From a virus: a stretch of DNA of 28,341 bases. Under the pieces are notes generated by a model. The model was given only the letters and a program-made list of their open reading frames with translations. It was not told the DNA's origin and ran no database searches. The translations under genes and the position numbers were made by a program. The DNA is taken from IMG/VR virus record IMGVR_UViG_3300011115_000135, positions 1 through 28,341 of that record. One strand, given 5' to 3'. How positions within the stretch are numbered: the stretch's first letter is position 1; the number at the start of each line of letters is the position of its first letter. Below, piece after piece: positions 1-28,341 of the stretch.

Positions 1-2
1 CC

Positions 3-416
3 TATGGCAAGGGCGCAATCATTGCGGCGCAAAAGTGGCGCGATGTTCTGGACGGTTTGAACGCCTTGCGTAACGATAAGGGCATGTCGGTTATCCTGCT
101 GGCCCATACCGCTATCAAGCGCTTTGACAGTCCAGAGGTCGAACCATACGACCGCTATCAGCCCAAGCTACAGGAGCGTTCTAGTTCCGTGGTGCGTGAA
201 TGGGCGGATGCTGTACTGTTTGCCAACTATAAGACCATTGTCAAGAAGGACGATGTAGGATTCAACAAGACGAGCAACCGGGGAATTTCAACGGGCGAAA
301 GATTGTTGTTTACGAGCGAGCGGCCAGCCTATATGGCCAAGAACCGCTACGGACTGCCAGACACCATACCAATGATCTGGTCCGAATTTTCTAACTCCAT
401 CAAAAAAGGAAACTAA
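3..416 (+). CDS. RecA-like/Sak4-type phage ATPase, C-terminal part (5' truncated)
   Basis: The reading frame is open from the left edge, so the N-terminus with the Walker A site lies outside the window. The visible 137 residues include YGKGAIIAAQKWRDVLDGL, a hydrophobic strand ending in a histidine (VILLAHTAIKRF) and WADAVLFANY, a pattern I recognise from the C-terminal half of phage RecA-like NTPases (AAA_24/Sak4 family). These proteins promote single-strand annealing and recombination during phage replication. The TTG at 57 is not a credible start because upstream codons in the same frame continue the conserved fold. It ends three bases before the DUF669 gene, and the next genes encode a Cas4-like nuclease and a resolvase, which supports a recombination role. 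The family is fairly sure; the exact subfamily is not, because the nucleotide-binding loop is missing from view. Confidence 0.8.
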   Translation, partial: YGKGAIIAAQKWRDVLDGLNALRNDKGMSVILLAHTAIKRFDSPEVEPYDRYQPKLQERSSSVVREWADAVLFANYKTIVKKDDVGFNKTSNRGISTGERLLFTSERPAYMAKNRYGLPDTIPMIWSEFSNSIKKGN

Positions 417-419
417 ACC

Positions 420-884
420 ATGGCTAAGGTCCATTTCGATATTAACACCTATGAAGCGCCTAAGAACGACTTCACCCCATTGCCCAAGGGCGAATACATG
501 GCAATGGTCACAGAGAGCCAGATGAAGGTCACCAAGGCGGGTACGGGCGAATATCTTGCCCTGACCATGCAGATCATTGAAGGCAAGTATGCCGATCGCA
601 AGATTTGGGAAAACCTGAACTTGCATAACCCTAACGAGGTTGCCGAACAAATCGCTCGTGCAAACCTTAAGGCTATCTCAGCCGCTTGCGGTTTTGAATC
701 GCTTGATGACACCGACCAGCTTAACGATATTCCGTTTATTCTGGTTTTGGACATTGATCGCAAGGACCCCACCAGGAACCGCGTGATGGGCTACAAGCGC
801 GCTGGGTCTGGTGCAGCACCATTTAAAAATGCAATTGGCGCACACGCCCCAGAGACCGCCGCAAAGCCTTGGGAGCGCAAGTAA
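420..884 (+). CDS. DUF669 family protein, putative single-stranded DNA-binding partner
   Basis: This 154-residue protein matches the pattern of phage DUF669 proteins: an N-terminal YEAP...FTPLPKGEYMAMVTES segment, a central KAGTGEYLALTMQIIEG strand pair, RKIWENLNLHNPN, and a C-terminal stretch of small residues ending PWERK. DUF669 proteins are commonly encoded beside Sak4-like ATPases and Cas4-like nucleases and are thought to bind single-stranded DNA in phage recombination; that role is inferred from family context. The ATG at 420 follows the stop of the ATPase gene by three bases, with AAAAAAGGAAAC just upstream as a good ribosome-binding site. The stop abuts the start of the nuclease gene, so the three genes form an operon. 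No catalytic motif is visible. Confidence 0.82.
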   Translation: MAKVHFDINTYEAPKNDFTPLPKGEYMAMVTESQMKVTKAGTGEYLALTMQIIEGKYADRKIWENLNLHNPNEVAEQIARANLKAISAACGFESLDDTDQLNDIPFILVLDIDRKDPTRNRVMGYKRAGSGAAPFKNAIGAHAPETAAKPWERK

Positions 885-1898
885 ATGAGTAAGCCCGATC
901 AGGTGACGACCGCTAGCCAAATCTTTGGCTGGTATGAAGCCAAGACCGAGGATTTCCGGGAACACCTTGGTGCGTCCTTGATCGGGCATAACTGCAACCG
1001 ATATCTATGGCTCAATTTCCGCTGGGCCGTTAAACCGAAATTTGAGGGGCGTATTTTGCGCCTCTTTAATACCGGGCATCGAGAGGAAGCCCGAATCCAT
1101 GAGGAACTTCGCGGCATTGGCGTTGAACTTCATGTGGAAGAAAACGGTAAACAGATTACTTGTCGCAATGACTCGGGTCATTTTGGTGGGTCTGTCGATG
1201 GCGTAGGAAAAGGTTTTGTCGAAAATCCTAACGTCTGGGCCGTCCTCGAGTGCAAAACCATGGGAGACAAGGCGTTCACCAAGCTTTCCGCCTGGTGCGT
1301 CGAGACTGAAAAGCCACAACATTTTGCGCAGATGCAAGTCTATATGGGTCTGCTAAAGCTTGACGCGGCCTTGTATATCGCGATCAACAAAAATACCGAC
1401 GCGATCTACACGGAGTGGATCACCGCAGATAATGCGGTGTTTAAGCAATATAATCACCGCGCCAACACGATTGTTGAGGCTAAGACTGCACCACTAAGAC
1501 TAAGCGACGATCCTGCATACTGGGAATGTAAGTTCTGCGATATGTATCGGCTTTGCCATCATGCAGAGCCAGCGCAAGTCAATTGCCGCACATGCGCCCA
1601 TTCAACGCCCATTGCCGATGGTAAATGGCGCTGTGAATTGGCCGATACGCTTTTGACTGGCGCGGATCAGCGCAAGGGTTGCGACCAGCATCTATTGATT
1701 CCAGACTTTGTACATAACGCGGAACCGATAGATGCTGGCGTCAACTTCATCGAATACAAGAACAAAGAAACTGGCGAGATTTTCACCCATGGTAAAAAAG
1801 TCACACAACCACGGGACAGCCTCGCCAAGCGCCAGGCCGAAGGCCGCAAGCGCGGTTCTAATAATGGAATGCCTTTTGATGACATCTGCCCGTTTTAA
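885..1898 (+). CDS. PD-(D/E)XK exonuclease, Cas4-like, with SSB-like acidic C-terminal tip
   Basis: The protein has 337 residues. The nuclease core is visible as GGSVDG (D105), LECKT (E122, K124) and a Q-x-x-x-Y motif at QMQVYM (Q149 to Y153). One N-terminal cysteine (C37) plus C215, C218 and C224 matches the four-cysteine Fe-S arrangement of Cas4/AddB-type nucleases. A second cysteine group (C234, C237, C250, C266) may bind zinc. Such enzymes resect DNA ends to give single strands for annealing, which fits the ATPase and DUF669 neighbours. The ATG at 885 directly follows the previous stop. The last residues, MPFDDICPF, resemble the acidic tip of bacterial SSB (FDDDIPF). The 3' end overlaps the start of the HNH gene. 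The nuclease call is firm; polarity and substrate are unknown. Confidence 0.85.
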   Translation: MSKPDQVTTASQIFGWYEAKTEDFREHLGASLIGHNCNRYLWLNFRWAVKPKFEGRILRLFNTGHREEARIHEELRGIGVELHVEENGKQITCRNDSGHFGGSVDGVGKGFVENPNVWAVLECKTMGDKAFTKLSAWCVETEKPQHFAQMQVYMGLLKLDAALYIAINKNTDAIYTEWITADNAVFKQYNHRANTIVEAKTAPLRLSDDPAYWECKFCDMYRLCHHAEPAQVNCRTCAHSTPIADGKWRCELADTLLTGADQRKGCDQHLLIPDFVHNAEPIDAGVNFIEYKNKETGEIFTHGKKVTQPRDSLAKRQAEGRKRGSNNGMPFDDICPF

Positions 1899-2316
1899 TT
1901 TTGAAGAATTTACAGATGAAGTGTGGAAAGAAATTCCTTCAATGCCAACGCATATGGCTTCATCATATGGAAGGATTAAAGTTGTTCCATACAAAGCAAA
2001 AATGCCATATGGCGGTTACAGGCAATATGGAAATACCGCAATTTTTGGAGCGTTTGATAAAAAATATAAACGTTTTCAAATTATTTACAAAAATAAAACT
2101 TACAAAGTACATCGTTTGGTATGCGAAGCATTTCATGGGTCGCCACCGCCAAATAAAAACATTTGTATGCATTTGGATGAAAATTCAAAAAATAACAAAC
2201 CCGAAAATCTTGCATGGGGAACTCAAAAAGAAAATTTAAATGCTCCCGGTTTTATTGAATATTGCAAAAACAGAACTGGAAAAAATAATCCATTATACAA
2301 AGGAAGAAAAAAATGA
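1879..2316 (+). CDS. NUMOD4-HNH homing endonuclease, free-standing
   Basis: This 145-residue protein starts with a NUMOD4-type segment (EVWKEIPSMPTHMASSYGRI, residues 14-33), followed by an HNH_3-type core: KVHRLVCEAF (H78), MHLDEN (H98) and NNKPENLAWG (N110). It ends with RTGKNNPLYKG, like the first half of a NUMOD3 DNA-binding motif. Such proteins nick or cut DNA at homing sites and spread as selfish genes between phages. The start at 1879 was chosen because upstream codons in the same frame only shadow the nuclease gene. The gene overlaps that nuclease's 3' end by 20 bases, and its TGA overlaps the ATG of the resolvase gene. Codons are strikingly A-rich compared with both neighbours, indicating recent acquisition. 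Family is sure; the exact start is uncertain. Confidence 0.85.
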   Translation: MTSARFNFEEFTDEVWKEIPSMPTHMASSYGRIKVVPYKAKMPYGGYRQYGNTAIFGAFDKKYKRFQIIYKNKTYKVHRLVCEAFHGSPPPNKNICMHLDENSKNNKPENLAWGTQKENLNAPGFIEYCKNRTGKNNPLYKGRKK

Positions 2317-2774
2317 CACCCATCATTGGCATTGATCCAGGTCTCTCTGGAGCCTTGGCTCTATTGACTGACGATGGATTGGAAATCTTTGACATGCCCA
2401 CCTTGCAGGATGGCACCAAGCGGCGTGTAGACCATGCCCAGCTTGCGGTTATCTTGGACGTATGGGCCAAACATCAAGGCATCAGGTGCATCATAGAAAA
2501 GGTTGCATCTATGCCGGGAAATGGCCACGCCGGGGCGTTTACATTTGGACGCGCTGCCGGGGTGGTTATTGGGGCCGTTGCGGCTAATTTTATTCCGATT
2601 GTGGAGGTCACGCCGCAAGTTTGGAAAAGAGTTACCAAGACGCCGACTGATAAGGATGGGGCGCGGCTAAGAGCATCTGAACTTATGCCGCGCCAGTCTC
2701 ACCAATGGCCACTTAAAAAGCATGATGGACGGGCAGAAGCCGCCATTATCGCTTATTATGGGACGCTTGTTTAA
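2313..2774 (+). CDS. RuvC-like Holliday junction resolvase (RNase H fold)
   Basis: This 153-residue protein opens with IIGIDPGLSGALAL, the first RuvC strand with catalytic D8, then CIIEKV with E62, and ends with KKHDGRAEAAIIAYYG carrying D138 and E142, the usual four acidic positions of RuvC-type nucleases. The size is typical for phage RuvC-like resolvases, which cut branched DNA made during recombination and replication before packaging. The ATG at 2313 overlaps the HNH stop (ATGA) and is preceded by AAAGGAAG, a strong ribosome-binding site that lies inside the HNH gene, so the site may have been provided or preserved when the HNH gene was inserted. The last 29 bases overlap, tail to tail, the 3' end of the endolysin gene on the other strand. 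Confidence 0.88.
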   Translation: MTPIIGIDPGLSGALALLTDDGLEIFDMPTLQDGTKRRVDHAQLAVILDVWAKHQGIRCIIEKVASMPGNGHAGAFTFGRAAGVVIGAVAANFIPIVEVTPQVWKRVTKTPTDKDGARLRASELMPRQSHQWPLKKHDGRAEAAIIAYYGTLV

Positions 2775-3279
2775 GCATCATCTTGGCTCGTCTTGATACT
2801 TCGTCAACGCGCCGTTCCCAACCCTTGCCGAATGTTTTCCAAGTCGGCAAGGCGTTGAGGAAATTCAAACGCGCCTCGCAGTATTTTTCAATCAGGGTTT
2901 CCTGATCTTTCTTTAAAATAGCAGCAAGGGTTTTAGGTCCAATTGCCCCGTCCGTGACAAGACCGAGGCAAGATTGAAGTACCTTAACCGCACGCATAGG
3001 CCCCGCGTTAACTGCAAAGTCGAAAATCGCATAATCAACTCCTTCAGGCAAAGCATCGCCGCTTATCTTATCCCAGTAATTGTCCCTGTAGAAGGGCGTG
3101 ACGGCCTTGGGCGTCAAGGCTCGCATATCAGCCTCATGGCATATCTCGCCCGTGTACGCCTCCCAGGCGGCCTTGGTGACGCCAAGGCAAGTCATACCGC
3201 CCGGATCAATTGGATGGTTTACGAAACCGCCCTCAGATTTAAGCAAGAGCCGCAGGGATTCGTCAAAGTTACCGTTCAT
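2746..3279 (-). CDS. Endolysin, glycoside hydrolase family 108
   Basis: The 177-residue protein has the GH108 signature SEGGFVNHPIDPGGMTCLGVT: catalytic E16, then D25-PGG and the glycine-valine-threonine turn. The second half (FDFAVNAGPMRAVKVLQ...TDGAIGPKTL) is the peptidoglycan-binding domain usually attached to this family. It would cleave the glycan chain of peptidoglycan at the end of infection. I see no N-terminal signal or signal-anchor segment, so export should depend on the holin encoded immediately upstream, whose stop overlaps this ATG (ATGA). It is the last gene of the leftward late operon, the usual place for lysis genes in such phages, and its 3' end overlaps the RuvC-like gene. 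The common T-x-x/Y-G-V-T motif reads TCLGVT here. Confidence 0.92.
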   Translation of the reverse strand: MNGNFDESLRLLLKSEGGFVNHPIDPGGMTCLGVTKAAWEAYTGEICHEADMRALTPKAVTPFYRDNYWDKISGDALPEGVDYAIFDFAVNAGPMRAVKVLQSCLGLVTDGAIGPKTLAAILKKDQETLIEKYCEARLNFLNALPTWKTFGKGWERRVDEVSRRAKMMLKQASHNKR

Positions 3280-3665
3280 TTTGAAGCAACGCCTTTTAGT
3301 TTTTCATATGTACGCAAACCGCCCATGCCCAGCATACCAAACATCAGTTCCCACAAGCTGTTATCGAGCGAGGGCGGCGTAGGAAGCGGGTAATGGGCTA
3401 TGCCCGCCACCCAGACCGCAATAGGTGACAGAGTGTATTGGTACATAAGGGCAATGGCGCAGACCCAGCCAATGGCAGGACGCCATCCGGCAACAAACAT
3501 CGATGAGTTATTGGCTTCAGCCGCATTGACGGTGTTTTGTTGTGCATCCCAAGACAGCAGGGATTCACGCAATGCGGCCTCGGCCTTAATCTTTTCCGCC
3601 GGGTCTGGAACGAACTTATCTACAATCTTTAGGCCAGCGGCAATCGCATCATTAACGCCAAACAT
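3276..3665 (-). CDS. Holin of the 3-TM type (PF11351-like)
   Basis: Starting at the ATG at 3665 the product has 129 residues. An upstream ATG at 3683 lies within the previous gene, and the downstream one is favoured because CAGGGGAATAAG places a good Shine-Dalgarno just before it. After a charged amphipathic N-terminal half (EKIKAEAALRESLLSWDAQQ) come FVAGWRPAIGWVCAIALMYQ, a second hydrophobic stretch (LSPIAVWVAGIA) and LWELMFGMLGMGGLRTYEKLKG. The GWRP...GW pattern with a C-terminal R-T-x-E-K is characteristic of the phage 3-TM holin family. It would form the membrane lesion that lets the endolysin through. It lies directly upstream of, and overlaps, the endolysin gene, which supports the call. 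Confidence 0.85.
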   Translation of the reverse strand: MFGVNDAIAAGLKIVDKFVPDPAEKIKAEAALRESLLSWDAQQNTVNAAEANNSSMFVAGWRPAIGWVCAIALMYQYTLSPIAVWVAGIAHYPLPTPPSLDNSLWELMFGMLGMGGLRTYEKLKGVASK

Positions 3666-3666
3666 C

Positions 3667-4641
3667 TTATTCCCCTGACGCATCTATAACTGCCTGGCCC
3701 CTGAAATAGGCCACGTTCTCGATAACTTCCACCAATTCAGGCGGCAGCATCATGCCGTTCCTAAACGTCAAGACCGCAAAGCCTGAGCAATGAGGGCTTG
3801 GGTTATTCTCGGCATAGTCAAACTGTGGGCCATTCGGATCCGCTAGTGTGCCTGTATCAACACCATACCTGCGCCCGTTATAATCACCCCACGGCGTGAT
3901 AGCCAAACGGTGCAGGTGCCCAGTGACGATATTGCGTCCAGACTTCAGGGCGTTGTTGTAAGTCGCATGAACGCCATTGTTGTAACGGTGCTTGATCATG
4001 GTGTTATCGTTAATGTTCAAGGACCATGCAAAATTCCATGCATGGAAGCGTTCGTCTAGCCTTTGAACAAGGCCCTCAAATCCAGGTACAGCGACACAAA
4101 GAGTACGGTCAAGCCGCATATCGTGATTGCCAACATTCCAAAACAAATCCGCTTTTGTCTTTGATGCTAAAATTATTTCGTTCAGCCGCTCATCGCAGAT
4201 TTCAAGTTCTTCCTTAACGGAAGGAAGCTTGGACCAACCAAGCGGCGGATGGCGGCTAACGCCCGCACCGTCGAATATGTCGCCATTGGCGATAATGGTC
4301 TTGGGGTTCAGTTCCTTGATCAATTCCACCAGCGCCATATTGGCTACGGTTTGATCGTGATCTGGCCAGAAATGCGCGTCTGAAAAGACGATAATGACAC
4401 CGTTGTCAATTCGGTAATCATTCTGGCGAGAATAGGCGCGGCCAACGTCTGTGCGCCAGGTTCGATCTTGGCCTTTTGTGATTTTGTTTTCGGTTGTTGC
4501 TAAGATTATGCCCTTGTTAGCCAAAGCGGCCCTGCGCCTATAGATACTTCGAATATCCATATCGAGGATGCCGCTTACGGCTATTGGGCTTCCACCACTT
4601 TGTTGCCAAGCCGTGACAAACTCATCATCCGTATAAGACAC
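3667..4641 (-). CDS. Calcineurin-like metallophosphoesterase with N-terminal helix-turn-helix-like region
   Basis: The 324-residue protein has all metallophosphoesterase motifs in order: FSDAHF (D88, H90), ANGDIFDG (119-124), GNHDMR (171-176) and GHLHR (241-245). They bind a di-metal centre that hydrolyses phosphodiesters or phosphomonoesters. The first 45 residues (FVTAWQQSGGSPIAVSGIL...IRSIYRRRAAL) look like a helix-turn-helix, suggesting DNA binding, so a nucleic-acid substrate is plausible but unproven. Translation probably begins at GTG (4641), preceded by AAGGAACCTAT. The gene sits between the DUF5856-type gene and the holin. Phages often carry such an enzyme in late regions; its role in infection is unclear to me. 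The enzyme class is certain from the motifs. Confidence 0.88.
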   Translation of the reverse strand: MSYTDDEFVTAWQQSGGSPIAVSGILDMDIRSIYRRRAALANKGIILATTENKITKGQDRTWRTDVGRAYSRQNDYRIDNGVIIVFSDAHFWPDHDQTVANMALVELIKELNPKTIIANGDIFDGAGVSRHPPLGWSKLPSVKEELEICDERLNEIILASKTKADLFWNVGNHDMRLDRTLCVAVPGFEGLVQRLDERFHAWNFAWSLNINDNTMIKHRYNNGVHATYNNALKSGRNIVTGHLHRLAITPWGDYNGRRYGVDTGTLADPNGPQFDYAENNPSPHCSGFAVLTFRNGMMLPPELVEVIENVAYFRGQAVIDASGE

Positions 4642-4659
4642 ATAGGTTCCTTACTTTGA

Positions 4660-5013
4660 TTATTTGAGGTTCACTAGTTTGTAATGGGTTGAGGAATAAT
4701 GTTGCATCAGATCGTCAATCAGGTTTTCGATCATGGTATTGTTCTTGGCGATCTTGCTGCGATTGGTCGCTATCCAAGCCAGTTCATCCCGAATCTTGCT
4801 GGTTATATCATCCTTGGGCATCATCAAGATGCGGACTTCGCCAATCAGGCCATACCAACCTTGATACGCTTCCACGATGGCGTCGATCTTATCAATCAGG
4901 CCGTCATAGAAATAGCAAAGGGCGCTATGTTCGCTAAATGACTTTGTAGCCCAATGCGCCGTATGGGCGGCATTACGCATGGCAAAAACGTGAGATACAA
5001 GTTCTTCGATCAT
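4660..5013 (-). CDS. Ferritin/Dps-like small phage protein (DUF5856-type)
   Basis: This 117-residue helical protein contains VFAMRNAAHTAHWATKSFSE followed by EHSALCYFYDGLIDKIDAIVE. The spacing of histidines and acidic residues (HTAHW, EH, YD, D, E) resembles the first helices of ferritin/Dps-like proteins and the phage DUF5856 family. Ferritin-like proteins bind metal ions or protect DNA, but this copy is shorter than a typical Dps and I cannot tell whether a full di-iron site is present. The ATG at 5013 is preceded by AAGGATATTTGAA. It lies between a small membrane protein gene and the metallophosphoesterase gene in the late operon. The family resemblance is moderately sure; the function is open. 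Confidence 0.6.
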   Translation of the reverse strand: MIEELVSHVFAMRNAAHTAHWATKSFSEHSALCYFYDGLIDKIDAIVEAYQGWYGLIGEVRILMMPKDDITSKIRDELAWIATNRSKIAKNNTMIENLIDDLMQHYSSTHYKLVNLK

Positions 5014-5024
5014 TTCAAATATCC

Positions 5025-5246
5025 TTAATGGGTGCCAAACAGCTTGAGTTTGATAACGCTAAACAAAATAGCAAGCGCCCCAGCAATACTGGCAAGCCAT
5101 TTCATAAAGGCCACAACGCCATTGGCTGTTTTCCATGCCTGTACCAAACCCGTAATGTCCTCGGATTGCTTGGCAACGGCCTTGGTCAATGTAGCCATGT
5201 CGGCCTGAATCAAAGCAATCTGGGTTTCAACTGATTGATCGGACAT
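5025..5246 (-). CDS. Small coiled-coil membrane protein, possible lysis accessory
   Basis: The 73-residue product has a polar N-terminal half with a heptad-like run (LIQADMATLTKAVAKQSEDI) and one clear hydrophobic segment near the C-terminus (WLASIAGALAILFSVIKLKLF). This layout, a coiled coil followed by a membrane segment and a short basic tail, is common among small phage proteins resembling haemolysin XhlA and among holin accessories. It lies two genes upstream of the holin in the late operon, so a lysis-related or membrane-anchoring role is a reasonable guess but not shown. The start is the ATG at 5246, with only a weak Shine-Dalgarno (GGATT) ahead of it. Confidence 0.65.
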   Translation of the reverse strand: MSDQSVETQIALIQADMATLTKAVAKQSEDITGLVQAWKTANGVVAFMKWLASIAGALAILFSVIKLKLFGTH

Positions 5247-5260
5247 TGTTTGAATCCAGA

Positions 5261-5650
5261 TTATGTTATGGTTATGGCTTTAGTAGCGCCAACGGTTGTG
5301 CCAAATGGGTTTGAAGTAATAGAACTCCAAGTCCATTGCGTGCTACCATTAAACGTTGCAGACGCCCTAGTAAAGCTAACGCCGCCAATTACAAGCGTTG
5401 TCCAAGTTGGCAATGAAACCGTATTGGCGACTAATAAGGTTACAATGTTTGTTTCTACCCACCACAATCCGTTTATGGTGTTTGTACCCCATGCAGTAGG
5501 GGAAATGCTGCCACCAAGTGACGTTCTAAAACCATAATTATTAAAAAAACTGGGACCAGGCGTCCAATAGCCAACGGTGACGTTGCCTGAGTACGGACCC
5601 AAGCCAACTACGCCGCCGCTGCCCAGCATCATCATGCCAATGCCGCTCAT
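5261..5650 (-). CDS. Hypothetical glycine-rich structural protein, tail-fibre associated
   Basis: The ATG at 5650 overlaps the tail-fibre stop (TAATG), so the two are probably translationally coupled; a longer frame reaching 5680 only runs into the fibre gene. The 129 residues begin MSGIGMMMLGSGGVVGLGPY and continue with alternating small and beta-branched residues plus aromatic residues (GYWTPGPSFFNNYG, WGTNTINGLWWVET), typical of beta-rich phage surface proteins. No enzymatic motif is seen. Its position directly after the fibre gene suggests a fibre tip, a fibre assembly factor or a small receptor-binding protein. I do not recognise the family. Confidence 0.6.
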   Translation of the reverse strand: MSGIGMMMLGSGGVVGLGPYSGNVTVGYWTPGPSFFNNYGFRTSLGGSISPTAWGTNTINGLWWVETNIVTLLVANTVSLPTWTTLVIGGVSFTRASATFNGSTQWTWSSITSNPFGTTVGATKAITIT

Positions 5651-6885
5651 TAGGTGACCCCTACGCCGCTGATATACCAAGACGTTGACGTTACCTTGAT
5701 AATGGTTGCAACCGCGCCTACGGCCAATGTACGCACGCCTGTGGTCGTTCCGCCAGCCAACGTCAAAACGTTTGTTGAACCCGTGGCTATTTGGATCGTC
5801 CAGGTCACGCTTGCGCCATTGACGATGGAAATGGTCGTGCCAATTGGAAAGGCTTTTGTGCCATTGTCAGGGATAACGATAACCTGAGAAGCCGTCGAAC
5901 CCGTTGTGTAAACGTGAAAGCCCGCATCCGGCAAATCCAAAGTATAACTTGCCGTCTTGGACGCGCCGCCGACTTGAGGGACACCCCGATAACCTATGCT
6001 GCGGACCGACGTAGGCGCATATGCGGCAGCAAAAACAGCATCCGCGCTTATTCCCACCGTTCCGTTAATTTCAAGCTTGTACGTGTCCGTAGAAACAGCG
6101 CCAATGCCGATATTGCCTGATGGGCTGATGCCCATGCTAAAGGCAAAGCTTGTAATGTTGTTCCCAACCGTCCCAGAGGTCGTGCTGGTGGCAAACAAGA
6201 GGTTGCCGCTACTTTCGTATATGCCGCATGCATAGCCTGTCCCTGCGTACTTATACGCAGCCCCCGCCACATCGTAGTATGCATTGAACAGAAAGTTTCC
6301 ACCGCCGCCGACAAGCGTAAAGTCATCGCTTGAAAACACCTTAGAAAGTGTCCCGGTAATAGGCGCGGTCCCAATGCCGACATTGCCCGCTGCGTCAATA
6401 ACGAACGGCGATGTATCTGGGTTGGCGCTATCTTCAACGACAAACGAATTGCTTGTACCCGTATTGGTAATGCGAAATGCATCCACCGTGTCGTTAGCAA
6501 CCACGTTCAAAAGAGCGCCAGGCGTTGCCGTACCAATGCCGATATTGCCTGTAGCGTCTTTGTAGAACTGGTTGGTGCCAATGGCGATAATGCCCGTGCC
6601 GCCAGTAAGCGTTCCGGTATAATTTAGATTGGCCGAGAAGATGTTGCTGCCGTAGGACATAGCATCACCCGACACCGTGGCTTGACCAAGGCCTGTTAGC
6701 TTGAATCCACCCATCTTGATGTTGTTGGTCGGGGTCGATTGCCCGTCCTTGGTCAAGGTGTTGGTCAAGCCGTTGGCAAGGTCAGCCGTAAGGGCGTTGA
6801 ACACGGTCGAACTAATGGTCGTGCCCGTGACAACAGGCTGACCGCTAGTGTTGATATTGAATGTACCAGTGCCGTTGAAACTCAT
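5650..6885 (-). CDS. Tail fibre protein with GNIGIGT repeats
   Basis: The 411-residue protein has an N-terminal segment common to many phage fibres: ADLANGLTNTLTKDGQSTPT then IKMGGFKLTGLGQAT and GDAMSYG. This is followed by three repeats of the pattern (D/P)xxGNIGIGT (DATGNIGIGTATP, DAAGNVGIGTAPI, SPSGNIGIGAVST), each leading into a beta-strand unit. Such repeats form trimeric beta-structured shafts. The C-terminus is rich in Ser, Thr and Gly and may be the receptor-binding head. There is no S74-type chaperone catalytic pair in view. It lies downstream of the internal virion protein genes, overlapping gene 6882-8432 by ATGA. It should bind the host surface at the tail. The fibre call is firm by composition and N-terminal motif. 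Confidence 0.82.
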   Translation of the reverse strand: MSFNGTGTFNINTSGQPVVTGTTISSTVFNALTADLANGLTNTLTKDGQSTPTNNIKMGGFKLTGLGQATVSGDAMSYGSNIFSANLNYTGTLTGGTGIIAIGTNQFYKDATGNIGIGTATPGALLNVVANDTVDAFRITNTGTSNSFVVEDSANPDTSPFVIDAAGNVGIGTAPITGTLSKVFSSDDFTLVGGGGNFLFNAYYDVAGAAYKYAGTGYACGIYESSGNLLFATSTTSGTVGNNITSFAFSMGISPSGNIGIGAVSTDTYKLEINGTVGISADAVFAAAYAPTSVRSIGYRGVPQVGGASKTASYTLDLPDAGFHVYTTGSTASQVIVIPDNGTKAFPIGTTISIVNGASVTWTIQIATGSTNVLTLAGGTTTGVRTLAVGAVATIIKVTSTSWYISGVGVT

Positions 6886-8432
6886 TGTTCTTGGTCCTTG
6901 TTCAAATCAGCCTGAACAGCGTTATATATCGTTCTTACGTTCTTATCATTAGTTGCTAAATCAGCCAACTTTGACAAAGCAATTCGTTTTGTGCCGGGGT
7001 TTGAAGCCGCATAAATTTTGTTAAGCAATCCGATGGTGTTTTTGTTATACAAAACAGCAGCGGGAACCGATGTTGGAATTGCCGCAATTAAGCCAGCAAT
7101 AGGAGATGTTACAACACTTCTAAGCGCGGTACCGGAATCAGGAACAGTTCTAGGTAAAACCTCAGAACCCGCTTCTGATAAATCCTGCATAAGGGCCTCA
7201 CCCCTTGCATATCTTGCATTACGGGGACCGCCTTCATACCGTTTAACCGCCGCAGCCAATTGCGCTGGCGTAAAGTTTCCACTTGGCGCCCCTGCACTAG
7301 CGGACGCTTCTTCAACGCGGATCAAACGAGCCTTGGCAGCGTCCGCCGCCTTCTTCCCCGTTAATGCGTTTGGATCAGTTCTTGCCAAAAGATTATCTAA
7401 TTCAGTTCTTAATCCAGAAAGACGGCTTTGAAGTTCACGTCCGGTAGGAGTATTGGGAGCACTTCTTATTTGGCCGCCAAGTTCTTCATCAATAAGTTTT
7501 AATTCTTTGCCGCTAATTGGTCCGGTAATGTTTTTGTTAATATTGTCAATTGCAGTTAGCAGGTCGTCATTTAAGCTACCGCGTATCGGTGTTTGTGATG
7601 CCGCCGATAGCGCAGTTGCAAATTGTGCATCTGGCGTAACTGTTACATTTCCCAAGGCGTCATCATAAGCCTTACTTACAATTTTATTTGCAGCAGAAAT
7701 TCCTTTTCTGCCAACATCGACATTGGCAGGAAGTTTAACGCCTAATGGATCAAGTGCCTGATCAATTGCAACTTTATTATAAGTTTGAATTCCGCGCTTT
7801 TGAGCGGTTTTAATAAAGTCTCCAGCAATAGGGATGCTAGTAGAAGCATCTTCAATGCGCTGCAAAGCGCCGCCAGTCATTTGCCCAGGCGTCAATTGAA
7901 CACCAGCACGAGAAAGTTGCTTTCCTGCCGATGGATTAGCCAAAGCATTTGCAAGCGCACGACCGCCACTTTGCGCTACTGACCTAACAACAGGAGCGGC
8001 AACAGCCGAAACAACACGTCCTACAGGAACGCCAATAGCATTTCCCGCAACATCTTTTACAACATTCATAGCTTGTTGCATGGGCGTTTGAGGTTTTTCC
8101 CAACCCATTCTTTGAGCAAGAACATCATAGGCTTGGCCGCCAATCCCCGCACCAAAACCAACACCAGCGGCCTCAGTAGCAACGCCACCAAGGCCCATTG
8201 TTGGAATAGACGCAAGTCCAGCAAAAGGCGCAGCAACCAAGCCGCCTATGGTGCCGCCAGCAAGTGTTGCTAATTCGCGGCCATGCTTTTTCCCGTAATC
8301 AACAGCTTGATCAGCAAAAGATGGTTTTGCAGAACTATAATGTGCAGCCATAGCTTTTTGCATAACAGCAGGGGCCGTACCATCAGGAAATTCAATTTCA
8401 GCGCCGTCTGGGCCTTCAACGGTAATTGCCAT
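6882..8432 (-). CDS. Large internal virion/DNA-ejection-like protein
   Basis: This 516-residue protein opens with ITVEGPDGAEIEFPDGTAPAVMQKAMAAHY, a motif I associate with phage internal or ejection proteins. Next is a long glycine/alanine-rich stretch (roughly residues 50-110: LAGGTIGGLVAAPFAGLASI, MGLGGVATEAAGVGFGAGIG) able to insert into membranes. The rest is helical, with LTPGQMTGG and a second hydrophobic stretch near residue 450 (SPIAGLIAAIPTSVPAAVLY). Podoviruses eject such proteins to help DNA cross the envelope. This is an inference from composition and from the neighbouring virion genes. Codons here are visibly richer in A/T than those of the capsid genes. Start and stop overlap the neighbouring genes (TAATG and ATGA). 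Confidence 0.68.
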   Translation of the reverse strand: MAITVEGPDGAEIEFPDGTAPAVMQKAMAAHYSSAKPSFADQAVDYGKKHGRELATLAGGTIGGLVAAPFAGLASIPTMGLGGVATEAAGVGFGAGIGGQAYDVLAQRMGWEKPQTPMQQAMNVVKDVAGNAIGVPVGRVVSAVAAPVVRSVAQSGGRALANALANPSAGKQLSRAGVQLTPGQMTGGALQRIEDASTSIPIAGDFIKTAQKRGIQTYNKVAIDQALDPLGVKLPANVDVGRKGISAANKIVSKAYDDALGNVTVTPDAQFATALSAASQTPIRGSLNDDLLTAIDNINKNITGPISGKELKLIDEELGGQIRSAPNTPTGRELQSRLSGLRTELDNLLARTDPNALTGKKAADAAKARLIRVEEASASAGAPSGNFTPAQLAAAVKRYEGGPRNARYARGEALMQDLSEAGSEVLPRTVPDSGTALRSVVTSPIAGLIAAIPTSVPAAVLYNKNTIGLLNKIYAASNPGTKRIALSKLADLATNDKNVRTIYNAVQADLNKDQEQ

Positions 8433-9853
8433 TACTTTACAGGCTCCAATTTACCAGTTTTGGGATCAAATTTAAGTTTTCTGCCGGCCGCCGCAGGTGC
8501 AGCAATAGGCTGAAATAAACCAGAAACAGCCTGATCCATTTGCGGCGTCCATGTTGGACCAGCACGAACTTTTGCATCTTGTATTAATGATTTAACTCGT
8601 TCTTGTTTTATAACTTTTATTTCAGGTTTATCAGTTATGCTTGGTTTGTAAAAATCTCTTTTTTGTTGCATTTGTTCTTTTGTATAAGCGGCGCCAGTTG
8701 CTAAAGTCAAAGCAGCATCAATGATTTCATCTTGTGCGGATGAAATTGCTTGTCTATTTCCACTTTGTGCTATTCTTTGCGCCGATCCCCCAACAAAGGG
8801 AATAGAACCACCAGCAGCTTCTAAGAATCCTACATTAGCTGCATTAGGATCTTTTTTAATTGTATCAGAAATTAATTTAGCAGAATTAAGGATTCTATTT
8901 GCAAGAAATCCTGATTGCTGTTCTGATTGTGTAGTTTTAGGCGCACCCGATTGTATTGCCGCAGCAAGATCACGACGAGTTTGATCAGACATTTGAGCAA
9001 TTTGAAACGTCAAATTTCTTTGAGCCTCACGATCATCAGCCCGTGCTTGTTCTTGTATCCTATGTTCTGCTGCCGTATCAGCCGCCTTAATTTTATAAGC
9101 ATCAGCCGCAGCCTGTGCTTCTTCCCTCTTAAGTCCGATAGAACCAAGATAAGAAACAGCACCGCTAGGATCACCAGCAGCTTTAAATGCGTTCATAATA
9201 GCAGGGTCGGCACCAGCTTGGTTTGCTTTGCCAATAGCATCAAAGACCTTGGCAGATTTAGCTTCACCTTTAGCTTCGCCAAGCAGCCCCGGAGCCATTT
9301 GCTCCAACATTGGGTTGCCGCTGCCTTGGAATTGCAAGGCCATAGCCATGCGTTCTTGCGGCGTCGTTTCACGCCCCTGCGTGGCTTGAGGCTCAACGTA
9401 TTGAGCATTGTTATATGTCGTAGGCCCCTGGGCGGATACAACTGGCGTAACATTGCCTTTTACATTGATAGGAACGCCACCCATTTGAATAGTCTCAGGC
9501 GGTGCAACAGGCGTCAATGCAGGGACGGCGGCTTCTTGAGCCGACACTGGATTTTCAAACTTGCTAAATTCAGGATTACCGTAATATTGTTTAAGCGCAG
9601 TTTGCGCTTCCTCTCGCGCCGTCTTACGTGCTTCAGCTTCACTCTTTACAACATCAGCCGCTTGCTTCGCACCCATATAGGTTTGCAGCACTTTGGCTAG
9701 GGCCGAGAACGGCGAGATAGGGGCCTGGATGCCCTTGTAGGACTGAACCTCGATAGGTGCAGCACCTTGAGCCGAAAGGGCCTCAGCAAGCCTCTGACGG
9801 CGCTGAAGTTCGGCAAGTTGAGACGCGGTATCGGTAAGGCTAATATTGGGCAT
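8432..9853 (-). CDS. Internal virion protein with duplicated N-terminal module
   Basis: The 473-residue protein is Ala/Gln-rich and largely helical, with no enzymatic motif. Residues 33-64 (starting PIEVQSYKGIQAP and ending TYMGAKQ) match 24 of 32 residues in the small protein encoded immediately upstream (9855-10214), so the two genes share a module. Long helical stretches (AADAYKIKAADTAAEHRIQEQ, EEAQTALKQ) resemble internal virion or ejection proteins of podoviruses. The first third of the gene has balanced base composition, while codons for the rest (about 8450-9230) are much richer in A/T, hinting at recombination inside the gene. The stop overlaps the next start (TAATG). The structural role is inferred from position and composition. 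Confidence 0.65.
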   Translation of the reverse strand: MPNISLTDTASQLAELQRRQRLAEALSAQGAAPIEVQSYKGIQAPISPFSALAKVLQTYMGAKQAADVVKSEAEARKTAREEAQTALKQYYGNPEFSKFENPVSAQEAAVPALTPVAPPETIQMGGVPINVKGNVTPVVSAQGPTTYNNAQYVEPQATQGRETTPQERMAMALQFQGSGNPMLEQMAPGLLGEAKGEAKSAKVFDAIGKANQAGADPAIMNAFKAAGDPSGAVSYLGSIGLKREEAQAAADAYKIKAADTAAEHRIQEQARADDREAQRNLTFQIAQMSDQTRRDLAAAIQSGAPKTTQSEQQSGFLANRILNSAKLISDTIKKDPNAANVGFLEAAGGSIPFVGGSAQRIAQSGNRQAISSAQDEIIDAALTLATGAAYTKEQMQQKRDFYKPSITDKPEIKVIKQERVKSLIQDAKVRAGPTWTPQMDQAVSGLFQPIAAPAAAGRKLKFDPKTGKLEPVK

Positions 9854-9854
9854 T

Positions 9855-10214
9855 TTACGATCCCGAAAATAGATTTTTTAGAAAGCCCATAGAACCGCTA
9901 GGCTTATTAATCTGCGACCCGGTAATGGCGTCAAGTGCATTACCGCCGCCCGTATAGTTCGTATCGCCAACGGACATGCCCGTATTGCCCATGCCCTTGT
10001 TTAGGATGGCGTCTTTTTGTTTTGCGCCCATATAGGACTGCAAGACCTTGGCAATGGCCTCACCGCCCGACACAGGGGCTTGGATGCCCTTGTAGGACTG
10101 GACCTGCATAGGTTCGGCACCAGCGTCCTGCATAGCTTGAGCGCGACCCAAGCGGGCTTGTTCTTCAGGCGTAAGGGCCATGCCCGCAAGGTTGACGTTC
10201 TGGTTATACATCAT
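9855..10214 (-). CDS. Small virion-associated protein, paralogous to N-terminus of next gene
   Basis: This 119-residue protein begins MMYNQNVNL; the start may be the ATG at 10214 or at 10211, and GGAG lies 5 or 8 bases upstream. Residues 35-66 (PMQVQSYKGIQAP to SYMGAKQ) are closely related to residues 33-64 of the following protein. The remainder is Gly/Asn-rich and ends in MGFLKNLFSGS, a short hydrophobic tail. It may be a stand-alone copy of a docking or assembly module used by the larger internal protein. The gene overlaps the end of the PAPS-reductase-like gene by 11 bases. I do not recognise a named family. Confidence 0.6.
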   Translation of the reverse strand: MMYNQNVNLAGMALTPEEQARLGRAQAMQDAGAEPMQVQSYKGIQAPVSGGEAIAKVLQSYMGAKQKDAILNKGMGNTGMSVGDTNYTGGGNALDAITGSQINKPSGSMGFLKNLFSGS

Positions 10215-10899
10215 AACGCTCCAGGTTCTTCAGCATGGGCATCAGAACAGACTTTAATGCACACATATTGGCTGCATACTTTTCGTAATACGCCGGATAT
10301 GTTTCCTTCATCCAAGCAACACGGTCAGCAGAATGTTCCACATAGGCCGTGCAGTCGTAACAGTCTAAACTAGTATGCTCAATTTTGTAATGGTCTGGTA
10401 AAGACCCACGTTGCGATTTTACAAAATCAAAAACTTGTTTTTCGGTCCAATTTTCGATGGGTTGAATAAATTCAATCCCATCTATAACTGTACCATGTCT
10501 TGCTGGCGACTTATGGGAATCGTCAATACGTTGACCGCGTATCAGTTGAGATACACCCAATTCCTTAGCCGCCCGCATCAATGGCCTTGAAATGTTATCT
10601 GCACAACATTCCAGATAGCTTTGAATCTTTACGGGTTTATCACCAGAAATAACATGGCCCAGACCAGTCCAATCAATAGGAACAACATCAGAAGGGATTC
10701 CATTGGCTTCAATATGACCCTGCTGATCGGTGTTAACTTCTACAAACTTGTTGCTTTCGCGTCTGATCTCATCAATCAGCGAAAGCGTTTCTGGATAACA
10801 TTTGCCCGTATTAACCCATATGACGACAGGGTTTTGGTTGCGGTACAAATACCAACAAGCCAAAGAATCCTTGCCGCCTGAGAAAGCCAATGCCAGCAT
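10204..10899 (-). CDS. PAPS/APS reductase-like (CysH family) adenine nucleotide alpha hydrolase
   Basis: The 231-residue protein starts LALAFSGGKDSLACWYLY, the PP-loop (SGGKDS, residues 8-13) that binds the adenylyl phosphate. It then shows WVNTGKCYPET and IRGQRIDDSHKSP, equivalent to the substrate-binding arginine region of CysH proteins. A C-C pair (98-99) and a C-x-x-C (180-183), 80 residues apart, match the 4Fe-4S ligands of assimilatory APS reductases. The C-terminal E-C-G-L-H catalytic cysteine motif is absent; the end reads MCALKSVLMPMLKNLERYDV. So a sulfur-transfer or modified reaction is possible rather than sulfate reduction. The gene lies between virion genes, with coupled starts and stops, so it would be expressed late. 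Confidence 0.82.
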   Translation of the reverse strand: MLALAFSGGKDSLACWYLYRNQNPVVIWVNTGKCYPETLSLIDEIRRESNKFVEVNTDQQGHIEANGIPSDVVPIDWTGLGHVISGDKPVKIQSYLECCADNISRPLMRAAKELGVSQLIRGQRIDDSHKSPARHGTVIDGIEFIQPIENWTEKQVFDFVKSQRGSLPDHYKIEHTSLDCYDCTAYVEHSADRVAWMKETYPAYYEKYAANMCALKSVLMPMLKNLERYDV

Positions 10900-11804
10900 T
10901 AAAACGCCATTGCTCCAGCACCAACCAAACTTGTAAGACCCTGCATATTAGAATTAGCCGCGCCTTGCTTGATGCCATACAGGTCCATAGCCGCTTGGTT
11001 CTGGGCTTGAACGCCTTGGAAGATAGGAGCCGCCGCAACGTTCGTACCGCTATAGGCTTGGAACTGCGGGTTCTGGATTTGCGATCCCGACATAAGGGCC
11101 GTGACCTCATTGATAGGCTGATTACGCAAAGCCATTTGTTGCGCCAAAGATTGTTGCAAAGCCGTGTTGCCAAACTGGCCCGATTGCAGGGCTTGGTTAT
11201 AGCCTTGGTTATTGGCCGCCATATCAAGATTAAGACCCTGCAAAGCCGCTTGCTGCAACATATCGTTCTGCTGCTGGCCTTGGGTGCGCATGGCATTGTT
11301 GTATGCCTCGCTGCCAGGCGTAATGCCTTGGTTGGCAAGCTGTTGCGCCATAGCCGCTTGCTGTTGCTCGATCTGGGGTTGAAGCCTAGCCATGATAGCC
11401 GCTTGGCCTGTCGTCCCTGCATTGACGGGCATAGACGCAATGCCAGACGTATCAAGGCTCGTTTGCAGATTGGGCAGGTTAGGATTGAACGCCTTGCTTA
11501 AAGTCGCTTGGGCGTTTCCAATGCCAGTTTCGCCAAGGTTGGCAAAACTATGCTGAACGCGCTGTTGCGCATCTAGCGTGGCCTGTGCCTCGGGCGTAAG
11601 CGTTTGGGTAACAGTGGCTTGCTTAACGCCGCCTGGCGCACCCGTATCGGTCCAGTTTACGGTCTGATTGCCGTAAGGACTGATGATGTTGGGATTGCTA
11701 ATAACCGAAGACTGCGTTGCAGCCTTCTCGTTGGCAATGCCTTGTTCCCGTGCAGCCGCTGCATAATCAGGCGGGTCTGGCGCTTTAGGGCTATGGAAAC
11801 ACAT
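10899..11804 (-). CDS. Internal virion protein, Gln/Ala-rich
   Basis: The 301-residue product begins MCFHSPKAPDPPDYAAAARE, an N-terminus (MCF...PKxPxxPD) that I recognise in virion-associated proteins of many podovirus-like genomes. It is very rich in Gln, Ala and Asn (IEQQQAAMAQQLANQGITPG, GQQQNDMLQQAALQGLNLD) and lacks large hydrophobic or catalytic motifs except for a mildly hydrophobic C-terminus (GLTSLVGAGAMAF). The composition suggests a long helical protein stored inside the capsid and ejected with DNA. Its stop overlaps the start of the PAPS-reductase-like gene (TAATG), and it follows the GNAT gene by one base. The role is inferred from family appearance and location. Confidence 0.68.
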   Translation of the reverse strand: MCFHSPKAPDPPDYAAAAREQGIANEKAATQSSVISNPNIISPYGNQTVNWTDTGAPGGVKQATVTQTLTPEAQATLDAQQRVQHSFANLGETGIGNAQATLSKAFNPNLPNLQTSLDTSGIASMPVNAGTTGQAAIMARLQPQIEQQQAAMAQQLANQGITPGSEAYNNAMRTQGQQQNDMLQQAALQGLNLDMAANNQGYNQALQSGQFGNTALQQSLAQQMALRNQPINEVTALMSGSQIQNPQFQAYSGTNVAAAPIFQGVQAQNQAAMDLYGIKQGAANSNMQGLTSLVGAGAMAF

Positions 11805-11805
11805 T

Positions 11806-12249
11806 TTATTCTCCCTCGTATCTATACATGGCGCTGACCAAGCTATAACCAGCGCGATCCATTGCGGCGGGCAACTTGTTGTTTACAACAAGATGGGCGG
11901 CAAATACATCCTCTATGCCGCAAGCCTGTAAATGCTTTGCCGCAAACTTCAATAGGTTGCTAATTTCATGCGTGCCACGATGTTCTGGCAATATATAAAA
12001 GAATGAATCCGTAGCCGTCAAACATCCAAAGAATGGGCAATCCGCAATTCTATAGCCAAGATGGCCGCATAGTTTGCCTAGATCGTCACGCATAGTGTAA
12101 TAGGCAAACTGCCCAGCCTTTTCCAAGGCTTCTACAGCCTTCCAATTGGCCCGAAACTTTTTCTTACCAAAAAGTTCTTCCCAATGCATCGTGACAAACA
12201 TGGCACATTCGGTCGAACAATCGGCAAACTTTTCATTTGCAAGGATCAT
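11806..12249 (-). CDS. GNAT-family N-acetyltransferase-like protein
   Basis: The start is set at the ATG at 12249, which overlaps the stop of the nozzle gene (ATGA); the longer frame upstream only shadows that gene. The 147 residues show a GNAT-like order: a long helical N-terminus, beta strands around FAYYTMRDDLGKLCGHLGYR and FFYILPEHRG, the acetyl-CoA loop PEHRGTHEISNLLKFA, then HLVVNNKLPAAMDRAGYSLVS, the usual beta5-alpha4 end of the fold. It would transfer an acyl group from CoA. GNAT genes beside nozzle and internal protein genes are frequent in podovirus-like phages, but the acceptor is unknown to me. The Q/R-x-x-G-x-G loop is degenerate (R-G-T-H-E), so activity is not certain. Confidence 0.7.
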   Translation of the reverse strand: MILANEKFADCSTECAMFVTMHWEELFGKKKFRANWKAVEALEKAGQFAYYTMRDDLGKLCGHLGYRIADCPFFGCLTATDSFFYILPEHRGTHEISNLLKFAAKHLQACGIEDVFAAHLVVNNKLPAAMDRAGYSLVSAMYRYEGE

Positions 12250-13814
12250 ACGCCCGCCCACCCTTGCTGATATACTACGTCCGTAGAGGCCCATTGAACC
12301 GAAATACCAGAACTTAGCGTTTTGAACTGGATGCCGCCGCAATACCCTATTCCGGTAATGCCAAGCCAAATATTCGAAACGCTGCTGTCAGCGCCCCAGT
12401 AACTATTGTCCCATTGCGCCGTGTCCCAACCCGCATATGTCGTAGGCGTAAACGCAATAGGCGTTGTCGTATCTGAAACATCAAAGTCGATGTTCATGCC
12501 AAGCGAAACGCTAGGCGTACCATTGGTATAAAGGCTGGGCCGGGCACGGGTGAAATACTTCTTAACGCCGCGATTGCCAAAATAGTTAAACGCTTGGATA
12601 GTTTGGGTAGCAATGTTGCTGCCCGCATCTGAATAGGTGTTGGTCCAAGCCTTGCCTACAAAGCCATCACCGCCAAAGTACGGATCGTCAAAGAAGGTTT
12701 CCCAACAAAACGCGCCCCAGCCCGTAAACCTGCACCAAGACTTTGTGATGGTGTTCATCACGTATTGTTCTTGCTGATTGTCGGCTACGGGGACGTTGAT
12801 CCAGACCGCGTTATTTTTAGCGGTATAATAAACTTCCCAACCGACCGCAGCATGGTTGCCGCCGTATTGCGTAGTTGCCTCCGTAATGGCCCCCTGAATC
12901 TTGTCAGAGAGGGCTACACGGGGATCAAGCCTGGATGACTGCAAAGACCCCGCCATAGGCATAAGGCCGTCATACGTCAAAATGAGAAGGTCACCGCCCC
13001 ATTTAAGGGTGCTGCGTCCGCCAATGGGCGAGCCTAGCTTCCAAACACCGATAAGCGCCCATGTGGATGCGCTTGCAGGGTCGGTTCCGCTATACAGAAT
13101 TATTTCGCCATTACTAGTTACAAAGGCAAGGTTATCGTCAACGCCATAGCCCGCATCAAGTGTCCAGGTGTCAAGCGCCACAACGTGACCACCGAACCTA
13201 GCGATGGATGACATATCTACTTCTTGAGCCGTGCCGCCAATTGAATTAACTGGCAAATACCAAGCCTTGAGCGTATTGCGGTCAATGAACCAAACGCGGT
13301 TTTTGAACAAGCAAATGTTGCCAAGATTGGTAGTTGTAACACCAAGGATTTTAATTGTTCCAGTGCTGCCAATACGTATCCAAGTCGTACCATCGTAAAG
13401 CAGGGGCTGATCAGGCGCAGCGATATTGACCGCGTAAAGATAACTTCCGCCAGCGGTCGTTACGTTGATATAGTTCCATATGCCGCCATTAAGGCCCGTG
13501 ACTTTGGGTGCGCCTACAGCCCCGCCATCGCTAACGTCGTATAACTTGCCCGTGGTTGTAATGGCAAAAAGCTTTGACGTTGTGCCGCCCGAATACGTCA
13601 TAAGGCTTTGGACTTGGCCGTCTAGGCCCGTCGTATAGCGCGTATATCCGCCCCGCATCGTAAGGTTCGATACGGTGGGAAACATATTGATCATCGTTAC
13701 GGCGTCTGCTGGGTCCATGTTTGCAAACGAATCTCGTGCGTTCCATCCGCCTATAGGCGCAGGAAGCGATTGCACATTTGCAACAGTCTGTTGAACCAGT
13801 CGGCGCGTATCCAT
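12246..13814 (-). CDS. Phage stabilisation / tail nozzle-like protein
   Basis: The 522-residue protein begins with a short basic stretch and then PAPIGGWNARDSFANMDPADA and MINMFPTVSNLTMRGGY, the N-terminal pattern of the phage stabilisation protein group (tail accessory factor, P22 gp10-like). The body is a series of strand-rich blade-like repeats (KLFAITTTGKLYDVS, NLAFVTSNGEIILYSGTD, WGGDLLILTYDGLMPM), consistent with a beta-propeller nozzle. These proteins close the tail channel under the adaptor ring. The gene lies right after the adaptor gene and before the GNAT gene, as expected. There is no catalytic motif. The name nozzle is a structural inference; the family signature is reasonably clear. 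Confidence 0.75.
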   Translation of the reverse strand: MDTRRLVQQTVANVQSLPAPIGGWNARDSFANMDPADAVTMINMFPTVSNLTMRGGYTRYTTGLDGQVQSLMTYSGGTTSKLFAITTTGKLYDVSDGGAVGAPKVTGLNGGIWNYINVTTAGGSYLYAVNIAAPDQPLLYDGTTWIRIGSTGTIKILGVTTTNLGNICLFKNRVWFIDRNTLKAWYLPVNSIGGTAQEVDMSSIARFGGHVVALDTWTLDAGYGVDDNLAFVTSNGEIILYSGTDPASASTWALIGVWKLGSPIGGRSTLKWGGDLLILTYDGLMPMAGSLQSSRLDPRVALSDKIQGAITEATTQYGGNHAAVGWEVYYTAKNNAVWINVPVADNQQEQYVMNTITKSWCRFTGWGAFCWETFFDDPYFGGDGFVGKAWTNTYSDAGSNIATQTIQAFNYFGNRGVKKYFTRARPSLYTNGTPSVSLGMNIDFDVSDTTTPIAFTPTTYAGWDTAQWDNSYWGADSSVSNIWLGITGIGYCGGIQFKTLSSGISVQWASTDVVYQQGWAGV

Positions 13815-13817
13815 CGT

Positions 13818-14723
13818 TTAACGCCCGTAGCCGCTGTCAGGAATATTGTCGTAGCCAATGAGGATGTTGCCAGGTCTTGGCGCGAACGAAAGGTTGGCCG
13901 CACTGGTGTCCTGCGCCATAGCCGTCTCAAGCTCTGTAAGATAATCTCGATAAAGCGCCGTCGTATCAAAGCCTTTGGCTTGAAAATACTTTAGCTTGGT
14001 CGTTAAAACCATAACCCGATCTGGATAGATGCAAGTGTCAGTATCAAGCGTAAAGCTATTTTTTACGGAACCGTCAGCGGCCCTTGCCCAACCCTTGCTA
14101 CGGTATTCGTATCCAAGATATTCGTTGGTGGAAAATCCGGGCCAGATTTGAAAATAATTGCCATAGAGACGCCACCGAATACGTGGTCCGGTGCTGATAT
14201 AACCGCTAAGCAGCCATTCCCATTGCTGGGCATCTTCAGGACCAAGCATTTCCCAATGTTTGGACTTGTCCCACTGAGTGCGAGGCACAATAGCATCATA
14301 ATCATCTGGAAGGTCGTATTTCACTTTTTGGAAATAAACGGTGCCATTTGTGGCATCCACGGTCGAATAGGTTGAAGCCGTCACTTGTGTGGCGGAATCG
14401 ACGCTTTCGATAAACGTGGCGTTGGGAAAGCCGTTGCCTACAATCATGTAGGTGGTGTCAAGACCACTGGTACTCGGGATACCAGTGATCTGACGGGTCG
14501 TCGTGTTATAGGTTCCGGTGGTCGTTGTATATTTCGTAAAGAAACTGTTGGGCATCGTGAGTGCCCGCCAATCGCTTTTACGCAACAGTTCATAACCGCC
14601 AGCGTTCATCAATGCGAGTATTTGGATAACATCCTGATTGGTGTTTCCCGCCACCGAAACTGGCGTTGGGATACCAAGTTCATTAGTGACTTGCGTCACC
14701 AACTGGAGCATCGTACTCGGCAT
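13818..14723 (-). CDS. Head-tail adaptor (tail tubular A / gp4-like)
   Basis: The 301 residues start MPSTMLQLVTQVTNELGIP, a short helical N-terminus, followed by NAGGYELLRKSDWRALT, a W-rich region (WEMLGPEDAQQWEWLLSGY, RWRLYGNYFQIWPGF) and FTLDTDTCIYPDRVMVLTTKLKYFQAKG. This combination of helices, a strand-rich middle and a conserved late L-K-x-x-x-x-K helix is typical of the phage adaptor proteins that sit below the portal. It would form a ring between portal and nozzle. The ATG lies inside the previous gene with a 41-base overlap, a larger overlap than elsewhere in the operon. The gene order portal, capsid, adaptor, nozzle supports the call. Confidence 0.74.
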   Translation of the reverse strand: MPSTMLQLVTQVTNELGIPTPVSVAGNTNQDVIQILALMNAGGYELLRKSDWRALTMPNSFFTKYTTTTGTYNTTTRQITGIPSTSGLDTTYMIVGNGFPNATFIESVDSATQVTASTYSTVDATNGTVYFQKVKYDLPDDYDAIVPRTQWDKSKHWEMLGPEDAQQWEWLLSGYISTGPRIRWRLYGNYFQIWPGFSTNEYLGYEYRSKGWARAADGSVKNSFTLDTDTCIYPDRVMVLTTKLKYFQAKGFDTTALYRDYLTELETAMAQDTSAANLSFAPRPGNILIGYDNIPDSGYGR

Positions 14724-15270
14724 TTGTTTCTTCCTTCTTTGGCCTTCCAGGCTTACGGGGTTCTGGATTCATTTGAGCCATAAGCGCAGCCATCTGGGAC
14801 TTTAGTTCATCAAGTTCGTTGCGGGTCTTCTCAAGTTCGGAATTGCTTTCGGTCCTATTCTTGGCCGAAAGATATTGCCTAGCCCGTTCCCGCATACCAA
14901 AGCCACCCATGCCAACACGCTGCATTTGAGCGTCAGAGGAGGTAGCAACTTGTTCCACCGTTTGGAACTTAAGAATATGCATTTCTGACATTTGCATAGA
15001 ATTAAATTCTTCGGGTCGATCTTCATTCCACTTTTCTAAAGGCGTACCGATAAAGGCAGCGCCGGAGTTTTTAGATTGGAAATGTAGCCATTGGCGGGCA
15101 AACCGGGTCTTATGATCTTCCCGCAAAGGCTGTTCTACAATGTTTGTCTTGTCGCCTGGATTCATAATCCTAACAAAAATTGACCCCGGATAATCAGAAT
15201 CATAATTGTTTTCGTAAAACTCCACCATCATAAAGGAGTCGGCGTTAGAAACATCGCTATCCAAATTCAT
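14683..15270 (-). CDS. Conserved phage protein with coiled coil and AT-hook-like tail
   Basis: The 195-residue protein has an N-terminal beta-rich half (MMVEFYENNYDSDYPGSIFVRI) and a short conserved-looking segment FARQWLHFQSKNSG...GTPLEKWNEDRPEEF. Then comes a helical coiled coil (residues about 145-170: NSELEKTRNELDELKSQMAAL) and a basic tail PEPRKPGRPKKEE carrying a G-R-P core flanked by basic residues, like an AT-hook. That suggests contact with DNA, possibly packaged DNA, but this is inference. Its last 41 bases overlap the adaptor start. It sits between a decoration-like gene and the adaptor, where many podovirus-like genomes carry a similar uncharacterised gene. Confidence 0.65.
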   Translation of the reverse strand: MNLDSDVSNADSFMMVEFYENNYDSDYPGSIFVRIMNPGDKTNIVEQPLREDHKTRFARQWLHFQSKNSGAAFIGTPLEKWNEDRPEEFNSMQMSEMHILKFQTVEQVATSSDAQMQRVGMGGFGMRERARQYLSAKNRTESNSELEKTRNELDELKSQMAALMAQMNPEPRKPGRPKKEETNAEYDAPVGDASH

Positions 15271-15273
15271 ACA

Positions 15274-15630
15274 TTACGCTCCAAGAACGGAGATCCAGGT
15301 TGTGTCGCTGGTTCCCCAGAAAATACGACGCTTAGTGGTCGCAATAGAAACAGACGCCGAGCCGTCAATGGTCGAGCCAGAAGGCGCATAAACGGTCAGG
15401 CTGTTTGCACCGTCATTGGCAACAACCATGGTTGCGCCATTTTCGGTTGGCATAAGCTTAACGCCAGTGCCAGAAGCAGTCGTGCTGACAACGTTCCACG
15501 AAGTAGAAAGTTGAAGCGCGGTTGCAAGATTGGTCCCGGCAGCGGTAAGGCCAGTAGAGGCGGTGCCGCAAATGGATTGCGTTGCAAGTGGGGAATTACC
15601 CGAACCCAAAACGCGAGAAGGAATAGTCAT
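15274..15630 (-). CDS. Small capsid decoration/head-fibre-like protein
   Basis: The 118 residues are almost wholly small and beta-forming (LTAAGTNLATALQLSTSWNV, VSTTASGTGVKLMPTENGAT, MVVANDGANSLTVYAPSG) and end FWGTSDTTWISVLGA. This composition is typical of head decoration or fibre-tip beta-sandwich proteins. I see no named motif. The ATG at 15630 has AAGAAAGGGTTGAATT upstream as a good ribosome-binding site. It is separated from the preceding capsid-related gene by a 67-base gap that contains a GC-rich hairpin, so it may be made in lower amounts than the capsid. Structural role by position and composition only. Confidence 0.6.
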   Translation of the reverse strand: MTIPSRVLGSGNSPLATQSICGTASTGLTAAGTNLATALQLSTSWNVVSTTASGTGVKLMPTENGATMVVANDGANSLTVYAPSGSTIDGSASVSIATTKRRIFWGTSDTTWISVLGA

Positions 15631-15661
15631 AATTCAACCCTTTCTTAGGGAGATAAGAAAC

Positions 15662-15689
15662 GGGGGGCGATCCCCAACGACCGCCCCCC
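15662..15689 (-). terminator. GC-rich hairpin with short T-tract after the capsid genes (candidate attenuator)
   Basis: Read leftwards, an 8-bp stem (GGGGGGCG pairing with CGCCCCCC) encloses a 12-base loop and is followed by GTTTCTT. It lies between the 88-residue decoration-like gene and the next structural gene, in the largest gap of the late operon. The stem is very stable but the T-run is interrupted, so I expect partial termination or mRNA end protection rather than a full stop. Confidence 0.5.
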
Positions 15690-15697
15690 ATTAATTA

Positions 15698-15964
15698 TTA
15701 CAGAGGCGAAATGGTCTTGAAGACCCAACCGTAATCACCGTTAACAAAGGTGTTTACAGCGGTATAAGAACCAGTCGCGTCAGTAAGGTTGAAGGACGAG
15801 TCAACCGAGCAAGTGCCAAGGGCAACCGATTCGGTAGCCTTAACATAAACCCAGGTGTCATTCTTGTTGCCGAGGACAGGGGTGCCAACCGCAAAACTGG
15901 GGGTGGTTTCGGTGAAACCAAAGGTAACCCCAATTAGGGGAGTAGAAGCAAACGTACTAGCCAT
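15698..15964 (-). CDS. Small decoration-like protein next to the major capsid protein
   Basis: The 88-residue beta-rich protein (MASTFASTPLIGVTFGFTET, TWVYVKATESVALGTCSVD, TFVNGDYGWVFKTISPL) follows the major capsid gene by 18 bases with a strong ribosome-binding site (AAGGGAGATTTGAATC). Small strand-rich proteins in this place are often head decoration proteins that bind the outside of the capsid lattice. I recognise the general type, not a named family. The position just after the major capsid gene, and before the stable hairpin, suggests it is made in amounts similar to the capsid subunit. Confidence 0.62.
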   Translation of the reverse strand: MASTFASTPLIGVTFGFTETTPSFAVGTPVLGNKNDTWVYVKATESVALGTCSVDSSFNLTDATGSYTAVNTFVNGDYGWVFKTISPL

Positions 15965-15982
15965 GATTCAAATCTCCCTTGA

Positions 15983-16984
15983 TTAAGCGATCAACACGCC
16001 TTGGAACTGAGAACCGGAGCAGGTCAAGTTACCCGCCCAGCCGATCAGCTTCACAATGGCGTCTTGGTTCACGGCTTGGCGTTCGCCGCCGATTGGAACG
16101 AAGTTACGGTCAACGTGTGGCCGGAACATCAGGTACTTGGTGTTCAAGAAGAACATATGGTTTGCGGTAGCGGCAGCACCGATACCACCATCAAGCACAA
16201 CGTCCGAGGCCATACCAGCGCCGTAATACTTCAGCGAAGCAAAGCCAGCGCCAGCGGCGGTCGAACCCGAGTCCGAAATACGCTGGATGGATTGCAAGGA
16301 CTGAAGGTACAGGCGGTAGTAGTTGCTGTCGGCAACAATCAGGTCAGGCTTATCCGTACCACGGATCAGTTGGACCGCAAGCGAATCCATGTACTGCTGA
16401 ATGTTGGAGGCCGTAACAGCCGAACCACCGTCGGTAACGCCGGAATACTTAATCGAGCGCCAGAAGGAGAACGAAGCGCGGTTAATTCCGCCGTAGGTGC
16501 CGGAAGAAGGCGCATCAGGAACAGCCGCAGCCAGACCCGTGATGTTCTTGCCGCTGTTGCCCGTACCGTCGCCGTAAATGTCGCTACCAATGCGGTTAGC
16601 AAGCTGGGCTTCGGCAACGTTCATGCGACCATCAAGCAGGTCAATAATGGCTTCCTTGCCGCTGTTTTGAATCATTTCCAGACCGGAAATGGTAACAGCA
16701 GAAGCATACTGAGTGATGCTGAATTGGGCCGCCGAGATTGGCGAGTTTTGCGACACGTTCAACACTTCATAGCCAGAATAGCTGTTGGTGTTGTTGGTCG
16801 TTGCGTCGTTGTACATGATTTCTTGCAAAATCACGTTACCACCGGAGAACGTCTTGACGTTACCACGGTCCTTAAGACGGCGGAGCAAGGCGTTGTTGTT
16901 CGTCACGTTGTCAGCGAGTTCACCACTGCGGCTTTGGATATTAGTCGCAATGATGTCGCTGATCGAGGAATTGGCGAAAGCCAT
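15983..16984 (-). CDS. Major capsid protein (HK97-like fold)
   Basis: The 333-residue protein begins MAFANSSISDIIATNIQSRS, has an extended N-arm followed by NNALLRRLKDRGNVKTFSGG and a long E-loop-like region (VILQEIMYNDATT), a central helix with EAIIDLLDGRMNVAEAQLAN, and a domain with DKPDLIVADSNYYRLYLQSL and HMFFLNTKYLMFRPHVDRNF. This is the order seen in one common group of phage major capsid proteins with the HK97 fold. It follows the scaffold gene, as expected, and has one of the strongest ribosome-binding sites of the operon (GGGAGAGATTAAT). The capsid call is sure from size, position and sequence appearance; the fold is from family knowledge. Confidence 0.88.
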   Translation of the reverse strand: MAFANSSISDIIATNIQSRSGELADNVTNNNALLRRLKDRGNVKTFSGGNVILQEIMYNDATTNNTNSYSGYEVLNVSQNSPISAAQFSITQYASAVTISGLEMIQNSGKEAIIDLLDGRMNVAEAQLANRIGSDIYGDGTGNSGKNITGLAAAVPDAPSSGTYGGINRASFSFWRSIKYSGVTDGGSAVTASNIQQYMDSLAVQLIRGTDKPDLIVADSNYYRLYLQSLQSIQRISDSGSTAAGAGFASLKYYGAGMASDVVLDGGIGAAATANHMFFLNTKYLMFRPHVDRNFVPIGGERQAVNQDAIVKLIGWAGNLTCSGSQFQGVLIA

Positions 16985-17004
16985 ATTAATCTCTCCCAGT
17001 TAAA

Positions 17005-17976
17005 TCAAAGACGGTCATTCATACCGTTGAACTGCTCAAACAGCATTGACCGTCTGTCTTGCGCTTTGGTAGCCGTGGGAACTCCTGGTGTGGAACTTCT
17101 AACGCTGACCGCTGCTGCCTTAGCCGCTTTCGCAGCCCGATTGGCCGATTCCCTTCTTTCCGCTTCCAGTTTGGCTTGTTGGCTTTGCTGAATTTCAGAA
17201 AAAAGATTGTCGTCAAGGCGGATAGCCTTTTCATAGGCTTCTTCTAGAGTGTTGACAATACCATTTTGGAGAAGCTGGATCATAGTTGGCCGCGCTTCTT
17301 CAAAATATTCTGCTTTTTGTGCAAATTGATCAATTTGCCCAAGCAAACTTTGCGTTTCGGCTTCTTCCTGTTGTTGCTTCCAGCCGGAAACTTCACCACG
17401 GATATTGTTGAGTTCGTTCTGAAGCGCAATGACCTTTGGGTCAATCGGACCCGTTTGCAATGGCGCTGCGCCGTTTAAATCAATGCCGTAATTGTTGGCT
17501 AAGCTAAGCAGGAAATTTTGCTTTTCTTGTGGATTGCCAAACCGCATAACGCGATCCGCTTCCATAAGGCCCTTAATGGCGTCAATAGGATTGGAACCAT
17601 TACCGCGAATGGTGTCCATATATGGTTCAAATGCCTTTTGCACTTGATCGGCATACTGGGCCTTGGTGATAAGGGGTTCAACGCCCTTACGCATTTCTTC
17701 TTCACGTTGCCAGGCGTATTCCTGAAGCTTAGGATCGGCACCCTGCCAGGTCTCGTGGAATTCTTTCTTCCAACTTGAAGGAGGACGTTTCCAAATAGGC
17801 TCCTCGACTTCTTCCTCAACGTCTTCTTCTATTTCTTCAGATTCAGCGGCTTCAACTTCTTCAACTTCTACAGGATCGTCTTGCTGTTCAGATACCTCGT
17901 CAAACTGCTGGGCAAGCAATTCCTTGCGATCAATGGCAGTTTCGTCGACTTCGTGACCAGTTTCTTCGATGCTCAT
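17005..17976 (-). CDS. Scaffolding protein
   Basis: The 323-residue protein is highly charged and helical. Residues 25-60 are strongly acidic (EVEEVEAAESEEIEEDVEEE), the middle contains W-rich PIWKRPPSSWKKEFHETW and long heptad stretches, and the C-terminus is basic (KLEAERRESANRAAKAAKAA then KAQDRRSMLFEQF). An acidic start and a basic helical end next to the major capsid gene are characteristic of phage scaffolding proteins, which guide procapsid assembly and then leave. The basic C-terminal helix would be the capsid-binding part. There is no protease motif. The ATG at 17976 is preceded by AGTAAGGAATAAT. Confidence 0.85.
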   Translation of the reverse strand: MSIEETGHEVDETAIDRKELLAQQFDEVSEQQDDPVEVEEVEAAESEEIEEDVEEEVEEPIWKRPPSSWKKEFHETWQGADPKLQEYAWQREEEMRKGVEPLITKAQYADQVQKAFEPYMDTIRGNGSNPIDAIKGLMEADRVMRFGNPQEKQNFLLSLANNYGIDLNGAAPLQTGPIDPKVIALQNELNNIRGEVSGWKQQQEEAETQSLLGQIDQFAQKAEYFEEARPTMIQLLQNGIVNTLEEAYEKAIRLDDNLFSEIQQSQQAKLEAERRESANRAAKAAKAAAVSVRSSTPGVPTATKAQDRRSMLFEQFNGMNDRL

Positions 17977-17984
17977 ATTATTCC

Positions 17985-18335
17985 TTACTTTCTAAGTTGC
18001 GCCAGTATCTTGTTGGCCTGACGGTCGCTCATGTCACCTAATTGACGGTGCAACGCTATACGCCGATCCATTGCCGAGGGTACTGGCGCTGGACGGCTTT
18101 CCATTTTTTCGTTACCAACCTCAAAGCAATTGTGCCGCTTGAGGTGTTCACGATGATGCGAACGGCTTGTAATCATGCTGCCATCGACCATGCTTTTGTA
18201 TGGTTCAATATCCCTAATGACCTGCGGACCTGATTCGGTTTCTTGCCCATAATCATCACGCATAAAAACGACTTCATCGTTTTCAATCTCGTACAACAAC
18301 CCGCGTGAATCATATATTGCGCGATACCTAGCCAT
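17985..18335 (-). CDS. Conserved small phage protein between portal and scaffold genes
   Basis: The 116 residues start MARYRAIYDSRGLLYEIEND and contain a highly characteristic segment, VIRDIEPYKSMVDGSMITSR followed by HHREHLKRHNCFEVGNE, that I know from small uncharacterised proteins in this exact position in podovirus-like genomes. It has no enzyme motif; a regulatory or assembly role is possible. A YKSMxDG plus SRSxHRxHL pattern is also found in zinc-less relatives annotated only as hypothetical. The ATG overlaps nothing but lies one base from the portal stop, so it is co-translated with the portal. The C-terminus is basic and helical (MDRRIALHRQLGDMSDRQ). Confidence 0.7.
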   Translation of the reverse strand: MARYRAIYDSRGLLYEIENDEVVFMRDDYGQETESGPQVIRDIEPYKSMVDGSMITSRSHHREHLKRHNCFEVGNEKMESRPAPVPSAMDRRIALHRQLGDMSDRQANKILAQLRK

Positions 18336-18336
18336 C

Positions 18337-20448
18337 TTAAACTTGTTGTCCTTCTGGAATTACTGCAACAGAAACATCTTTTGGCGCTTCTGGGCTTTGA
18401 TTGGCAGAAATGTGAGCAATTGCAATTTTAGTCGTTGCATCAAGTTCGGCCTTGAACTTTTCAAATTGTTCCTTGGCCGCTAGTTCTTGAAGCTTGATCT
18501 GGCCCTCGTATTGCTGCTTTTGCAATTCAATCTGACCCGCCGCTTGAGCCTTCATCTGCTCAATCTGCATGTTGGTTTGGGCGCGCATTTGTTCAATCTG
18601 CATGTCAGCCTGAATTTGAGCCTGTGCGGCCTGTTGTTCGGCTTGCATCTTGATTTGTTCAGGAGACGGCTGTGGAGGCTCCTGCTGGGCTTTTAATGCG
18701 CCCTGCTCAAACTGTTGCAAGGCAACGTCAATGGTGCCTTCAATGGCCGCAGCTTGCTTAAAGCCGCCAACGCCAAACCGCATCATTTCCATAATCATTG
18801 GCACCATTTGCGGAGCCTGTTGACCCATTGGCAATGCCTCACGCAGGAAGTTGGAGAACGCATTTAGGAAATCCATGCGATCTTGCTTAGTTTGGCTTTC
18901 GTCAAGTTGAACAAGGCTATCGGCTGCAACCTCAATGCGGAAAGCCCGCAGGGGCGAGTTTTGCAGCAATTGCAGGGCTTGCGGAATCATCTGCTGATCC
19001 GCCTGGCTCATTTGAGCCGCACCCGCATATTCAAGGATGGTTTGCGGCTGGAACTTGGTGCAAATGATTTGCGCCTTCATACGCAGCAGTTCGCTTGCAA
19101 ACATGGCAACGCCGTCTTGCATGGCGCGTAGGCGCAGACCCGCATATTGGCCCTTAATCTGTTGGGCCGTGGCCGTTTCAGACGCTGCGGTTTGCCCACG
19201 AATAATGTCGGAAATGCCCGTAATTTCGTAGATTTGGCCCTTAATCTGCGACTGCGCCTGGTAGCACTGAATAAGCACCGCAGCCAGCGTATCAATGGGC
19301 AGAAGGTCAATAGCGCCCTTGAGGCCGCCCTTTTCGCTAAACGCCATCCACTTATCGACAGGGATAAGCGTATTGTTGTCGCCCTCGGTCAGAAGGCGTT
19401 GTAGGGCAGGTTGGCTAGCATCGTATACGCCGCGCACGCGCAGGGCCTTCACAAGGCCGTCAATGCGGTCTGTAAGAATGTCCAGTTCGTTTGCTTGATC
19501 TTGGTAAAGAACAAAGTCGGCAACAGGAATAAGCGTGTCGCTAGTTGTCGTAGCGTAAAGCGGCTTAGGGCATGGAAAGAAGTTTTCCAAACCTAACGGA
19601 TCGTCACGCTCGTCAATAATGTCTGGATAGCTTTCGGAAAGCCAATAGACCTTTTGCGTTTCCTTGTCCCAAAGTTCGCAAATTTTGGCCCGGTCATTAT
19701 TTTTGCTGTTTTGGCCCGACTTATTTAAGGTTTCAGGCGACGTATCAAACGGCATCTTCTTGGCAATTTCTTCGCCAAAGCGTTCCGTAAGGGCATCCTT
19801 GGTCATATAGACCCAGCGCCATACGCAAGTTACTTCTTCCCAAGTCCGCGCCGTAGAATGGCCGAAATCTTTCCAATGGACATAATCAGCAGGAGAACAC
19901 TCATATTCAATCTCCTCAGGAACCTCCTGCATGGCCGCTGTGGGATCTTGAGGATAAAGCGGTGACTGTTCAGCGCCCTCGGCAGATTCGCCTTCCTCAA
20001 CGTCCTCAGTGATCTGGTAGCCGTCTTCAGGAACATCTTGCTTGCGGATATGCGGATCATAACGCACCCAAGCCGTGCCGCGTCCGCCGAGGAAACGATC
20101 CTCGACCGCGTTTTTCATGGACGAACGGAAATCGGAATAATGCTCAATCTCGTAATCAAGCGCCCGTTCAACCAATAATGCCGCAACCCGGCCTACGGGG
20201 TCATTGTCGCTAAAGCGCCTGGACACCGACGCTTTGGGCATACGAGCATAAACGGCAGGGACAAGTGTCTGCACGTTGGACCAAAGAATGTTGAACTTGG
20301 CCGTTTCATTGCCGGATGCGCTGCGCGTATCATCGCGATAACGACGAATGATCTTTGTGGACCGCTCACTCCACTTCTTAAACTCGTTATCATATGAATG
20401 AATAACGCCAAGATATTTCTGTAGAGTGGATGTTGCAGGAACATTCAT
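18337..20448 (-). CDS. Portal protein, P22-like, with hendecad-repeat barrel
   Basis: This is the largest structural protein (703 residues). The N-terminal and central parts are typical of P22-type portals: ARMPKASVSRRFSDND, RFLGGRGTAWVRYDP, ADYVHWKDFGHSTARTWEEV, LIPVADFVLYQDQANELDIL, and AAVLIQCYQAQSQIKGQIYE followed by ITGISDIIRGQTAASETATA. The C-terminus (from about residue 590) is a long Gln/Ala-rich helix with four 11-residue repeats (MQIEQMRAQTN, MQIEQMKAQAA, GQIELQKQQYE, GQIKLQELAAK; residues 616-659), probably the extended helical barrel that projects into the capsid, as in P22. Twelve copies form the DNA gateway for packaging and ejection. The ATG at 20448 was chosen because it starts the conserved domain. 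Confidence 0.9.
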   Translation of the reverse strand: MNVPATSTLQKYLGVIHSYDNEFKKWSERSTKIIRRYRDDTRSASGNETAKFNILWSNVQTLVPAVYARMPKASVSRRFSDNDPVGRVAALLVERALDYEIEHYSDFRSSMKNAVEDRFLGGRGTAWVRYDPHIRKQDVPEDGYQITEDVEEGESAEGAEQSPLYPQDPTAAMQEVPEEIEYECSPADYVHWKDFGHSTARTWEEVTCVWRWVYMTKDALTERFGEEIAKKMPFDTSPETLNKSGQNSKNNDRAKICELWDKETQKVYWLSESYPDIIDERDDPLGLENFFPCPKPLYATTTSDTLIPVADFVLYQDQANELDILTDRIDGLVKALRVRGVYDASQPALQRLLTEGDNNTLIPVDKWMAFSEKGGLKGAIDLLPIDTLAAVLIQCYQAQSQIKGQIYEITGISDIIRGQTAASETATAQQIKGQYAGLRLRAMQDGVAMFASELLRMKAQIICTKFQPQTILEYAGAAQMSQADQQMIPQALQLLQNSPLRAFRIEVAADSLVQLDESQTKQDRMDFLNAFSNFLREALPMGQQAPQMVPMIMEMMRFGVGGFKQAAAIEGTIDVALQQFEQGALKAQQEPPQPSPEQIKMQAEQQAAQAQIQADMQIEQMRAQTNMQIEQMKAQAAGQIELQKQQYEGQIKLQELAAKEQFEKFKAELDATTKIAIAHISANQSPEAPKDVSVAVIPEGQQV

Positions 20449-20460
20449 TGGTTATATCCG

Positions 20461-20748
20461 TTATTTATTGCGATTCGAGATAGCAGCCGCTTTAGACTTC
20501 GCGTCTTGTTTACTCGACGCGCCCCACGCCTTTAACGCTAATGCCAACCGCGTAGGGCTTCCGTTCTTTTCCATTGGGCCTGGCATACCGCCCATACGTG
20601 CAAGGAAGGATGCACGGCGAGGATTGTCGCCAGACTTGACCGGTGCCTTTAAGGTGCCGCCAGTTTCAGCCTTGTAAGACGCCCTGCCCTTGGCATTTAA
20701 GCCGCCCTTGGGATTCTTTCCTTCTTTGCGTGTCCATGCCGCAGTCAT
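20461..20748 (-). CDS. Small basic phage protein (DUF6321-like)
   Basis: Start at ATG 20748 (an upstream extension shadows the next gene). The 95-residue product is very basic: MTAAWTRKEGKNPKGGLNAK, GRASYKAETGGTLKAPVKSG, RRASFLARMGGMPGPMEK and KAWGASSKQDAKSKAAAI. I recognise the opening AWTRKEGKNPxGGLNxKGR as the DUF6321 signature, a small protein found near portal and terminase genes of many phages. Function is unknown; the charge suggests nucleic-acid or capsid-interior binding. It lies 12 bases upstream of the portal. Confidence 0.75.
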   Translation of the reverse strand: MTAAWTRKEGKNPKGGLNAKGRASYKAETGGTLKAPVKSGDNPRRASFLARMGGMPGPMEKNGSPTRLALALKAWGASSKQDAKSKAAAISNRNK

Positions 20749-20749
20749 C

Positions 20750-20902
20750 TTAATACGGCTTCTTTGCAGTTTTTGCGGATTCTTTAAAATCCTTGGCAGT
20801 TGGAGCGCCGGGTGAGCCAGGCTTACGCATATGTTCGCCGGAACCATGCTTAATGCGTTCCTGTTTTGCCAAAATGTTGGCGTAAAGACCTGCCTTGCTC
20901 AT
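20750..20902 (-). CDS. Very small conserved basic phage protein
   Basis: The 50-residue product begins MSKAGLYANILAKQERIKHG and continues SGEHMRKPGSPGAPTAKDFK before ending SAKTAKKPY. This short Lys-rich sequence is a recurrent pattern in phage genomes (GLYANIxAKxERIKxGSGExMRKPG) and is probably real despite its size. The ATG at 20902 is preceded by AAAGGAACCTTTATC. Its stop is one base from the start of the DUF6321-like gene, so the two are coupled. No function is assigned; the family is known only as hypothetical. Confidence 0.72.
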   Translation of the reverse strand: MSKAGLYANILAKQERIKHGSGEHMRKPGSPGAPTAKDFKESAKTAKKPY

Positions 20903-20915
20903 GATAAAGGTTCCT

Positions 20916-21176
20916 TTATGCCCAGACGCGCCAAGGGGTTGCTGGAGACGTTTGCAGGGCCGCCAAGGCCGTCGGAGCCTCATCCGCATAGATAAGCCGC
21001 ACATTGACGAAATAGCCGCGCTCGGCGCTGTCAGCGGGCGAGGTGCCAATCCTATCAATCAGGATGCCTGAGTGAACCGGATTCAATTCACCGTCAAAAT
21101 CCTCAAACAGTTCCGACGCCAACAATGCCGCATCCATCTTGGCCTTGCTGGTGGCTTTTAGATAAAGGTCGATCAT
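20916..21176 (-). CDS. Hypothetical protein downstream of the large fibre-like gene
   Basis: The 86-residue product (MIDLYLKATSKAKMDAALLA, DGELNPVHSGILIDRIGT, YFVNVRLIYADEAPTALAAL) has mixed alpha/beta character and no membrane or catalytic motif. The ATG at 21176 overlaps the stop of the upstream gene (ATGA), indicating co-translation with it. Similar small proteins with the LKATSKAxMDAALL opening accompany receptor-type genes in other phages. A tail-fibre assembly or chaperone role is therefore a plausible guess but is not shown by the sequence. Confidence 0.6.
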   Translation of the reverse strand: MIDLYLKATSKAKMDAALLASELFEDFDGELNPVHSGILIDRIGTSPADSAERGYFVNVRLIYADEAPTALAALQTSPATPWRVWA

Positions 21177-23104
21177 GCTGACACCGCTTGTAATTGGGCG
21201 TTTGTAAGGCGGGTATTGTAATAGGAAATGGATTTGATGTGACCGGACGTATAATAGATTGCCGATAGGCGATCATCCGTACCAATATTCAATTGCGTTA
21301 GCGACACGGGCAAGGCACCTGCCGAATCCGTAACAACCGCGCCGCCATTGCGCGATGCCGCAAAGTCATTGACCGCATATGCCGTTGAAATCTTATTTGC
21401 TGCACCAGCCGTGCTGATAGCGCCCAATCCAAGTGCGGCCTGTTCTGCCGACCCTGAATAATAAACCGCTCGCATGTTACCGCTGTCATTATCAATATGC
21501 ACAGAATTTTGTACAATTGAACCATTAGACGCAGACATATACGTCGCATTGGTATTGGCAGAGGCATCAAATGCGGCTGCAAACGTTCCGGTGGTCTGAT
21601 TATACCAATTTGTAAAGTTATTGCCGACCATAGTGGCAACGTCAGCCGAGCGGGTGACGGATGCACCTGCGGTAAAAATGTAAGACGTTCTAAAGCCGCC
21701 CGCTTCCAATTGTGCATTGGACACGGTGCCTGACACCGTAAGCGTCAGCGTACCTGCCGTAGGCGTAAAGGTAAGGCTTACGCGATTGGGGAATACGCCC
21801 GTGCCGACCAATGGACCCGCCGTGGACGTACCAGATAGCGTAACTGTACCAGTACCATAGAACGAAAGCGTATAGGCTTGGGCCGTGGTTGTGATGTTTT
21901 GCGTAGACAGGGTTTGGCTATTAAGCAGCAGGTTTGTCCGCGCTTCTTCGATTAGCAAGCCTAGTGGCGCAAGCGTGGTGGGGCTATAGTCAAAGCGTGG
22001 GCCATAGTAGGCCGCAGACGTTATAGCCGCCGCCGGGTTATAGGTATATGTGTCTAACGATGCGCTGTCGGACAACTGAGCGCCCCAAGCGTAAACTTCG
22101 TCGCCAAGCGTTGCAAGTTTAACGCCTATGGTTTTTGAACCAGCGGCAGGGGTCAAGGTGGTGCTGTATCTTGCCCAATCGGTCGTAATGGTTTGGGTGC
22201 TGTAGGTCGTACCATCAACTGTAATGCTAACGGCACCAGTTCCGGTCTTACGTTTTAACCAAATGCTAAACGTATATGGAATAGCCAAAAGCGTAAGGGT
22301 TTGCAGAACCGTTGCATTACCAACCGTTGCTGAAAACGTATCGGCATTTAAATTACCATTTGGATCGGCAATAGAATTGGCTGTTACGGTTGATAATGTT
22401 TTGACCCAAGCCGCATTGTTAAATTCCTCGGTAAAGCCAAGCAAGTTCTTGGGCGTGGTGCTGTTGTATGGGCGTGGCGCGGTTTCATACGTCACGGCAC
22501 CAATTTGACCGCCCCAGGCATAGTATGTCCCGGCTGTTGCGCCTACCGCATCCAACTGGAGGCTTACGGTTGTCGCGCCAGTAGGCATAACCCTGACCAA
22601 CGAAAATCTTTGCCATGCGGTCGTTACCGAGCAAATGGTGCTAGCAATGACAGAATTGTCCGTATTGGACAAAAGCCTAAGCGTTTGCGCCGTGTCCGCC
22701 CTGAGCCAAATTGAAACGGAATAATTTACGCCAACTACACCCGTAACGCTTTGTCGAAGCACAGACGATCCTGCAAATACGACAGTATCAGCCGTTGTCG
22801 TTCCATCAGGTGCAGCCGTCGTGTTTGAGGTAACAATAGCGGGCGTAGTACCGCCCTTGACCCAGTTGGCGCTGCCAAAGCCATCGCTGTTGATAAGCAT
22901 GTTGCTGGGCGCAAACGTCAACTGGCCCGTGCTGTCAATCAGCGTGGCGTTGGTGCCGCGTGAGAACGTAATACCTGGGGTCGCGCCAAACGCATTATAG
23001 GCCGTACCGTTTAAAAGGTACGACTGATTGGAAAAATCCAAAGACAGGGATGGAGGACCACCCGCGCTATTACGACCAGTTGAAGTGCCCCAGGTAGGTA
23101 TCAT
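21173..23104 (-). CDS. Large beta-rich fibre/receptor-type protein with tandem carbohydrate-binding-like repeats
   Basis: This 643-residue protein has an N-terminal LSLDFSNQSYLLNGTAYNAFG and SRGTNATLIDSTGQLTFAPS motif common in phage fibre or head-fibre proteins. Two similar repeats of about 150 residues follow, each with a core like YSVSIWLRADTAQTLRLLS or YTFSIWLKRKTGTGAVSITV and ending in YYAWGGQIG or VYAWGAQLS, resembling jelly-roll carbohydrate-binding modules. A third, shorter unit and a C-terminal lectin-like part (TGTFAAAFDASAN...YSGSAEQAAL...SISYYNTRLTNAQLQ) complete it. It probably binds host glycans. It is unusual for such a gene to lie between terminase and portal, which may point to a head-associated fibre. 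Module boundaries are approximate. Confidence 0.72.
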   Translation of the reverse strand: MIPTWGTSTGRNSAGGPPSLSLDFSNQSYLLNGTAYNAFGATPGITFSRGTNATLIDSTGQLTFAPSNMLINSDGFGSANWVKGGTTPAIVTSNTTAAPDGTTTADTVVFAGSSVLRQSVTGVVGVNYSVSIWLRADTAQTLRLLSNTDNSVIASTICSVTTAWQRFSLVRVMPTGATTVSLQLDAVGATAGTYYAWGGQIGAVTYETAPRPYNSTTPKNLLGFTEEFNNAAWVKTLSTVTANSIADPNGNLNADTFSATVGNATVLQTLTLLAIPYTFSIWLKRKTGTGAVSITVDGTTYSTQTITTDWARYSTTLTPAAGSKTIGVKLATLGDEVYAWGAQLSDSASLDTYTYNPAAAITSAAYYGPRFDYSPTTLAPLGLLIEEARTNLLLNSQTLSTQNITTTAQAYTLSFYGTGTVTLSGTSTAGPLVGTGVFPNRVSLTFTPTAGTLTLTVSGTVSNAQLEAGGFRTSYIFTAGASVTRSADVATMVGNNFTNWYNQTTGTFAAAFDASANTNATYMSASNGSIVQNSVHIDNDSGNMRAVYYSGSAEQAALGLGAISTAGAANKISTAYAVNDFAASRNGGAVVTDSAGALPVSLTQLNIGTDDRLSAIYYTSGHIKSISYYNTRLTNAQLQAVSA

Positions 23105-23107
23105 GGT

Positions 23108-23371
23108 TTAGGCCGACCAAAAAACGGTGCAATCAACAGTGCCGCTGATCGTAACGACAAGCGAAGTCGTAAAGCGAGCGGGCATTGGATAGAACGTGCC
23201 AGGCAGCGGCGTAAAGGTATTGACAATGGTGCCAGAGCCATCAGCGACCTTAATGGTTGGCGTAGCCGATGCAGAGGCAACGAAAATGCCAAGAATGGCA
23301 CCAAAGCCCGTAAACACGGTCGTGGTTGCCGTAATATTCTTGTAATTCTGACTTTCAGAAACTGGCGTCAT
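23108..23371 (-). CDS. Small beta-rich structural protein, hypothetical
   Basis: The 87-residue protein (ITATTTVFTGFGAILGIFVA, ASATPTIKVADGSGTIVNTF, PMPARFTTSLVVTISGTVDC, ending TVFWSA) is strand-rich and resembles small phage head or fibre-base proteins. The N-terminal glycine and alanine stretch is moderately hydrophobic but no clear transmembrane anchor is evident. Its ATG overlaps the terminase stop (ATGA). Translation of this gene therefore depends on completing the terminase and intein frame. Function unknown. Confidence 0.6.
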   Translation of the reverse strand: MTPVSESQNYKNITATTTVFTGFGAILGIFVASASATPTIKVADGSGTIVNTFTPLPGTFYPMPARFTTSLVVTISGTVDCTVFWSA

Positions 23372-25566
23372 ATTCTTGATCTCCTAATGCGTTTATGGGA
23401 AGCCCACATGTCGTTCAATGTAGCAGTATTTCCCGGACCTACAATAAGCGGCCTTTCAGAGGGCGCGGTACGCACTGTAGGCTCGTCGCGCCATGCAATA
23501 GCCAACATTCTGAACGCATCTGCCGGGTGCGAACAGTTATGAACTAATGCACCGTTACAAAGGCTAAATTCTTCAACGCTTGGGACGTCCATGCACCAAA
23601 CATTTTGCATTTCATTCAAAACCTGCACTTTTTCTATAACGAGCAGATGCTTTTGCGCCGTCCCCACGTTCACGATACGCTTTAACTTTGCAAGCTGGCG
23701 TACAATAAACTTGAGTGTTTCCTGATTTTCTAACCAAACAATCAAAGATGACATTGCATTGCGGACAATTTTTAGGCTCTCGCTTCCATTTTGTCCAAGA
23801 CTGCGCCCTTTGTGCATGTCTTCTATGCCAAAGTCTACCCTCTTCCGATTTATGCCAATCAGATGCTTTTTCTCTAGCTTCGGCATTAAATGATCGTTTT
23901 GGATTATTTTTAAGGGTTTCTTGCAAATGAATTTTTGCAGGAAGGCATTCAAGATTTTCCAAAGAATTGTTTTTTTTGTTGCTGTCTTTGTGGTGGATAT
24001 GACAGTCATCAGGAATTGTGCCAAACGCGACTCGCCAAGCTTCCCTATGAAGATATTTACCGCCTCGTTTAAGATATTTGTCAGCCGGAAAAATACGGAA
24101 AAGACCGCCATCGAAATATTGCGTAAGGGAGTCAAGGACGATTGGATCAGCATACCCTTCGTTAGGGATTCTGCGGATTTCCACCCGTTCTCCGTTTTGA
24201 ATAAATGATCCGGCGTACATTTCACCGTGAGTCCGTCTTTGAACGTGACCATCACAAGTGGGGCATTTTTCCGAGTTATGCGAGGGTTGCGGTATGTTTT
24301 CCAACCACATGATGTTAAAACCTTTCCTTGTTGCGGAAGGTTACTTATCTGACACATTCCGTAACGTGTCAATACCCTTGTATCTCCGGTAAAACACCAG
24401 TTATGCTTAGGCGTCGCCCTAAATGCCTTCTTATCTTCGTCAAACTCACGTTCGTACTGGCGAAGGGCCTCAATACCCTCCATGCACTTGCGTTCATCGA
24501 ACCAACAGCGTGATAACATTTGTCGAACCGCTTGGATACCGTCCTGAACCGACAAATCAGGCACAATACGCAGGTTTTGTACCCCTAAATATTCGCCAAG
24601 TTGCTCAATTATCGACTTACCCTGTGCCGCAAGTGTTTTAGCACGCGCATCATGGGGCAAATAATGCGTTCCGTAATGGTAGGGCTTTTGCGTGATGACC
24701 TTAGCCAACTCTTGTATGCTAGCACCAGACACAGCATGATAATCAATGATATGAATTTCACCAGCAATAACCTGATACCACCAAATTGCCGTGTCATCGC
24801 GGTACCCCAAGTCCCAGGCCGTATGTGTAGGCAGGCTAGGATCGTATGCAACCTCGGTAACGCGCTTTTCTTCCGTAGCAATACGCATTTCAATACCATA
24901 AAACGCACCAAGAATGGCCGCTTCAAAGCTGCACTCGTATTCCTGCATATATTGGTCTTCGGAAATCTGGGCCTTAACAGCGTTTATTTCGCTCATGGGC
25001 AAAATACCGCTTTCGGTGGCCGTCAGACGCAAGCAAAACCATTCTTCAGGGTTCATCCTAGCGGTTTGAAAAATATCCCAGAACTGATTCTTGCCTTTTG
25101 GCGTACCACCAAAGACCGCCCAGCCCTGTTTGTCCGACAATGTTGGGCGAATGACTGAACCCCATACAGAAGGCCGGAAGTCTCCATATTCGTCCATATA
25201 AATGCCATCGAAACCAAGCCCGCGCATAGCATCAGCATTATCTGCGCCGAAAAGCCTGATCTTGGCCCCATTGATAAGTTCGATTGTGAGTTCCGCTTCA
25301 TTGGCCGACTTCATGATCGGAGCGCAAAAACGTTTAAAATAATCCCAAGCCACAGATTTAGCCTGGCTTCTAAACGGCGCGATATACCCAAACAGCGGAT
25401 TAGGCGACCTGCACGTTACCGCCGCCCTAATAATATCATTTACCGCCGATACCGTTTTACCAGCACGGCGATGGGCAACGAGACAAGCCCAGCGTTGCTT
25501 CCTATTGTGAAACGGTTTGAACGATTCACGCGGTGCGTAGCTAAGCTTTATTTCTCGTTGGACCAC
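23368..25566 (-). CDS. Terminase large subunit interrupted by an intein
   Basis: The continuous frame codes for 732 residues, of which residues 391-677 are an intein, leaving a 445-residue terminase, a typical size. The ATPase part has Walker A AHRRAGKT (residues 31-38), Walker B GIYMDEYG with D125 and E126, and coupling segment VFGGTPKGK (151-159). The nuclease part has WDLGYRD with D252, LPHDAR, and the last motif CSHPADAFR, split from its upstream sequence by the intein. It packages DNA into the capsid by ATP hydrolysis and cuts the concatemer. Translation likely starts at GTG 25566; the small terminase gene overlaps by 19 bases. Activity should require protein splicing, because the last catalytic aspartate follows the intein directly. 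Confidence 0.9.
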   Translation of the reverse strand: MVQREIKLSYAPRESFKPFHNRKQRWACLVAHRRAGKTVSAVNDIIRAAVTCRSPNPLFGYIAPFRSQAKSVAWDYFKRFCAPIMKSANEAELTIELINGAKIRLFGADNADAMRGLGFDGIYMDEYGDFRPSVWGSVIRPTLSDKQGWAVFGGTPKGKNQFWDIFQTARMNPEEWFCLRLTATESGILPMSEINAVKAQISEDQYMQEYECSFEAAILGAFYGIEMRIATEEKRVTEVAYDPSLPTHTAWDLGYRDDTAIWWYQVIAGEIHIIDYHAVSGASIQELAKVITQKPYHYGTHYLPHDARAKTLAAQGKSIIEQLGEYLGVQNLRIVPDLSVQDGIQAVRQMLSRCWFDERKCMEGIEALRQYEREFDEDKKAFRATPKHNWCFTGDTRVLTRYGMCQISNLPQQGKVLTSCGWKTYRNPRITRKNAPLVMVTFKDGLTVKCTPDHLFKTENGWKSAESLTKGMLIQSSLTPLRNISMAVFSVFFRLTNILNEAVNIFIGKLGESRLAQFLMTVISTTKTATKKTILWKILNAFLQKFICKKPLKIIQNDHLMPKLEKKHLIGINRKRVDFGIEDMHKGRSLGQNGSESLKIVRNAMSSLIVWLENQETLKFIVRQLAKLKRIVNVGTAQKHLLVIEKVQVLNEMQNVWCMDVPSVEEFSLCNGALVHNCSHPADAFRMLAIAWRDEPTVRTAPSERPLIVGPGNTATLNDMWASHKRIRRSRI
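23536..24396 (-). mobile_element. Intein in the large terminase with no in-frame endonuclease domain
   Basis: Splicing blocks are visible. Block A is CFTGDTRVLTRYG, with Cys1 encoded at 24394-24396; block B is GLTVKCTPDHLF, with the T-x-x-H at intein residues 61-64. Block F is WCMDVPSVEEFSLCNG and block G is ALVHN, with Asn287 at 23536-23538. The +1 residue is Cys (23533-23535). Cys1, the terminal His-Asn and Cys+1 make it a canonical class 1 intein. The 287-residue length is above that of a mini-intein, but the segment from about residue 90 to 250 has no LAGLIDADG or HNH motif in this frame. It is Lys/Ile/Thr-rich and appears to be the out-of-frame reading of the HNH gene nested there. The insertion site is between a Trp and the C-S-H-P-A-D-A-F-R nuclease motif. 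Confidence 0.88.
23612..24310 (-). CDS. HNH endonuclease gene nested out of frame inside the intein
   Basis: This 232-codon gene is on the same strand as the terminase, with codons starting at the third base of terminase codons. It encodes a C-x-x-C (C16, C19) near the N-terminus, then an HNH_3-type core: YLHREAWRVAFG (H88), CHIHHKDSN (H106, H107) and NNSLENLECL (N119). A C-terminal zinc-finger-like element follows (NCPQC at 181-185; VYCTPAC with C203 and C207), and a basic tail. The ATG at 24310 has its own Shine-Dalgarno (AAGGAAAGG, 10 bases upstream), and a stop in this frame lies just before it. It covers intein codons 29 to 262. Most likely it makes the homing cut that spreads the intein; that is inferred. 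The protein-like sequence leaves little doubt that it is real. Confidence 0.85.
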   Translation of the reverse strand: MWLENIPQPSHNSEKCPTCDGHVQRRTHGEMYAGSFIQNGERVEIRRIPNEGYADPIVLDSLTQYFDGGLFRIFPADKYLKRGGKYLHREAWRVAFGTIPDDCHIHHKDSNKKNNSLENLECLPAKIHLQETLKNNPKRSFNAEAREKASDWHKSEEGRLWHRRHAQRAQSWTKWKREPKNCPQCNVIFDCLVRKSGNTQVYCTPACKVKAYRERGDGAKASARYRKSAGFE

Positions 25567-25868
25567 GTAATCACCAATTCAACCGGACCCTCGTCCGCGC
25601 CAGTTACTTCGGTACGCGATAGCTTGGGCACATGATATTCAATCAAGTCCGAAAAGCACTGGAAAGCAGCGCGGGGACCGTCACGCTCATGCACCTCGTC
25701 AAGCCAGCTTTGAAGGCGGTCGGTGTTGCCTTCGATAAACAATGCCAGGGCATTACGCGCATTGGCCGTGGCCTTGCCTACAGCGCCCTTGGGCCTACCA
25801 CGCGGAACGCGGTCACCCTCTTTGGCTTCTGCCTTGGACTTAAACGTCGTTTGATTCCTGCCGCCCAT
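25548..25868 (-). CDS. Terminase small subunit-like protein with AT-hook-like motif
   Basis: The 106-residue protein has an N-terminal basic stretch with VPRGRPKGAVGK, a core AT-hook pattern (R-G-R-P-K), followed by helices ANARNALALFIEGNTDRLQS and WLDEVHERDGPRAAFQCFSD and the segment LIEYHVPKLSRTEVTG typical of a widespread phage small terminase group. It would recognise the packaging site and regulate the large subunit. It lies immediately upstream of the large terminase and overlaps it by 19 bases, the usual arrangement. The ATG at 25868 follows the stop of the preceding small gene by one base. Confidence 0.8.
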   Translation of the reverse strand: MGGRNQTTFKSKAEAKEGDRVPRGRPKGAVGKATANARNALALFIEGNTDRLQSWLDEVHERDGPRAAFQCFSDLIEYHVPKLSRTEVTGADEGPVELVITWSNEK

Positions 25869-25869
25869 C

Positions 25870-26055
25870 TTACTTGCCCTTGGGTTTGTCTTTGGCTTCT
25901 AGTTCATCCATCGCCTTGGACAACATGCCACGGCGTGCATCGGCTTTATTAAATTCCTTGGCGACCTTCATGGGTACGCCAGTCTTCTTGGCAAATTCTG
26001 GGCTATGGGCCGCAGCAGCCATTAGACGCGCTTGTTTAGGGGATTTGCTTGGCAT
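25870..26055 (-). CDS. Small basic helical phage protein, first gene of the late operon
   Basis: The 61-residue product (MPSKSPKQARLMAAAAHSPE, FAKKTGVPMKVAKEFNKADA, ending KAKDKPKGK-like basic tail) is Lys/Ala-rich. The opening MPSKSxKQxRLMxAAAHNPxF with PxxVAKEFxxAD is common in phage genomes, often beside terminase genes, with no assigned function. The ATG at 26055 has AAAGGG just upstream. It is the first gene downstream of the late promoter at 26080-26108, so it and the terminase genes are the first late products. Confidence 0.78.
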   Translation of the reverse strand: MPSKSPKQARLMAAAAHSPEFAKKTGVPMKVAKEFNKADARRGMLSKAMDELEAKDKPKGK

Positions 26056-26079
26056 GGTAGCCCTTTCGATGATTTTGCA

Positions 26080-26108
26080 AGAATAAGGCTTGACACTGGC
26101 TATGTCAA
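26080..26108 (-). promoter_or_regulatory. Sigma70-like promoter for the leftward late operon
   Basis: On the minus strand the sequence reads TTGACA (26108-26103), a 17-base spacer, then TATTCT (26085-26080). The -35 box is a perfect consensus match and the -10 box matches at four of six positions, with ideal spacing. It lies 25 bases upstream of the first late gene (start 26055). I find no comparable promoter between the packed genes of the operon, so this is the main candidate for late transcription. Confidence 0.72.
26090..26108. promoter_or_regulatory. Dyad overlapping the late promoter, candidate operator
   Basis: The sequence TTGACA-N7-TGTCAA forms a 6-bp inverted repeat in which one arm is the -35 box of the late promoter. 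Such an arrangement is typical of an operator where a repressor or activator dimer could block or recruit RNA polymerase. No regulator gene is visible in the window to pair with it, and 6-bp arms with one copy could arise by chance. The position on the promoter is the main support. Confidence 0.45.
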
Positions 26109-26621
26109 CAAAAGCGGGGCCGGACGGAGTAAACTCGACGCCCAGCCCCTAGTTGAGGAGACCACCACACAGGTGCGTATATACATGTGTATTACGAAAA
26201 AGCAAGAACCGTTTTTTGCGGCCCATTTGTGGGGGCGGCCTATGTACATACGACGACCCCCCCCACCGGGATCGATGCCGGGTAGGGGTGGTACGTTATA
26301 ACATAACACTAACCTGGTCGCACATCCACGCGCCGCAGCCACGCACGCCTAGCCATGCCCATGTGCCCGAACCCACGCTCAAGCCTGTCACGCGTCACGC
26401 TAGGGCCTTGGCGATAGGGCCAGCCGACGTACCCATGATACATCGCGGTACCCATCAATAGGACGCGCCTGGTAGTGCTGGGGGATGAGTGGCTTGCCCT
26501 AGTTGCTCATGCCTTGGACAAGTCATATACACACGTTGTCAATTACGACACGGAGCGACACGTTATGCATATCGACACGAACACCCCGTTAAGGGAAACA
26601 GCACCGAGCCCAGAGGAAACC

Positions 26622-26795
26622 ATGTTTCTTGCGTTAAAGGATGGGGAAAGCTTGTTCTTTCCGCATGGCGATACAGGATCATCTGTAAGCTTTTTGGCCT
26701 TGCGTAAAAAGATTTATAGGGCTGCAGATAAAATAGGATGCAGATCAAAAATGAGGAAAGCACCAGACGGAACCAGGTTCTGGTTAGTCCGATAA
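26622..26795 (+). CDS. Small phage protein, hypothetical
   Basis: The 57-residue product (LALKDGESLFFPHGDTGSSV, SFLALRKKIYRAADKIGCRS, KMRKAPDGTRFWLVR) resembles small phage proteins with the pattern LKxGESxFxP ... RKxxYRAAxKxG ... R...DGxRxWR, known as hypothetical. The start at 26622 was preferred because GAGGAAACC lies right before it, although the frame extends to ATG 26565 and GTG 26475. It stands alone in the control region and is followed by a strong terminator. Palindromic GTACCCATG elements flank it on both sides. Function is unknown; DNA binding is possible given its charge. Confidence 0.6.
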   Translation: MFLALKDGESLFFPHGDTGSSVSFLALRKKIYRAADKIGCRSKMRKAPDGTRFWLVR

Positions 26796-26804
26796 ACCAT
26801 CCCC

Positions 26805-26833
26805 AGCCCCAGCGTAAAACCTGGGGCTTTTTC
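26805..26833 (+). terminator. Rho-independent terminator
   Basis: An 8-bp stem (AGCCCCAG and CTGGGGCT) with an 8-base loop CGTAAAAC is followed directly by TTTTT on the plus strand. It begins 10 bases after the stop of the small gene ending at 26795, and so ends that transcript before the early operon. The GC-rich stem and uninterrupted T-run make this a classic intrinsic terminator. Confidence 0.85.
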
Positions 26834-26857
26834 ATGCCTAAAATAGGCCACCCAATT

Positions 26858-26896
26858 CGTACATACATGGGTACAAGTACCCCATGTATGTGTACG
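26858..26896. repeat. Long imperfect palindrome rich in GTAC
   Basis: The arms can be written CGTAC, ATACAT, GGGTAC around an AA centre, and GTACCC, (C), ATGTAT, (GT), GTACG on the other side; bracketed bases are unpaired. That gives about 17 base pairs with one- and two-base bulges. It lies downstream of the terminator and has no T-run, so it does not look like a terminator. A protein-binding dyad or a replication structure is more likely. Confidence 0.75.
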
Positions 26897-26909
26897 TCTT
26901 TTAGGGAAG

Positions 26910-26928
26910 TTCACCCACTTTCACCCAC
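26910..26928 (+). repeat. Two direct copies of TTCACCCAC, 10-base period
   Basis: TTCACCCAC occurs at 26910-26918 and 26920-26928, one DNA helical turn apart. They stand between the long palindrome and the inverted repeat at 26931. Two copies only are a weak signal, but helical phasing is what one expects for adjacent protein-binding sites. Confidence 0.5.
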
Positions 26929-26930
26929 AT

Positions 26931-26950
26931 AGCGTACTTTAACGTACGCT
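26931..26950. repeat. Inverted repeat AGCGTAC/GTACGCT
   Basis: Seven-base arms AGCGTAC (26931-26937) and GTACGCT (26944-26950) are perfectly complementary and are separated by six bases. It shares the GTAC core with the longer palindrome upstream and with the palindrome at 26241. It is not followed by T residues, so it is more likely a binding site than a terminator. Confidence 0.6.
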
Positions 26951-26979
26951 TTGATACAAAAACATGGGGGTTTACAGAC

Positions 26980-27009
26980 TTGTGGTTGATCGCGCTCATA
27001 CACTATCAT
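26980..27009 (+). promoter_or_regulatory. Possible rightward promoter before the leader-like peptide
   Basis: TTGTGG (26980-26985) and TATCAT (27004-27009) are 18 bases apart. The -10 matches five of six consensus bases, while the -35 matches only TTG. It lies 22 bases upstream of a short reading frame with a good ribosome-binding site. Support is moderate to weak because such half-matches occur by chance. Confidence 0.35.
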
Positions 27010-27030
27010 CACAGGTTGAGAGGCATAATC

Positions 27031-27060
27031 ATGATGGATTTTGGGGGCATTTTTGCGTGA
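27031..27060 (+). CDS. Possible leader peptide, nine codons
   Basis: The frame ATG ATG GAT to TGA codes for M-M-D-F-G-G-I-F-A. GAGAGG lies 7 bases upstream, a strong ribosome-binding site for so short a frame. It follows a promoter-like pair and precedes the early genes. Short frames with good ribosome-binding sites in leaders sometimes control downstream expression. There is no conserved domain and it may be accidental. Confidence 0.3.
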   Translation: MMDFGGIFA

Positions 27061-27127
27061 GAAACGCTAGGTCTATGCGGTAACCGGCTACCATAACTTG
27101 CCATACAAAAAATCTTGCATTATCCGC

Positions 27128-27155
27128 TTGCACCAACGCAAGCCCCATGCATAAT
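27128..27155 (+). promoter_or_regulatory. Possible promoter of the rightward early operon
   Basis: TTGCAC (27128-27133), a 16-base spacer and CATAAT (27150-27155) read towards the DUF7249-like gene at 27190. The -10 box matches five of six consensus positions and the -35 matches four. The distance to the ATG (34 bases) leaves room for a short leader with AAGGACACAATCAC as the ribosome-binding site. It is the most likely start of the early operon in this window. Confidence 0.5.
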
Positions 27156-27189
27156 AACAACGCAACCACACACACAAGGACACAATCAC

Positions 27190-27444
27190 ATGACCGATAC
27201 AAAATGCAATGGCTGGACAAATGCCGCAACTTGGACCGTCAATCTATGGTTTGGTGACCATTGGCATGACCGACAAAACGACGGCGAAACAATCAACGTC
27301 GCCGCAATGCGCGAAGAAATAGAAGATTATATCGAGGCGCTTATGGGCGAAAAGCCTAATGGCTTTATCCGCGATATGTTAGATTTGGGCCGAGTCAATT
27401 GGTACGAACTTGCAAGCCACTATCAAGCGGAAGACGCCGCATGA
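27190..27444 (+). CDS. Small early protein, DUF7249-like
   Basis: Start at ATG 27190 (AAGGA upstream); an in-frame TTG further upstream is not needed. The 84-residue product begins MTDTKCNGWTNAATWTVNLW and FGDHWHDRQNDGETINV, the N-G-W-T-N-x-x-T-W-x-V-N-L-W pattern of a small phage family known to me only as DUF7249. The rest is helical (EEIEDYIEALMGEKPNGFIR, LGRVNWYELASHYQAEDAA). It is the first gene of the early string. The role is unknown; proteins of this kind are usually host-takeover or accessory factors. Confidence 0.7.
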   Translation: MTDTKCNGWTNAATWTVNLWFGDHWHDRQNDGETINVAAMREEIEDYIEALMGEKPNGFIRDMLDLGRVNWYELASHYQAEDAA

Positions 27445-27539
27445 GCCGCATGAGCCCCGAAACCAAAGACGCAATCCTATTCGTCACAACCACCGTCTTA
27501 TTCTTCGCCATGCTAATAGCCCCATGGCTGATATTTTAA
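27441..27539 (+). CDS. Very small membrane protein (32 residues)
   Basis: ATG at 27441 overlaps the TGA of the previous gene (ATGA), and the frame ends at 27539. The protein begins MSRMSPETKDAILFVTTTVL and continues FFAMLIAPWLIF: a polar start with one uninterrupted hydrophobic segment, that is a single-pass membrane peptide. Coupling to the gene before and the clean hydrophobic profile argue that it is real. Tiny membrane proteins in early operons may act in superinfection exclusion or host membrane changes, but nothing here identifies the role. Confidence 0.6.
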   Translation: MSRMSPETKDAILFVTTTVLFFAMLIAPWLIF

Positions 27540-27562
27540 CCACCAACACGAAAGGCCACCCA

Positions 27563-27733
27563 ATGAACACGCAAGAACAAACGAACGCCTACTTAATCGC
27601 GGCATTGCAACGTATCGAAAACTTATCAGGATGCGCGCCTAATGATGACGAGGAAAAGGCCGGGGAAGCGTTCACGCTAATTATGAACCTCGCCCGGTCG
27701 GCAATCAATAGAACGCAAGAGGTCGCCCAATGA
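27563..27733 (+). CDS. Small hypothetical early protein
   Basis: The ATG at 27563 is preceded by AAAGGCCACCCA. The 56-residue product (MNTQEQTNAYLIAALQRIEN, LSGCAPNDDEEKAGEAFTLI, MNLARSAINRTQEVAQ) is helical and polar. Upstream in-frame codons shadow the neighbouring genes, so the longer reading is rejected. Its stop overlaps the start of the DUF6378-like gene (ATGA), consistent with co-translation. No family is recognised. Confidence 0.6.
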   Translation: MNTQEQTNAYLIAALQRIENLSGCAPNDDEEKAGEAFTLIMNLARSAINRTQEVAQ

Positions 27734-28017
27734 AACGCGACGCAATCCTTGACCATGCCAAGCTTCTAATCAACGGCCATCGCGCCAATGATTACGGTGA
27801 CGCCGAGTTAAACTTTACGCACATCGCCCAAGGCTGGCAGATAATTTTAGGCAGCCATAGCCATATCAGCGCGGCCCAGGTCGCATTGTGCCTCGATTGG
27901 CTCAAAACATGCCGCTTGGTTAAGACCCCCGAACATCTGGATAGTTATGCGGACAAGCTTGGCTACACCGCCCTTGCCGCTGAAATCGCAACGAAAGGAC
28001 AAAACAATGACCTATGA
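27730..28017 (+). CDS. DUF6378-like phage protein
   Basis: The 95 residues (MKRDAILDHAKLLINGHRAN, DYGDAELNFTHIAQGWQIIL, SAAQVALCLDWLKTCRLVKT, PEHLDSYADKLGYTALAAEI) match the layout of phage DUF6378 proteins: an A-K-x-L-I-N-G-x-R-x-x-D-Y-G-D-A start, a tryptophan helix and an L-D-S-Y-A-D-K-L-G-Y-T-A-L end. The D-Y-G-D and H-x-D-S-x-x-D residues could bind metal or nucleotide, as in related nucleotide-pool proteins, but this is uncertain. The start is translationally coupled to the previous gene. Confidence 0.78.
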   Translation: MKRDAILDHAKLLINGHRANDYGDAELNFTHIAQGWQIILGSHSHISAAQVALCLDWLKTCRLVKTPEHLDSYADKLGYTALAAEIATKGQNNDL

Positions 28018-28264
28018 GACATTTCCGGACGCGCAACCCTTGGACCCGGAAGAGTATGCGGAATTAAACGCCAATGACGATTGGAAACACCTGATCACGG
28101 AAATTGATGGCAAGTTTTACAATGAGGAAGACTTGTACCGTTGCGACGAATGCGACGATACATTTATTGAACATGCCCTACTAAACGACGACGGCCATTG
28201 CCAGCTTTGCGCGGACGATCTAGCTGCCGAGGCCCAACACCAACGCCAAGAAAGGCCATGGTAA
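28007..28264 (+). CDS. Small zinc-ribbon-like early protein
   Basis: From the ATG at 28007 (ribosome-binding site AAAGGAC) the product has 85 residues: MTYETFPDAQPLDPEEYAEL then a basic and acidic mixed region and YRCDECDDTFIEHALLND with DGHCQLCADDLAAE. Two C-x-x-C pairs about 20 residues apart form a probable zinc ribbon. It overlaps the previous gene by 11 bases. Such single-ribbon proteins often bind nucleic acids or host proteins; no specific family is identified. Confidence 0.65.
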   Translation: MTYETFPDAQPLDPEEYAELNANDDWKHLITEIDGKFYNEEDLYRCDECDDTFIEHALLNDDGHCQLCADDLAAEAQHQRQERPW

Positions 28265-28265
28265 A

Positions 28266-28341
28266 ATGCATAAACCCAAAATCATTCGTATTTGCTCGCC
28301 CTGCCCAAAACCCATGCCGATCGGCCAAGCTTTGCTTATCG
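28266..28341 (+). CDS. Start of a small protein, truncated at window edge
   Basis: An ATG at 28266, two bases after the TAA of the previous gene, opens a frame to the end of the window: MHKPKIIRICSPCPKPMPIG then QALLI. The C-x-x-C-P-K-P pattern suggests another small zinc-binding protein. No ribosome-binding site better than the preceding AAAGG is visible. Too little is present to name it. Confidence 0.4.
   Translation, partial: MHKPKIIRICSPCPKPMPIGQALLI

What the first reader, a model, noticed from the sequence alone, without database searches (positions are those of the whole stretch)
23536..24396. HNH endonuclease gene nested out of frame inside a terminase intein
The intein frame shows splicing blocks A, B, F and G but no endonuclease motif. 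A full 232-codon HNH protein with zinc-finger-like cysteines is encoded on the same strand in a different frame, covering intein codons 29 to 262. The terminase frame must stay open across it to reach the C-extein, so both frames are maintained for about 700 bases. Usual inteins carry the endonuclease in frame, between blocks B and F. I do not recall this nested arrangement as a standard type, but I cannot confirm novelty. It would separate splicing from endonuclease production, and dual coding would restrict evolution of both.
Basis: partly seen in the sequence, partly recalled or inferred. Interest (0 to 1): 0.92.

Follow-up and report, generated by a model that had tools for sequence, protein, structure and literature searches.

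The report
DNA-cutting gene hidden inside terminase intein
In this phage, the gene for a DNA-cutting enzyme that probably helps a self-splicing protein insert (an intein) spread is written inside that insert in a different reading frame, an arrangement that turns out to be common and evolutionarily maintained in environmental viruses but that I found described for inteins in no paper I could read.

Summary
The terminase gene (23368-25566, minus) carries a 287-codon intein (23536-24396). A 232-codon HNH endonuclease gene (23612-24310) lies inside it in the -1 frame, over intein codons 29-260.

It is not an assembly artefact. Ninety-one distinct elements share the layout, always in the same relative frame. 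In a census of 288 related loci, 224 are nested this way (including cultured phages TJE1 and Highwayman), 30 sit between halves of split inteins, 30 are free-standing and none is in frame.

Both frames are under selection in a stretch of about 60 codons spanning intein block B: synonymous sites are twice as conserved as elsewhere, and the HNH start codon and ribosome-binding site are preserved. Over the HNH core the terminase frame is only kept free of stops.

Terminases 99% identical to this one lack exactly these 861 bases, and the element occurs in terminases under 20% identical to each other. Most likely it is a homing intein whose endonuclease is made separately by internal initiation. 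Expression, splicing and homing are inferred, not shown. The nearest published precedent (ShiLan) lacks an intein; an unread 2025 preprint may overlap. New variant of a known kind.

The parts
23368..25566 (-). terminase large subunit precursor (N-extein + intein + C-extein), GTG start, 732 aa
   Evidence: PHROG 2 terminase large subunit E 5e-36; Pfam Terminase_6N/6C
23536..24396 (-). intein, 287 codons; exact insert relative to intein-free alleles
   Evidence: Pfam PF14890; boundaries conserved in 91 elements; clean empty site in L451/L452
24358..24396 (-). intein block A with Cys1 (CFTGDTRVLTRYG)
   Evidence: NCBIfam intein_Nterm; Cys1 in 91/91
24181..24225 (-). intein block B (VKCTPDHLFKTENGW, T61 and H64)
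   Evidence: invariant T61 and H64 in alignment A2
23560..23604 (-). intein block F (NVWCMDVPSVEEFSL)
   Evidence: conserved in A2
23536..23556 (-). intein block G (NGALVHN), followed by +1 Cys of the C-extein
   Evidence: HN end in 90/91, +1 C/S/T in 91/91
23612..24310 (-). nested HNH endonuclease gene, ATG start, 232 aa, -1 frame relative to the terminase
   Evidence: HNH_3 E 1.8e-14; conserved in 146 loci
24321..24327 (-). Shine-Dalgarno-like GGAAAGG (family consensus GGAGAGG), ending 10 nt before the HNH ATG
   Evidence: base frequencies and GAG/GAA bias; present in 83/91 elements
24125..24310 (-). dual-coded stretch, HNH codons 1-62: overprinted N-terminal extension running through intein block B
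23927..24058 (-). HNH_3 catalytic core (HNH residues 85-128, with H88, H106, H107, N119, H128)
   Evidence: invariant columns in A1
23690..23767 (-). C-terminal four-cysteine zinc-finger-like module (HNH residues 182-207)
   Evidence: invariant cysteines in A1 and A4

Best explanation
This is a mobile class-1 intein in the large terminase gene whose homing endonuclease is a separate, complete gene nested in the -1 frame of the intein instead of a fused in-frame domain. One mRNA gives two products. Ribosomes starting at the terminase start read through the intein to make a precursor; the Hint domain formed by residues 1-86 and 250-287 excises itself and joins the exteins, and residues ~87-249 serve only as a low-order linker. 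Other ribosomes start at an internal Shine-Dalgarno/ATG at intein codon 29 and make the 232-aa HNH nuclease. The nuclease cuts intein-free terminase alleles of co-infecting phages at the conserved H-N-W|C-S-H site, and repair copies the 861-bp element in. Shown here: the two frames, selection on both, the conserved start signals, precise empty sites in near-identical phages, and spread across unrelated terminases. Inferred: translation, splicing, cutting and homing.
For: Frame arrangement: 9/9, then 146/146 loci at the same offset; 91 unique elements, all Cys1, 90/91 ending HN, all +1 C/S/T, all open. HNH frame selected: four-fold third-base identity 0.67 in the block-B overlap against 0.34 in exteins and 0.32 after the HNH stop; HNH N-terminal identity 0.548 against 0.257 +- 0.003 if intein-synonymous codons are redrawn, with 2.46 stops expected per element and 1 seen in all 76; the A of the ATG, a third base in the intein frame, kept in 73/76 against 14 expected, and SD consensus GGAGAGG. 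Intein frame selected: HNH third-base identity 0.70 in the block-B overlap against 0.385 in the HNH core; no stops in the core in 76 elements. Hint fold: model confident at residues 1-86 and 250-287, best PDB matches gp41-1 and DnaB inteins. Natural mini-intein L293: HNH core deleted in frame, splicing blocks kept. Mobility: 99%-identical terminases without the insert and a clean empty site; HNH identity ~0.55 even when exteins are <20% identical. Best structural match of the HNH is the homing endonuclease I-HmuI, but weak (E 0.027).
Against: No experiment shows translation, splicing or cutting. The SD in this window (GGAAAGG) is weaker than the family consensus. 11 of 76 non-redundant relatives lack an ATG at the conserved place, although most of these have one within a few codons. 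HNH proteins next to terminases can serve in packaging, so homing is not the only possible role. The HNH model is of low confidence (mean pLDDT 62).
Confidence: 0.82

Rival explanations
1. The nested HNH is a domesticated packaging factor: it works with the terminase, as free-standing HNH proteins next to terminases do in some phages, and is retained for that and not for homing.
For: Related HNH genes are free-standing next to terminase genes in Yuavirus phages, Exiguobacterium, Brevundimonas and Salmonella phages. HNH proteins that assist packaging (HK97 gp74) are known (general knowledge).
Against: Terminases 99% identical to this one lack intein and HNH at this place, and L293 has lost the HNH core but keeps the mini-intein. 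Similarity follows the element, not the terminase.
Confidence: 0.12
2. The HNH is made not by internal initiation but by -1 ribosomal frameshifting from the intein frame, giving an intein-N/HNH fusion.
For: The HNH frame is the -1 frame of the terminase in every case.
Against: In this window the HNH frame is open only 10 codons before its ATG. The conserved signals there are an SD and an ATG whose A is a third base in the intein frame; by eye I saw no conserved slippery heptamer in the upstream sequences.
Confidence: 0.05
3. The nested frame is a decaying remnant or assembly artefact: an in-frame HNH intein that suffered an indel.
For: None beyond the unusual layout.
Against: 146 concordant loci, all with the same offset; no in-frame relative among 288 loci; purifying selection on the HNH frame.
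Confidence: 0.01

Closest known systems
ShiLan domain and Pacc40 gp60 insertion: out-of-frame HNH endonucleases in mycobacteriophage DNA methylases (Arsenault, Gosselin, Gogarten 2025, PMC11855218)
   Same: An insertion without stops in the host frame hides a complete HNH gene in another frame; for ShiLan the start at base 18 is codon position 3, the same relative frame as here, and the HNH has flanking zinc fingers. Patchy distribution suggesting homing.
   Different: There the in-frame reading has no splicing domain and is thought to stay in the protein; the host gene is a non-essential methylase; no ribosome-binding site was found; I saw no per-frame selection test in the text I read.
Split inteins of 'fractured genes' with a separate endonuclease gene between the halves (Dassa et al. 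2009, NAR 37:2560; paper not held, known to me from memory and from its citation in PMC10448857)
   Same: The endonuclease is a separate protein encoded between the intein's N and C parts; the same HNH family occurs in that arrangement in 30 loci here, e.g. Lactobacillus phage CL2.
   Different: Here the intein is one continuous polypeptide and the endonuclease gene overlaps it in another frame; no trans-splicing is needed.
Large inteins with an in-frame homing endonuclease domain between blocks B and F (e.g. PI-SceI type)
   Same: Hint splicing domain interrupted at the usual endonuclease position; insertion into a conserved site of an essential gene.
   Different: Endonuclease out of frame, with its own start and stop, not covalently part of the intein.
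HNH homing endonuclease I-HmuI (group I intron-encoded)
   Same: Best structural match of the HNH model (E 0.027): HNH core with DNA-binding parts.
   Different: Encoded in a group I intron; no intron RNA is found here.

Membership tests
Class 1 intein (Hint protein-splicing domain) | Cys/Ser1, TxxH block B, penultimate His, terminal Asn, +1 Cys/Ser/Thr | tested here: met
   91/91 Cys1, 90/91 HN, 91/91 +1 C/S/T; T61 and H64 invariant; Pfam PF14890 above cut-off
Class 1 intein (Hint protein-splicing domain) | Hint fold | tested here: met
   Model matches gp41-1 intein at E 2.6e-6 over the confident parts
Class 1 intein (Hint protein-splicing domain) | Autocatalytic splicing | not testable with these tools
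   Needs expression
Canonical large intein with fused endonuclease | Endonuclease in frame between blocks B and F | tested here: not met
   HNH in the -1 frame; 0 in-frame cases in 288 loci
HNH homing endonuclease | HNH motif with conserved catalytic residues | tested here: met
   HNH_3 E 1.8e-14; H88, H106, H107, N119, H128 invariant
HNH homing endonuclease | Mobile element with precise empty sites and patchy distribution | tested here: met
   99%-identical terminases without insert; spread over unrelated terminases
HNH homing endonuclease | Cuts the empty allele | not testable with these tools
   Needs a cleavage assay
Out-of-frame HNH insertion (ShiLan type) | Host-frame reading carries no splicing domain | tested here: not met
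   Host-frame reading is a complete Hint intein
Split intein / fractured gene | Intein halves on separate ORFs | tested here: not met
   Single ORF 23368-25566; split relatives exist
Group I intron | Conserved intron RNA structure | tested here: not met
   No Rfam intron match at E <= 1

The most novel reading that the evidence does not exclude
A widespread and previously unrecognised class of inteins in viruses of bacteria and archaea keeps its homing endonuclease as an overlapping gene in a fixed -1 frame. It forms one end of a continuum with split inteins and free-standing endonucleases, and in the window's clade it has gone further by overprinting a ~55-residue N-terminal extension through the catalytic block B.
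Probability: 0.5. Interest if true: 0.82.

Novelty: new variant of a known kind. Interest (0 to 1): 0.74.

Why it matters
In standard large inteins the splicing and homing domains are one polypeptide and constrain each other. Here they have been separated without losing co-transmission. That offers natural mini-inteins, a way to switch homing off without touching splicing, and a case of overlapping-gene evolution with many sequences to compare. It also links contiguous and split inteins: the same HNH family occurs nested, between split halves, and free-standing, so the origin of split inteins can be studied on one tree. Practically, the annotated records inspected (TJE1, Highwayman, MD07, Halobacterium) list the terminase or Hint protein but not the nested HNH gene, so a class of probable homing nucleases is being missed.

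Tried and rejected
Assembly or indel artefact: rejected by 146 concordant loci. Group I intron: no Rfam match. In-frame HNH relatives: none among 288 loci, with the caveat that the scans were seeded mainly with nested HNHs and each keeps only its best 80. Host-genome context: the window is a virus record, no host genome is held. The bacterial/archaeal genome scan gave only six distant HNH loci. The solved-structure search with the HNH profile gave only a spurious match, Exported protein 2. A comparison of stop counts between nested and non-nested loci gave a tiny P value, but I reject it as a test because nested loci are defined by the open frame; its usable part is that the same frame holds about 6 stops per 160 codons in unnested HNH genes and the third frame about 18, so this frame is the easier one to keep open. 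Two early scripts failed on motif patterns and one on truncated loci. Papers on fractured genes, non-canonical inteins and the 2025 preprint were not held.

Full report
What is in the window. The terminase large-subunit gene (minus strand, 25566 down to 23368) contains an intein, window 24396 down to 23536, 287 codons. It has Cys1, a TxxH block B, block F, a His-Asn end and a +1 Cys. Pfam matches the splicing domain above cut-off, and both terminase domains. In the -1 frame, from 24310 to 23612, a complete 232-codon gene encodes an HNH nuclease (HNH_3 E 1.8e-14; PHROG 15471 E 4e-23).

It is conserved, not an artefact. A search of IMG/VR with the HNH protein gave nine contigs with 53-69% identity, and in all nine the HNH lay inside a terminase intein in the same relative frame. 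Profile searches raised this to 146 loci and 91 distinct elements with complete boundaries. All 91 start with Cys, 90 end in His-Asn, all are followed by Cys, Ser or Thr, and the intein frame is open in all. The insertion point slides by a few codons along one conserved terminase motif: HNW|CSHPADA, HDWA|SHGADA, HDWSSH|CADA, HDWSSHG|SDA.

Both frames are under selection, but not everywhere. HNH codon position 1 is intein position 3, and HNH position 3 is intein position 2. In HNH codons 1-62, which overlap block B, third bases of four-fold codons that keep the intein residue agree in 67% of comparisons, against 34% in exteins and 32% in the intein after the HNH stop. The last figure controls for shared transfer history. 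If intein residues are kept and synonymous codons redrawn, HNH identity in this stretch would be 0.257 +- 0.003; it is 0.548, and stops would number 2.46 per element where one was seen in all 76. Conversely, HNH third positions are 70% identical in this stretch but 38.5% in the core, so the intein protein is constrained in the block-B stretch and not in the core. In the core the intein frame only has to stay open: 0 stops in 76 elements under 85% identical, where 1.34 (permutation) or 2.03 (redraw) are expected each. These elements are related, so products of such probabilities are not exact.

A translation start is preserved. Before the HNH ATG lies GGAGAGG (GGAAAGG in the window), ending 10 nt upstream. 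The Glu codon in it is GAG in 55 of 66 cases against 1141 of 2058 in exteins (P 3e-6). The A of the ATG is a third base in the intein frame yet is kept in 73 of 76, with 14 expected. This supports independent internal initiation. No expression data exist.

Structure and a natural deletion. The intein model is confident only for residues 1-86 and 250-287, beta-rich parts matching the gp41-1 intein (E 2.6e-6) and DnaB inteins. The middle has pLDDT below 50. Contig L293 carries a 129-codon mini-intein of the same family in which the HNH core is gone, with the intein frame kept and the truncated HNH start still visible. The middle is therefore probably dispensable for splicing, which is an inference.

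Mobility. The closest terminases in IMG/VR (L451-L453, 99% identical in protein) have no insert. L451 aligns to the flank-joined window at 93.4% over 2,049 bp across a clean junction. The match spans of the other best loci also leave no room for an 861-bp insert, and 36 loci are crossed by a single DNA alignment. HNH identity averages 0.55 between elements whose exteins are under 20% identical. This is the pattern of a homing element.

The wider family. Deeper HNH profiles and annotated phages gave 288 distinct loci: 224 nested in the same -1 frame (4 with only one intein half recognised), 30 between split intein halves, 30 free-standing, none in frame and none in the other frame. Four loci fall outside these classes, and sampling is biased toward the queries. 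Nested cases include Tetrasphaera phage TJE1, Acinetobacter phage Highwayman, Rhodobacteraceae phage MD07 and Frankia AgB32. A Halobacterium plasmid gene annotated only as 'Hint domain-containing protein', next to a phage portal gene, is nested in the same frame as well (not part of the census). In deeper members the HNH starts at about intein codon 87, after block B; in the window's clade it starts at codon 29. Matches to the relatives in annotated phages begin only at about residue 48 or later. So the window's clade has an overprinted N-terminal extension of about 55 residues. An HNH tree needs at least 20 changes among nested, split and free states; it is unrooted and many branches are weak, so direction cannot be read from it.

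Why always the same frame. In HNH genes that are not nested, this frame holds about 6 stops per 160 codons and the other about 18. A freshly inserted HNH gene is much easier to read through in that one frame; this is my inference. The published ShiLan element, whose start lies at base 18 of the insert, uses the same relative frame (PMC11855218). The nested/split stop comparison itself is circular and is not used as a test.

Relation to known things. The intein tests that can be run are met; the in-frame-endonuclease test is not met. The ShiLan element is the nearest published case but has no intein. Split inteins with a separate endonuclease are the nearest architectural cousin. A preprint on actinobacteriophage inteins with non-canonical architecture was not available, so priority is open.

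Verdict. A real, conserved, selected arrangement; most likely a homing intein with its endonuclease uncoupled into an overlapping gene. Confidence is high for the anatomy and selection, and good but not proven for the mechanism.

Noticed in passing
L293, intein inside the + strand ORF at 2283-4022: A natural 129-codon mini-intein of this family: the HNH core is deleted with the intein frame preserved, and a truncated HNH start remains.
   Followed up: partly
L148, L149, L151, L163 and 26 further loci of the census: The same HNH family sits as a separate ORF between the two halves of split terminase inteins, e.g. Lactobacillus phage CL2 and a Staphylococcus borealis contig.
   Followed up: partly
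L531 1439-3751: A haloarchaeal plasmid terminase-like gene annotated 'Hint domain-containing protein' hides a nested HNH gene in the same -1 frame.
   Followed up: partly
91 loci: The intein insertion point slides over a few codons of one terminase motif, giving several neighbouring insertion sites for one element family.
   Followed up: no
window about 24397-24455 (5' flank of the intein): Against the empty alleles L451-L453 mismatches are denser in the 50 bp just before the insertion (0.10-0.12 per bp against about 0.05 further upstream), possibly a co-conversion tract.
   Followed up: partly
intein codon 30, window 24307-24309: The intein residue before Gly-Trp is Cys in 64 of 76 relatives, apparently because its codon supplies the TG of the HNH start codon.
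   Followed up: partly
L152, L153, L154 (Yuavirus type), L156, L159, L161, L164: Free-standing relatives of this HNH sit near terminase genes in cultured phages, on the opposite strand to the terminase in Salmonella phage PhiSTP1.
   Followed up: no
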